A model generated the notes under the pieces. That model saw only the letters and a program-made list of their open reading frames with translations. It was not told where the DNA came from and did no database searches. Both the position numbers and the translations under genes were made by a program. Below, in pieces: positions 1-64,000 of a stretch of 64,000 nt of DNA (positions are counted from its first letter, which is position 1; each line of letters starts with the position of its first letter). The stretch is from Pholiota molesta (taxonomy: Eukaryota > Basidiomycota > Agaricomycetes > Agaricales > Strophariaceae): assembly GCA_014925825.1 (NCBI GenBank), contig JACGCK010000052.1, positions 186,001-250,000 of the forward strand. The letters run 5' to 3'.

Positions 1-36
1 ATGATAAACAAGACGAAAATTTGACCATCAAGCAGT

Positions 37-643
37 TCACACCAATCCAGGCAGAGAATCAATCACAACGCCCTCCCATGATCTTTATAGCACACGGATT
101 ACCAGACGCATGTTCATTGTACAGCTCCGCGAGAGACTGAAATGAAACCACGGGAATACACCCAGCATCATCATATGTCCATCCGGATTCCGGGAGAGAG
201 AATTTGACGGCAATTGCGGCCTCATCTCCGTGTTCTCCCCCCACGCTCACGTTCGCTCTCGACAAATTCTGCCAAATCTCACACAGATTTTCCTAGATCC
301 GTACATGAGCTCGGAAGCACCCAAAAAAGACACAGAAAATACACTCACAGGAAACTCCGCCCGGTCCTCCCTTTTCAACACCCATGCGACGTCCGCCACG
401 CCATCATCATCCCCTTGAACACCCCACTCCTTCGGCGCCCTTGTCAGGCTCCGAAAATCTGGCAACCCGGCAGCTGGTCGTATCGCCCGCACCAGCCGCG
501 CGAGGCCTATCGCGAACCCGTATCACAGCAATCTAGGCAGAAAATCGCCCCCAACGTCCTCCCACGTTAATTCGAACACATGGATTGCCAGACACATGTT
601 CATCATACATCGCCGCGACTCCCCGCGAGAGACCGAAATAAAT
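37..643. repeat. Two diverged direct copies of a ~110-bp segment
   Basis: The stretches at about 37-146 and 522-643 align over roughly 110 bases. They share, on the minus strand, a TCTCGCGG block, an ATGAACATG block, a GTCTGG-AATCC block and a TCTGCCT-GATTG block in the same order and orientation. The copies differ at about a quarter of positions. The left-most edge of copy 2 abuts the GH15 relic, right after its apparent 5' splice site, so the segment may be intron-derived or part of an insertion into the dead gene. No coding function is visible. Confidence 0.55.
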
Positions 644-654
644 TCACTCACATT

Positions 655-833
655 CGAACTAGCCAGATAGTTCTGCTTCGTTGAGAACGGGACGGTTGGC
701 ATTATCGAGAAGTGCCCTCCCTTGTCCTTGTCGAGAATACGCGCAAAGACCGAAGGCGAGTCGAAGTTGGGCACGCAGTAACTTTCGACTAATAGAACAG
801 GCGCCCGTTAATGACGTATCCATCGTTCTTCAC
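655..833 (-). pseudogene. GH15 glucoamylase/trehalase-like N-terminal relic
   Basis: Minus-strand translation gives the N-terminal signature of fungal glycoside hydrolase family 15 proteins: DGYVINGRL, then VESYCVPN, FDSPSVFARILDKDKGGHF and TKQNYLASSNV, the last followed by a GTGAGT-like donor. The first block is in a different frame from the rest and is followed by a stop, so the 5' end is frameshifted. No downstream catalytic domain of the usual ~600-residue enzyme is recognisable toward position 1. This is known family sequence seen directly; that it is a dead fragment and not a gene running off the window is an inference from the frame break and from the repeat-like sequence downstream. 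Confidence 0.62.
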
Positions 834-2310
834 TGTGTGAAGGGCTCACTGGATCCGTCAACGCTAATTAACGCTGCCGTCCGAAGATTTCCAATACTAT
901 ACAGAATCTAATGAGTGCTAAATCCCTCATCATGTGCAGTACAGTGCTTACAGGCCATGGTCCGCGATGGGTAAGTACCCGCGCTCGTCCCTTGGGTTGA
1001 CTAGATTCATAACCCGTTTGTAGCTAAGGGCGCGCTTGGTGGAGATCGTGAGGGTGGCAAGAGAAAAAGGGGATGATAAGGGGTGTCTTAGGACATATCG
1101 ATAGAACATGGGATTATATATATGGCTGGATCTCGACATATCAATCCTCCAACGCGATGCCAGCGGAGTCTCAACGTTCAACCACGAACTTGACACGTGG
1201 AGATGAGTAAAACATACAATGACGACGCGTTGGTAACGATCGCGACTCGCGTCTACAATTATCACCGCATGCGTTAAATCTACCCATACAATTTCTCGCT
1301 GTGGTCAAGGACAGAGGCATGGAGGAATTAAAGTTATGAAACTGCTGCTCAGCCAAATATTTTTTCTGCCATAAATAAAGTTGCCATAAAGCTGCAGCAT
1401 GTCACTCGGAGCAAGGACTATTAAATTGATCACGGGAGGTGACTAACGCGGCACGACGGCGACGACGGCGCACGGAAAATTATTGACCTCAAAATAGTAA
1501 TTTTATCTCGCATCGGGATATCAAAAACTGGACGATAAGGTCGAGGTTGGGTCGAGGTTAGAAGATAAGTACGCTATTCTTAGATTCGAAATATCAAATA
1601 TAGCGTCAATCTTTTACATTTAACATAATTTGAAGTGCTCCGAGCTGCTGCACATGCTTGGATCACAATCATGGCAGAGACGGCGCAGTATTGAGCAGTT
1701 TGATCATTTGTGCATAAAGTTTGCATAAAGTTGTTGTAAAGTTGCTCCATTCAAAATATAACTATCCGAGGGGATAGACAAGCTAGGTGATACGTGCATA
1801 TAATTGGAATCTGTTGGAATCCATTAAATGTCCATGGAACGATGGAATAGTATACGTTCTACACCATCAAACAACCACTGGGTGACTTTCCGCAAGGTTT
1901 TTTATAAAGGGTCGACTGCGTCGCCTCAGCACCTGGCTGTAGTATGCTGTTTGGCTATGGCGTCAAGTATGTAGGAACATGTACAGATTTTTTGGCCGAA
2001 CATTGTAAATATTAAGTATTAGTATCATAATTAAATGAGCTTTATTTTTATTAGGTTGATGTTAGAACTTAGGATTAAGTGGTGTTTACAAAGAAGTACA
2101 TTTGTCAAGGATGGTAAATGATTCAAATTTATGAATATTATTGTATGTTGCTGGTAGCAACATAGGAGATAAGGAAATAAGATGATGTGAAGTGAAGAAC
2201 TCAAGATCTTTTTATGCCTAGTTGTTTTATCTTGGGTTTCTCAGACATTTCCAGAATTTCGCGCCAGCAGCAATAATCATATGTAAGGGATTTGGCACAA
2301 TTAATAGTTC
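834..2310. other. Intergenic, nothing recognised
   Basis: About 1.5 kb with only short open frames and AT-rich stretches. A small GACGGC-type triplet run sits near 1454-1470. No conserved protein, RNA gene or mobile element is recognised on either strand. Confidence 0.5.
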
Positions 2311-2320
2311 GTGTATCTTG

Positions 2321-2615
2321 GGGCAACTTTCCTATTCGTTCCCCTTAGGCGCAGTTTAACTTTCGAGGTCCCACGCTATCTAATCGGAATTATTTGTTCT
2401 TTGTTTGTTCTGGGGAACTTTCGAACTCGTTCCCAATATCTCACAGCCACATTATTTATACCTTGTTTGTTCGGGGGAACTTTCGAACTCGTTCCCAATG
2501 TCTCACATCCACATGCACCCTAATCGGGATTATTTGTTCTTTGTTTGTTCGGGGGAACTTTCGAACTCGTTCCCAACATCTCACAGCCACATGCACCCTA
2601 ATCGGGATGTTTGTT
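2321..2615 (+). repeat. Short tandem repeat array, about four units
   Basis: Units start near 2321, 2412, 2473 and 2553 and carry the core GGGGAACTTTCGAACTCGTT followed by CCCAAYRTCTCACAKCCACA. The last two units also share CACCCTAATCGGGAT and TTTGTTCTTTGTTTGTTC. The first unit is the most diverged. Unit length varies from about 60 to 90 bases. The open frames that cross it only reflect the repeat and are not taken as genes. Confidence 0.8.
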
Positions 2616-2639
2616 CATGTTAGAGAAATAATTTCGACC

Positions 2640-3744
2640 AAGTGGGACCATGCTTTACAGCCAGGTGATTCCAGCAGATAGAAAATTATCATATTTCAAG
2701 AGTCGCAGCCGAGCAGCCGGTCTCAAATAGGAAGGCAAGGGAAGAAAGATATTCTGCGAGACCCTTGAATAAACCAAAATCTATGAAGAGGGTCAACCAC
2801 CCATGAATAGAATAAAATTGCGGTGGAATAAAGGAATATCGCCACAGCACATTTGCATTTGGGTCTCGGCATCCCCGTTGTCGTCTTCGCCTCCTCTTGC
2901 GAACACTGCATCTCTACTTCTTACCTTCTTTAGCATACACAATCGATAGACAACCTTCGAAATACCTGATAAGTGGCCTTTTTCAACTTTGATATGTAAC
3001 AAACTGTCTTCTTAGAAGCCTAGTAACATTTTACGAGTCGAAATCAACATGTTTCTGGTTTGGTAGACGGTGTTTAGTAATCTCAAGCAATAGGACACTT
3101 TCTTTGCACTTTCCTTCAACCACAGTACCAAAGTACGGCACAATTAACACCATATTATGCTCCAGTTTTCTGTCTTTGATTCCATGTGAGGGAAGTACAT
3201 GTTTTGTACGAGTTAGTGGCTCATGGAAGATTGACTTAATCCATAACCTTACGGATAGCTTAGATTATCATCATAAAATATGGATTTCAGTCTGCGAGAG
3301 ACTTTATGTTGGAATATTTTATTCAAAACCCTTGCGGAAAGTGTCAGATAATCTTGCAAAGATAATCAGCAGGTAATCGCCTCTTCAATCAATTATGCAG
3401 CCAAAGCCATGGCCCACGCGCAATTACATGAAGGCTACACTCATGTATAGGAAATGTTGCGATTAGAAAATAATTGTAAATATCTCGGTAGATATATCTT
3501 GGATCCAACTTGGATCCATACGCCACTAAATACATCTTCGAACCAACCTGAACTTCGAAATTCACTCAGCTATCCAACAGCTAGCTCACCAACACTGACC
3601 GTAAATCGTGCGAATCAATTTCCCAAAAGTGTTCTTCCAAAATCTGGTGGGAGATTTTTGGTATTAGGTAAGCTTTTCGACCAGGTGTTTTCGTTTCGGG
3701 AAGTCCTCCAAGATTGTCTTGTCTCCATTGTCGTGTATCTTGAC
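2640..3744. other. Intergenic and upstream region of the first BTB gene
   Basis: No conserved coding sequence is seen. The reading frame of the first BTB gene is open upstream to about 3454, but the family start (MEGDH-like) lies at 3745, so the upstream part is treated as 5' untranslated sequence. Confidence 0.45.
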
Positions 3745-4864
3745 ATGGAAGGAGATCATGCATCAGCCAAATTTGAAGCCAGCATTCTACCTTCGAACAA
3801 GTTTCCCTCCGAAAAGAATGACCACCCCCGTTTGATGAATATCATCGAAAGCAAGCCGCACCCCAAACTTTGGTTCGACGATGGATCACTTGTCATTCAA
3901 GCCTCTTCCATTCGATATCGCATCCACCGCACCATTATCTGCCAACATTCTGCCATATTTAGAGACATGATGGCCATGCCACAGCCTAACGATGAATCCT
4001 TGGATAATGAAAATACTTTCGACGGATGTCCTGTCGTGAAATTGGAGGACAATTCAGATGAACTAAGTATGCTCTTGGAAGCGCTCTATAATCTAGAGTA
4101 CATCCAATTCATTTCATTGAACTTTCGGATGAGCGAAGATCGTTTAATTTGATTTATTTAACAGCTATGTTCAAGAACTCGAACTCGCAATACGCTCAGG
4201 CAACGAGGACATTGCACTGCAAAGTATATCCGGTGTCCTGCGCCTCAGCACCAAGTACGAATCCTGGACTTTGCGCAAAAAAGCCGTCCGGGTTCTCGAG
4301 ATGCTTAATCCAACAGAACTTAAAGAATTTATGGCCCGCTGCAGCACATCTGTCGCGCGATTGACAGAAGACGAGAGAGCCAAACAAATGGCCCGACTTT
4401 TCTCAATCGTTGAACTTTCCAAAAACTGTGGACTATTGCAATTCTTGCCAGTTGCTCTGTATCGGATAGGTCGCCTCCTTGCTCCTGACGGCAGCCAAGA
4501 TAATCATTTACTTATCAACTCATCCAAAATTGATTCTATCTACAAGATCTGGTGTCTGTCTGGTCGTACTCGAATTTCGCAAGTCGACATTGTCAACATG
4601 ACGCCTACAGTGCTACCTAGCTGCGTGAAAAACCATACAGAAGACACATCATTTCCTTCTCCAAAGGCGAAAAATGGACGAACACTATTCAGCAGGATTG
4701 AATGGGAAAGCAGGCAGGAGCGATGTTACCAATGTATCTTGGAGGCGCGGCAAATTTATTTTGAGCGACAGCTGTGCGCGTGGAATTTGTTACCTGATTA
4801 TTTTGGGTTTCCAGGAAAGAGTTGGGCTGAGTTAAAGCAGAATGATGCGGAGGCGAATAACTAG
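3745..4864 (+). CDS. BTB/POZ domain protein, paralog 1 (intact)
   Basis: Two exons, 3745-4097 and 4165-4864, joined by a 67-base GTACAT...ACAG intron, encode 350 residues with no frame break. Residues about 40-115 form a BTB/POZ fold typical of Agaricomycetes: LWFDDGSLVIQ, then YRIHRTIICQHSAIFRDMM and FDGCPVVKL. The C-terminal half is shared with the three other copies in this window, including FSIVELSKNCGLLQFLPVALY, LLAPDGSQDN, WCLSGRTR and LLPDYFGFPGKSW, plus a Cys-x2-Cys pair (CYQC) near residue 305. BTB proteins usually mediate dimerisation and often act as CUL3 adaptors, but no partner can be inferred here. The start was chosen because paralog 2 begins with the same ATGGAAGGAGATCATG. The next gene downstream is a same-strand tandem duplicate. 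The BTB assignment is firm, the cellular role unknown. Confidence 0.88.
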
Positions 4865-5294
4865 AAAAATGATATATCATATTCCATCAAGTACTCAAGT
4901 ACATTACGACTTCCGCAATGCAGAGTTCTCGGCTTCAGAGTTCTCAGTTTCAACTCAGGCCTCAGGCTTCAGGGCTTAAGTTGGGTTGGATCACTGTGTC
5001 AGAGTTGGCTTTGCTTATATACATTTGGGTGTGTAAATGCATCGTACCCAGCGCATTAATATTCCTAATAATTCAGTGGACTAACCATGTCTGCATATCA
5101 ATGACAAATTTCGTACTTAGTAAGAATAGTTTTCTCAGATTGTTCTGTGGTATTTAAATGACGCATGGTCTGGTGATCCTGAGGAAAGCTTTTCGAAAAA
5201 TCAATCACTGGCAGCCGTTCGTTGGCAGTTCGTCTCGAGAAATTCCACCGTATAAGTAATCCTGACACTTTCAATTTGCACTGCCAATTCCAAC
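4865..5294. other. Intergenic spacer between tandem BTB paralogs
   Basis: A 430-base spacer without recognisable coding sequence. It contains short imperfect TCAGAGTTCTC repeats near 4920-4955. It presumably holds the terminator of the first BTB gene and the promoter of the second, but no specific element can be defined. Confidence 0.4.
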
Positions 5295-6377
5295 ATGGAA
5301 GGAGATCATGTAAATTCACGTTCAACCTGCTCTCCCTCCGAAGATGGAGACAAATGTCGTTCGATCGATATCGCCGAAAGCAAGCCGCATCCCGATCTCT
5401 GGTTCGACGATGGATTGCTCGTCATTCAAGCGTCTTCCGTTCGATATCGCGTCCACCGCACCATTTTGTGTAAACATTCCTCCATCTTTAGGGACATGGT
5501 AGCAATGCCACAACCTGGCGGACCTTCAGATGACGAAAATACCTTCGAAGGATGCCCTCTGGTGCGATTGCCGGACAGCCCAGATGATTTAAGCGCGCTC
5601 TTAGAAGCAATTTATGGTTATCCAGAGTATGTTCAATAGCTTTGTGTGAGGAATTTGCACCCGTTCTCATTCTTCACAAGTTTTTTTAGAGAGCTCCAGG
5701 ACGAACTCGAGGACTCTTTTGAAAAATTTGTAAAGCCTCTATCGGGAATCTTGCGTCTCAGCATCAAATACGAATTTCAGGCCATGCGAAAAGAAGCCAT
5801 TCAAGTGCTCGAAAATCTCAGTCCAATCGAACTCGACGAGTTCAAGAATCGCTGTACCCCGCTCGACGTGGAATGGGGGGAAGACTACTACGTCATCGAA
5901 GAAAAGGAACGACTCTTCTCGATTATCGAACTGGCCAAAAGCTGTGGGCTAATGCAATTCTTGCCCAGCGCACTATATCGCCTATCTTGTCTCCTTGCTC
6001 CTGATGGGAGTCAAGACCATCTTTTTATCGAATCATCCAAAATCGATGAACGCCTCAAGAGTTGGTGTCTGTCCGGTCGTACTCGCCTTTCGACTCAAAT
6101 CGCTTTCATGAATGACAAGGTTTCGCCTAGCTGCATGAAAGAACACAAAAAGGAAATGTCACAGTTTGCTTCTGCAAAGCCGAAAACTGCGTCAACGCTA
6201 TTCAACAAAATCGAGTGGCCAACAACGCAAAGCCGCTGTCACAAGTGCATATTGCAGGCAGAAAAAGAGTATTACAAGAGGCAACAGCATGCATGGGATT
6301 TGTTGCCCGATTATTTTGGGTTCCCGGAAAAGACTTGGGATGAGCTGGAACAGAGCGACACAGAGATGGATAGCTAG
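5295..6377 (+). CDS. BTB/POZ domain protein, paralog 2 (intact)
   Basis: Exons 5295-5626 and 5690-6377, separated by a 63-base GTATGT...TTTAG intron at the same codon position as in paralog 1, encode 339 residues. The BTB domain spans about residues 30-105 (LWFDDGLLVIQ, YRVHRTILCKHSSIFRDMV, FEGCPLVRL). The C-terminal half keeps the family blocks LRLSIKYEFQAMRKEAIQVL, FSIIELAKSCGLMQFLPSALY, LLAPDGSQD, WCLSGRTRLS, a CHKC pair and LLPDYFGFPEKTWDEL. Length and intron position match paralog 1, so the pair is a tandem duplication. A likely function is a protein-interaction adaptor, which is family knowledge only. The downstream neighbour is a convergent decayed monooxygenase whose stop lies about 180 bases away. 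Confidence 0.88.
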
Positions 6378-6558
6378 AACAATACTTGTCAGTTTGACAA
6401 CTTCCAGAATGCAAAGGATTGAACATATGTGTCCAAGTTTGGTATAAATATTACTCGAAGAGAATATCACTACTGCAAGTGTCAACTTAGGAGAAAGGCA
6501 CCAAGGGCATATGGTCATTACGATATGAGTAATAGGAGTACTCGACGGGTGCTTTACA

Positions 6559-8835
6559 TCACAACGATGCTTTGCGCGCTTCGCGAACGGCTCGTCTCTC
6601 CTCTCCAAGCGTCGATAATTCACCGAGGTCGATGACGCGGAACGGCCACGTTAGCCAGTTTCCGCCGCTACGTAAGCTCCGGACATGCATATCCTCGAGA
6701 AGTTCATCTGACGCTTGTGGCCATCTATGTAATGTATGTATAAACCAGTCAGCACGAGAGGTCCTGAAAAATCAAACCAGTTGAATGGTGAATGTTTGAA
6801 CGTACGTCCAGAAGTCAAGAGTTGTACTATAACTTTCGTTGATCCACGAAAGCATGTTGGGATATCGGCGTCGCATCCAAGCGGACGAAAGCTCCCCATC
6901 AACAATGGCCTCTTCGGGCGAGGAAGGGAGACGCATTGGGTCACTCAGGAAGTAGGAGGATGTCCAATGGGCGCAGACCTCCGTTATATATCCAACATTC
7001 GAAGCGAACTAAAATAATTAACGTCAGAAACGAGACAAAATGTCAGATTCAAAATAGATTTACCATCGCCCCGGAAATTGCAAAATCACGACGAAGTATA
7101 TTCTTTCCTGGAACAATGCCACGATACACAGAAGTCACCCAATTTTGAGCCATGTTTTCCGGATGAGCAGTTGGTGGATTAGCAAGAGTCTTGTAGTTCC
7201 ACATATCATCGACACCTTTGAGAGTCGAGATGGGCGCATGTCTTCCAATTCCAAGTTCTTCAGCAGTCTTTTCTGTATCAGATGAAATACAGTGGTAAGT
7301 TAGGCTTTCAAGGAGCGAAATTTATCAAAACGAGCCTTCGAAAAGCCCAGTCCATGAACTTTGCCATCCAGTCGCCAGAATGACTACTTGAGCAGGTATC
7401 TTCGTCGCATCACTCAGATACACTGATTGTCCATCTTCTGCATACTCCAACGCTCGAGCGAGTATGACCTCAATCTGGCCTGCATTTACGAGGGAATAAT
7501 ATGACCCAGAGCGCACACGGCCCTCATCGTTGGTGCGGATACCCCAGAATAAGGAGAAGGGGCTACGGAAAGGCGAATCTTTAGGAATTGAATATGCATC
7601 GAGCTTCAAGGAAATGCGTCAGAACACGACGGGTGTGTACGGGCTTAGATATGGATATATGGCTTACAGAAGTTTCGCCGAGTTTTGTCCAAATGAATTG
7701 GCGATCCACTTCCAATTTTTGTGGTGTGGAAAAAGCGCCTGTTCAACAAGCAAGATAAATGAGATGCGGTATAATACATAGAATCAAATTACACGTACTC
7801 TAGACGTGTTCTGAGAACTCTATGAGGAGAGATGATACTCAAGAATCTACAATGTTTGTTTTAGGCGGCGTGTAGGGATTTACAAGTATGTTGGTACTCA
7901 CCTACTTTTACGAATAAAGTCTGGTATAGCTGATTTGGATGCTATAAATCGATCAGGGGAGTCGAACACGTTCATGACTCTCCGGCCTTCATTAGCCAGC
8001 TTAGCACAAATGCTTTGGGAGGTCAACTAATATATAAACGAGCGATGAGAAATGCTTACTCCATGGCAGATTTTCCACCTCCAATGACAAGAACCGTTCC
8101 ATTTTACGTCCCCTTCAGCGTTTTTTGGTTTGACTGTAGCCAATATGTCATCGAATCTTGAGCGAAATTCAGAAGAATGGATGACAATTCCCCGATACTG
8201 ATGTCGCTCTGCGGCCGCCAATGATAGTGCTCGGGGATTTTTGGATTACTGCAGCCCTATAACATATAGATGATAAATGTGGTGTAGATACTGCATGCAA
8301 CTATACTTACTCCAGTGCAAAGGATGATGCGATTGAAGTTCAATATTTCAGACTTGCCTGACTGCAAATCGTCGACAGTGACATCCCAGAGTCCTCCATC
8401 TTTCTGGACACAGATCGGATTTCGGTTTGGAACCGAAACATGATCTTGTTCTCCAAGAATTTTGAATAAAAGGTCTCCAGGTACTCGCACATCCCCATGC
8501 CCGTGATATGACCCCCAGTCTCAACGAAGTCTTCCGGAGGGCCATTTTCAGTGGTGAGAAGCGATATTCACCATGCACACTTTCAGATACACCTCGTCAG
8601 CTAGGGTAATTACAACGTAAAAAAGTCTAGGCATACTTGTTAATTCGCAAGCCCGGATATACCCTTTCTCTTGCCCACGTTCCCCAACAGAGCGATCGCG
8701 GGTGATGACGGTGATATCGGTGAATCCATCTTGCAGGAGAACATAGGCGTTTATGAGGCCAGCAACTCCTGCTCCCAATATGCCAATGGGCTCTGATAAA
8801 ATCTTGTTTCGAGTATTATCCGGTGTATCCGACAT
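6559..8835 (-). pseudogene. FAD-dependent (FMO-like) monooxygenase, decayed
   Basis: A multi-exon minus-strand gene starting at 8835 and ending at 6559 shows two Rossmann motifs of flavin-containing monooxygenase-like enzymes: IGILGAGVAGL at the N-terminus (FAD) and VLVIGGGKSAM in the middle (NADPH). Further family blocks are VYPGLRIN, HGEYRFSPLKM, WDVTVDDLQ, NRIILCTG, NEGRRVMNVF, ILATGWQSSW and NWVTSVYRGIVPG. The conserved blocks lie in different frames without a splice site between them at about 8685 (one G short in a G run), about 8545, about 8400 and about 8105. At least four small indels therefore break the gene, although the later exons from about 8030 down to 6559 still read through with good GT-AG introns. 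It would have oxidised small substrates in the cytosol or ER; no substrate can be inferred. Confidence 0.8.
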
Positions 8836-9705
8836 TGTGTGTTGGTCAGACGATCAGGAAGAGAATGTAGGGGAGAAAACAGAGAGTTGCCTCCCACTTA
8901 GGTAAGGAAAGAAAGCTAGGTTGTGCTGGGTGGGTTGTGTGCGGGGAAGCCGAGGGGAAGCCAGTTCACGTTCAACGTTCCTTCCTCAGGAAAACGAATT
9001 TTGACATTCGTTGACCTGTCAGACCCCGATTCGTCGTCGCCGTTCGCAATCATTACCATACTTATGCATCCCAACTCCGCGATGGAGCGAGGTTGGAGCG
9101 AGGAAGGATTCGCCCGACGCCTGCCTCCGCAGATTTCGTGTCTCCCGTAACGATCGTTGACCCGTGGCATTTCCCTAGAGCGTCTGCAGAAGAGGATTTG
9201 GTTTTTATTCAAGCATGGCATTGATGTAACAGCTTCAAAGCGAAGGTTATATCTGTTATATAAAACTCTCGCCAGCAGCCGGCCGCCGCTTCTGAACGTG
9301 AGATCCTTGTGGGTCCTGTGTGATGTTTTGAATTGTACGAATTGTTTTAAAATTAGGAGAGCTGACAAAATGTTCAAATTCTAGAAACTTGAGCGATAGC
9401 ACTGTGTGCATACGTACCACTAAACACTGCCTCTAATGTTATAGATTCAGGGATGGAGCGCTATTGCAGTCCAAGTGCCAGTGATGATGCATGATGGGGA
9501 AGCTGTTGGGAAGCTGTGAAATTGCGTAAATTACATAATCGAGAAACATGAATCCGAGAAACTCCGCCTCCAGCTCATCATTCCCGACGACGACGACGAC
9601 GACGAGCAAACGACGAGCACAATGTTCAAAGCCTCATCTACGTCGTCGCCGGCGTTGTTGAGAGCAGCCTCGTCTGCATCTAGTCCGTCTTTTCTGTCTA
9701 TATAA
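8836..9705. other. Intergenic between divergent relics
   Basis: About 870 bases between the divergently oriented monooxygenase and complex I relics. It contains a CGA/GAC trinucleotide run at 9585-9605 and no recognised gene. Both original promoters probably lay here, given the head-to-head arrangement. Confidence 0.4.
9585..9605. repeat. (GAC)n microsatellite, seven units
   Basis: Seven uninterrupted GAC triplets (written CGA/GAC depending on phase) lie at 9585-9605, followed by GAGCAAACGACGAGC. It is a simple-sequence repeat in non-coding sequence. Confidence 0.9.
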
Positions 9706-11365
9706 ATGCTCAAGCTTATCAGGTCTTTCTTATAGAAGTAGCGCGACCATTCCGCGCAAAACTTCGAACGAACCGCTCGCTGGCGACCGTCGCCGACCCT
9801 CCTGTTCGACGCTATGGTGGACTCAAGGACCAGGATCGTATTTTTACCAATGCTTACTGCCGCCATGATCATGGTATCAAGGGCGCTATGGTGAGTCCAG
9901 CGCTAAGTGAACTCGGGATCTGTCTCACTGTTTCATCTAGTCTCGCGGCGACTGGCATCGTACCAAAGATATTTTGTTGAAAGGAGACTCCTGGATCATT
10001 CAGAGCATAAAGGACTCTGGTCTTCGTGGTCGAGGAGGCGCTGGTTTCCCCAGTGGACTGAAGTGGAGTTTCATGAACAAGCCTGGATGGGAAAAGGACC
10101 CTCGGTACGTCTTTCCATGTCTTTGGCCTTCCCTCTGACCGAACCCGCGACACCAGGCCACGCTATCTCGTCATTAATGCCGACGAAGGTGAACCTGGTA
10201 CTTGCAAGGATCGTGAAATTCTTCGCGGCGATCCCCATAAACTCATCGAAGGCTGCCTCGTCGCTGGACGCGCCATGAATGCGACTGCCGCCTACATCTA
10301 CATCCGTGGAGAGTTCTACCAGGAAGCCTCTCATGTCCAGCAGGCGATCAACGAGCTTATGCTGCCGGTTTCCTCGGCAAGAACGCCTGTGGATCTGGTT
10401 ATGGGTTCGACGTCTACGTCCACCGCGGCGCCGGGCCTACATTTGCGGTGAAGAAACCGCCCTCATCGAGAGTATAGAAGGCAAACAAGGAAGCCCCGCC
10501 TCAAGCCCCCTTCCCTGCCGACGTTGGCCTTTTCGGCTGCCCAACAACAGTAGCGAACGTGGAAACCGTTGCTGTCGCGCCCACTATCTGCAGACGGGGC
10601 TCCAGCTGGTTTGCTGGATTCGGTCGCGACAGGAACCAGGGAACCAAGCTTTACTGTATCAGCGGACATGTGAACAACCCCTGCGTGGTCGAGGAAGAGA
10701 TGAGTATTCCGTTGAAGGATCTCATTGAGAAGCACTGTGGTGGCGTCATCGGTGGGTGGGACAATTGCTGGGTATCATCCCCGGGGATCTTCGGTCCCTG
10801 TTATCCCCAAAGACGTTTGCGCGGAAGTCCTGTAAGCCCGCATCCTCCCTTTGTCGCGTCACACTCACACTTTCGATAGCATGGATTACGACTCCCTGAA
10901 GGATGCGCAAACCGGTCTTGGCACTGGCGCTGTGATTGTCATGGACAAGAGCACCGACATCGTGTCCGCTATCGCGCGCTTCTCTCAGTTCTACAAGCAC
11001 GAGTCTTGCGGTCAATGCACCCCTGTCGAGAGGGCACCACCTGGATGATGAACATGATGGACCGTATGGTGGAAGGACGCGGCACGTGCGTGAGATTGAT
11101 ATGCTGTTGGAGTTAACGTGCGTCTTGCTCTTTCTTTATTCAACATGTGCTCATTGTCAATGCAGAAAACAAGTTGAGGGGCGTACTATTGTGCATTGGG
11201 CGATGCCGCTGCATGGCCTATCCAAGGTCTCATGCGCCACTTCCGCCCGAAGTCGAGCGTCGTATTTCCGAATACCGCGCTGTGAACGGTCCTGTGGGTT
11301 TCGGGGACACCTTGCAGCGCGCGGATGATACCCTGGCCCTGCCAGATAACTCGGCCTCCGTTTGA
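9706..11365 (+). pseudogene. NDUFV1: Mitochondrial complex I 51-kDa flavoprotein subunit, decayed copy
   Basis: Nearly the whole NADH:ubiquinone oxidoreductase 51-kDa subunit (FMN, NADH and Fe-S cluster N3 binding) can be traced in order. It begins with a presequence-like start and [20 protein letters not shown], then [30 protein letters not shown] (FMN loop), [34 protein letters not shown], the 4Fe-4S region ESCGQCTP followed in another frame by CREGTTW, and [19 protein letters not shown]. Introns near 9893-9949, 10827-10880 and 11120-11165 look normal. The frame changes without introns near 9775, 10350, 10435, 10490, 10765, 11025, 11090 and 11195, so at least seven indels destroy it. The intact enzyme is normally essential for mitochondrial NADH oxidation, so a functional copy must be assumed elsewhere. 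Confidence 0.93.
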
Positions 11366-11579
11366 CTGATGCTGCCCCGCTCAGCCTCAGGCTTGATTGA
11401 TATCTGATCTTGAACGACAATCCCTTCGTCGTGTTAATCGATTCTTTTCCCCAATGTCAGATATGAGACAGACGGATAGCCATGTAATGTGCCCTGATAC
11501 TAAAATAATCGATCACTAAAACATACAGGTGCTTGATTCTTTGTGTTTCGACGTGTGTAAATTGAGATACAAAAAGATT
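11366..11579. other. Short convergent spacer
   Basis: About 210 bases separating the 3' ends of the complex I relic (+) and the third BTB copy (-). No feature is recognised. Confidence 0.4.
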
Positions 11580-12600
11580 TCACTGGTTAATCGCCTCCGC
11601 GTCATCCTGCTTGAGCTCAGCCCAACTCTTGCCTGGAAATCCAAAATAATCGGGCAACATGTTCCAAATCCGCTGCTGTGTTGCGCGATATGTTTCCTCC
11701 ATCGCGAGTGTGCATTTGTGACAGTAACCATCCGATTGTGTTGGGCCGTACCGTGGCCATACAATCTTGCTAAATGATGTCCTCCCAGTTATTCCTTCTG
11801 GTGTGCTTTTCGTACATTTCGTGGAACCGATGGGCCGATCATCGGGAATTCGAACCTTCTGGCACCTACCGCCTCCAGACAGACACCATAATTTCTGGGT
11901 ATCATCGATTTGAGTGGACTGGATGAGAAGATGATCTTGACTGCCGTCTAAAGTAAGGGTACAGAATAGGCGATAAAGAGCGCTCGGCAAGAATTGCGGT
12001 AGTCCGGCGCTTTTGGCGAGTGCAATGATCGAGAAGAGTCGTTCCCTCAGCTCGACGCTCTCGTCAGCTGAGCTGCAACGAGCCGTGAAATCATCAAGCT
12101 CAATCGGATTGAGGATTCGAGAATTTTAACGGCTTTCTTCTCGTAGTCCAGAACTGGTACTTGGTACCGAGGCGCAAGACGCCCGATATGCCTTTAAGTG
12201 CGGTATCCTCGTCGCCAGAGGCTATGGCAAGCTCGAGTTCGTGAAAATAGCTGATCAAAGAATTAGACTGACTAAAATCTGCTCTACGGAAAGCCGATTG
12301 AATGAATAACGTACTCTGGATTATAGATTGCTTCCAAGAGCATGGTTAAATCATGTGGGCTGTCCATCATTCGCACGAGAGGACACCCGTCGAACGTATG
12401 TTCACTATTAAAGGTCCATCCTGCTGTGGCATTGCTACCATGTCCCTGAAGATGGCGGAATGTTTACACAGAATGGTGCGGTGGACGCGATATCGGACGG
12501 TCGACGCTTGAATGACGAGCGATCCATCGTCAAACCAGAGATTGGGGTGCGGCTTGACATTGATCGAATGAACGATGGTCTCCATCTTCGATATCGGCAA
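11580..12600 (-). pseudogene. BTB/POZ domain protein, paralog 3 (frameshifted)
   Basis: Minus-strand blocks match the two intact BTB genes: KPHPNLWFDDGSLVIQ, YRVHRTILCKHSAIFRDMV, then in a new frame HTFDGCPLVRMMDSPHDL, an intron at the family position, GVLRLGTKYQFW, and finally FLPSALYRLF, DGSQDHLLIQS, WCLSGGGR and LLPDYFGFPGKSWAEL. The N-terminus is shortened and out of frame relative to MEGDH-type starts. Frame breaks occur near 12405 and twice near 12120-12150. It lies inverted relative to paralogs 1 and 2, between the complex I and potassium-channel relics. It is a duplicated and dead family member. Confidence 0.86.
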
Positions 12601-13016
12601 TACAATTGAAAGCGTCTGATACTATACTAGTAGACTATTGAAAACTTCACAAAGCTTTTCTCAGGATCACCCACCAAATCGCACCCACGCAAGGACCACG
12701 TACCGTTTAAGCGCCCATAGAACAATCCTAAGGCCCAGGCCTCAGGGAATGAACGATCTTATCTTATCTTATCTCAACAGTTTATGTCTATTGCGCGGTC
12801 CGATTCGGTACCTCCTATATATGGTCAATATATGGTTCGTCTCCGCCACAATGGCAAAGCTGAACGTTTGAATTTCCACAAGCTCGTATGCGATCCGGCA
12901 GTCCCACCAAATGTACGTGCTGATACATGATGGCGAACTTAAAATATACATAACTTGGATCTGTTATATAGCAAGTAGCGGGCACGAGCAGCCTCACTCA
13001 TTAACCAGGTACAGAC

Positions 13017-15715
13017 ATGAACGATCCTGGCCTCCAAGACGTCGTTCAAGATTCAGAAGCAGCGGTGAAGCAGAAGCTTGACCGGACGCGAAACGAACGT
13101 TTCAGATGCAAAGTCCTCGACTTCCCCCGACTATCAGCATCCAATTGGACAAGAGCCTCATCAGCAGCGTCAACATTCTAGACATCGCTATGAAAAGGAA
13201 TCTACGAGGGTCAAACTTCCGCTGAAGCAGAATCTCTTACCAACCAACGTATGTCCTCATACTTTCGCTCAAAGGATAGTCAATTCATTGCTTCCCAGTT
13301 ATTGGTGGTTTGCGTCGACCGTTTTCCCCCTTTTCGCTGGAACTTTTGGTCCCATAGCCAATTACTCTCAGTATGCGCTCTCGTCGAATCATGGCGTGTT
13401 CAAATAGCCGACGGACGTAGGATCTCAGATCCGCATTGGTGAGCTCAATCTGATATGTCTTTGGAGTCTTGTTATCTCTTACTGAATCGCCATGACCAGG
13501 CTACAGGACTGAACGCAACGTCGCTGTTCCTGGCTCTTGTTGCTAATTTGGTTCTCATGTTCAACTTTGCGCGTCGTATTCGCTATGCGTTGGCTCAGCC
13601 CATAACAATTGCCTTGTGGTATGTCAGAGTCCCAACGATTACATGTCTATTAACCTGTTCATCTCGACGGCAGGTACATTTCATCCATGCTCCTGCTCAT
13701 TTGCATCTGCCTTGTGAACACCATGGAACCCATCCCGACCCGAGTCCACAAATGCCATTCTCAATCATATTACTATGGAATCATATCTTGTGTTTTATAC
13801 TTTTCCATTGCTACTCTCCTGCTTCTTTCCTCGCTCGGTTCCGTGGTTTTCCACGCGTATCCTCCCTCCTTCGCGACTTTAACAGTATCTCAACGGACAC
13901 TGATGCTTCAAACTACGTCATTCTCCCTGTATCTCGCTCTTGGTGCTGGTGTTTTCGCAGAGATCGAAGACTGGGCTTACACGGACGGCATTTACTGGGC
14001 TGATTATACCCTTTTAACCATTGGTTTGGGGAGCGACTTCCCGTTGACGACGGTTCTGGCGCGGATGCTTCTCATCCCATACGCTGCTGTCGGTATCATG
14101 CTTATCGGTCTGGTCATAAGCAGCGTTCGCGGATTGGTTCTAGAGCGCGCGAAAGAAAAGGTGATCCGTCGACATTTGGAAAAAGAGCGGAAGAAATGGT
14201 CGGACAATATCAACGAACGGCACCGAGCAGCTTCACGAATAGCTAATGGATCAACTCAGGATTCTACCATTTCCTCGGCGAGCCCATGGCGAAAGTGGAA
14301 GGAACGACACCTGATGCGCTTGCCTCGTCAACTGAGCAAACACGCTGAGGTACCGCTGAAACATGACGATCAGAAGGAAGCGTGGCACCGTGTGGAATTC
14401 GAGCTCATGCGTTTTATTCAGACCCGTTCAGAGAGCAGAGAGGCATACGAGGCTCTCTGGGTATCCTTTCCCGTAATATTGATCGTTTGGATTGGGGGAA
14501 CTTTGATCTTCTGGTCATGCGAACATGTACGTATACACATCTCTACGTATGTCTGTACTGAGATGTCTTTTTTTAACAAGAAACAGCCTCAGGGATGGTC
14601 GTTTACTGATGCCTTTTCTTTCTCGTATACGTCGCTGTTGACCATTGGGTACGGCGACTTCTTCCTTCCTCTTCCGCTGGGAAGCCATTCTTCGTCGTGT
14701 GGAGCTTGATATCTGTTCCGGCGATGACGGTTTTCATTTCCAACCTGGGGGACACCGCAGTCAAGTGGCTAGAAGAAGTCACGGTCTGGGTCAGCAAGTG
14801 GACGATACTTCCCGAAAAAGACTCGGATCAGATCGATTCCAAGCAGGCCGAGCTACAAACGCGAGAAATGTCAAATCGGATATCTGAAAAGAATGTAAAC
14901 GCGCACGAACATCGTAACGTCGGAGACCAGACCCAAGCTTCTCTGAGGTCGAATACACCCGACAGTCGGCCACGTAGGCGTCAATCGAAATCCGAGCCTC
15001 ATGACAGTGCGACCACTCGTCCAAACCCCGTGTGAGTGGAGTTCTTGAACATGACATAGAGCATTTCGGCAACAAAATCGATGATTTCGAGAAATCAGAA
15101 GGTAGAGAAGGAAGCCTTGCCGGTCGATTAGCGAGAGAGATTTCCCATTTGGCAAAGGACCTGCGCCATAAACCACCAAAAAAGTATACCTGGGACCAAT
15201 GGTCAGTTTGGCTTAGGATGCTCGGCGAGAGGGACGCCGAGAATTTTCTGCCACCAACTTCACGCCGAACAGCGCTGCGTTCAACGCCTGGAGGACTCCT
15301 GTACAGATTCTGACTCCGGCAAGCTTTGCAGACTTCCCAAATTCTGCGTCTACTGTCCCCAAGGCAGCGCCTGCTCCCAAGGTCCCCTGCCAGCGCCTCA
15401 TAAGACCGATAGAAGCGTCCAAAACGTTAGCCTTGAACATCTCAACATAAATTTGCCTCGTGCATCAGGCATAATGACGTGGGGAGACAGAACCAAAGCA
15501 AAAGTGACTTTCACTCTACTGCCCAGACTGAAGAGGTCGAATGGCGCTGGACATGGCTTGGCGACCAAGGGCCATTATTTAGCCCTCTCACGGAGACAGA
15601 GTGGATTCTCGAGAAGTTATGTTTTCGGTTGGAAGAGGTGCTCGAAGACGAGATCAGGGAAGCACATGCGTCGCCAATGAGCGGCAATCGGATGCCTTTC
15701 GTTCACGACCAATGA
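13017..15715 (+). pseudogene. TOK1: TOK1-type two-pore potassium channel, frameshifted
   Basis: The order of segments matches fungal outward-rectifier channels with eight transmembrane helices and two pore loops: a hydrophilic N-terminus, WWFASTVFPLFAGTFGPIAN, VCALVESWR, LFLALVANLVLMFNFARRIR, pore 1 TLLTIGLGSDFP, a long charged linker, FPVILIVWIGGTLIFWSCEH, pore 2 SLLTIGYGDFF, and VVWSLISVPAMTVFISNLGD. The C-terminus ends with WTWLGDQGPLFSPLTETEWI. Introns with normal GT-AG ends lie near 13240-13290, 13481-13499, 13620-13672 and 14527-14586. The frame breaks without introns in the N-terminus (about 13080-13170), near 13372, near 14662 directly after pore 2, and in the C-tail near 15030 and 15290. 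The protein would have been a plasma-membrane K+ efflux channel. Both selectivity filters are still readable, so the decay is recent. Confidence 0.85.
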
Positions 15716-17529
15716 TACATGTAATTGTTATACCCTGGTCCTTATCTACCATAATATACATACAACCATAATTGGGCCGATTGGAATCATTTCCAAGACC
15801 CAAACATAAGTGCTGCTTCGGGTGCGCGGAGTTGCAAAATACTTGTGTCAACCGGCAACAAGCGCTTAAGCGCCCAGACGCTCCGAGATTATGGCAACAA
15901 CGGGGGCCTGAACTAGTCCGAGTCTAGATGGTGAAGCTAGTATGCGCCAAAGTTGACCTCCAATGCCATTATCCTAATAATTACCTGATGTACACAGGCT
16001 GATGTTACTCACTTGGTTATTGGCTGGATTCAGAATCATGCACAATCTTTCTGACAAGGAGAAATCAATGCTGAAGTACAAGTGACGATGTAATCGACTG
16101 AAGGTCTGAGTTTTCGGTATGGGCTAACAGGAAAACTATCCGCCGCCTGTTTGGAATACATGTAAATTGTACTGAACAAATGTTTGATTGCCCAGAATTG
16201 TTGGATAAGAGACAGAACCAAAGACTCCGGGGTCTGGGTGTATGTTTAATTACTTACACATAAAAGGCCAACATTGCCGAGGTTGGAGGTTCAATTAGCT
16301 GATAAATAAATCTATGTCATACTGAGCTGCTGAATCTACATCAGTGTCTTTTAAATTCGGTACGGTAGCAGCCTGAGATTTTTAGCGCCTAGTTGTTTGA
16401 GGGGACTGACCGTCAGGGTTTTTATCACAGGTGTTGCCGAACAAGTGTTTTATGTTTACGTCGGTCTTGACGCTGTTGGTGCAGATAAAGATATGCTAGA
16501 CAAGTAGAATGAATCATATGAAATTTGAGTACTTGAGTAGTCAACTTTAGATCTCTGCCACGAGAGGTACCCGCCATACCATATATGTATCTCAAGTCTC
16601 GAGCGTATCTCGCAGATGCTGGAAACCCAGTTTAATGCTACTCGCCATTGGAAGTCATGGCTTTATAAAGAAGTGAGGTCGTGCCCAGTTCCTTCTGTTT
16701 ATTGATACCGAAGTCATGAGAGATCACACATGTACTTTGGAAGCAATTCATGAGCAATTCCGCAAAACCTATTTAAAACTCGGTGGCAATAACCACAATG
16801 TCGTAGGAAGCCTTACGGAGGTAACATACGCGCCGACCGGCCCTTTCTCACTGCGCACGCAGATACGCGACTATTGTGACGCATGGAAAGGAGAGACAAC
16901 GAGGAAGAAGAGCTATATACGTATCGATATGTTAAAACCTACAAAAATCACAAATCACAATTTCGAACATGATAGGACATGAAAACTACCCTTTGAATTC
17001 GACAGTTGCCGAGTCATGTAACGGACTGGGGCCTAAAACACCATAACGTATACATAAAGGTACGCACCGTATGCAATAGACTGGGCGGGAGTCAAGTGAT
17101 TGAGACTACACCTGCCAAATGCTTAACGCAAGACCCATGAACGCAGACGACGCATGACAAATCTGTCGTAAGTGCCGGACCAAGAATATAGAATGGAATG
17201 AGAATTTATGGCTACAAAAGATAAAGCAATTCGAATCTATGGTACAAACAGACGCAAGGTAAATTTAGGCTACAGAGGGTCGTGGCTGAAATGACGAGTC
17301 ATATACGGGGAATGGTAAACGGGGCAAGGAAGATTCAGATGTTGTGTTGAAATGGGGTAGTTCGTGAGGTATGGCATATGGGTGTCAAGGAAATTAAAAG
17401 GCGCAGGACAAAAACGCGTGTCGACGCGATGGAGAGAGTGTGAGTAAATGATCAGAGATCGGATCGGCCAAGAGGTGTGGCGAACGGAATAGAACGAGAC
17501 AGTGGCGCGACATGCAGGCATGAGAGTGG
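15716..17529. other. Intergenic, nothing recognised
   Basis: About 1.8 kb with only short frames. One 88-codon frame at 16716-16982 (+) has no recognisable motif or family and is not called. A TTAAGCGCCCA motif, found repeatedly in this window, is at 15866-15876. Confidence 0.45.
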
Positions 17530-18734
17530 CTATCTCTCCCTCCATAAAAGGTCTGTGCTTATCTCTGGGTCGACCCGGCAGATGCCATCGACAGCCGTGA
17601 CTACAGTCCTGTCGAAGTTTTGAACAAAGATGATGCGAAGCACTGAAGGGCTGTAGAGGCGGAGCTCTCCCGCAAGTGCCCTTAATGCCGCAGGAGACGA
17701 CGGCGGTGGGTCCCATTCAGTGACTTCAAATTCGACGGATTGAATTTTGGGAAAACGCATGAGTAGGCCATAGAACTGGAGACGCTAGAGGTAATGAAAT
17801 CACTTGGAGCTCTCGCGGCAATGAATCGAAGAGAACGCACCTCGCGGCCATCGATTGGAAGAACTAATGTTCCAAGATGCTTTAATTCCGCAATCAAAGA
17901 CCTCGTATTCGCGATAGATGCAAGGAGCTCCGCTGAGAATGAGTCCGTGTAGAGGGAGTCGCCGATGTCCAAAGACCTCAAAGGCCGCGTCGACTGCACG
18001 ACCTTTGATAAGAGGGCATACATCTCTTCACGCTTAGGGCCCAGCTCATCATGAGAGAAGCAGGTCTTGAGATGAGTGACTGGTCGGCCGGGAACTACAG
18101 CCATTGCGGCTTCAGAGAACGTACAATCTAGAATGGATAGTTTGGGTATAGCATGAGCAGCGAGAGTCAAAGAAAGCGACAATGGCTCGGTGGGTGGTGG
18201 GGTATCAGCGTGTTCCTCGTCTCTATAATCGGCGATGAACAAATCCTCAAGCTCCGTTTGTCGACCAAGAAACGCGACAAGATGGTGATCCCAATCAAAT
18301 TCGCAATGGAATTTTCGAAGTTGAAATGTGACCTTGTTGAAAACCCAGGCAAGGGACTTCGCGTTGGTATTGGTGTGGACGTTAAGGTATCGAAGGCATG
18401 TCGTTTTTTCAAGGGCTTGAGCCACAGCCTGCCAATTCATCTCGGTCGGCTCAGATGGCTCATATTGATCGTCTTCGTCTTCGCTGTCGCTCGAAAGATC
18501 GTCCTCGGCAGGGGAAATTGTAAGCGCGTCGACGTGTTTGGCCAGCCGCAATGAATTGGAGAGAGTGTTGCAAAGAATGGCCGTTTCTTCGTCATTCCGC
18601 ATAAAAAGCGTATTGTAGAGAGCACGCTCAGCGACATAACGAAACCCTTTGGACACACCACATAGGGTTGCAATATCGGCACGACTTCCGACATTTTTGA
18701 CAATGTTTCGGTAAGCCTCCAAAGTCAAGTCCAT
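17530..18734 (-). CDS. F-box-like protein (intact)
   Basis: Exons 18734-17841 and 17784-17530, joined by a 56-base GTGCGT...TCTAG intron, encode 382 residues in one frame. The N-terminus (LTLEAYRNIVKNVGSRADIA, TLCGVSKGFRYVAERALYNT) has the pattern of the F-box-like segment that opens many Agaricomycete LRR-type proteins: a Leu/Pro-poor helix, then L-C-V-S-K and R-x-A-x-R-x-LY. The remainder is leucine-patterned (LRYLNVHTNT, LSILDCTFSEAAMAV, LRSLDIGDSLY, LKHLGTLVLP), fitting degenerate leucine-rich repeats. An acidic patch (SSDSEDEDDQYEPSEP) lies near residue 100. Such proteins are expected to recruit substrates to SCF ubiquitin ligases; that is family inference and no substrate is known. The start is the first ATG of the open frame. 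Confidence 0.78.
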
Positions 18735-20778
18735 ACAAAGTGGAGCATAACCTGCAGTATATTACCCATCAGCCACCAGCGAGGGGTAGGTTTCCCAAAA
18801 CATATATATCAACGTACCAACTCCCACTGGGGAGCGCAACGAGGACGCGGGTGTCTCAGCCACCTACGCGATGGGAGCGCTTTTCGTTGACTGAAGGAGA
18901 GTGGGCTCGGGTATGGAGAGCAATAGATGTTCGTGGAGTTGAGGGACAAATGAGCCTCGCGCGTTTTCAGGGAGACGGCGCTTTTATACCGCCGCGCCCA
19001 CCTATGACGAAAAGAGGAGAAACAAGCAGTGGAGAAAGAGGAACGATATAAGAAATCGTAAAAGACAAATAGACTGTCGCTTCCGAAGGGTACATATATT
19101 TATATCCACTCTCGACTGATCAGTGATCATCGTGGAAAACCGAGCCCGGCGGGGGCTTTTCGGAATCAGTGGGAGATCTCCGGATTGATCACGAACGATC
19201 CCAAGTTCCCAAGGCAAGACTTACATAGTTAGATCTTCAGTTTTCCATCCTCTGCCTACCAGGAAAAAGGAGTCTCGTCGCAAATAACAGTAAGAATTAT
19301 CCACGTTTATCGAAGAATCGGTGGGACCTTTTCCACGTGGATGCCATGCGAATTTCGGAAGAGGTAGCGGTCATTCCGGCGAGCGTTGTTGCTTTCGGCA
19401 ACGGGACAGGACCTGGTGAGCAATAATCCATCATGCCGAAATCCAGTGCACTAGCCATCCCGACCATCACATACACACAATACTACTCTCCCTGTATCAC
19501 GAATACGTTATGAAAATTGCCCGGGGTGTAGATGATGGTCTGCTCAATGTAACGGTGGTGAATGTCTTTACTGTGGATATCTGTCGTGAGATACCTTGGG
19601 CATACCGGCGATACGAAAGGCGCCAGCATCATATTGGGACCAAGGGCTCCGAGGTCCGTCTCTTCAAAGAAGAATTAACGACGGATGATCGAAGTTATGG
19701 CTCTATCAAAAATCAGGAGGAGCGACAGCCCTGTGAAGCTTTGTGCAGGTTCAGAAAGATATTATGCATACCTTTCATATTGACATATTCAAATATTCGT
19801 CAGAATTTCATATCGACATCGAAAGGCGACAACCCACTCACGATATATGTTAGCTGTGAAGTAGATGACAAATGGCCTCAACCATCTCGTCTCCGACTGT
19901 CCGCAAAAAAATAAAATAAGCTTTAATAACACCGTATCCGAGATTACTCCTTACCTTCGCAGGCTTTCCAACACAGAGAAGGTAACCTGGGTATAGTTTG
20001 CCTGTTTGTCCGTTTTATTTGGGCCGAGTCGAGGATTCATTCAAGAAGACTCGGCTACTGCGCTGTGCACTGAAATATACATCCAGGCTTGAGAGAATTA
20101 TTGAGCAGCAGGCCGAACATCTAGATTGCCATCACTGGCGTCAATGCTTGACTTGAAAGAAAAGATGACGGCTGAAAAGAAATAAGCGGAGAGTATCCAA
20201 GGAGTTTCAAAGGTTAAAACCAATAGAGGAGCTTCTTGACAGGTCTGACGTTCAAGGAACATAGATGATGTAGGTTAAATTAATAAACTACCCATTTGGC
20301 TGCTACATGGGTGTAAACAAGTTCGTCTCACCAAGACAGGCAACAGGTCAGTTATCTGATTCTGCGGGCGGCAGACCTTCGGTCAATGTTTCTATTGTCT
20401 GGATCGCCGTGAGCAACAGCGGCGCTGCGGCGCTGCAGTCAAGAGAAAAAATTCAACTGCCGATGTTGTCATTGAGAAGTGTGAATATGGGGCCCATGGG
20501 AGCGTATGTGGATTTGTATCGGGATTTTAGCGGACCATTGGGTATCCGACACCCTTGCTCCGACTCAGCGAACAAAGTTTTAATCAGAGCGATCTGAAAA
20601 AAGTTGCCTCTGTGGGACATAGAATGGAGCTGGGAGATGGATTCTCCATTTCGGATCCTAAGAACAGTATAACTTTAGAGCTGATGACCTCAAAAGGTCT
20701 AAACGGGCCTTTGATTCAGAAATATGTTATTCGAGGATTCGCGGAGAATGGCTGGACTAACTTCAGACAGAATAGATC
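18735..20778. other. Intergenic, one unassigned frame
   Basis: Two kilobases between two minus-strand genes. A 134-codon frame on the + strand at 19510-19914 has an ATG and ordinary composition but no recognisable domain, signal or splice partner, so it is noted but not called as a gene. A second + frame at 20307-20597 is equally featureless. Confidence 0.4.
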
Positions 20779-21469
20779 TTATTCAAGCTTTTCCAACTCT
20801 TCTAATCGGGATAGAACCACGTCTTTACTCGTCTCTTCGATTTCACCGGCGAGGAATATCTCGTCAAGGATAGCGTAGACCTATGTGTAAGATGAGAAAC
20901 AGCCACAGAGACATCATCGGAACATTGCTTCTTACCTTGTAGAAGTTGAAAACAAGGTCCAGTTCGCACACATTATCGAAAAAAGTGTCTTAAGGGGATA
21001 TCTTAGCGAAGCAGAAGTCAAGTTGCTGGGAGAACGTACCTAGTATTTCAACGAATAGATGTATCGCCTCCAAATAGGCCAATTCGTTGTCATTCGCGTC
21101 TACACACAAGCAGAAAAATAGACCTGCATATCTGCGATATACCACCTTGTAATTGCGGAACTAACGCGTGCCCCTCATGAGTTCGTATCTTCCATATTTT
21201 GTTGGTGCGCCATACCTCGACAAAGTTTGATTGGTATTTCTGGTCTCGGGGTGCAACTAGTCGATGTACCTCCCCACGAAGCCTCACCTGAATATCAATC
21301 AGTAAAAAGAGCCTCGAAAATGATAGAATCTTACCTTCTCATCGTCGTCATAAGGAACATACCACTTGGACAGTCTCGTCTTTCCTTGGCGGTTCTATGG
21401 AGGAAATGTTAAAGAACGACATTTCATAAAGCACAATCAACGTACCTGCACAAGTATAAACCGAATCAT
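20779..21469 (-). CDS. APS2: AP-2 clathrin adaptor sigma subunit (intact)
   Basis: Six exons (21469-21446, 21394-21335, 21287-21216, 21160-21040, 20988-20936, 20880-20779) splice in perfect frame to 143 residues, the usual length of sigma-2 adaptin. The protein starts [20 protein letters not shown] and continues [79 protein letters not shown] and a C-terminal [11 protein letters not shown]. This is the longin-fold small subunit that stabilises the AP-2 heterotetramer and binds acidic dileucine sorting signals during clathrin endocytosis at the plasma membrane. The exons are 24-121 bases and the five introns 46-59 bases. The first coding exon is only eight codons. This gene is a useful quality control: six exons without one indel lie between heavily frameshifted neighbours. 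Confidence 0.97.
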
Positions 21470-22626
21470 AGGTGGGACATATGGTAAGGAGTTGCCGCAG
21501 CTCCTGTTCGTTGCTGACAACGCCGACGCCAGTGTTTGGCAAATGCGTCCTCGCCAAATTGTGGGCAAATGCGATAAGATCTAGATTAGATTAGATTATA
21601 TCAGATTGAGATTAGACAGAGCGTCTTGAGGTTGGCTTTCCCTCCAAGGCATCCCTCTTATCTCAGCCGACTTTTCCTAAATTTTCATCATAGTTTGCAC
21701 TTCCTGCGCGTGAGTCATAATAGCGCTTTGAAGATCTTTGGGAGGTTTTATTTGGATCGGATTCCTTGGTGACCTCAGCTGACGACAACTGACTACAAGC
21801 TATATTTAAGTAATACGGGCTCTCGGGACTGACTACCCAGGGAAATCATCAAAAAATCATCACTGGCTCCCACTAAAGCATAAAATATTGCCTCCGTCGT
21901 GGCGACCTGGAAACGTCTATTTACTATGGCACATACGGTACCACAGAACACCACAGAAGCCGCAGGTACACAGATAAGTTGATCCGTGTGCCACGCGAGC
22001 CGCACGCGAAAGGCACGCGCTCGCAAGTTGTCGCAACCAGTAATCTCTCTAAATTGCCTGAACAACAGGATCACCAGGGCCAGATTGCGCAGCGTAGCTA
22101 GTATATCTAAGATCAAACTTCAAGGATTAGAGAAGGGAGATCAAGCAACTCTGAAAAGCGCAGCATACGTCTTCCGGCGATACTCCGAGCGACATGGGGA
22201 AGTTTATGGCCATTGGCATAGTGAGTGTCATATGCATGAATTGTCTTGTATATTCCGCGGACGGCTCGTGTTGCTGAGAGTAAAGAACAGGAATCAGTAT
22301 AAATTATGAACATAGTTTGGAGCGGACTCGATACCAGAAGCCAGGTTAGGGAAGGCCACTGCACATGGTATACACAGAGAAAATTAGATTTATTTAACAT
22401 CCCAATGACGCCCTTCCCAGCCGTGGTAATCCATTATTCTTTCGACCAATGTCAGATATAAGAAAAATAGATCACCATGAATGTTTCTGACACTAGATCG
22501 ATCATCACATATATTCATATACTGGTTGGGTGCTTCACCGGGTGCGATCCTCGTAGAAAAAGGTTTAAGTTTAAGATACATGTGCTTGATTTTTCAGAAG
22601 TGTATAAGATCGTGATACAAAAGATT
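21470..22626. other. Intergenic, upstream of AP-2 sigma
   Basis: About 1.15 kb without recognisable genes. It includes a GATTAGATTAGATT-like run near 21580-21600 and holds the promoter of the minus-strand AP-2 sigma gene, but no specific element can be defined. Confidence 0.4.
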
Positions 22627-23736
22627 TCAGTGATTCATCGCCTCCGCGTCGTTCTGTCTGAGCTCATCCCAACTTTTTCCCTGAAATCCAAAATAATCTG
22701 GCAACAAGTTCCACGCCATTAGCTGCGCTTCGATATAGAAATTCAACGCCAGCCATCCGCATTTGCCACGATGGCGTCTTGCGGATTTTCCCACTGAATT
22801 ATTTAAGTTGAATAGTGTTCTTCCGTTTCTCGGCTGCACAGGAGGAAAATGTGATGCGTCCATGGTGTGATCCTCCATGCATTTAGTGTCTGACAAGTCT
22901 GCTTCGCTAGTAGCGATTTGTGAAATCCGAGTACGGCCGGACAGACACCAGACTTTGTGAATAACGTCAATTTTGGATGAATTGATAAGCAAATAATCTT
23001 GGCTGCCGTCAGGAGCCAGGAGACAACCAATCCGATAAAGAGCACTTGGCAAGAACTGCGATAGTCCACAACTTTTGGAAAGCGCGATAATTGAAAAGAG
23101 TCCATCCATTTGTTCATGATCTCGTTTCTGCTAACGACTCGATGGGTGAGCTGCAACGGCTCTGAAATTCATCGAGCGTTGTCGGATTGAGCATTTCGAG
23201 CACTTGGATGGCTTTTTTGCGCAAAATCCAGAATTCGTACTTGATGCTGAGGCGCAAGACGCCCGATACACTTCGAAGTGCGAAGTCCTCGTTACCTGAG
23301 CCTATCGCGAGCTCGAGTTCTTGAAAATAGCTGATCAATTCAAACCAGATCAATAACGATTCGCTCTTGTGAAAGAATGGGCTGAGCGTACTCTAGGTTG
23401 TAGAGTGCTTCCAAGAGGGCGCTTAAATCATCTGCACTATCCTCCAATTTCACGAGAGGGACATCCGTCGAAGGTGTTTTCATTGTCCAAAACTCTACCA
23501 GGCTGTGGGAGGGCCATCATGTCTCGGAATATGGCAGAGTGTTGACAGACAATGGTGCGATGGATGCGGTAACGGGTGGAAGAGGCCTGAATGACAAGCG
23601 ACCCATCTTCAAACCAAAGTTTGGGGTGTGGCTTGCTTTCGACGATATCGATCAAGCGACGATGGTCATCTAATTGTCCATCTTCGGAGGGAGAAGGTGA
23701 AATGACAAACCTGGCTAGTGAGTGATCTCCTGGCAT
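22627..23736 (-). pseudogene. BTB/POZ domain protein, paralog 4 (frameshifted)
   Basis: The copy starts with MPGDHSLARF at 23736, in the position of MEGDH in the intact paralogs (the frame is open upstream to 23835). It shows LWFEDGSLVIQ, YRIHRTIVCQHSAIFRDMM and FDGCP, then shifts frame near 23460 where an extra C precedes LVKLED. After the family intron come YFQELELAIGSGNEDFAL, LRLSIKYEFWILRKKAIQVL, then a second break near 23120 before MDGLFSIIALSKSCGLSQF, and a third near 22760-22800 where NGRTLF passes to an unrelated frame before LLPDYFGFQGKSWDEL. Three small indels in an otherwise complete 1.1-kb gene indicate a young pseudogene. Its 5' side carries TTAAGCGCCCGTAG at 23836-23849, similar to the site upstream of paralog 3. 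Confidence 0.86.
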
Positions 23737-23849
23737 GTCAAGATCGATAAGAATGTTGAAGGACTTGCTGAAATGAACGCCCGGTTGAAAGGCTTGTGAA
23801 GAACCTTCCACCGGATTGCATGGCCCGTGCGCCATTTAAGCGCCCGTAG

Positions 23850-24507
23850 AACCATTGTGGAACTTCATTCGCACGATTTTTTATGATCAGTCAGTTATTT
23901 TGAGTCTCTCGATAAAGTAATTGACGAGCTAGGTGATAAAATTCGAAGAGAATGTAGTGTTCGTAGCAATCGGGAATCCGAACTGGGGTCGCGTAAGTCG
24001 CAGAGAGGACATACATGGCCGCAAGAAAAAAAATACAAAGCCTCACGAGGGCAGAAGTTCAGAACGGTTTTCTGTAAAAAGCATCCGTATCCGCAGTCAA
24101 TATATCAGACGCACAAGCCGCCCACCGTCTTCAGCATCATTTTATTCCTCTCCGAGCCCGCAGCTTTACGAAGATATGAAGCTCAAATTCCCACTTTGGA
24201 GGCCATGTAGAAAGCTACAAATATCATGTTTTACTCCAGATCCTCCACCGTCGCGATTGAATTACTAGACCCAGCCGTCCCGCATGCCGCACCTCCAACA
24301 GCAGTTGCAAGCAAGAGTATACTATTGACGTTATATAATTACTTAAATTATCCTACTCCCCGGCAGAGACAAAAAAATACAAGAGATCCACCGTCCGAAA
24401 AACGCAAGGTCGTCCTCGTCAGAGCCAAAGTCCCAATTCCACTCGTATCCCAGTCCTAGATTCCGCCTTCATTACTTTTCCGCTGTCCGCCAATACGCAG
24501 AATTTAC
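23850..24507. other. Intergenic, nothing recognised
   Basis: About 650 bases between the BTB pseudogene promoter side and the 3' end of RCE1. Short frames only; no recognised motif. Confidence 0.4.
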
Positions 24508-25860
24508 TTAATACCGACCGACCCGGAACGCCTCCTCCCCGTGCGGCCAATAGAGGTTGTTGGGCACCACCGTCCAGCGCCCTAGCGTGTAGACAAAGCC
24601 CGCGATGCCGAGGACATACGCCGCCATGATCTCTGCGAAAGAAGGTTAGCGAGAAACATTCAATGACACCGGGACTAGCAACGATCAAAGATTGCGAAGG
24701 CACAAAAGAAGAATAGCCATAAAAGAGCACAGACAAGCCCACAAAAGAGCACAGACAAAAGCGCAAGGCAACGCACCTCGTCGCCACGCCGGGAAGCGCC
24801 GCACCTCGCCAGGGAGGTCGGGGAAGCCCATGATATTGCAGAAGACGTGCGCGGAGACCGGCGGGAGGACCGAGCCGGTGCGCAGGAAGAGGAACGAGGC
24901 GAGCGAGCCGAAGAGCGTCGTGTACGTCAGTTGGAACACTGCAGCTGGGTCAGACGAGAAGTATCATCGGTGGGGAAGCACATACGGGTGTTGAAAGCAG
25001 CCTGCTGCGCGGCTTTCGCGTTCCCGCCGTAGAGGTGGAACATCTCGTATCCGTGGTGAACATGCGCTGTGCACACCCGTCAGTACCACACAAATTGAGA
25101 TGGAAAACCACGCACCCAGCCCAAACGACAACGGCGCGAATCCGATCATCTTCCCCGACCCCGCGCCCGCCATGTGGCACACCGACAGCACACACGCGCG
25201 GAACACGAGCTCCTCCGTTATCGGCCCAATGACGTAGTTGCGCAGCCCGTGGACAGCACAGAAACGTTGCGTCACTTTCGTGTGCCACCGCCACCGGCGC
25301 TGGCCAGGAAGCTCCTCTGCAAGGAAGCATGCGAACAGGGGCCCGGAAAAGAGAATGGGCACGACGAGGTGTGGGAGGAGGTGCTGGGAAATGGTGGGGA
25401 CGAGAGATGAAAGAGGGGGCAAGGAAGGGAAGGAGGGAGACGAATCGGGAAGGAAGGTGAGCCCGAGACGTAGGATGGTGGCATCCCAAGTCAAGTCAAG
25501 GTTCTGCAACGCAACGAGAATTTGTTAGATATACGATCAGCGTATGATATGAATAGTGCTCACGTTTATATCCCATCTCATCCGTCCCCACAGCACTGAA
25601 AATACACCAGCGCAGCAAACCACCGTCGCCACACTCACTGCGAGCAGACGTGCGCGAACGATGTCGGGATCGTCCCGCGTGCCTGTCGTGGAATTTTTGC
25701 CAGCATCATCGTTCCTGGACCCCAAAGACAGCCTTGTGCGCCGGAAAAAGTAGATCGAGCCAACGTACGTGGTGGCAAAGACGAAGGAAAGCAGAGACGC
25801 AGAGGACGTGCTGAGCAGCGGTTCGGGGAAGAGGAGGAAGTTTGGGGTGGCCGTGTGCAT
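24508..25860 (-). CDS. RCE1: CAAX prenyl protease 2, RCE1 (intact copy)
   Basis: Five exons (25860-25564, 25503-25116, 25066-24986, 24938-24777, 24632-24508) splice in frame to 350 residues. RCE1 is the ER membrane endoprotease that removes the last three residues of prenylated CAAX proteins such as Ras and Rho. The catalytic signature is present: GPITEELVFRACVLSVCH (EExxxR at about residues 196-201), FGLAHVHHGYE with the conserved His residues near 230-233, and SAHVFCNIMGFP with the second His and the Asn of the CPBP family. Hydrophobic segments include LLAVSVATVVCCAGVFSVLW and LVVPILFSGPLFACFLAEEL. The last exon encodes the tail EIMAAYVLGIAGFVYTLGRW. Exons 1-4 and the upstream sequence are duplicated at 34.7-36.1 kb; only this copy has the last exon. 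Confidence 0.95.
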
Positions 25861-26165
25861 GATGGGTGGTGGTTGACGAGGTTGAGATTGAATCTCTTCT
25901 ATGAAAGATGCACCCTGGGTTCGTTGAATGGGTGTTCTGTCAAGTCTACGTATCCTTTTTGTCCTATCGGTTCAGGATAATAAGTGTTGAGCCCTTCCAC
26001 GGTGACGTGGCCCTTTCCATCCACTTCTGGCCCTTACAATAGAAGAAATAATTAGGGTATCCCCGACGGAAGTGGTATGCAAGAAGAAAAGAGAGTGGGC
26101 GCCAAAGAAGACAATGAACGAGATTTGGATGGCATTGGCCTTGCGGCTGCGCGGTCCGGCGCATG
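24720..26165. repeat. Segmental duplication, copy A (RCE1 5' part plus upstream)
   Basis: From about 24720, inside the last intron of RCE1, to about 26165, some 300 bases upstream of its ATG, the sequence matches 34690-36080 in the same orientation with only scattered substitutions and small indels. Shared upstream blocks include AGGGTATCCCCGACGGAAGT and GGCCTTGCGGCTGCGCGGTC. The left boundary falls in the intron just after the fourth exon, so copy B lacks exon 5. Confidence 0.93.
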
Positions 26166-26169
26166 CGAC

Positions 26170-27169
26170 GATGCACAACTTCAGGGTAGGCACTGTTATG
26201 TTGGCCTCCGTTGGCAGTGCAGCTCAGCGACATGTAAGTACACCCTACAGAGAGGTCCAACGACGTCCTTCACTGTCGCTCAGCCCGCATTTCCCTCGGA
26301 TCAACATCCGGCCTCTCTGCCATTCCGCGTCGCGCTCCGCTCCGGCCTCCTTGCAGCGTCGTCCGTTTTCTTGCTTCCCCTGTCCGCCTCTCTTCCTGCT
26401 GTCCATCTCTCCGCCGTCCCGCTCCGCCGTCCGCTCCAGCCCTTGCACCTTTTCGCCGCCACACTCCCATGTCCTACGGCCGACGATGCGCACGGAAACT
26501 CGCCCATCGCAGCCCACCACGTCCATCGACATCGACCGCACCCGCCTTGCCAGTGCACGATCGTTAAGCGATCCTGCACTACGTTAATAGTACGTTCGCT
26601 CTGTGCGATGCAAGCCGGATACCTTACCAACACTCTAGACAGCAACGGAGACGGCGGCCGCTGCCGACATCGTCCTTCGCGACGCAGGGCACCGATGAGC
26701 TCTAGCGACTCGACGGGTAAGCCCAATCTGTGTCCTACGCGTTCGACAACTCACCAACCTTCTCGTCACAGTCAACACCCCGCTCAGCGCTCACCTCTGT
26801 TACACCCACCTTCCAAGGGACGTCCCGCATCGCCTCTTCTCTACACACCACCACCAGCGGGGTGTCCTAGGTACGATGCACACAGCGACGACTATCTATC
26901 TATGGGCTAAAGAGAGGGGCGCCGGTACGTCCACTTTGTGATTTACGAGTTCGACGACTCACCAACATGCTCGTTACAGCACCACCACGGCGCCGACATC
27001 AACACGCCACTCAACGCTCAGTCGTTCAGGGCACCGCAGCGCACACCCAGCGGGGTAAACACCGCGTCCGCGGTAACCGGTTCCGTTGATAGCCAACATA
27101 CACACACCTTGCGCTGCAGACGACATCATCAAGCCGTTGACGACCACTGCGAGTTACGGAGCACGCGAA
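26170..27169. other. CT-rich, low-complexity intergenic DNA
   Basis: Pyrimidine-rich, GC-rich sequence with long overlapping open frames on both strands (for example 26077-26910). Their composition is biased, they lack domains and they overlap one another, so they are treated as compositional artefacts and not genes. Confidence 0.5.
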
Positions 27170-28215
27170 CAGGACCTACGGACACCATCGGCACACATCG
27201 GGCGAGCGTCATACATACGGCGAAGCCGAGATCGTGGTCCATGGGCACAGACGTCAAGCAGCACGGACAGCGGGCAGCCTCGAGGTGTGTGGATCTTTCA
27301 CAGCAGTATACCAGGCAACACGGCAGCGCAGCGACGACCCTACTGCAACAACCGCGATGCACGGGCGCACACGCACTTGGTCAAACACCGGATGGACATC
27401 GAGCAAGGGAGGGCACGGCCCGCAGAACGGACAGCGCGCAGCCCACAGGTGTGTGGTCCCGACGAGCGGAATGGGGTGGGCCGCCGAGCGCGCAGACGAC
27501 GTGCGAGAGCAGACTTCAGGCCGCACGAATAGACTGAGACTAACAGCTAGGGGGGTGGTCCAAGGGCAGCACGGTGCGCAGAGCCACGCCGCACAGACAG
27601 CGCGGAGGGCCCATGTGTGTAGACCTCGTCGGATCGCCCGTCCTCTCAGCATCGCGCTCACAGCAGTGGGCTAGACAGCACGGCGGCGCCGCGACGACAC
27701 CACAACCGCAGAGAACACCCAAGGCGATGCGCCGACGCGCACGAATACGGACTCGCAACGAAACGACGGCGGTGGGATATTACGGTGTGGCTTGGACGCC
27801 AGCGGCTCGACTCGCAAGGCTAGGAGAGGAGAGCATCGGTGCGTAGCCACAGCAACCATCACTGAGCGCCCAACTTACCAGCAGCACCTTCAGCGCGGCA
27901 TGCAGAGACGTGGACGACGAGCAGGCGACATCGGCGCGCATCCGGCGAGCGTCCGATGTTCAGATCGCACTGATCGTGGTCCATGGGCACCACAGGGCAC
28001 AGGAGCCACGCAGCACAGACAGCGCACAGGCCCCAGGTGTGTATCCTCTCCTACCTCTCGGCATCATGCTCACAGAAGCAAACCGGCAGCGCAGCGACGA
28101 TACTGTTGCAGCTGAGAACGATATGCGGACACCGGAGCAGAGTCAGCAACGACACGATACTGGGATATGGGGTCAGCGACTCACGGCGTGGCTTGGACAA
28201 CAGCGGCGCGACTGA
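27170..28215 (+). repeat. Degenerate tandem array of ~350-400-bp units
   Basis: Three diverged copies can be aligned, with anchor GTGGTCCAWGGGCA near 27235, 27555 and 27975. Each is followed by a CAGCAC-GACAGCG block, AGGTGTGTG or ATGTGTGT, a TCACAG block, a GGCAGCGCAGCGACGA-like block and, in the last two, GGGATAT...CGGTGTGGCTTGGA or its variant. A partial unit sits near 27413. The preceding stretch CATCGGCRCRCATC.GGCGAGCGTC is also repeated (27188 and 27925). The sequence is GC-rich and full of spurious frames on both strands. Confidence 0.65.
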
Positions 28216-29889
28216 CGAAGAGAGCAACAGTGTGCAGCTGGGGGAAATCCATCAGTGAGCGCGATGTTGCCTTCATCGTAGAGATATTACTCACCGCAAT
28301 ACAGCCTTGACCGCGATAACGCCGCCTTTCACCCAGCGCCGAGCCGCGGGATCGCTAGGAAACACGGCGAAGTCACCACAGCAACAGCACGAGCTCGCCG
28401 ATTACGACGAGCAGGTCCAGGGTGACCGCCTCTCCCCCCGCCACCTCGCACCCGCCGTCGTCCATGCTGCTGGCCCTGCCCCCCACTCTGACACTCGACC
28501 CCACGGGAATCTCAGTGGGCGGCGTATGGGCTGAAGCTCCGCAGCGACGCACGGCGGCGTGGAGGGATCGAAATACGGGTCAGCGACGCGATGATCGGCT
28601 GCGAAGAGGAGATGGACGGCTTACCGGGTGCGGCGCGACGGCGACGAGGAAGGTGATCTGCGAAGGCGGGGGCGTCAGTGCGTGCAGCGCTGATTCGAGC
28701 GTGCAGGAACTCCTCACCTGCGTCAGGTTTGCAGTCGACGTGCGCCGCCTTCGTGCGGCATACAGACGCGTTCGCGGAGGGTCGGCGAGATGGCGCATGG
28801 CACAACGAAACGGCGGTGCGAACGGCTCGGTGGCGAGGAGGCGAAGACGGCCCATCCGTTCCACTTACCAACGAGGGTGACGACAACAGGCGGGAGGCGG
28901 ATGCGAGGACGGCATCTTTGCTGCCTCGGCATAATGGTGAGCACGTTTATTGGAATGTTAATAGCCTTGACCTACCCTGACTTTATCCAGCACCGGCGCT
29001 GGCTGACCCAGTTGCGCAAAGGCACGGCGCTGGCGTATCGCGCATAATCAGCGACTGCGACAGGTCTTGCAGGTGCTATGGGAGGCGGTAAGCAAGATCA
29101 CGGCTGCTGAGACGAGCAACGGCCTACTTAGTGCGCGTTCCAGATGGGCGTTAAAGCTCGTAGGCTATCTACGGAGGGAAGACGACATTAATACAGTACG
29201 TATGCCGTTTCGAAGGAAAGCGCTCACCTTAAATCACAGATCCCTTGTACGCGGCATGGAATGTGACCGCGTGCGCAGCCGCTCTGTGCTGTAGCCGACG
29301 CAAGGTGCGGCACATTAGCGGTTTGGCTTATCACTGAAGAATACGAACAGCTCACTTGTAGGACAGGCGGACCACATCGCCATCGACGAGTGGACGTGCG
29401 GAGGAAGGTAGCGCTGACCAGACGGTCGAGCTCGGCGGGCGGGATGGAGCGGGAGAAGAGAGAAGAGCAGGAGAGGAGAGCAGAGCGGGATGAGGGAATG
29501 AGAGGAATAACCGTAGTCTTATATATACCTTTGGTAGATGTGTACGTACATAGAATGAAAACGGTGCATTGGAAACATCTCGTCCAGGGTCCGCGTACGC
29601 TAAGCGAAATCCGATCTGTATCTCCTCCTCCGTTTCCTCGTCCGCATCCGTTCCTCATCCTTGCCTGTATCATGTATACAATACTAGTTATCAATAACAT
29701 AGCCCATAGCCCATTTTTATTATGACTAGAATACAGAAAAGCGAGCTATTTGTTGTGTTTTATTCGTTATTGAGCACAAAGAGTTCATGTATCTACATTT
29801 TCAAAATTGCGAACCCCATCCGTGCAGCGATCCAGTACCATCGCTACCCACACACAGAGCAATCGCTGACCCGGTAGGCCGTACTCCTA
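28216..29889. other. Intergenic, GC-rich, no gene called
   Basis: Several overlapping frames on both strands near 28420-28980 have arginine-rich, low-complexity translations and no recognised domain. A block at 28540-28610 resembles the tail of the preceding repeat units (CAGCGACGC-ACGGCG). Beyond 29300 the composition becomes more AT-rich; nothing is recognised. Confidence 0.45.
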
Positions 29890-31600
29890 TGTCGTAAAAC
29901 TACAGGGAAATGGCATTAGACTGCTTAATCCATGCAATGCTCCGAACCTAAGCATCCAGCAAATGCATCTTCTTGCAGGCGGAAAGTTCTAGCGCGCCAT
30001 CTTCGCTGGCAACGCAGCCGAAAGGACCCTTGATGGGACTAGTAACGGCGTTTGAAGCCGTTTTTTTCAGGTCCGTGCGATGTGAAATGGACTGGAAACG
30101 CGAAATGGGGTGGGAGGAGAGGGACATGTTCGGTACGGATATCCATGTCTGCCCTACCCTGGCTGTTCCAAATCTCTGGTGTTCACCAGAAGCTCGCTGG
30201 AGCTATGTATTACCACACGTTTGAAGCGTTTACAAGTAATTGAGACCAGAGCAGCGGATGCGCTCTGCACGCTCTTAGTGGTTGAATCTTGATGTCGCCG
30301 TTATCTCGTACATACCGCCGCATCGCGCTCGCTGCAACTGTTCATACTGTAGATATTTATGTAATATACAGTCCTGAGTTGAGACCGATACAATTTCTGT
30401 GTTTCAACGGGAGAATTGGGAGAGTGTATTGCGTCAGATTCAGCGCCGGCGCCTAAAACGGTGGCACACTACGCGCGGCGCTGTACCTCGTTCGCTCGCG
30501 GCGACAAGCTACCAACGGCTTCGCAAGGAGAGTTACCATCTACTCCAAATTATATAGAACAAACTTGTAACGAGGGTTCAAACCATTCCATAATGCAAAT
30601 TCACCGAATTCTTCAACTTACCAACGGAGTGCGCAGATATGACAAGAATAATGTCAAGTCAAACCGCTCGCAACGCTTCAACCTCGCATGTACAATTCAT
30701 TAATATTTAAAAACCCAGTAGGTTATATTTCTAGGTCGTAATACTAAAGGGAAATGGCACTAGATTACATATGCCATGCAATGCTCTGAATCTGAGCATT
30801 CAGCAAATGTATCGCTTTGCAGGCGGAACCGTTCAAGCGTGCAATCTTCGCTGGCAACGCAGCCGAGAGGACCCTTGATGGCACTAATAACGGCGTTTGA
30901 AGCCGTTTTTTTTAGGTCCCCGTGCGATGCGAAATGGACTGGAAACGCGAAATGGGGTGGGAGGAGAGGGACATGTTCGGTACGGCTATCCTAATCTGCC
31001 CCCGTCTGGCCGCTCCAAATTTCTGGGGTCTAATAGAGTACTATTGGGGCTATGTATTACCTTATTCTTGAGGCTTCCAATTGAATTTGAAAGAGAGCAC
31101 AAGCTCTGAGATGCGATTCATTGAATCTTGATGACTCGCCGTCGTCGTGTACATCCCGCCGCATCGCGGTCACAGAACTAAGAAAACAATGCTAGTACTC
31201 AATGCATGTATGTAACAAACAACCCTGATATATAATCAATACGTTTTCTGCGTTTCAATTTGCAAATTTGGAGAGGAGGAGCGCGTTTTTACAGGAGTGA
31301 TGGATTTTCAAACGCTGGTCTCTATATTCAACCGGAATTGAAACCGTCATCCATTATGAATTAAACCATGACTGGCTGCTGCCTTTTTATGCATAGTACG
31401 AATGCGCACAATGTTGAGAGCATGTGTATTGCGACACATTCAGCGCCGGCGCCTAAACTGGTGGCGCGGTACGCACAGCGCTTTGCCTTGCTCGCTGACA
31501 GAGCATGCCAATCGGACGCAAATGATGACATGTTAAGCCGCTCGCAACGCTTCAACCTCGCACGTACACTCAATATATTAATGTCAATGCACTTGCCATA
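29890..31600 (+). repeat. Tandem duplication of a ~0.85-1.0-kb unit
   Basis: Unit 1 (about 29895-30720) and unit 2 (about 30738-31600) align in the same orientation. Strongly conserved parts are CTTCGCTGGCAACGCAGCCG with the following 60 bases, GGAAACGCGAAATGGGGTGG with the following 35 bases, TTCAGCGCCGGCGCCTAAA, and CCGCTCGCAACGCTTCAA (a third isolated copy of the last lies near 31697). In both units a perfect six-base stem AACGGC/GCCGTT with a GTTTGAA loop is followed by seven or eight T (30044-30067 and 30889-30913). A short frame over the stem (SLATQPKGPLM-type) stays open in both, but no protein family is recognised. Confidence 0.75.
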
Positions 31601-33269
31601 TCTTCTATCTAGAATGCAAGATTCACGCGAATATTTTATTTGCCCGTATGTAGGTTAAACTTTGCTTCGCCGTTCATAGCCTAAAAATTGATATTCCCGC
31701 TCGCAACGCTTCAAGTGTCTATTTACATTTATAACGGATTCCGCTCTTATGTCAAAGATTCAGCCACGTACACAAGCACAAGCTTGCCAGCAAGTAAGAG
31801 TGCAAGGCACCCGTTTACTTGGAGATATTTATCCGATTTTGTCACTAGTAATGACAATGCTTCTGATGACGTTAGCAGAAAGAAGCGGATTTTTTGAATT
31901 TGCGGCGGTGATTCGGGGATGGAGGCATTGTTCTGACTTCCGTTGTATACTTGGCTTCTTGTTACCGCACACACACATATACTTATCGAAGCAGCCGAAA
32001 GTAATTTGTTACGTTTGGGTAGTGCTTAGTACGGGGCTATTTTCAGAGATAAATACAATGGGAAGGCATTGGAATTTGGGATGGTTTGTGCGAGAAAGGT
32101 TGGATCTGACTCGGAGAATCGTGAAGAAAAGAAAATATAAATTTTTATTAGGATAACAAAGAGAGGAATCGAAGCCGCGGGTAGCAAGAGAAGGACTATC
32201 ATATGGTATAAGAGGTTTATCCCTGAGTGCTGAGCCTGAGTAGTAATTTTGCAGGGGTCGGGTAGCAGTAGTTTTAATTGGGCCTAAGGAGGCAATAGTA
32301 ATGCCTGTGAATTCGCCGTGCGTTCTAAAATTTAGTGATCGGAAAAATGGTGATGGGGACGTGGAAGAACTGGTCCGGCTTGGCAAACTGTGAGTATAAA
32401 GGCTGGAAATTTTTGAATGGAATCCGTACCACTCTAGCCCAACTCTAACCCGTCGTAATGACGGATTCTATTCCTGTTCCTCATTGAACCATCCAAAGCC
32501 ATATCTACGATGGTGTCACCATGTCCCAGTGATTGCGGATGTGAGTATTCTATAACATTTGAAGTAACACACACTGACTGAGGTTATCTCTAGGATCGAT
32601 CGTTGTCGCTAATTTAAGCGCCCATGCATAGCGGAAGGTTAGCTTCTGCTTGCATCACTTTTACGGCTCTGTTTTTCATGTAAGATGCCCCTTATTAGGC
32701 CTGGATGGTGTTCTTAGTACTTACCATGTAGAATTCCCCTCTAGCTTCAAATTCACTGTTTCGACTTTCCGTCATCTTGACTGCACATCAAATTCGATTT
32801 TTGGACATCCCGCAAGCATCTGCAAGTCGTACGTACCCTCATTCTATATTCACACCTGATACTGACACAATTCTTAGGTCTGTTCCCAAGTTTGGTTTGG
32901 TTTTCCGAGTTCCCGCTATCTTGTAAATCATATACTCCTTCCTTGCTCCTTACCTGTGACCTCATACTTACTTGGCACTTAGATCAGTCCCGAAATCTAA
33001 TTCGATTTTTCGAGTTCCCATGGCCCATCACAACGACTCGGACGCGCTGGGGCTGCCGTCCTCGAAGAAACACCTCTAACGACATTGATTCGAATTCAGG
33101 AAGGGAGCAAGTCAGTAAAGATGGGTAAAACAGGACTTGTGAAGGGAAAGCGGGCTCGAAATGATGATAGGTACGTCTCAACTCGTGGTGCCGGTCTGCA
33201 GGGCAAGCTGACAGAAGGTTGGTTAGGATTTGGGGCGGCACAGATGTTCTTTCGTGACTTACCAGCCTG
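31601..33269. other. Intergenic, unassigned frames
   Basis: A 135-codon + frame at 31749-32156 and an overlapping 125-codon minus frame at 32009-32386 have no recognisable domains; neither is called. From about 32700 the sequence contains the first diverged units (AAATTCGATTTTTGGACATC at 32787) of the repeat family that is denser at 33.6-34.1 kb. A TTAAGCGCCCAT motif is at 32614-32625. Confidence 0.4.
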
Positions 33270-33425
33270 CGCAGGCTGCGCCTGCTCCCGTTTTCGCACA
33301 TTTCGACGCCGACGACGCATCAGCCGCCGACGAGCACGACTGACCAGCCTGCACCCGCTCCCGTTCCCCACTTTTCGACGCCCACGACGCATCGGCCGCC
33401 GACGAGCACCCACCCTCTCTCGTGG
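33270..33425 (+). repeat. Two-copy 72-bp tandem repeat
   Basis: The segment starting TCGACGCCGACGACGCATCA at 33303 recurs as TCGACGCCCACGACGCATCG at 33375, a period of 72 bases. The flanking CCTGC and CCCGCTCCCGTT... blocks are repeated too. Arginine-rich frames cross it on both strands and are not considered genes. Confidence 0.8.
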
Positions 33426-33624
33426 CGCCATCTCTCATTGGCAATTGCAAACCAGCAGCGAGCTCGAGGTACGCCGGAGCGCATGGCGATGGTGTACAGG
33501 CCAAACTGACATAAGGCTGTTTAGCTTTTGCATGGCACAGGAACACGGATTCACTGCTTACCAGGCTGTGCCACCCATCACCCGCTCTCTTTGACACTAT
33601 CAACATGCACCAGCCCTCTTGCTA

Positions 33625-34160
33625 CGGTCTCAATGTAGGTGGTTCGGCTCTGCTTAAATTTTGGTGCCTGATCTTAAAATTAGATTTTTGGACTTCCCGC
33701 GAGATCACCCACGTACGCGGTTTCTTACGGTCTCAGTACTCCCATTGGCTTTCCGGCGAGCAACATTACAGTCTCAATGTACGTGGTTTTGCTGTATTTG
33801 AATTTCTGTGCCTTACATTTAAATTAGAGATTTGGATTTCCCGCGAGATTGCCCACAAGATTTCCATGTACGTGGTTTCTTATGGACTCAGTACTCTCAA
33901 TTAATATTCTATTTAGATTCTTGGATTTCCGGTGAGCAATGGATGTACGTGGTTTCGCGTTTGGTGCCTTATTAAAATTAGATATCTTGATTTCCCGCGA
34001 GAGCGCCCACCCGGCTTCTATGTATGTGGTTTTTCATCGCCTACAGACTCCCATTCCGGTCTGATATTGCCTTTTCACATTACAGATGGTCTCGTAAAGT
34101 TTGCGAGTGGAGATATTAGACTAGTAAGTGTTTCTAATTCGATTTGGGGCCATTTTCTTA
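33625..34160 (+). repeat. Degenerate interspersed repeat array
   Basis: At least four diverged units share an AAATTAGAT-TTTGGAYTTCC block followed by CGCGAGATYRCCCAC, a CATGTACGTGGTTTC block and CTCAGTACTC. Clear examples lie near 33678, 33820, 33915 and 33975. Weaker relatives are at 32787, 32998 and 34138. Unit spacing is irregular (about 60-150 bases). No gene is seen. Confidence 0.65.
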
Positions 34161-34684
34161 CCATGTAATTGTCAGGACTCGATCTCTATGTAATTTCGTG
34201 GTCAGTGATTCATATTGGAATGACCGAAAATTGCCTAAATTGATGTTTTACTTGCAGATAGAAGTAGCCGTGAATCCATGACATTGCCATTTTCGAGTTT
34301 GACGAAATGCATGTGTTTTCGTGCAAACCCAATTACAAGACCTTCGCAATACTCACTTGCTCGCACAAACTCGGCCGCACAGTCAATAGGGTTTACGTGC
34401 ATTTTTGCACAAAGTCCTTGCACACGGTAAGTTGTTCCACTTCATTTCATTGCAGACTACTAATTAGAGGTACAGTGTACGTACGTACGTAGAGTAGATA
34501 GTTGCGGATAGCCATGCCCTTCGGGGTGGGCTAACCTCTGCGCGCACGATAGCAGAACCCGATTGTCCGTTGTGACCTAGGCTCATTTGCAAAACTGTAC
34601 CCCCGTTTAGGCAATTTCACTACCAAAAATCGCCCTTTTCACTCGGTATTTGCAGCCAAAAAGACGTCATCAGCACACAAAGGG

Positions 34685-35804
34685 TCAGCAAAGAGCACAG
34701 ACAAAAGCCCAAGGCAACGCACCTCGTCGCCACGCCGGGAAGCGCCGCACCTCGCCAGGGAGGTCGGGGAAGCCCATGATGTTGCAGAAGACGTGTGCGG
34801 AGACCGGCGGGAGGACCGAGCCGGTGCGCAGGAAGAGGAACGAGGCGAGCGAGCCGAAGAGTGTCGTGTACGTCAGTTGGAACACTGCAAATCTGGGTAA
34901 GACGAAAGCTATCAAAGGTAGGGAAGCACATACGGGTGTTGAAAGCAGCCTGCTGCGCGGCCTTCGCGTTCCCGCCGTAGAGGTGGAACATCTCGTATCC
35001 GTGGTGCACATGCGCTGCACAGCGGTTAGTATCCAACCAATTGAGACAGAAAACGACGCACCCAGCCCAAACGACAACGGCGCAAATCCGATCATCTTCC
35101 CCGAGTTGGCGCCCGCCATGTGGCACACCGACAGCACACACGCGCGGAACACGAGCTCCTCCGTTATCGGCCCAATGACGTAGTTGCGCAGCCCGTGGAC
35201 GGCGCAGAAGCGCTGCGTCACTTTCGTGTGCCACCGCCACCGGCGCTGGCCAGGAAGCTCCTCTGCAAGGAAGCATGCGAACAGGGGCCCGAAAAAGAGA
35301 ATGGGCACGACGAGGTGTGGGAGGAGGTGATGGGAAATGGTGGGGACGAGAGATGAAAGAGGGGGCAAGGAAGGGAAGGAGGGAGACGAATCGGGAAGGA
35401 AGGTGAGCCCGAGACGTAGGATGGTGGCATCCCAAGTCAAGTCAAGGTTCTGCAACGCAACGAGAATTTGTTAGATATGCGATCAGCGTATGATATGAAT
35501 TGCTCACGTTCACATCCCATCTCATCCGTCCCCACAGCACTGAGAATACACCAGCGCAGCACACCACCGTCGCCACGCTCACTGCGAGCAGACGTGCGCG
35601 AACGATATCGGGATCGTCCCGCGTGCCCTTCGTGGAATTTTGGCCAGCATCATCGTTCCTGGACCCCAAAGACAGCCTTGTGCGCCGGGAAAAGTAGATC
35701 GAGCCAACGTATGTGGTGGCAAAGGCGAAGGAAAGCAGAGACGCAGAGGACGTGCTGAGCAGCGGTTCGGGGAAGAGGAGGAAGTTTGGGTTGGCCGTGT
35801 GCAT
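34685..35804 (-). pseudogene. RCE1 second copy, 3'-truncated
   Basis: Exons matching RCE1 exons 1-4 are present and in frame (35804-35508, 35449-35062, 35014-34934, 34884-34723), with identical exon lengths 297, 388, 81 and 162, all splice sites kept and the catalytic EExxxR and His motifs retained. The duplication ends in the fourth intron, so the fifth exon encoding the C-terminal AYVLGIAGFVYTLGRW-type tail is missing. Without splicing, the frame runs 12 codons into the intron and stops at 34685. The product would be about 321 residues, losing the last membrane segment. It could be expressed, since about 270 bases of upstream sequence came along, but activity is doubtful. Few nonsynonymous changes separate it from the intact copy, so the event is recent or the sequence is constrained. 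Confidence 0.85.
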
Positions 35805-36080
35805 GATTGGTGGTGGTTTTTGAGGTTGAAGAGTTCTTTTATGAAAGATGCACCCTAGGTTCGTTGGATGGGTGTCTACGTATCCTTTTTGTCCTGCTGA
35901 GCTCTTCCACGGTGGCCCGTTCCCATCCACTTCTGGCCCTCACAATAGAAGAAATAATTAGGGTATCCCCGACGGAAGTGGTATGCAAGAAGAAAGGAGA
36001 GTCGGCGCTAAAGAAGACAATGAACGAGATTTGGAATTTTGGATGGCATTGGCCTTGCGGCTGCGCGGTCCGGTGCATCC
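34690..36080. repeat. Segmental duplication, copy B
   Basis: Direct-orientation copy of 24720-26165, about 10 kb away. Homology begins near 34690 with AAGAGCACAGACAAAAG and ends near 36080 after GGCTGCGCGGTCCGG. Small length differences lie mostly in the introns and the 5' untranslated region. No flanking target-site duplication or transposon end is apparent at either boundary. Confidence 0.92.
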
Positions 36081-36099
36081 GGCCGGGCACGGGTAAAAG

Positions 36100-36740
36100 G
36101 CAGTGTGCCAGCATGAAGGTGAGTGAGAATGAGTGGATTTGAATGAGTGAAGGTGGGTGGGTGACAAGTGAGACTACGTGAACGATGAGCGAGGGAGAAA
36201 GGATGAATCGAAACACTTTGAAACTTGTAAGATATATTTATGTACATACACATTCGTCGTTATTCGCAAATTTAAAGGCTCTACTTCTTCTTATTGGGAA
36301 TGGGCCGAGGCTTTGGACGGACCTTTCTCTCACTGGTAGGTGGAGGCACTTCTGGAGAAGCATTTTCGATATAATTTGTCCATCCAGCTCGCTATCTGGA
36401 CATGTGAGCAATATGTAACCGCCATTTTTATTATAATCATCATTCAGTCATGTAAGTGCGAGATCGACAAGAGGATGAAATACAACTTTACAAGTGAGTG
36501 AGTGCAAGTGCGGATAAAATAAGTGAGTGAGTGTAAGTGAAGGGAAAATACAAGTGAGCAATAAGTGTACTTACTTCTAAATAAATGAGTGATATACGAG
36601 TGAGGATGAGTGAGGATATGTAAGGGTGCGTGAGGGTGCGTGAGGGTGAGTGAGTGCGTGAGCAAAAGTGCGTGAGAGTGCGTAAAAGTGCGTGGAGAGT
36701 GCGTGAGGGTGCGTGAGGAGTGCGTGAGGAGTTCGTGAAG
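36100..36740 (+). repeat. G-rich minisatellite-like (GTGAGT/GTGCGT)n tracts
   Basis: Three tracts (about 36110-36190, 36480-36610 and 36600-36740) are built from short GTGAGTGA, GTGCGTGAG and GTGCGTAAAA variants, mostly G-rich on the + strand. The last tract is the densest. It lies between duplication copy B and the DUF6535 gene. Confidence 0.8.
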
Positions 36741-36797
36741 TCAGCCGGCCCGTTGGGGTACTCGGGAGTACGTACTACGATTCACACAACTGCAGTC

Positions 36798-39193
36798 ATG
36801 CCAACTCACCTCGACTCTTCTGCCAGCGGAATATCAACTTGTATCTCCTCTCTATCAAAACTTTATGCCCATAAATTTGACGACAGTACCAACGAAGGGT
36901 GATGAGCCTGAGGGGCTGCAAAAGGACGTAAAGGTAGAGTTACCCATTTCTTTCCAAGATTTTAGACTGACGCTGGCCTTTTAACAAGTGGAGATCTGGT
37001 AATGCGTACAGATTCCATATACCGAGGCCAGAAGGAGATCATTGGGACCACTTGCTCGAGCCTTTGCTCAAGAAAGATAAAATGCAATGTGATGCCTGGA
37101 ACGCTGAGGTGCAAAACCTCTTGATATTCGTTAGTATACTTGGAACATCCCATATCATCAATGACACCAATTCAATTCCGCACCCAAGGCGGGTCTCTTT
37201 TCCGCAGTGTTAACAGCTTTTGTCATCGAATCTTATAAAGGCTTGCAGCCTGATTCAAGCGTAATCATGGTCAGCATTCTTACGCAAATATCAAACCAGC
37301 TCGATAATCCTGTAAATCTGAACACTTCCTTGCCGACCCCACGCTACAATGCCTCATCATCTTTGCCTTTCCAACCTATCGCATCCTCTCTCAGAATCAA
37401 CACTCTGTGGTTCATTAGCCTCGTCCTCAGTCTCACAACAGTCCTTATCGGCATAATCTCTTTACAATGGATTCGTGAACACCAACAGTATCCGGGACTT
37501 TCATCTCGAGAGACGCTGTCGGTATTCAATATGCGCGCGGAGGCTGCGGAGCGGTGGTATGTACCGCAAATTTTTGCCAGCCTTCCTGTTATTCTTCAAA
37601 TTGCCCTTTTGCTGTTCTTTGCTGGTCTCATTGACTTCCTCATGACGCTCAATCACACTGTCGCAATCCCTGTAACTATAGTCATAGGTCTCACACTCTG
37701 TTTCCTGGCTGTTACAACGGTAGTTCCTGCGCTCCAGGGCCTCGTTTTCGTAGCAATTCCGTTGCGGGCGGGGGACAAAATTCCTACCCAATGTCCTTAC
37801 AAGTCTCCACAATCACGACTTCTGTGCCATCTTATCACGTCCTCCAAGAACACGTTCCACTTCTTCGGCGTACTCGTTGGCATTTGGGATTCGTTACGGC
37901 ATCGCTTCACGTGTACCGTCATACAAGTTCTGAACGGCGGTATAACGAAGCCTCGACCCAATCTCCGCCATATCGCCCCGGATGCCTTCGTTACTTGGAG
38001 CAAACATGCGTGGATCAATTTTGACCTCTCCTGGCTTTCCATGCGCGACGCCTACTGTCAAAGTCTGATCGAAGCAAACCCAGAAATGTATCCTCAATTC
38101 TGGGCGCAGGAAGAAACACTGTACGACACGGTCCAGGGCCTTCTGCATATCTGCAAGCACGGCGGCCTCCGCCAGTCTGAAACGGCGCTGTTCGCAGCGT
38201 ATCACTGTTTCCGTGACATTTCGCTCTCCATTACCGGCGAGAACGCGCGCCAACAATACGCCCTTCCAGGCCAAGTGCGCCGCAATCACTACTTCACGTC
38301 TCTTCTTCATTACGACACCAATTCGAGTTCTAAAAAAGGCCCCCTCTCTTTCTCCTATATTTTGGACGAGGACCTCGAGGATGCCATTCTGATAGCGGAG
38401 GACGAAAACGCCTACAACATCCTCTCCATCATCGATCCCGAGCATAACATATCTACCACAACCACGGCATACTTCGCAGAGCTGAACTTTAGATTGATCG
38501 GCTATATGTACGAGCGACCGCGACGATTACTGCAAGAAGACTGGCATCACGATCACCCTGTTATGATAAACTTACGAACCCTGTATGACTTGGACGTCGG
38601 AAAAGATCTGGACGAAGGTGAGTAGGGCCAATCATCGTTTGATGCTACATTCGTACTGAGCTTCGAGTTACGTTGCAGATTACATGTTCCAATGGGCGCT
38701 TACTTTCGACTCCTTCTTCAGGGCTATCGCTGAAGAGAGCGCCCGGAACCTCGACCTCACGGCGTCTTTCCACGCCCACGGATTTTTCAGAAGCTATCTG
38801 AACATATTCGTTCTAAAGCTCTGGCAAGGGGAATCTTTGGAAGGCCGCACACTTACCACATGCATTCTTTCGACCATTTCCACTTTAGAATTCATCAAGG
38901 AACGGCTGCAAAAAATCGTCGACGAGCAGCAGAAGGTACACATGAATTGTAATTTCCTCTTTTATTCCGCGACCTTTTTCATCCGCTACCTTCGACGGTT
39001 CCGACCGATACATCCAGATCTGGATGCGGCGGTCGTTGGAATAATTCCGACGTTATTGCAGTATCGAGAATACATTGGGTATCATGATCTTCTCCTCGAA
39101 TATAAACTCGAAATACCAGAACTCGCCGATGAGAAATGGTGGAAATTCTTGGACGTGTCTGAACCAGTAGCGGCTTCGACAGATCACCCGTAA
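36798..39193 (+). CDS. DUF6535 membrane protein
   Basis: Four exons (36798-36898, 37012-37129, 37189-38617, 38679-39193) join in frame to 720 residues. The DUF6535 signature is clear: a short hydrophilic N-terminus with WDHLLEPLLKKDKMQCDAWN, then NLLIFAGLFSAVLTAFVIES (first helix, about residues 69-89), LWFISLVLSLTTVLIGIISL and QWIREHQQYPG, and two more hydrophobic helices (about residues 198-224 and 229-262) up to VPALQGLVFVAIPL. The long C-terminal half is helical and cytosolic-looking with no known domain. This family is strongly expanded in Agaricomycetes and its role is unknown. The first exon is the least certain part; it was chosen because its donor gives the right phase and an ATG is present. 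No lesion is seen. Confidence 0.85.
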
Positions 39194-39978
39194 CTTATCA
39201 TGCATAAATTTTTTCTGATTCCAATGTCTAGTGATTCTACGTCTGAGGTATTACTTAGCTCTCAGTGCTGAGCGCTCGTCCAACGCTTTTCTTCCGAGAT
39301 TGTGGATATCCAAGGAGGTCAAGTCGCGATCGTATGTTAAGCTCAAGTCCGAATGTGTGCTTGGCCCGTGAATTCCTTCATTTGCTTGACCTTTGCCACT
39401 CATCGAGCAACGATAACAACCAACAACTGACTTCATCCCGTCCATGTCCATTCATGTCAGTCATTGAACCTGAGATACTTAGTGTGATTTCGAATGTATC
39501 ATTTGAGGAAGATTCGATTTCTTTCCGTGATTCGAAGTCATGAAATCAAATACAAGGAATATTGACGCAAGAAAATGCAGGCCTCCATAAATCGGGCGGC
39601 AGGCTTTATTCGTACAATGGAATGAACTTGACGCTTGCGCCCCGGAAGCATTGGCCTCATGTTATCTCGACAATCTACAATCAATGATGGGAGAAGCTCT
39701 AACTTGAAGGGCCCCAGTAAGCGCAACTCAAGCGCAACTACCCCTTTTCGAGCTTGTTGGGCAGGTCATTAATTGCTTGAGCTCCCATGATATCTCCTAC
39801 TTGGGTTATGGCTTGTTGAGTCGAGTCAATTTGAAGTGCCACTGGCCTGCACACGAGTTTGCCGCATTTTCTCAAATGCGTATATATACTGTCGCGTCCC
39901 GGTCTCGCAAAATCTTGTTTTTCTGAATATCAAACGCCCCCCAATATTGTCCAGCACGAAAACGTAGCTACAAGCAAC
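39194..39978. other. Intergenic between DUF6535 gene and orphan gene
   Basis: No gene recognised. The last part (from about 39940) already contains the first half of a 120-bp tandem repeat (ATTGTCCAGCAC at about 39946 and 40066) that continues into the next gene, so its start could lie upstream at 39859. Confidence 0.4.
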
Positions 39979-41546
39979 ATGTCTATCTCGCAGTATTCGA
40001 GTATCGCTCATGCCCTCGGATCCACACCGATGCGATCGCCCACCGCCGACCCGGTAGATCAGCCTATTGTCCAGCACAAAAATGTAAATACAAACAACAT
40101 GACTACCTCGCAGTATTCAAGTATCGCCCATGCCCTCGGGCCCGTACCGATCCCATCGCCCGCCACTAACCCGGTAAATCAGCCTCAAGCGACCAACTCC
40201 TTCCCATTCTCTGTGGCCACTGCGCAGCCGGCGTCGACGGCATATGTCGGCCACCCGCCCGATACTTCCTTCACTCGTGCGGATGAGTCTTCATCCTTCG
40301 CTCCTGTATCGGGGCGCATTCCCCATGCATCTGTAGAGCAGTATCATCCTCCAGCCCCGGCTCAGGCCTACTATTTCCCCACTTCGATGCCTTACGGGGG
40401 TAAGCTCATATTTTTACAAGGGGATAAATAAAGGACTTACGAGTCTGTAATTAAGGTAGCTTCAACACGGTTGTCAGTTCTCCGTGGCCGGCGATGGGGG
40501 ACTTCCAATATTCAATGTACCCGAAAATATATACCGGGAGGAAGTACCAGATCAAGGTGAGCGTCAGGTAAACTTTACAAGGGGAAAAATAAAGAACTTA
40601 CGAGTCCATGATTCAGGTAACTTCAACAGCACCGGTTACGTCCAAACGGACTGGCCGCTTGCTAGCCCTGTGGCGATGGGAGGACTTCCAATGTTCGATG
40701 TGCTAGTACCAGATCAAGGTGAGCTTTATTATTATATAAGATTATGGCAACAATGCTCATACCATGATTCAGATACCGACATTGCCAGCCATCAGTATTG
40801 CCCATATTCTAAGCCTCGTGCCAGTGAGGCAGATCCTCAAGCAGCGAGAGGGTTCCATATGAAATTGGGCGAAATAAAGGGTAATCGGCGAGGTGAGTGA
40901 AGTAGGGTTCACATCCTACAGCGCACTATACTAACTACTTACAAATGTTTAGCAGAGAGTGGCACACCACATATGGAGTCATTCGGCCGCAAGCATTCAA
41001 TCCCGGAGAGAGGATTACAAACAAAAAATCACAAATTTGGCCTGGGCTACGGTGCCAGCCAAATTGCCAGCTCCAGTAGCAATGCTGTCGAGCGAAGCAA
41101 GACGAGCAAGAGACGCAAGGGTAAGTTTGCAGCCATCCTCTCTGGAGTTTGAGCGCTGATGCGTGCAAGATGCGTGCGTGAGCAACAGCCCACCAGATCC
41201 AACAGCGTCCTTCGAGAAGTGCCTGATACCTGGGTCGGAGGTCTCAACAACAGCTGAAGACTGCCACCCGAAAACCATCCAGGTCGTCCTAAAGTCGGAC
41301 GCCAATCCCAGCCCAAACGAAAGGCGACGACTTACCAGCGCAGTCGCACAAACACCCCAACATCGTCGGGGAATGCATTTCTGGACATCAAAACAACTTC
41401 GCTGGAGAATTCCCCTCCGCCAGTCGCAATTCAGTTCCTTTACCTCCCCGCGAGTCCTCGGTGCTCAAGTGGATCGACTCTGTGTATTTGTAGTGAAGTA
41501 TCTTGACTTTGACAGCTACTGTAGACACACGTACCTGTTCCGATAG
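39979..41546 (+). CDS. Ser/Pro-rich orphan protein with phase-1 exons
   Basis: Five exons (39979-40399, 40617-40718, 40773-40892, 40953-41120, 41170-41546) join in frame to 395 residues. Every intron is in phase 1 and has GT-AG ends. No known domain is recognised. The N-terminus carries a 40-residue tandem repeat seen twice (SQYSSIAHALGSTPMRSP and SQYSSIAHALGPVPIPSP), followed by Pro/Ser/Ala-rich disorder with PPAPAQAYYFPTSMPYG. The fifth-exon region has a basic NAVERSKTSKRRK stretch that could be a nuclear localisation signal. Between the first and second used exons lies a near-copy of the second exon (40456-40556) that is one base short and breaks frame. The last exon is open in three frames, so its end is uncertain. 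Expression is inferred from the consistent splicing only. Confidence 0.5.
40456..40556 (+). other. Duplicated pseudo-exon
   Basis: This stretch and its preceding intron are a diverged copy of the exon at 40617-40718 and its intron. Both introns share TTTACAAGGGG, AATAAAG and ACTTACGAGTC, and both exons share GGNAGCTTCAACA-like starts, GGACTTCCAAT and GTACCAGATCAAG before GTGAGC. It measures 101 bases against 102 for the functional exon, so including it would break the frame, while skipping it leaves the gene open. Confidence 0.6.
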
Positions 41547-42693
41547 TCGTGAGCTCAGCCTGGGGACTTTTCTGGACTGCAGGGGCCGTTCACTACGTTT
41601 CTCCCACCCGTAGTTGAATGCGCACGCCATCTGCGCGCCCACTTGAACGATATTCAACTGAGTCTGCGCGCCTGATTGATTTCTGTGTCTGTGAGGCCGT
41701 GTGAGTGGCCCTCCTCACCTCGTAAATGGTGTGTATACCTATCGTATAACCTCAGGCCTGGCATGTTGTGTGAGGGGATTTCTGCGCCTGGGACCTAACC
41801 AGCGTCCCTTTGTTGTTAAGTTATTGATATACATATACACCGGAGCTCCGACTGTGAGCTCACCTGCGCGCCGTCTCGGATGGATAGATTCAGTGTTTAG
41901 TATGGCTGAGGGCTGCGGGCTGCAAGTGATTTTACATTGTTCTATGCAAAAAATGTGAGTGGCGATGCTGTACGCGCATACCTGGTGTGTAGCAGTTCCG
42001 GCGATTGTGTACTCGCGCATCATCTCGAACTTCATCTAGGCGTAGGTCTAATGGACCAGAACGGCCCCACGACGCAGGGTACTCGCTGGGTCTGTGAGGC
42101 AAAGACCTTGGCCGACTCAGTCCTACACGTCTGCTTGACGAAAAAGCGATAAACGCACCCCTGTTGAACGGTGAGGCCATGAGCTTGAGGTCCCATCTTG
42201 TGCATAGTATGTCTTCAGGCTGTGCGGATGGGCATCTCGTCGTCCTACTTACGAGGTGTCGAGATGAAGCCTGGAATCTGGATGAAGCCATGTCACACGA
42301 ATTTCGGTGATCAGGTGGTGATACGCGTGTCAATGCGCGGCAAACGCCGCAGGTGGGTCGCAGGCAAGTCGCAAGATTTTTTTTCCGCTTGAGCTTGAAC
42401 TCGGGGAAGATGACAAGAAGATGGCCCACTGTGCCACACAGTAGCTATGCTATTCTGGGAATTATGTTTATAATGTCGGACGTTTAGCGCTCAGCGCTCA
42501 GCGCCAGTGTTCAATTTAGAAATACAACAGCGGCCCAACTTGAATCATTGCGTGTGCCACCGCGCTAGAAATTTGAGCCTGGAAACGAAACCGAAACGCT
42601 GATACATATGAGAACAGGCGCCTACTCTACTGCCTACGGGTGTACATAAATACATACAGTTTAAAAAAACTCTCCTCTGATTCACATACTTCT
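41547..42693. other. Intergenic, nothing recognised
   Basis: About 1.1 kb between convergent genes. A 165-codon minus frame at 41932-42429 has no domain and is not called. A triple AGCGCTC/AGCGCC repeat is at 42486-42505. Confidence 0.4.
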
Positions 42694-44006
42694 TTACTTT
42701 TCCGACGAGCTGTCAATATCAATTTTGATCTCTACTATGTGCCCATCTCGTGAGTCATTGTTGGTATTGAATGCTGACTCTAAATTGGCCACCGTCCCCA
42801 TTTCGCTTTGCGAGATGTCCCCTGTGTGTCTGGAGCCCCTCGCGGGCTTATGGCCGAAGACAATGAAGGACAAAGCTTGACCTTTGTGCTGCGCGTCGCT
42901 CGTCGAGACGCTCTCTGATGTCGGAATCAATCCGTTCTTTGTTTTTCTATAGACGCGACAGGCCATAATATTTGTGAGGACGAGGTTGAGAGCCGAAGAC
43001 ATTGATCTCATGGGCGTTGATACCGAATTATCGAAGGCCAGAATGACAGTGGCCAAGTTGGATATCAAGGTAAGCCTGAGGATGTAAATTCAGCGTACAA
43101 TCCCAATAAACAGCGACCCGACTTACAAATAATAGCGCTGTCCATCGATTAACATACCCCTCGTAAATGCAGGGAGATATTTTCCGAAGAGCGCGACCTT
43201 GATCCCGTCCTTAAATGTCATGTTGACATGCGAATTCTGCGCCAAACGCCATGTAATCGCGAAGAAGACGAGGGTATCGTGAATCAACGGTGCAAATATC
43301 GCAGCAAACGCGAAACTCGGCACACTGGCGTCTTCGCAGTAACGCGTTTGTCCAATATGCGCCCCTTGGACGGTGATGGGGATCAACATCGTGCAGGCCA
43401 GTACGCCAAGCCAAAGGATAAAGAAAAAGCTGATGACGAGACGCTCGCCCATGTAGATGGCTCTCAGGCGGAAGAAAAACAGGAGCGCGCTGCCGCTGAG
43501 GGATACTGGATAGAAGATATCCGGGATAGTTTCTCCTCCAGAGCAATTATTGATCGGAGCGGCTGATGTAAAAGGCGCAGAAGAAGTTAATTGACCAGGA
43601 CCTGCGAGAATCGTATGAATTACGAACTTTGGAAAATGGCCGCGCCTATTACATAGGCTAACGACCCAATTCTGTACAGATAACCTAATAAGAACGCGAC
43701 ATTAAAATTGGGTATAGTCAAATGGACCTACCGCGATATAAAATACGCCACAGTTGGAAGTGTAATGCGACTTCTGAACAAGAAGTTGTAATCGGATAGC
43801 ACGTTGTCTAAGATATCCCAGAGCAATACCTAGAGGTAGCAAAAAGATCAGCTAGGTATACAATCGGTAGAGTTAACATTCGATCTAACACCAAAAGATC
43901 CTGCAAGGACGTAAACTGCGACCGAACTTTGATACGCTGCTTCCGGAGGAAGAAACGCCAACGGAGTATCGGGGTTTGGCAGTGATGTGGAATTCAAGTC
44001 AGACAT
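42694..44006 (-). CDS. Seven-TM-like integral membrane protein (intact)
   Basis: Five exons (44006-43890, 43829-43732, 43671-43628, 43562-43127, 43075-42694) splice in frame to 358 residues. Hydrophobic segments follow one another: VAVYVLAGSFGVLLWDIL, YFISRIGSLAYVIGAAIF, VSLSGSALLFFFRLRAIY, VISFFFILWLGVLACTML, FAFAAIFAPLIHDTLVFFAI and LISNLATVILAF, with NFLFRSRITLPT and FQTAPINNCSG in the loops. This pattern is common in unnamed Agaricomycete families of about 350 residues with a rhodopsin-like topology and a hydrophilic Ser/Asp-rich tail ending DIDSSSEK. No ligand or partner can be inferred. The start is the first ATG in frame before the first helix. The 44-base third exon is small but has good splice sites on both sides. 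Confidence 0.78.
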
Positions 44007-46078
44007 AATGGCAAGATGGGGTAGTGGCCTTGTGGGGACATCCTTCATCGAGCTTCCAATTTTTATAAAGTAAAGACTGGGAACAGACTGGGAAGTTATT
44101 GCCAGATCGAATGCTCGCGAGTGATCATGTTGGGCAATGTCTAATTCTGTAGTTGCTTGTGGCTCCATGACGTTCTCACACGTCGACAGAAAGAAGAGCC
44201 ATGAGCGGGCGTCTCGTCTAATTAGAACAGAAGAAGTTGGAATACTTCTGTCGCTTGGATACTTTCTGTCTCCTGATTCAAACTTGGCATTGCGGCGACC
44301 ATCCACCTTGCGAATCATAAATATATGTAAAAATGACGATTTTAATGCTACCCATTCAAGAGGTCACATAAGTCAATCCATGGATTCTGAATAGAATAAG
44401 AATAAGGTTTGTCCAATTTATGTGCACCATAGCCCTTGAAACCCGTGAAGCTTCCATCCGCTTATTTTTACCTGCGTATTTCGTGAGAGGTATATATAGA
44501 AGGCTAGACCTGGCTAGTAGTAGTATTCATTATTATGGATGTCCTTCACCTAATAGCGGTCGAGGTATAGAGAAACCTATCTGTGTATGTGTGAGCAGTC
44601 AATATAGGCATCCGTCGGTAAGAACAAACGTTGAATGCCGATTGATTACTATATGCAATATTATGCATGGCGAAAGAAAGATACAGGGTGAGCGACACAA
44701 ATTCAAGTATAGTATCTATGTCTAATTATAGAAGGCTGATTGCTACTGTGTTATCGGAAGTCGATGGTTTCAGAGCGATGGCTTCCTATCCTTGATGATC
44801 AACATATCACTGATCAGAAGAGCTCAAGTCAGTAGGGAGTGGGATTCATTACCGCCGTGTTATCAAAAATCAGCCGAAGACTCACTGCAAGCCGATGTTG
44901 GAGGTGGAGTAGCAATGTTCGCAACGTTCTGGGGTTCGTGTTTTGAGAGAAACATTGACTTGGACGCGATTGTCTTGATGATGAACCCTAATTTCAACGT
45001 GATGCCCTGCCACGGCGAAACCCACTTTTGATTTTGCATCGCCGTGACTGTTGTGGCACAGAAATAGTGTGCGATTGTTTATCGTGCTTCGCCCCGCGAT
45101 GTCATTGCAGGACGCTTGCCCGACGCATGTATCATGACGAAGGCGATGGAGGCGATTCCAGATTCCGCCCGCAATGGACAAGACTATCAGCCAGGAATTT
45201 TGTTTCTAATACAAAGCTTGAAAATGTCTGTAATCCATGCCCATATTAGGTAGGGGAGCGCAATGCGCATTGCCTCGCCGGACGCTTGGAGGACCATATT
45301 TCCAGTGATTGGAATGAAAGCAACTTGAGTGGGCCCCATGCACCGCTAGCCTACTAGGAAATTTACTTGAATAATTTCGATCTTTGATTGTTTGATTTAG
45401 GTCCATCAGTCAGGCATGGTCTTCTAAAACTAAAATACTGAAACACATTCTACTTATGGTTTGGGAATTTCGGACTCGAGTTGTCCATGTTAGAATGGAC
45501 GGATTTCGGGATTACCTCGGCAGAGTGCGTTCAAACAAAAATATTCGTTGCGAAGTTTACCTCTTGGCGACGTTTCGCTGATTTTACAATATTGTAGCGA
45601 TCGCTATATCGAGAACAAAAGAACAAGCGCCTAGTAAGCGCCCATGATGGACGCCTGACGACTCTCACGTGACAAGTCAAGCTCGCCAAAAATGACAATT
45701 GAAAATACTTTTGTAGAAGCACATCATAGTTCAGAAATGCACCTGTTGCCAAGCCCAAGGTTGGCTTGGGCCCATAGGGGCTTGAGCAATACATAGCTGA
45801 ATACTCTATGCTCGTCTCCAAGTGGCATTGATTCTCCGTACGCAAGATGCAGCGGTAGCGCCTCATAGTTGTCCAAAATTGGTAGCCCCCAGCCCATATT
45901 TATAGCTTATTGACTGCGGTTCTCGCAACAAAAGGTTTAAAAAATGTGGCTCAGTAATATTTGGAAAGAGGCGCTTTGTAGAAAGGTATAACTACCGGTG
46001 ATCTACGCGCTATGTTCCACACACCTTAACCTCGACAAGCAAGCCCGATCACTACAATCGCTCTCCGACCAACCGACC
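44007..46078. other. Intergenic, nothing recognised
   Basis: Two kilobases with only short frames (for example 79 codons at 44792-45031). A tandem AAGCGCCTAGTAAGCGCCCATG, two variants of the recurrent window motif, is at about 45625-45646. Confidence 0.4.
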
Positions 46079-46726
46079 ATGGCTAAGAATACGACACATA
46101 GTTCCAGCTTACCAGACATCGTTGAACCAACGTTGCAGCCATATGCCCCGTCTCAGACAACCAAACGACCCGAGATTCGAATAGCCACCGACTCCATCGC
46201 GTTGACACAATCTTTGGATACCGTACCAAAGTACCCTATTGTCCACAGTCCGGTAATACCATCCATATATGACTTACACGTGTACCCACCTCCGACGATT
46301 GCAGGAAGCAATCTCTACGATGCAGCGCATGGTTTCCTTGCATTGGCACGCAACGGCACTATTAAATGCTATCCTCAAGCTTCGCACAACTCACTTTTCT
46401 CTGCGCCAGAGTCTGCCTCGTTTACGGAGACCGAAACTGTAACCTCCGCCAAGAAACAGAGTGGCCCCAGCCACTCGGATACTACAAGCGTGCAAGAAGA
46501 GGATGACGGTGCTCACAAAACAGGTTCAAGTTCACATTTCGTGCCTGCAGCATCTGAAGATGGTTGGAACGTTGCTGCCTGGGTGGCCACCCAAAGTATT
46601 ACACATGCTAATTCTCATGGTCATACTTACCAACGAGAAGCTAGCATTGCACTAACTGAGTACTACGAGTCCAGTGGCGAGTTCGGATTCAGTTATCATG
46701 ACTCGCGGACGAACATCGGGTGTTGA
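46079..46726 (+). CDS. Hypothetical Ser/Thr-rich protein
   Basis: A single open frame of 215 residues from ATG 46079 (context ACCATGGCT, favourable) to TGA 46726. The frame is open upstream to 45998, which would add 27 residues. The protein is Ser/Thr/His-rich without signal peptide, helices or known domain. A YPPPTIAGSNLYDAAHGFLA segment and a WNVAAWVATQS segment are the only ordered-looking parts. Codon use is ordinary. It could be an orphan gene or an exon of a longer one. TATA-like or other promoter elements cannot be defined with confidence. The flanks on both sides are gene-poor. Confidence 0.4.
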   Translation: MAKNTTHSSSLPDIVEPTLQPYAPSQTTKRPEIRIATDSIALTQSLDTVPKYPIVHSPVIPSIYDLHVYPPPTIAGSNLYDAAHGFLALARNGTIKCYPQASHNSLFSAPESASFTETETVTSAKKQSGPSHSDTTSVQEEDDGAHKTGSSSHFVPAASEDGWNVAAWVATQSITHANSHGHTYQREASIALTEYYESSGEFGFSYHDSRTNIGC

Positions 46727-49270
46727 TGTACGTTGAGGCGATGTCATTCCGTTTGAATTATTATTACTTGACTACAATGATGTACATAGAATGTCGACTA
46801 GACAAAAAGAAGTAGAGATAGGCTATAGCAAAAATGCCATTGTCGTCACTGATTCAACGTATTGAGGCAGCTCAGTATCCGACTACTATTCATGTTTTTC
46901 GAGCAATGAATCGATTAAGGTCAGGAATATTTCAAAATAAAACAAAATATGCTGCGAGATCCAGTATGCTTTGAAAATTTCTGCCTTTTCTTCCAGACGC
47001 TCTAAGCGCTGGGAGTTATCTTCTGACTCTAGCAGCCGGTATCTCAACTCTTGTGAAATTTACCCAGGTCGATATTATTTCTTTATAGTACCCTGCAAAG
47101 GAGTTATTCTGGCCTATCAAAGTTACCACTCCATTCTACAGACGTGACTAGTGACTGAGTGAGCTATCAACGTTTCAAGATGAACCTAGCTCCGTAGAAT
47201 ATCAAACTTGCTTTCGAAAACCTGTCTACTCGGAGAACCCCAAGCGAAGCCATGCATATGCATTACCATGTACTGTACGCCCATTTGGACGGAGCATACA
47301 GCGCAATATATTTACCCGCTATGGACTAAGTTTGGGGAAGTCTACTCGCAAACATGAGGGTATTTCACCATAGAACATGCCTACTGCTGCGTGTGCTTCA
47401 TCTTCGACTCTGGTTCATAAAATTAAACTACATCACATAGACACCGCGCTACTGTGACCTGGGATTAATTCCGCGAAATGCTAGCTAGAGAAGAGTGATC
47501 TGCAAAACGTTCAATTATTGATCGTCAACCACGCCTCAACGGTCAGGACGCATGAGATGCGGCGAGGGCTCTTGCAAAACATACAGGCAAGGGTGCGATG
47601 CACTCAAATCTGTATTGGGCCCAGGATGAATGGTCCATTTGGATAATCCCATGACCCAGCGTACTTCTCAGGACCGTCCCAAAAGCCTTGACATCTCGCC
47701 ACATCTCGCCATCACGAAGTCAGTCGGGCGTTAAAACAAATCGCGCTGCAATCACGCTGGGTATTGCGTCTATTTATGGCACAGCCGTTATCGATGAGCA
47801 TCATCATATCTACGAGGCGTTCTTGCTCAGTACTACTCTCTTATGAGGTGCGTATTACCAGCGCTTGTAGCATTTATGCGTCGAAGATCAATAAATCATT
47901 ATCTGATCGCGATTAGGGCCATTAGCGCCACGTATCAGGCGACGGAACCCGCGGATAAGCGCTCTAGCTTCTGCGTGCGGATTTAACTTGAGTAGTCCAA
48001 AGATACCGTCATAGTAATTGATTTATTTACCCGCTGATACACCTCAGCTTCCCATGAGAGACACCTTGTGGGGAAGTAGCTGGAAGTAAGGCCCCAGGTA
48101 GTGCGTACTAACACTCAACCGGTTTATCTCTCCGCGGCTAAAGTGCCTAATCACACACTGATACAAGTCTATATAAATATCAGACGTGCCCATGAGACCT
48201 ATCTATATCGCTCTGATACTGGAAGTGGTGGCTGAGCTCTTTTTAGCGCGGTTCAGGGCTGGGATATCGTCCGAGAACACCAACAGACGCGAACTGATCT
48301 GCGCCCTTCACGTTCCTCACTGTTAAGCGCCTAAGCTGAGCTGAGCCTAAATGACAAGCGGGCGCCTTGAGAAACCCACATCTGGCGGTCTGCTTTTTAC
48401 GAAACATGTGGATGCTGTGCTGCGTGATACGCCGCAGGGCTGTGTTTATTTAAATATCGCTCATTTGAAATATGACATGGAACAATCAGCTCGAGTGAGA
48501 AGCCTTCCTAGGCCTTCCTATACATATATCTTCGTCCTAAGCACACTCACAGGCCAGATTAAAAATACTGTGCTTTGAGCCTTTGCACATACACGGCGTA
48601 GTGCCACTCACACCCCACTGAGACTGGACCGCATCGCGGGTATTCTTATATTCACCATAGTGGCGTCATGCTTCAAATAGTGTGTCCCACCGCAAGTGAC
48701 GGATTGCCGCCCAACGCCACACTTGGATAGCCTGTGAGAGTTACCTATGTTTGCAATCGTGTGCCACTGTAAGTACACCTAGTTAGAATTGAAAGGTAAC
48801 AGGTACATAGTAACTATCCATCTGCCAGCAACCTGTTACCTCGGTAGCCTATGTACTTTATGGTTATGCCGAGTTAACCTTCAAAGTCTAAGCTTCAACG
48901 ATGGATTGCAATATCAATGAACGCGTGCTGTTACATGTAAGTCATGGGAGAAACGAGGGTGCCCAGAGTAGGACACCTCTGGAGATGCTCACATCTGCAG
49001 TGTGCACGGTAATACCGCATCCATGACTCATTATTAGTTCGTCATTATACCGATGGAGCTTATCTAGCTAATAGGTACTTAATACAATCAAGAAGCAAAC
49101 GTCTCGATGGAGAAGAAAAAATCAGCAGAGCGAAGGGTAGAGCGTGATGGTGGAGAGTAGGGACGAATGAACTATAGCGCGCAAAAAACGTCATGCATAG
49201 CTCGTAAGTTAGAAAAAAGAGGCAGAGATCTAAGAAAGCGTTCGAAATAGCGCGAACACAAAAGCTAATG
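46727..49270. other. Long gene-poor stretch
   Basis: About 2.5 kb without a convincing gene on either strand. It holds a TTAAGCGCCTA motif at 48323-48333 and an inverted pair GGTAACAGGT/ACCTGTTACC around 48795-48842. No tRNA, transposon end or conserved protein was recognised. Confidence 0.45.
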
Positions 49271-52142
49271 TTATGAGGGTTCGCTGGGCGGAACGTCGGG
49301 TATTGATTTACATTTCTGCAGACGCGTTAGGATAATGCCAACTGAGACTCAAAACGAAGAAAAAAAGCGTACTTGAAGATAGCTCTCAATAGTCTGCTCG
49401 ACCTTCGTCTTATCCTCCGCCCACGCCAGACGCGGTAATTCCTGAGCACGAATAGGATCCAGCTTGTTCGATTGCAGGTACGCGACCAGCTCCTCGTTGG
49501 GCTCCGAATGCTCGAGGAAGAAAGGGAAATACTGAAGGCCGGCCTGGAACGTCTCCTTCGCCTTCTTCTCCCGGAACATCTTATCGTCGTGGCCTTCGCG
49601 ATACCACGTCCACTCCGGAGGCAGCTTGTACTGGTATAGCTTTCCACTAAAAAAACAAAACAACCAACACGCGGCTCAGTAAAAACAATCACGGAGGAAC
49701 GAAAAGCAGACACGCACGGTTTCTTCGGCTCGCACAGGTACCGCGCCATCCTTATCGCCACGTCCGTATAATGCCGGTCCTTCAGATGGTGCGCCCCCGA
49801 GCGCGTGCGGTCCGTGAGGAACTGCGCCAGCATATGGCGGTACGCGTCGAACACCTGCTTCAGCCCCGTCAGGTGCAGCCCCGCGCGGTCGCGCGCCTCC
49901 GCCTGCAGCGCGTCCGGCTGCGCCGCGAGGCCCAGCAGCGGCCACACGTGGATCCAGTCCCACAGCAGGTTCGGGTACGTGACGAAGGTGAGCAGCGCGG
50001 TGAGGCAGTCGTCCGCGAAGTAGTGCGTGAGCTCGGCGTGCAGGTATTGGTCCCAGGCGCGCATGTGCAGATCGGACAGGTCCTTTTCAGGCGCGGGGTA
50101 CGTCTGCGAAGAACAGATTAGATTAGATGCGGTGTGCCAGGGCGACGCGTGAAAAGAAGTGGAGTCGAAGTCCCTTCCGGACGCGAAGCGAAGCAATGGA
50201 AGGATAAGAAAAGAAAGATACGCACGAGGGATTTGAACCATTGGAACAAGTGCGGAAGTTCCAGCCACGCCTGGTCGAAAGGCCCGCCGCCGTCGTTCCA
50301 CGTCTTGCACGTCGTCAGCCACGTCGCGATATCGAAGTGCAGCAGATCCGACATCAGCTCCTGCGTGAGCACGGAGTACCGGCAATGCGTCACGAGGGCC
50401 TGGCCCGCGTACTGGTGCACATACTTGTGGCCTAAGGGTAAACAAAAAAGCCGGGGTGCGTTAGATTTAAAATGTTACTTTTATTTTTGTGGTTCGTGTT
50501 CCCACAGGGAAGCACGGGCGCTTACCGGAAAGCAAGTTCCGCGCACACGCGCGTGCGAGCTCAGCGTGCACTTTGACGGAGTTGATGAAGTACCTCCCCG
50601 CGCGTGACCGATCAGTCAGGAAATCGATAAGCGAGCTGTGCAGGATGCGAATACCGTTATCGCCCGCTCTGGAGGGCGAGGCGGTACTGCTTCTCCGCGC
50701 GTCCGGGACGTTGAGGATTGAATGGAGGTCGCTGAGAATAAACGAGACATCACCCCGATTGAGCGAGAGAAGTTCTTCCAGAAAGCGCGGGTCAGTCACA
50801 GGAATAGGAAGCTCCGGCTCGTTGTTTGTATTCCTCCGCGAATATAGCCGCTGGGCAAAAAGGATAACGCCGAGGATACGCAGCACACCCTTGATGTTGT
50901 GAACGTTCGCGAAAACATAGCGATATAGCGCGTCGAGTTCGGCGAAGGGAGGTCGCCACCAGGATTTGGTATCCGAAGGATCACATCGAGACGCTCCACG
51001 GGTCTATGTTGGGGGGAGTCAACGTATTTGATAATAGTCGAGGCATAGATGAAATGACCCGCGGCACGCTGGACGAGCGCTTGAATCATTTGAGATGATG
51101 GCCAGTTGGCAGGGATGTATGTCCGTAAAGGGTGGTGCTGTTTGATGTTTTCGAACTTCGTCCAGAAAAAGCGCTTGATCTCGGCGTCAGGAAGATAAGT
51201 TTCGTCGAGAACGATGGTGTAGATGAGTTCGCGGAGATCATAGGAATTGAAAGAATCACGGATAGGGGGGTCGGGTCGACTAGACACGAGAATGAACAAC
51301 GGAACTTTCCTGTGGATTAGCGCTGTTGACAGTATCCGCACAATATAGCGTTGCACATTGGCGCCCTGACATTCATCAAGCCCATCAATGACGATTAGCC
51401 GCGCCCACCTCTTAGCGACACCGCGCTTATCTCCGAGCGCAGCATACGCTTGCAATAGGGGGTTTACAATGAGGGTGTTGAGCTGGGTCTCCAGGGTACC
51501 GCTAAATACGGAGGGATCACTCTCTACAGCTTGCGCTATGTAGCGACGGGTTTCGGGGATGGAAAGGGAAATTTGGTGGGCGATGGTCGCCATGAGGTGT
51601 TTTTCTGTGTTCAGCCCAGGGATACCCTTGGCAAAGAAAAACGAGGCCGCCAGCATGCCGCGTTCGTAGCAGAGCTGGGATATCGTCTGCGCGATGGCCG
51701 ACTTCCCCGAGCCGCCGGGGCCGTATATCCACAGCATGCCACAGTCTCGCTGGTCGTCGTTCAGCCAGTTGGTGATCATTGATAAGATCGCAGTCCGTGT
51801 CCGCGACTGGCATTTTGGGGGGTCGTATTTTCGTCCCGAGTCGTGAAAGGCGCCCGGTGCGATTCGACGCTCGAGGGTGTCGGTACCTGAGTGTCGGCAA
51901 TTTTTGATCAGCCACCGTGGGTGAGACGCAGAACAGGACTCACCACGTCGCCCGCTGGGGGCCATGGCCTGCTCAGGTATGGGTTTGGAGGGGGAGCGTG
52001 CGTGTCTGGCATGGGATACGGGGCCATCGACGGAGCCTATCATGGGAGGGGAAAGGGGGGGAGGAACGAGCGCTAGAATGATGATGGTGGAGTGTGGAAG
52101 AGAATGCGATGCGTTCTTTGGAGAATTTGAGGTGGCAGGCAC
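49271..52142 (-). CDS. NACHT-domain NLR, single frameshift
   Basis: Six exons (52142-51944, 51886-50526, 50431-50226, 50103-49718, 49646-49373, 49315-49271) give 2471 coding bases, one short of a multiple of three. With that single base restored the model would be about 823 residues. The NACHT NTPase core is plain: RRIAPGAFHDSGRKYDPPKC, Walker A GPGGSGKSA (about 122-130), FFFAKGIPGLNTEKHLMATI, Walker B LIVIDGLDEC (about 230-239) and LVSSRPDPPIRD. The frame slips near 50947, between GGDLP and FAELDALYRYVF. The C-terminal third (HKYVHQYAGQALVTHCRYSV, WLTTCKTWNDGGGPFDQAWL, WDWIHVWPLLGL, YLCEPKKPGKLYQYKLPPEW) has no WD40, TPR or ankyrin repeats. Fungal NLRs are thought to act in non-self recognition and regulated cell death. 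The N-terminal effector part is short and unidentified. A sequencing error or a recent null allele could explain the slip. Confidence 0.82.
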
Positions 52143-55100
52143 GTGTCCTCTAGTCGATCGAGATGACTGTGATTAAGCGCCTAAAATAAGAAGAATCGAA
52201 TCGATACGTAAGAAACTTGCTGTGATCATCTGGCCCAAATTTCAGACGCCGTGAGGTGCCCCCCGTTTCGGGCCTTTTTGTCTCACCCCTTACCCTGGGC
52301 GTTTATCAGCACACCTTTGCTCTCCCCGTCGTCATCCCTAAGCGCTCAAAAAACGGATGGCTGTTCGGCGCCTGATTAGGCGCTGACTGCTCATCCAGCG
52401 GAGAGGATGGGCGGATACACGAAAAATTCGCGCTGGCCGCGGTTTATCGTCGCCATCTGTTTTCGGACCTTAATCCGACACACAGTAAAATTTCCTCCTC
52501 GTGTTGTCGATGCTTCCTCCACACCCTTTCTTCGCCTCTCACGTTCCCTGCAGCGTGACAAGCGCAGCCTCTCCCTGTTCTTGTCCGTTCTCAGCGCCCA
52601 CTGTACTGCCTTTTGTCGCCAGCAACAATGGCTGGGGATGGCAAGCGCAACATGATCACACGCTCCAAGAAACCGAGGTGATGCATTGATTGTAAATATC
52701 AACACCGGGAGCAAACTGCCACTTTTGGCGCCAATCGGCGCTTGAAGCATGTCACCGACCCGGCCTTCCTCTGTCACTCAGCCCACGCCAATACACGACT
52801 GCTATCTCGAGGATAGGCCGGATGCGACGATCTTTGCGTCCATAGGAGGGCTGTCGCCCACCAAATGTACCCCAACTCTGAGCATCGTCCATCTAACGCC
52901 ATGCGTTAACAATGTGCCGCTATATGACAGACTGGGAGCCTGTGGAATACAGCGTCAGATGTGCCCATTTCCGACAGACAGCCGTCATCGATGACTAAAA
53001 GGGAACACACTGATATGGATTTTACTTCTCATATGTAATGTCACGTCAAATCGAAATACGTGCGCACACAATGAGGGGAGAGCGGTAAATAGAACGATGC
53101 GACAGTGCGGCCGTGTGAATGATATATGGCCAGAAGTTTTGATAAAAGATGGATCTAAATAAGGGATCAAAAACGTCAAACAGGCCAGGAGGATTAAGAG
53201 CTAAAGAGAACTAGATAACATGAAATTATCACAACTGTTGCAGTACCCATCGAATTATGGCGCCAACATGGCGCCTATTGCACCCCGTAGTGGAAATGCC
53301 ATGGCGCTACGACGGGATGGAGACGCTGGCGCTTCTCTAAAATAGGACACGATGCCGAGCCGCTAAGGCGGAAGGATGCCCGGATCCGAAAGACTGGCAC
53401 AGAACACCCCCGCAGCATTGGCGCCAATACCTTAGACGCCGGTCCCCGGACACCGCTAACCGGCATCACGGAACGCGCGGCAAAATTATAACCCGATGTA
53501 CTCCTATACCACACTCCGCCTGGTCAGCTGCCAGCGGCGCTTCCATACGTACAACACCACGCACTTCCCCCGTTCCACGTACGCTGACTAGGCTCTGCCC
53601 AAGCAAGCAAGCTGCTAGCATGGTTCATGGAACCGAAGCACGGTGATGCTCGGACGGCCCAGATGGCCCCATGCCTTGCCTTCCTCGCACACCACTCTCC
53701 CTGACGGGGTGTGTCCGCTCACGGCAGAATTCATATACGAGCCTGAACAGGCGTTTGGGCGCCCGTGCAACCTTGTTACTTCATATATAGCGATGGAGGA
53801 ACGATGCATATTACATTCTTGCTTCATACATCACGCCTCGCTATCTCAACCGCCGAGGGGCCGCAGCCTTTATTCTTACCATACCTGACAGACGTGGGTG
53901 ACGACGTCGGCGCTTGTTTGGCAATGGACCGTGACTGCCGTAGCAGCAACCAGAGCGCAACTTTCATTATATTTAGCTTCGTTCTTTCCGGTCATGCTTA
54001 CATATATTCAAGATAGCTACCTGCGTCCATGCGCCTTCAATAGATCACGCATTCATTTTCAGCACGCATTCGGTAAACGGAAAAGCTTCTGATATGTTGT
54101 ATTGCGGTCAGGATAGCCTATCATCGTCGTTTGGTCGCGTGGACATCGAACGTGTTTTGCAGGAATGAATAGGCCGTAACGCGTTCATATTCGTATCCCA
54201 TAATAGGGGATACTTTGTGCCAATCAAACTTTGAGCGTGAGGAAAAATTAAATCGCGCGCGTCTAATTTGGTCTGTAATCTAAATCCAAGACCAGCCCAG
54301 CACCGGACCTCTACGTTGATTTGAAAATAACAGTAACCTCTTCCCATATAAACAGAGCCTAAGCTCTTCCTTCCGAGTCATCGCCTATATTTACGCTTCA
54401 CCTGAACCCTCTGCCCCACTCGAACTCATTCCGGGAAGTTAGAAGTATTGCTAACCCGTGCCCCCCATCTCCCGTGTTCTGGAAACCGGCTGCAGTGCGG
54501 GCATACCATGATACTAGATGATACTTCATAGCCTGCCCATGATCAATCGCATCTCACACTGTGACGTCCATTTGCGTTCTCCATTTCCAGCGCAGTTTCT
54601 CGTCTCGTCCTTTTCACATCAATAGAAGCGCCGGTTATTAACGGTTGCTGACATACCACATGTATTCGTGGAATAAGGTGGAGTGAGTGAGCCCACCACC
54701 GCACCGCATAGGTGCGTGCTGAACGGACCCCAAACCTTCCTCGTCTCCACCATGATGATAAGCGTAGCATCTGTTAATGATAATATGTACTTGCTCTGTA
54801 AGTAGAGTACACCAATATACCAGCTATCGTATACATCATACCATGAGTCTGTGTTGGAAGGAGCTCATCATGCCTCCGCACAGCCTCCTCCAGCTTTCAC
54901 ACTGTATTCAACGCGGGCGCTAGTAGACGATAATAATAGACACCACGATCTACCCTTGTTTGATGGCCATGCTTCGGAACTCCCACGCGCACAGCCTCCT
55001 CTAAAATTATTAATATCAGAACGACAAGTTCGCACGACGCACGCACGTCCCCATCTGCCGCCACCATTGTCACTGCAGCACGGTCTAGCATGGTCTAGCA

Positions 55101-57236
55101 TGCTCGGTGTGCAATCATATATTAACCACATAAGTACATCTCCAGGCCGGGTAGGTCTCGCCCCATTCGACACTGACTTGTCCACCATCAAAGCCAGTCT
55201 CGTCGTCTGAGGATCTCACAGCTGTATAGCCTGCCAGAGCAGGTCAGAGCCTGCCACACCCGCCGTCCGAATCTCCGCCGCGTTCAGGCTCATGCCCGCG
55301 ATGTGCATTTCGCAGTGTAACATAGTACATACACACCAGATGATGTGCTGCTAGGCCTTGCTAGGCAGACAGGCATACATACCTCGAGCGTGCTGGCCTA
55401 AACATTTACACTAGGCGAGTGTTCACGGGCTTCGTTCACCGCGTTTCGCATTATGTCTTGGGCAAGTCTTGGGTATGGATCTGGTATGGATCATGGATGC
55501 TTGCCATGGAGGTTTCGCGTACACACCACACCCCAACGGCGCTGTTTAATCCCGACCAGGACCAGCAGGAATGGTTCCAGGTGATTCCAGAACGCGGTGC
55601 ACTCCCATGGGCTTGCGCAAGCGCGAATTTTTATTCCTCTCTTTCTTTCTCTGGATCTGCATCTGCAACGTTGCAATAAAGCCTCTCACGCCGTAAGGAC
55701 GAGCTTACTTCGTTTGGGAGGGACAGCCCCATGCGTGCGTTATTATTTCCAGAACTTATTATTTTCAGAACATCTATCTGTCGAACCTTCTCGGGCGGCG
55801 CTCAGTGAGATATTCTGGAAGTATAAAGAAGACGTTTGACAGAGCGAAGTACCTAGTCCAATTCTCACTCCTAGTATCACTTGGGCGCCGTATTCGTGGG
55901 AGATTCCTGTCTGCTGGGCGCTGTGATATTCTGTGCATCTGCATTTTGTGATGTCGGCGTGCGTGTGCGGTATTCCTGATATTCGGATTACGGTGCATTT
56001 TAACGCAGAAGCTATATCTGATATACATTAGAGATTCTGGAGTACTAGTGTAAGGCATCCTCTCTTTTCAATTATCGATCAAAAAAGCTAGAAAGTAAGC
56101 CAAATAGTGATCAAATGGATGAGATCAGGAATCTTGACCTTAGTGGTTGAAGAAGTTCAGCCTCAATGCCAGACGGGTCGTATTCAAATGACTACCAAAC
56201 AGATTGTTGAAGACTATTTCTGCATTTACAATCACATGTCCATTGCATTCCGACGGTGCATGCTATACAATGAACTTTGAACCGTCTAATATTCTTTTAT
56301 CTGGTGTTCTAGTCGCTGTAATCCTGTTACTGAACGTGTGGCTCCACGCCTCAAACACTTCAAACACCTAAAAACAATAATGTTACATTGCCTTTGGAAT
56401 AATATGCGAATACGCTCAGAATCTATGAAGACTTATATCTAAGTAACCACATTATGGGGTTTGTAGAGAATATCTAAAACTCCGTCGAACTCACTTTGTG
56501 GGTATTTCCTATCGATTAGTCGTTCAGAAGGAGTCATAACTTGAAGTCGTTGTCGCAAACAAATGCCGAGGACGCTCAGCCTTTTCAGTAATAAACGACT
56601 TTACTTAGTAGCATAGTAAGGTCATAATAGCGTTAGCGAGGACCGTCGCGAAGCGCGTCAGACTTATACAGCGTAACGAGACAGCAAGAGTAAAGTTCTC
56701 TCTCATCTCAGTTGTTTGGGTAACAAACGACTGTGAATGAATCAATGCGGGTATACTAATTGAAGTATATGTAGTAAAATTTATCATGGAGAATAAAAAG
56801 GAGAACTCTACATATACGCTAAACTGGAGGGCGGCAACTCTCACTAAGAACGACAAAAAAAATCAAGCGCAAGAGTGCGCACTAACAAAATGTTTACTTA
56901 CTGATTGTTCTGCGGCCTGCGAGGCGCAAGTCGTGACGCTGAGGCCAAGGGTATGTAGCTGAGGTGATACCTTTACATCGTCATGCGATACACTTTCAAA
57001 TTGGAAAAGGAGGTAGCCATTCAAATATTCAAATATCACTATCAGCTCGAGGAAGAATACGCCCATGGCGTGATAACAAAGCGCGTGCGTGAGCAGGGTC
57101 GAAAAAAAATGGGCAAATAATGAAAATTGTGGAGCCCGCTTGCAAGTGAATATCTGCAAGTACATACTTATGTACATATTGGCCTATCGATTTGAAGGAC
57201 GCTGTAAACTCTATTCACCTGACCTTGCATACTCAC
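52143..57236. other. Five-kilobase gene-poor region
   Basis: No complete gene is recognised. It contains a possible orphan promoter and first exon at about 52495-52678, several palindromic GGCGCC sites (52367-52385, 53260-53276), and many short frames without family signatures, for example 54851-55210 on + and 55774-56058 on -. TTAAGCGCCTA is at 52173-52183. Confidence 0.45.
52495..52678 (+). other. Possible orphan promoter and first coding exon
   Basis: A CT-rich stretch of about 130 bases leads to GCAACAATGGCT, a good fungal start context, with the ATG at 52628. The frame MAGDGKRNMITRSKKPR runs 16-17 codons to CCGAG|GTGATG, a possible donor, and then hits a stop. No matching downstream exon is recognised in the next kilobase. 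It looks like the 5' end of a gene whose remainder was lost or moved. Confidence 0.3.
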
Positions 57237-57245
57237 TATACCCTG
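57237..57245 (+). repeat. Target-site duplication, left (TATACCCTG)
   Basis: The nine bases TATACCCTG directly precede the left inverted repeat and recur directly after the right one at 58180-58188. Confidence 0.88.
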
Positions 57246-58179
57246 CAGGCTCCTAAACCATCCTCTCGTGACGAAAATCATTAATCTAATCTAAAAACAA
57301 ACACAACACAACACAACTTGAGATGAAGATTCTCGTCAGAGAGGCTGGCGTAACTTGGACTCGGTGATCGCGGGCATACCAAGTAACGCGTAACATTGGC
57401 GTAACATAAGACGAACTTTCAATAAACCAGCCTCCTTATATTCCCGTTTGTCAGCACATAAGTCACCACTCCGTCACAGAGTTGATCAGAGCAACTGCCC
57501 TCCCACTTGCTTTGTGCATGTAGCCTCATCCTATTCTTTTGATTATTGGGCTGATGTACCAATGAGGACTAGGAAGCTGAGAAAAAATAGAGACTTTCAA
57601 TCAAAAATGGTGCAGCATAGACTTTGTCCATGACAGCTCATTGTCACACTCACCTCAACCTGTCTCTGCCATCTGTTCTGGTCAAATTTTGTTTGGTTTG
57701 TCCTTTCTAACTGACCACAGAATTTAATGGAAGCTGAATAGCAGTAAATAAAAGTGAAGAAGGCCCCAAATGCAATTCAATTGAATTAACAAGTTTGCAG
57801 AGAGCTCAAAATCACCAATAGAGATGTTAGAATAAAATAAATTCACTCTTTTGACTTTACTTCAACTTCAAATCCAAATTCTATTGCCAAATTTGAATTG
57901 ACTAGCCCTCAGCAAGCCCTCAGAGCTGCCATAAACTAACCCAGAGGCTAAAGATGAACTCAACTCCGTGCTGACAAACGGGAATATAAGGAGGCTGGTT
58001 TATTGAAAGTTCGTCTTATGTTACGCCAATGTTACGCGTTACTTGGTATGCCCGCGATCACCGAGTCCAAGTTACGCCAGCCTCTCTGACGAGAATCTTC
58101 ATCTCAAGTTGTGTTGTGTTGTGTTTGTTTTTAGATTAGATTAATGATTTTCGTCACGAGAGGATGGTTTAGGAGCCTG
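57246..58179. mobile_element. Non-autonomous MULE-like element with identical 211-bp TIRs
   Basis: The left arm 57246-57456 and the right arm 57969-58179 are perfect reverse complements over all 211 bases by direct reading, beginning CAGGCTCCTAAACCATCC and ending TTCCCGTTTGTCAGCA. A 512-base AT-rich centre without a transposase separates them, for a total of 934 bases. A nine-base target-site duplication TATACCCTG flanks the element. Long TIRs plus a nine-base duplication are the hallmark of Mutator-like elements. A hAT-like element (eight-base duplication, CAGG terminus) is the main alternative, but hAT inverted repeats are normally short. Identity of the arms implies a very recent insertion or repair between arms. 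Mobility would need a transposase elsewhere in the genome. Confidence 0.93.
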
Positions 58180-58188
58180 TATACCCTG
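58180..58188 (+). repeat. Target-site duplication, right (TATACCCTG)
   Basis: Second copy of the nine-base duplication, followed by CAGTAATATT. Confidence 0.88.
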
Positions 58189-58438
58189 CAGTAATATTCC
58201 TCTTGCTATTCGGTTATGAAGTCAGCTGAATTCATTCCGACGTCGAGCCGAACAAGGCCAAATTCCTGCACCGCGCCCGCTACAATCCTCCTGTCATCCG
58301 CTCGGTTAGAATTACTTACCGCTAGGTAGATATAAATTTCGCCAGATGAAAGAAACTTTGGCTATCCATCGTTCTTTCTTCACTGGAGCCCACTAATACT
58401 ACTCCAAACCCTCGTATACCGGACCCAGAACCAGAACG

Positions 58439-58991
58439 ATGAAGCTTTCCTTCGCAGTGTTCGCTAGCGTTGCTTATGCCATTGGTGCCAGTCGCGCTAT
58501 AACGTTGCCAATATTGCCAGGAGTTCCAGTCGAAGGAACTTATGCTGAGCTATACAACCTCTGTGAAAGTAAAGGGTCTCAATCTGTTCGTTTCCCGTTC
58601 ATTCAGATCAAATTCGAAATATTTTGCTAACATTGCAATAATCGCAGTACGTTGGGGTTCTCTACGCAGACGGCACCAAAAAGACCTTCAACTTTGGGGA
58701 ATGCTATCCCTACGCGTACGGTCCCGTATTAGCGCAGCAGGCTGTCTTTTGCAAGGGGGCGACTTGCGAGAACAACCCGTATGTCGTCCATTCGAGTCAA
58801 GTCGTACACGTATACTGACAACAATTGGGTTGCCATATAGAAACCCTGATTGCACTGGCGGTGCCATCCCACCTGTCCCTGTAGTTGTACCCCCGCTCAC
58901 GACGCTGATCAACGCGGCAGATTTTGTGCAGCTGATAGGACAAGGTGCTACGTGCCAGCCGAATATTCTGTCGGGAAACCTGTGGAATTGA
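58439..58991 (+). CDS. Small secreted cysteine-containing protein
   Basis: Three exons (58439-58585, 58648-58778, 58841-58991) join in frame to 142 residues. The N-terminus MKLSFAVFASVAYAIGASRA is a typical signal peptide: a positive residue, a hydrophobic core and small residues before a probable cleavage near residue 18-20. The mature part has six cysteines (LCESK, GECYP, VFCKG, ATCEN, PDCTGG, ATCQP), consistent with three disulfides, and a VPVVVPPLTTLINAADFV segment. The first intron uses GTTCGT as donor, a little unusual; an alternative donor GTAAAG lies nearby but gives the wrong phase. Basidiomycetes secrete many such small proteins, some of them effectors or wall proteins. No family was recognised. 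The gene sits only 250 bases right of the MULE-like element, so its promoter may be affected by that insertion. Confidence 0.72.
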
Positions 58992-59705
58992 GTGGATGAA
59001 CTGGTTAATTTACCTGACTTTTGCCTGACTGCGTATGGATTCGAAAAATCGTAGTGACTGTAATTCAATCCAGTGAGAGTTATGTAAATGATATATCCCA
59101 TCATGATCAGATTTCGGATATGTAGACGCGCTCAATAGCCTTTGATTATATCTTGAAGCGGTAAAGGAAATCCTGAATTCTCCTCCCATTTATTCCGCAC
59201 AATCGTTCGAACTCTCTAATACTATTTGCTGACAATGCTCGTAGGCTACAACCTGGATAATATGCACCCTTCTACGACTATCTATAGTGAGCGAGCCACA
59301 AGACAAGAAGCCTGATTCAAAGTCAGACACACAAGCACGCCGCCCCAACTCTCCCAAAGCGGTATCATCGCAATCCTCCACCTAGCATCAGGCCATAGTG
59401 ATGCTCCCATCGAACACATTTCCTTTCAACACACTCTAAAACAACGCGCTTTGTTCAAAACATCCTTTGAGGGTATACAAACTCCAACGCGTCGAAGTCG
59501 CGCCACCGGACAGGCCCTGCGCAGTGGCTCCGCCAGAACGCGAGGCGGGCCCGCATTGATGTTAGCTTGTGGCCTTGCGAAAGCCACTCCGGCCGTCCCT
59601 TTCTCTTATTCTGCTTAAAAGGCGGAGAAACGTTCCAAATTAGTTTGGAGATCTTGACCTTCTTTCTGCTCACATACCAGCATCGCCGACAGCAATAAGC
59701 CACCG
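58992..59705. other. Intergenic, nothing recognised
   Basis: About 700 bases between two + strand genes. An 82-codon minus frame at 59455-59703 has no recognisable family. Confidence 0.4.
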
Positions 59706-60490
59706 ATGCCGGCGTATATGGAATCGCCGCTGGATGTTACCGTACGTCCTGTCTTCCTTGCATCGCTTCTAACATACCCATTCTGATTATGTACGTTGCT
59801 CAGCACCCCTCCTGGTACCGCACGGACAGTGGCACCGCGCGCACCATCCACAGCGGCGCCCCCTCCCCGCGGAGCACGACAACCCATACCCCCTCCACCA
59901 CCCACTCGCGCTCCCGGCCCAGCTCGCCGGCCCCGTCGCGGAAATCGAGCGGGCGCTACGGACAAGAAGCACCGTCGTCGCTCAGCGTCTCCGCGGCATC
60001 GAGCGCCCGGCGCGCGCGTGGCCCGCGGCCGCCTCCATCGAAGTCGACGCCAGACACGCTCGACACCCGCACCGCACCCGCTCTCCTGCAGGACAGGAGA
60101 CCGACCGCGGGCGAAGTCAGGCATTTAGCGACACCCGCGCACGCCAGTGCCAGGGATGCACGCGTGGCGACGATCTCGCAGAGCCAACCCAGGCGCTCCG
60201 CGCAGGCTGCGCGTTCTCGGCCGCACCCACACATGCGCCCAATCCCCGCCGCCGCCGGCGAGCACGACACAGAACCCCCGACGCGGAGGCGCGCCAGGGC
60301 GTCCGCGCCGCACTTGCCCCACGACGCGCGGCGGGACCACGCGCCGCCGCCCGTCCAGGACGGCGCCGACATCTGGCAGAAAGGGGACTCGTGGTACAGG
60401 GCTGCGCCGCCGAAACCGCCTGGGAAGGGGAGACAGGGAAGAGGGTGGTATTTCGCTGTTATCGGCATGTTGGGAGCTGGGAAGGCGTGA
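59706..60490 (+). CDS. GC-rich, disordered basic protein (hypothetical)
   Basis: Two exons (59706-59741 and 59804-60490), with a 62-base GTACGT...CTCAG intron, give 240 residues. The translation is rich in Pro, Ser, Arg and Ala and almost certainly disordered. A SWYR motif occurs at both ends (HPSWYRTDSGTA and KGDSWYRAAPPKPP), and the C-terminus ends WYFAVIGMLGAGKA. GC content is far above that of the neighbours, which also opens long frames on the minus strand (59615-60124 and 59956-60579). The + strand was preferred because of the short first exon with good splice signals and the repeated SWYR motif. No function can be assigned, and it may not be a real gene. Confidence 0.35.
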
Positions 60491-60627
60491 GCGGCGGCGA
60501 TACTTCCTTTAACTTCGTGTCGGTGTCGGGGACTTGATATCAGAGGTCTTGTTTTGGTGTCGGGTTGCTTGATCTCCAATTTGTAGTTTCATAAAATAAA
60601 GGCTTACTGCACAATCCTGCTATGACC

Positions 60628-62355
60628 CACATGTACCAAAGGGGTTACATACTGGTATATGGCATATTCCAAACTGACACATGCAACAAGCGCCGAAACA
60701 AGCGCCCATGAACATACATGGCTACACATCAAACAAGGACATAGATCATTTTTCGTTGGCGCTGCTCCAAAGCAAAAGCAGATTCTAGCCCTCGAAGACG
60801 TTGCAAATCCGCCTTCAGATGTTGCCCGCTCCGTAGGCACAGTCACATAGTTACCAATGATCCACCGGGCCACTCCCGGGTTGCTGAGCGTTGAGCATGA
60901 GCATGAACGGACGACGCCTTTAGATGTGGTATCTCCGGAATGGGCGAATGAAGGCAAACCTATATTCGGCTGCATACATCCTCTAGACGTATCTCATACG
61001 CCATGGTTCACGTGAAGGAAGGAATGGGTAATGCACCGCCATTCGTCAATTTAAACGCTGCGCGCAGTGAGCCGTGCACTATGACGCAAGGAAAAGAAAA
61101 CCCCCCAGAATATGTACCCAGCCGACGTGCACATGGTGTACATATATTTATTCTCGTGCACAACAGCACCACCACCGTTCGCTCGCTCGCTCTGCAGAAT
61201 GCGCCCGAGATCATATGCCACGCCGTCGCATCACTACATCACCCCACAGCACATTGCACTGCACCGCACACCGCACATTGCACCATCAGTAGTAAGTACT
61301 ACCGCAGCAGCAGTACCAGCAGCTGTGCATGCAATACTTACGCAGAGCAAAGACCCTCAGATACCAATCCACTCTACCTCCAGGATTCAGCGCAGGGAAA
61401 GGACACGCATCATGCATCACGGATTAACGATACTGCCACCATAAGCAAAATCAAATTGCAGGCAAAAATCCGCGAGCACACTGCAGCCACTCACATGTAC
61501 CAAAGGGGTTACATTGACATACTGATCTATGGCATAATTTAAACTGACACAAGCAACAAGCGCCGGAACAAGCGCCCATGGACATACACGGCTAGCACAT
61601 TAATACACGGACATCGACTAAGAATTTCGGTGACGCTGCTCTAGCCCTCGAAAACGTTGCAAATTCGCCTTCAGATCTTGCCCGCTCCGTAGGCACAGTT
61701 CACGTATTATCCATCTCACTCCGTCGCTGAGCATGGGGATGAACGAAAGGCGCCTAAATGTGTTATCTCCGGCATGAGCGATTGAAGACACAGATAGATT
61801 CGGCTACAATGCATCCTCTAAACAAATCTCACGAACTATGGTTCATGCGAAGGAAGGAATGGGTAATGCACTGCCATTCACCAACGCTGCGCGCAGTGAA
61901 CACCGTCCACTACATATGACGCAAGGAAAAGAATAAAAAGGACCAAACTATGTACCCAGCCGACGTGCACATGGTGTAAATATATCTATTCTTCACAACA
62001 GCACCACTTGAGCAGCATCACCGTCCGCTCGCTCGCTCGCTCGCAAGCGATAAAGTGGGGGATAAATGCGACCGAGATTCAGATGCCACGCCGTCGCATC
62101 GCTACGTCACCCCACAGCACCCCACAGCACAGCACATTGCACCGCACATTGCACCACTAGTACTGCCGCCGCCGCCGTCACAGCAGCAGTGCGTGCAGCT
62201 GTGCATGCAGTGCCTACGCACAGCAAAGACCCTCAAAAATCGATACACTCTGTACCTCCAGGATCCAGAGGACAGAAAGGACACACATCACAGGATCATA
62301 TCTGCCAACATAAGCAAAATCGAATTGCAGGCAAAAAAAAATACTCGAGCATTGC
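60628..62355 (+). repeat. Tandem duplication, ~862-bp unit, two copies
   Basis: Unit 1 (about 60628-61492) and unit 2 (about 61493-62355) align throughout in the same orientation, each starting CACATGTACCAAAGGGGTTACAT. Shared blocks include ACAAGCGCCCATG, CCTTCAGATSTTGCCCGCTC with GTAGGCACAGT, GAAGGAAGGAATGGGTAATG, CAGCCGACGTGCACATGGTG, CGCTCGCTCGCTC, CACCCCACAGCAC and GCAAAGACCCTC. Divergence is moderate with several indels. Neither unit has a conserved open frame, so it is non-coding or of unknown function. Confidence 0.85.
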
Positions 62356-63246
62356 AGCCAACACACACGGAGGCGAGAACGAACAGCACCGACACAGAAA
62401 GAAAAAGCAACGAAAAAGGCCCAGGTACTGAGGTACGACACCCGACACAGTCTACGACACGCTCTACGACCGACCCACCGTCTACGCACCCCGAAACATC
62501 GCATGCTTAAATATATATACATGCACGCGACACACACACACACATAGAGGGTGAATCTTGAGCTTGATTGCGCACACCATAAGTTCAGTGGCATAAGTAA
62601 CACCCGCCGAACGAGACAACAAACACGCGCAGAGCCCAACGGTCGATGTTACCAGGATGTTACAGTCGAGGTTGTGAGGTGGTGCGAGTGGAGGGGGTAT
62701 GGAACAAGAATGAACATTAAATCGGCAATCCGAATGCAAGACAGAGAGAAAGAATCTTTATGTAGTCACATATAAACAGAAAAACAAAAACAAAAAACAA
62801 AACGAAAAGCCGCCGCCGCACGCGCGAGCACTCAATCCCACTCGTAGGAAACAAAGAAAGAACGTAGAGCGGCGAGAGCAGCATTTCGTATTCAGGGCGT
62901 GCAAGCCATAAGGACAAGACAAAGACTTGTAAGAAAAGAAAAACACGAAAGAAAGAGTATGAGATAACGTCGACAGGTATGAAGATGTATGGTATGCTAG
63001 ACGTATACTAAGTAGGTACGTGGCCGGACGTGGCCGAGGGAGGAGGTGGGAGGGAGGGGGTGCAGAAGTAACGTAAACGGGGCGTCGTCTGCCCGCGTAC
63101 GGCGGCGGACAGAGGGAGGGGGTGGGTGTATCAATAGAGGATGACAGAGAGACGAACGGACAAGGGGGGCATTGTTCGTGACGAGAGCGCGCCCTGCCCG
63201 GCACGGAGCGCCGGTCGGGACAGCGCGGTGCGTAATGGGATGGCGC
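62356..63246. other. Intergenic and RHO1 3' side
   Basis: Includes a short (CA)n run near 62531-62545, AT-rich sequence with A-runs near 62775-62805, and the probable 3' untranslated region of the minus-strand RHO1 gene to its stop at 63247. No gene is recognised. Confidence 0.45.
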
Positions 63247-64000
63247 TTACAACACGATGCAGTGGTGCTTGTTCTTCCCGCCCTTGCCTCTGCTGAGCAG
63301 GGCTGCCCGCGTGGCGTACTGGAACACCTCGCGCACGCCCTCGCCGGACTTGGCGGAGCACTCAAGGTAGTGCTTTGCGCCGATCTTCTGCGCGACGGTC
63401 ATGCCCTGGAGACGGGAACGTGTTAGTTTATCGTGTGTCAAGGGTTAGGGTTGGAGTTGATGGTTCGAAAAGAAGGTGAGTTTTCGACGTAGACGTAGAG
63501 CAGAGAATGGTACAAAGGATGTGTGAATTTGAAAAGGATACGACGGTGTCGCAGAAGGGGGAAAAATGGAGAGGTGGACTGGGAAGCGTAGAGAGTGACA
63601 CATACCTCCTCGGGGGTGACCGGTCGCTGACTCGTCTTCCTAAGCTCCTCAATGACACGGGGGTCACGTCTGAGATCCTTCTTGCAGCCCACGAGAATGA
63701 TCGGCAGACCCGCGCAGAAGTGCATGACTTCCGAAATCCACTGCGGGTGAGTCACAGGCATGAGTAATGAGTAAGCGCCAGCCACGCAGCAGCGCACGAC
63801 GCACCTTCTCCTGGACGTTGTCCAGCGAATCCGGCGAGTCGACCGCGAAGCAGATGAGGATGACGTGGGAATCGGGGTAGCTGAGGGGCCGGAGACGGTC
63901 GTAGTCCTCCTGGCCCGCCGTATCCCATAGAGCGAGCTCCACGTGCTTGCCGTCTACCTCGACGTCGGCGACATAGTTCTCGAACACGGTGGGGACGTAG
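63247..64000 (-). CDS. RHO1: RHO1-type small GTPase, 5' end outside window
   Basis: Three exons are visible (64000-63805 partial, 63740-63606, 63405-63247), giving the C-terminal ~162 residues of a Rho GTPase in frame. Seen directly are the effector loop [17 protein letters not shown], switch [22 protein letters not shown], the Rho insert region with [20 protein letters not shown], the base-specificity motif GCKKDL (variant of NKxD), [20 protein letters not shown], and a polybasic tail KGGKNKHH before the CAAX box CIVL. Leucine at the last position predicts geranylgeranylation. RHO1 regulates beta-1,3-glucan synthase, protein kinase C cell-wall signalling and actin at the plasma membrane. About 30 N-terminal residues, including the P-loop, lie beyond position 64000. 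No lesions are seen. Confidence 0.96.

Follow-up and report, generated by a model that had tools for sequence, protein, structure and literature searches.

Transposons of the AcademH type are said to have been treated by Kojima in 2020 (Mob DNA 11:15) as a lineage of the Academ superfamily. An XPG-type nuclease is a feature of AcademX, and KolobokH elements produce TTAA target duplications. Miniature inverted-repeat transposable elements (MITEs) derived from MULEs combine long arms with a 9-bp target duplication and a non-coding center. The attributes given for AcademH include a helicase and target duplications of 9 or 10 bp (PMC10045372). Transfer of sequence between the two arms of one element has been described in bacterial insertion sequences where conversion between terminal inverted repeats (TIRs) overwrites one arm with the sequence of its partner, in arms of 23 bp with one mismatch and in connection with inversion (Ling and Cordaux 2010, PMC3004938).

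The stretch of the Pholiota molesta genome analyzed here (64,000 nucleotides of contig JACGCK010000052.1; hereafter, the window) contains a short element with long, perfectly matched arms (Table 1). The element resembles AcademH in that its host is a basidiomycete, its ends are inverted repeats, its target duplications measure 9 bp and its coding relatives specify a helicase (PMC10045372, PMC10799480), but it encodes nothing itself. Long arms, a 9-bp duplication and a non-coding center are shared with the MULE MITEs, whereas the coding relatives scanned here are devoid of a MULE domain. The apparent overwriting of one arm by the other within one element is reminiscent of the bacterial conversion (PMC3004938), but here the arms are 202–213 bp long, about 30 sites are involved in each comparison and the host is a fungus. 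Arm co-evolution of this kind was not found in the literature searched. Taken jointly, the data make it highly probable that the window element belongs, as a non-autonomous MITE-like copy, to an AcademH-type family, and that the identity of its arms reflects homogenization rather than the date of insertion.

Table 1. Position of the element and of adjacent features in the window
Feature	Position	Strand	Remarks
Whole element	57246-58179		934 bp, between target copies
Left 9-bp target site duplication TATACCCTG	57237..57245	.	Read in window; single copy at empty C104 locus, one base different
Left terminal inverted repeat, 212 bp	57246..57457	+	212/212 complementary to right arm
Subterminal AGGCTGG, complement of CCAGCCT	57342..57348	+	Candidate protein-binding site
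CCAGCCT motif deeper in left arm	57427..57433	+	Motif scan
Non-coding interior, 510 bp	57458..57967	.	Homologous nearly end to end to five sibling interiors
Right terminal inverted repeat, 212 bp	57968..58179	-	212/212 complementary to left arm
Right 9-bp target site duplication TATACCCTG	58180..58188	.	Same letters as left copy
Neighboring gene start, first open stretch only, outside element	58439..58628	+	Signal-peptide-like N-terminus by eye

Anatomy of the element and its insertion site

The first-pass annotation described a MULE-like element with perfect 211-bp arms around a 512-base center. The arms are indeed perfect (100% complementary, 0/212 differences), but each measures 212 nt and they are separated by 510 nt. 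The reading as a TIR element that is non-autonomous and flanked by a 9-bp target duplication is borne out by these arms, by the copies of TATACCCTG on both sides and by the non-coding interior. No ORF of more than 61 amino acids was listed in the element (ATG, GTG or TTG starts, at least 40 amino acids), in agreement with the claim that the center encodes no transposase.

The element is a genuine insertion into a single TATACCCTG-like target because contig C104 of the same genome contains a homologous locus without it, with one target copy in which one base is changed. By the criteria of the first-pass annotation, then, a site without the insertion does exist. When the window flanks are joined (150 bases per side), 277/302 columns are identical to C104. 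The flank homology extends for kilobases and is uneven, with 2.95% substitutions at 52.1–56.1 kb, 17.1% in the piece at 56.2–56.7 kb, 14.3% in the 277 bases directly to the left of the element and 7.7% over the 3.9 kb to its right.

A second homolog, contig C335, contains this insertion too, at the identical site. Over 54.0–60.09 kb, including the element, there are no substitutions between C335 and the window, and only gaps on the single-base scale; further left of 54.0 kb, divergence is 1.3–6.5% per kilobase bin. Because the tract is substitution-free in the flank as well, the C335 copy says little about the age of the insertion, and dating by this copy was dropped given that element and flank are equally clean, with no independent clock. 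The clean tract itself (window positions 54000-60090 against the last 6 kb of C335, L055–L056), lying between homologous stretches diverged to this extent, could have arisen by conversion or recombination in the recent past, or be an assembly effect.

The downstream ATG, at 58439, is 251 bases beyond the second target copy, which matches the reported insertion about 250 bases upstream of a secreted-protein gene; the signal-peptide-like N-terminus of this gene is a prediction by eye. The insertion might affect the promoter of the gene, as the first-pass annotation proposed.

Copies of the family in the genome

A search of the genome assembly (65.6 Mb, 625 contigs) with the arm, as suggested in the first-pass annotation, yielded 36 places, so that the arm does have other copies. 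The terminal pattern of the family, with at most three mismatches, was found at 48 places, compared with 0 for the reversed control. Given this difference and the empty locus on C104, a chance origin of the element is excluded. End pairs were sought in 36 sources (35 loci and the window), with up to two mismatches tolerated at 9 bp, and paired ends with target copies were detected in 33, with 32 exact 9-bp duplications and one exact 8-bp duplication; among the 36, L024, L049 and L050 had no end pair with target copies. Removal of one same-site row (L009) and one duplicate row (L051) leaves 31 distinct insertion sites, 30 with an exact 9-bp target duplication and the remaining one with 8 bp. 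In L048, the target copies are present and the right arm is not alignable.

For 10 of the 16 elements tested from these 31 sites, an empty locus with one target copy was found elsewhere in the genome; in L021 and the window element, one base of this copy is different. The joined flanks match the empty locus at 97–98% for L013 (721 bases), L022 (993) and L025 (588), at 92–94% for L011, L023, L026 and L038, and at only ∼86% for L021 and L014, so that some of the empty loci may be repeats rather than alleles. A clean empty site is lacking for the other six: none was listed for L010, L012, L035 and L047, and the queries with L043 and L045 landed in repeats; the scoring covered 40 of the 108 candidates, so that a miss is not equivalent to absence.

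Several additional features of individual copies were observed. The flanks of L045 (contig C378) match many places, including C400, C622, C612, C593, C3 and C124, often as plus/minus pairs ∼0.5–1 kb apart, and this copy appears to have inserted in an arm of another inverted-repeat element family. Two larger non-autonomous copies contain extra interior sequence that is absent from their siblings, ∼3.0 kb in L038 (1001-5152) and ∼1.1 kb in L016 (501-2558; interior 53% GC), possibly nested insertions or captured DNA. The 30 exact 9-bp targets have a weakly G-rich start and a weakly C-rich end in raw composition, possibly a symmetric base preference.

The interiors of L022, L023 and L026 are 0.9–1.7% apart, L025 and L026 are 0.3% apart over 323 matched bases, and empty loci were found for all four. 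These near-identical interiors and empty loci indicate that the family probably moved in the recent past. The recently moved copies belong to a subfamily other than that of the window element, their arms being nearest to those of the coding element L021 (for L022, 3 of 149 positions).

Concerted change of the arms

The window subfamily consists of the window element and five siblings, L010–L014. The sibling interiors align with the window interior over almost the full length and are 18.3–19.8% different (80–82% identity over ungapped positions), and the sibling arms are 81–85% identical to the window arm (about 15% difference). Arm lengths range from 202 to 213 bp, with the palindrome boundary at the same place in all six members. 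Within the six elements, the left and right arms differ at only 0, 1, 1, 2, 2 and 3 positions (with two additional gaps in L014). When the window element is compared with each sibling, 29–31 positions are changed in both arms, there are no shared arm-specific sites and 1–3 positions show other patterns. Under independent change, coincidence in both arms would be expected at ∼1.5 of 30 sites (binomial 5e-40, with base changes taken as equal and sites as independent). L013 and L014 each have a 10-base gap in both arms, and L011 and L012 each have a one-base insertion in both. In the arm tree, the two arms of one element pair for the window element, L010, L011 and L013; L012 is unresolved and the arms of L014 do not pair.

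These both-arm substitutions and indels show that the arms of the window subfamily have changed jointly since the split of the siblings, copying being the simplest route. Because the arms evolve in concert, their perfect match is not a clock, and the earlier claim that perfect arms imply very recent movement is not supported: the arms are 0/212 apart although the sibling interiors differ by 18–20%.

A single late replacement of a whole arm in each lineage, by inverted duplication of one end, would leave the same both-arm pattern from one event per lineage and is an unlikely alternative to continual conversion, albeit one that deserves some weight. It is at odds with the palindrome boundary common to the six members and with the closer pairs L013/L014, L045/L047 and L011/L012, which have 2 both-arm sites, 1–3 other and 0–1 shared arm-specific sites, a pattern that is better accommodated by repeated local copying. 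It is very improbable that the arms are identical merely owing to recent birth or movement, without any copying between them. The 0/212 arm differences and the absence of substitutions between the copies on C467 and C335 are compatible with this explanation, but the C335 tract is free of substitutions in the flank as well and so does not date the insertion, and the both-arm sites far exceed the chance expectation given above. Moreover, since the sibling interiors are homologous, at 18–20% divergence, and end at the same palindrome boundary, the palindrome is older than the sibling split, and recent birth without copying predicts roughly 15% arm divergence within siblings where 0–3 differences are observed.

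Little concerted arm change was detected in groups B1, E and F. In the tree, arms of the same side cluster for L015–L017 (5–7 shared arm-specific and 0–1 concerted sites) and for L037/L044 (20 shared arm-specific and 0–1 concerted sites), and L035/L036 have 39 other sites versus 7 concerted ones. The arms of L018/L020 show 2 concerted and 2 other sites, those of L022/L023/L026 hardly any variation, and those of group D 0–2 concerted, 1 shared and 1–2 other sites. In group D (L038, L041, L042 and L046), the arms are 0–3/176 apart between elements and the interiors 10–12% (three pairs compared); selection on the arms or exchange between elements may account for these near-identical arms.

Coding relatives and classification

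The full-length relatives that share the termini of the family are ∼6 kb long and encode a RecQ-like helicase and a DUF6589 protein; the MULE transposase that the first-pass annotation suggested looking for in such relatives did not appear among the proteins scanned. Genome-wide, there are 36 DUF6589 clusters, 31 of these with a neighboring RecQ-like helicase on the opposite strand; by eye, both tail-to-tail and head-to-head gene orders are present. DUF6589 is not named in the literature searched. The predicted DUF6589 model resembles DDE transposases at modest Z, its best matches being the P-element and Hermes transposases; the rank of MULE-like folds in the match list is no evidence.

The Pfam MULE domain (PF10551) was not found in the proteins of the coding relatives that were scanned (13 ORFs plus one database protein), and no XPG-type nuclease was detected in the 13 ORF translations of L021, L035 and L036 and in P0001. 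A MULE partner was also sought through the 8 PF10551 matches in the genome (7 above the cut-off) and this candidate was rejected, with no contig common to PF10551 and the arm or terminal matches among the matches listed. Thus, although the long arms and ∼9-bp duplication typical of MULEs are present, the MULE domain is absent from the coding partners among the proteins scanned, and the MULE identity originally proposed could not be upheld; judging by sequence, the window element is probably not a MULE, and there is very little chance that it is a MULE-derived MITE moved by a Mutator-like transposase. KolobokH was rejected as well, the target duplications being 9 bp (once 8 bp) and none TTAA.

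The features of AcademH fit better: of its target duplications of 9 or 10 bp, the 9-bp length is seen at 30/31 sites (8 bp at the other), and there is a helicase in the coding copies, that is, in the relatives and not in the window element itself. The element is, then, probably of the AcademH type, an assignment made by the published description (helicase, 9/10-bp duplications). The active autonomous partner that had been postulated holds only at the level of the family: larger coding relatives do exist in the genome, but the best of these (L021) has 75% identity to the window arm, over 157 bases, and the window interior has no match in L021, L035, L036 and L037.

Arm motifs and possible mechanism

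As oriented, CCAGCCT occupies position 13 or 14, close to the tip, in 21/31 left arms and 23/31 right arms, and AGGCTGG lies at 96–139 in 28/31 left and 26/31 right arms; both are missing from L037 and L044 among the 31 elements scanned. In 26/31 elements, including L039, which has no interior, the motif does not occur in the interior. In the window element, the tip copy of CCAGCCT is altered in both arms. On sequence grounds, CCAGCCT/AGGCTGG is a candidate binding site.

A DUF6589 transposase, with an RNase-H/DDE-like fold, and a RecQ-like helicase would be supplied in trans by the ∼6-kb relatives; the transposase, with the helicase, would bind motifs in the long arms, excise the element and join it to a 9-bp staggered cut. 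Cut-and-paste transposition does not re-copy the arms. One arm would be copied onto the other by intra-element gene conversion or template switching, the candidate routes being repair by the host, template switching, or a step of transposition in which the helicase takes part. It is possible, if rather doubtful, that AcademH-type elements actively maintain the identity of their long arms in the course of their own life cycle, for instance when the arms are paired with the help of the RecQ-like helicase and copied during transposition. Selection for pairing arms, as a hairpin in RNA or single-stranded DNA, with compensatory changes, is a very improbable explanation: the arms can pair along their whole length, and an internal inverted motif is present in most of them, but the identity is exact rather than pairing-tolerant, with no G-T-type mismatches in the window arms, the 10-base gap occurs in both arms of L013 and L014, and groups B1 and E tolerate 4–20% mismatch between arms.

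Implications

Inverted-repeat identity is a poor clock for elements of this kind, in which perfect arms coexist with nearest-sibling interiors that are almost 20% different. Termini, target duplications, empty sites and the predicted fold link the uncharacterized fungal domain DUF6589 to a DNA transposon that carries a helicase, a connection that provides annotators with a handle on a large protein family. If arm identity is indeed maintained by a step in the life cycle of the elements themselves, each AcademH-type subfamily would drift as a matched pair of arms.
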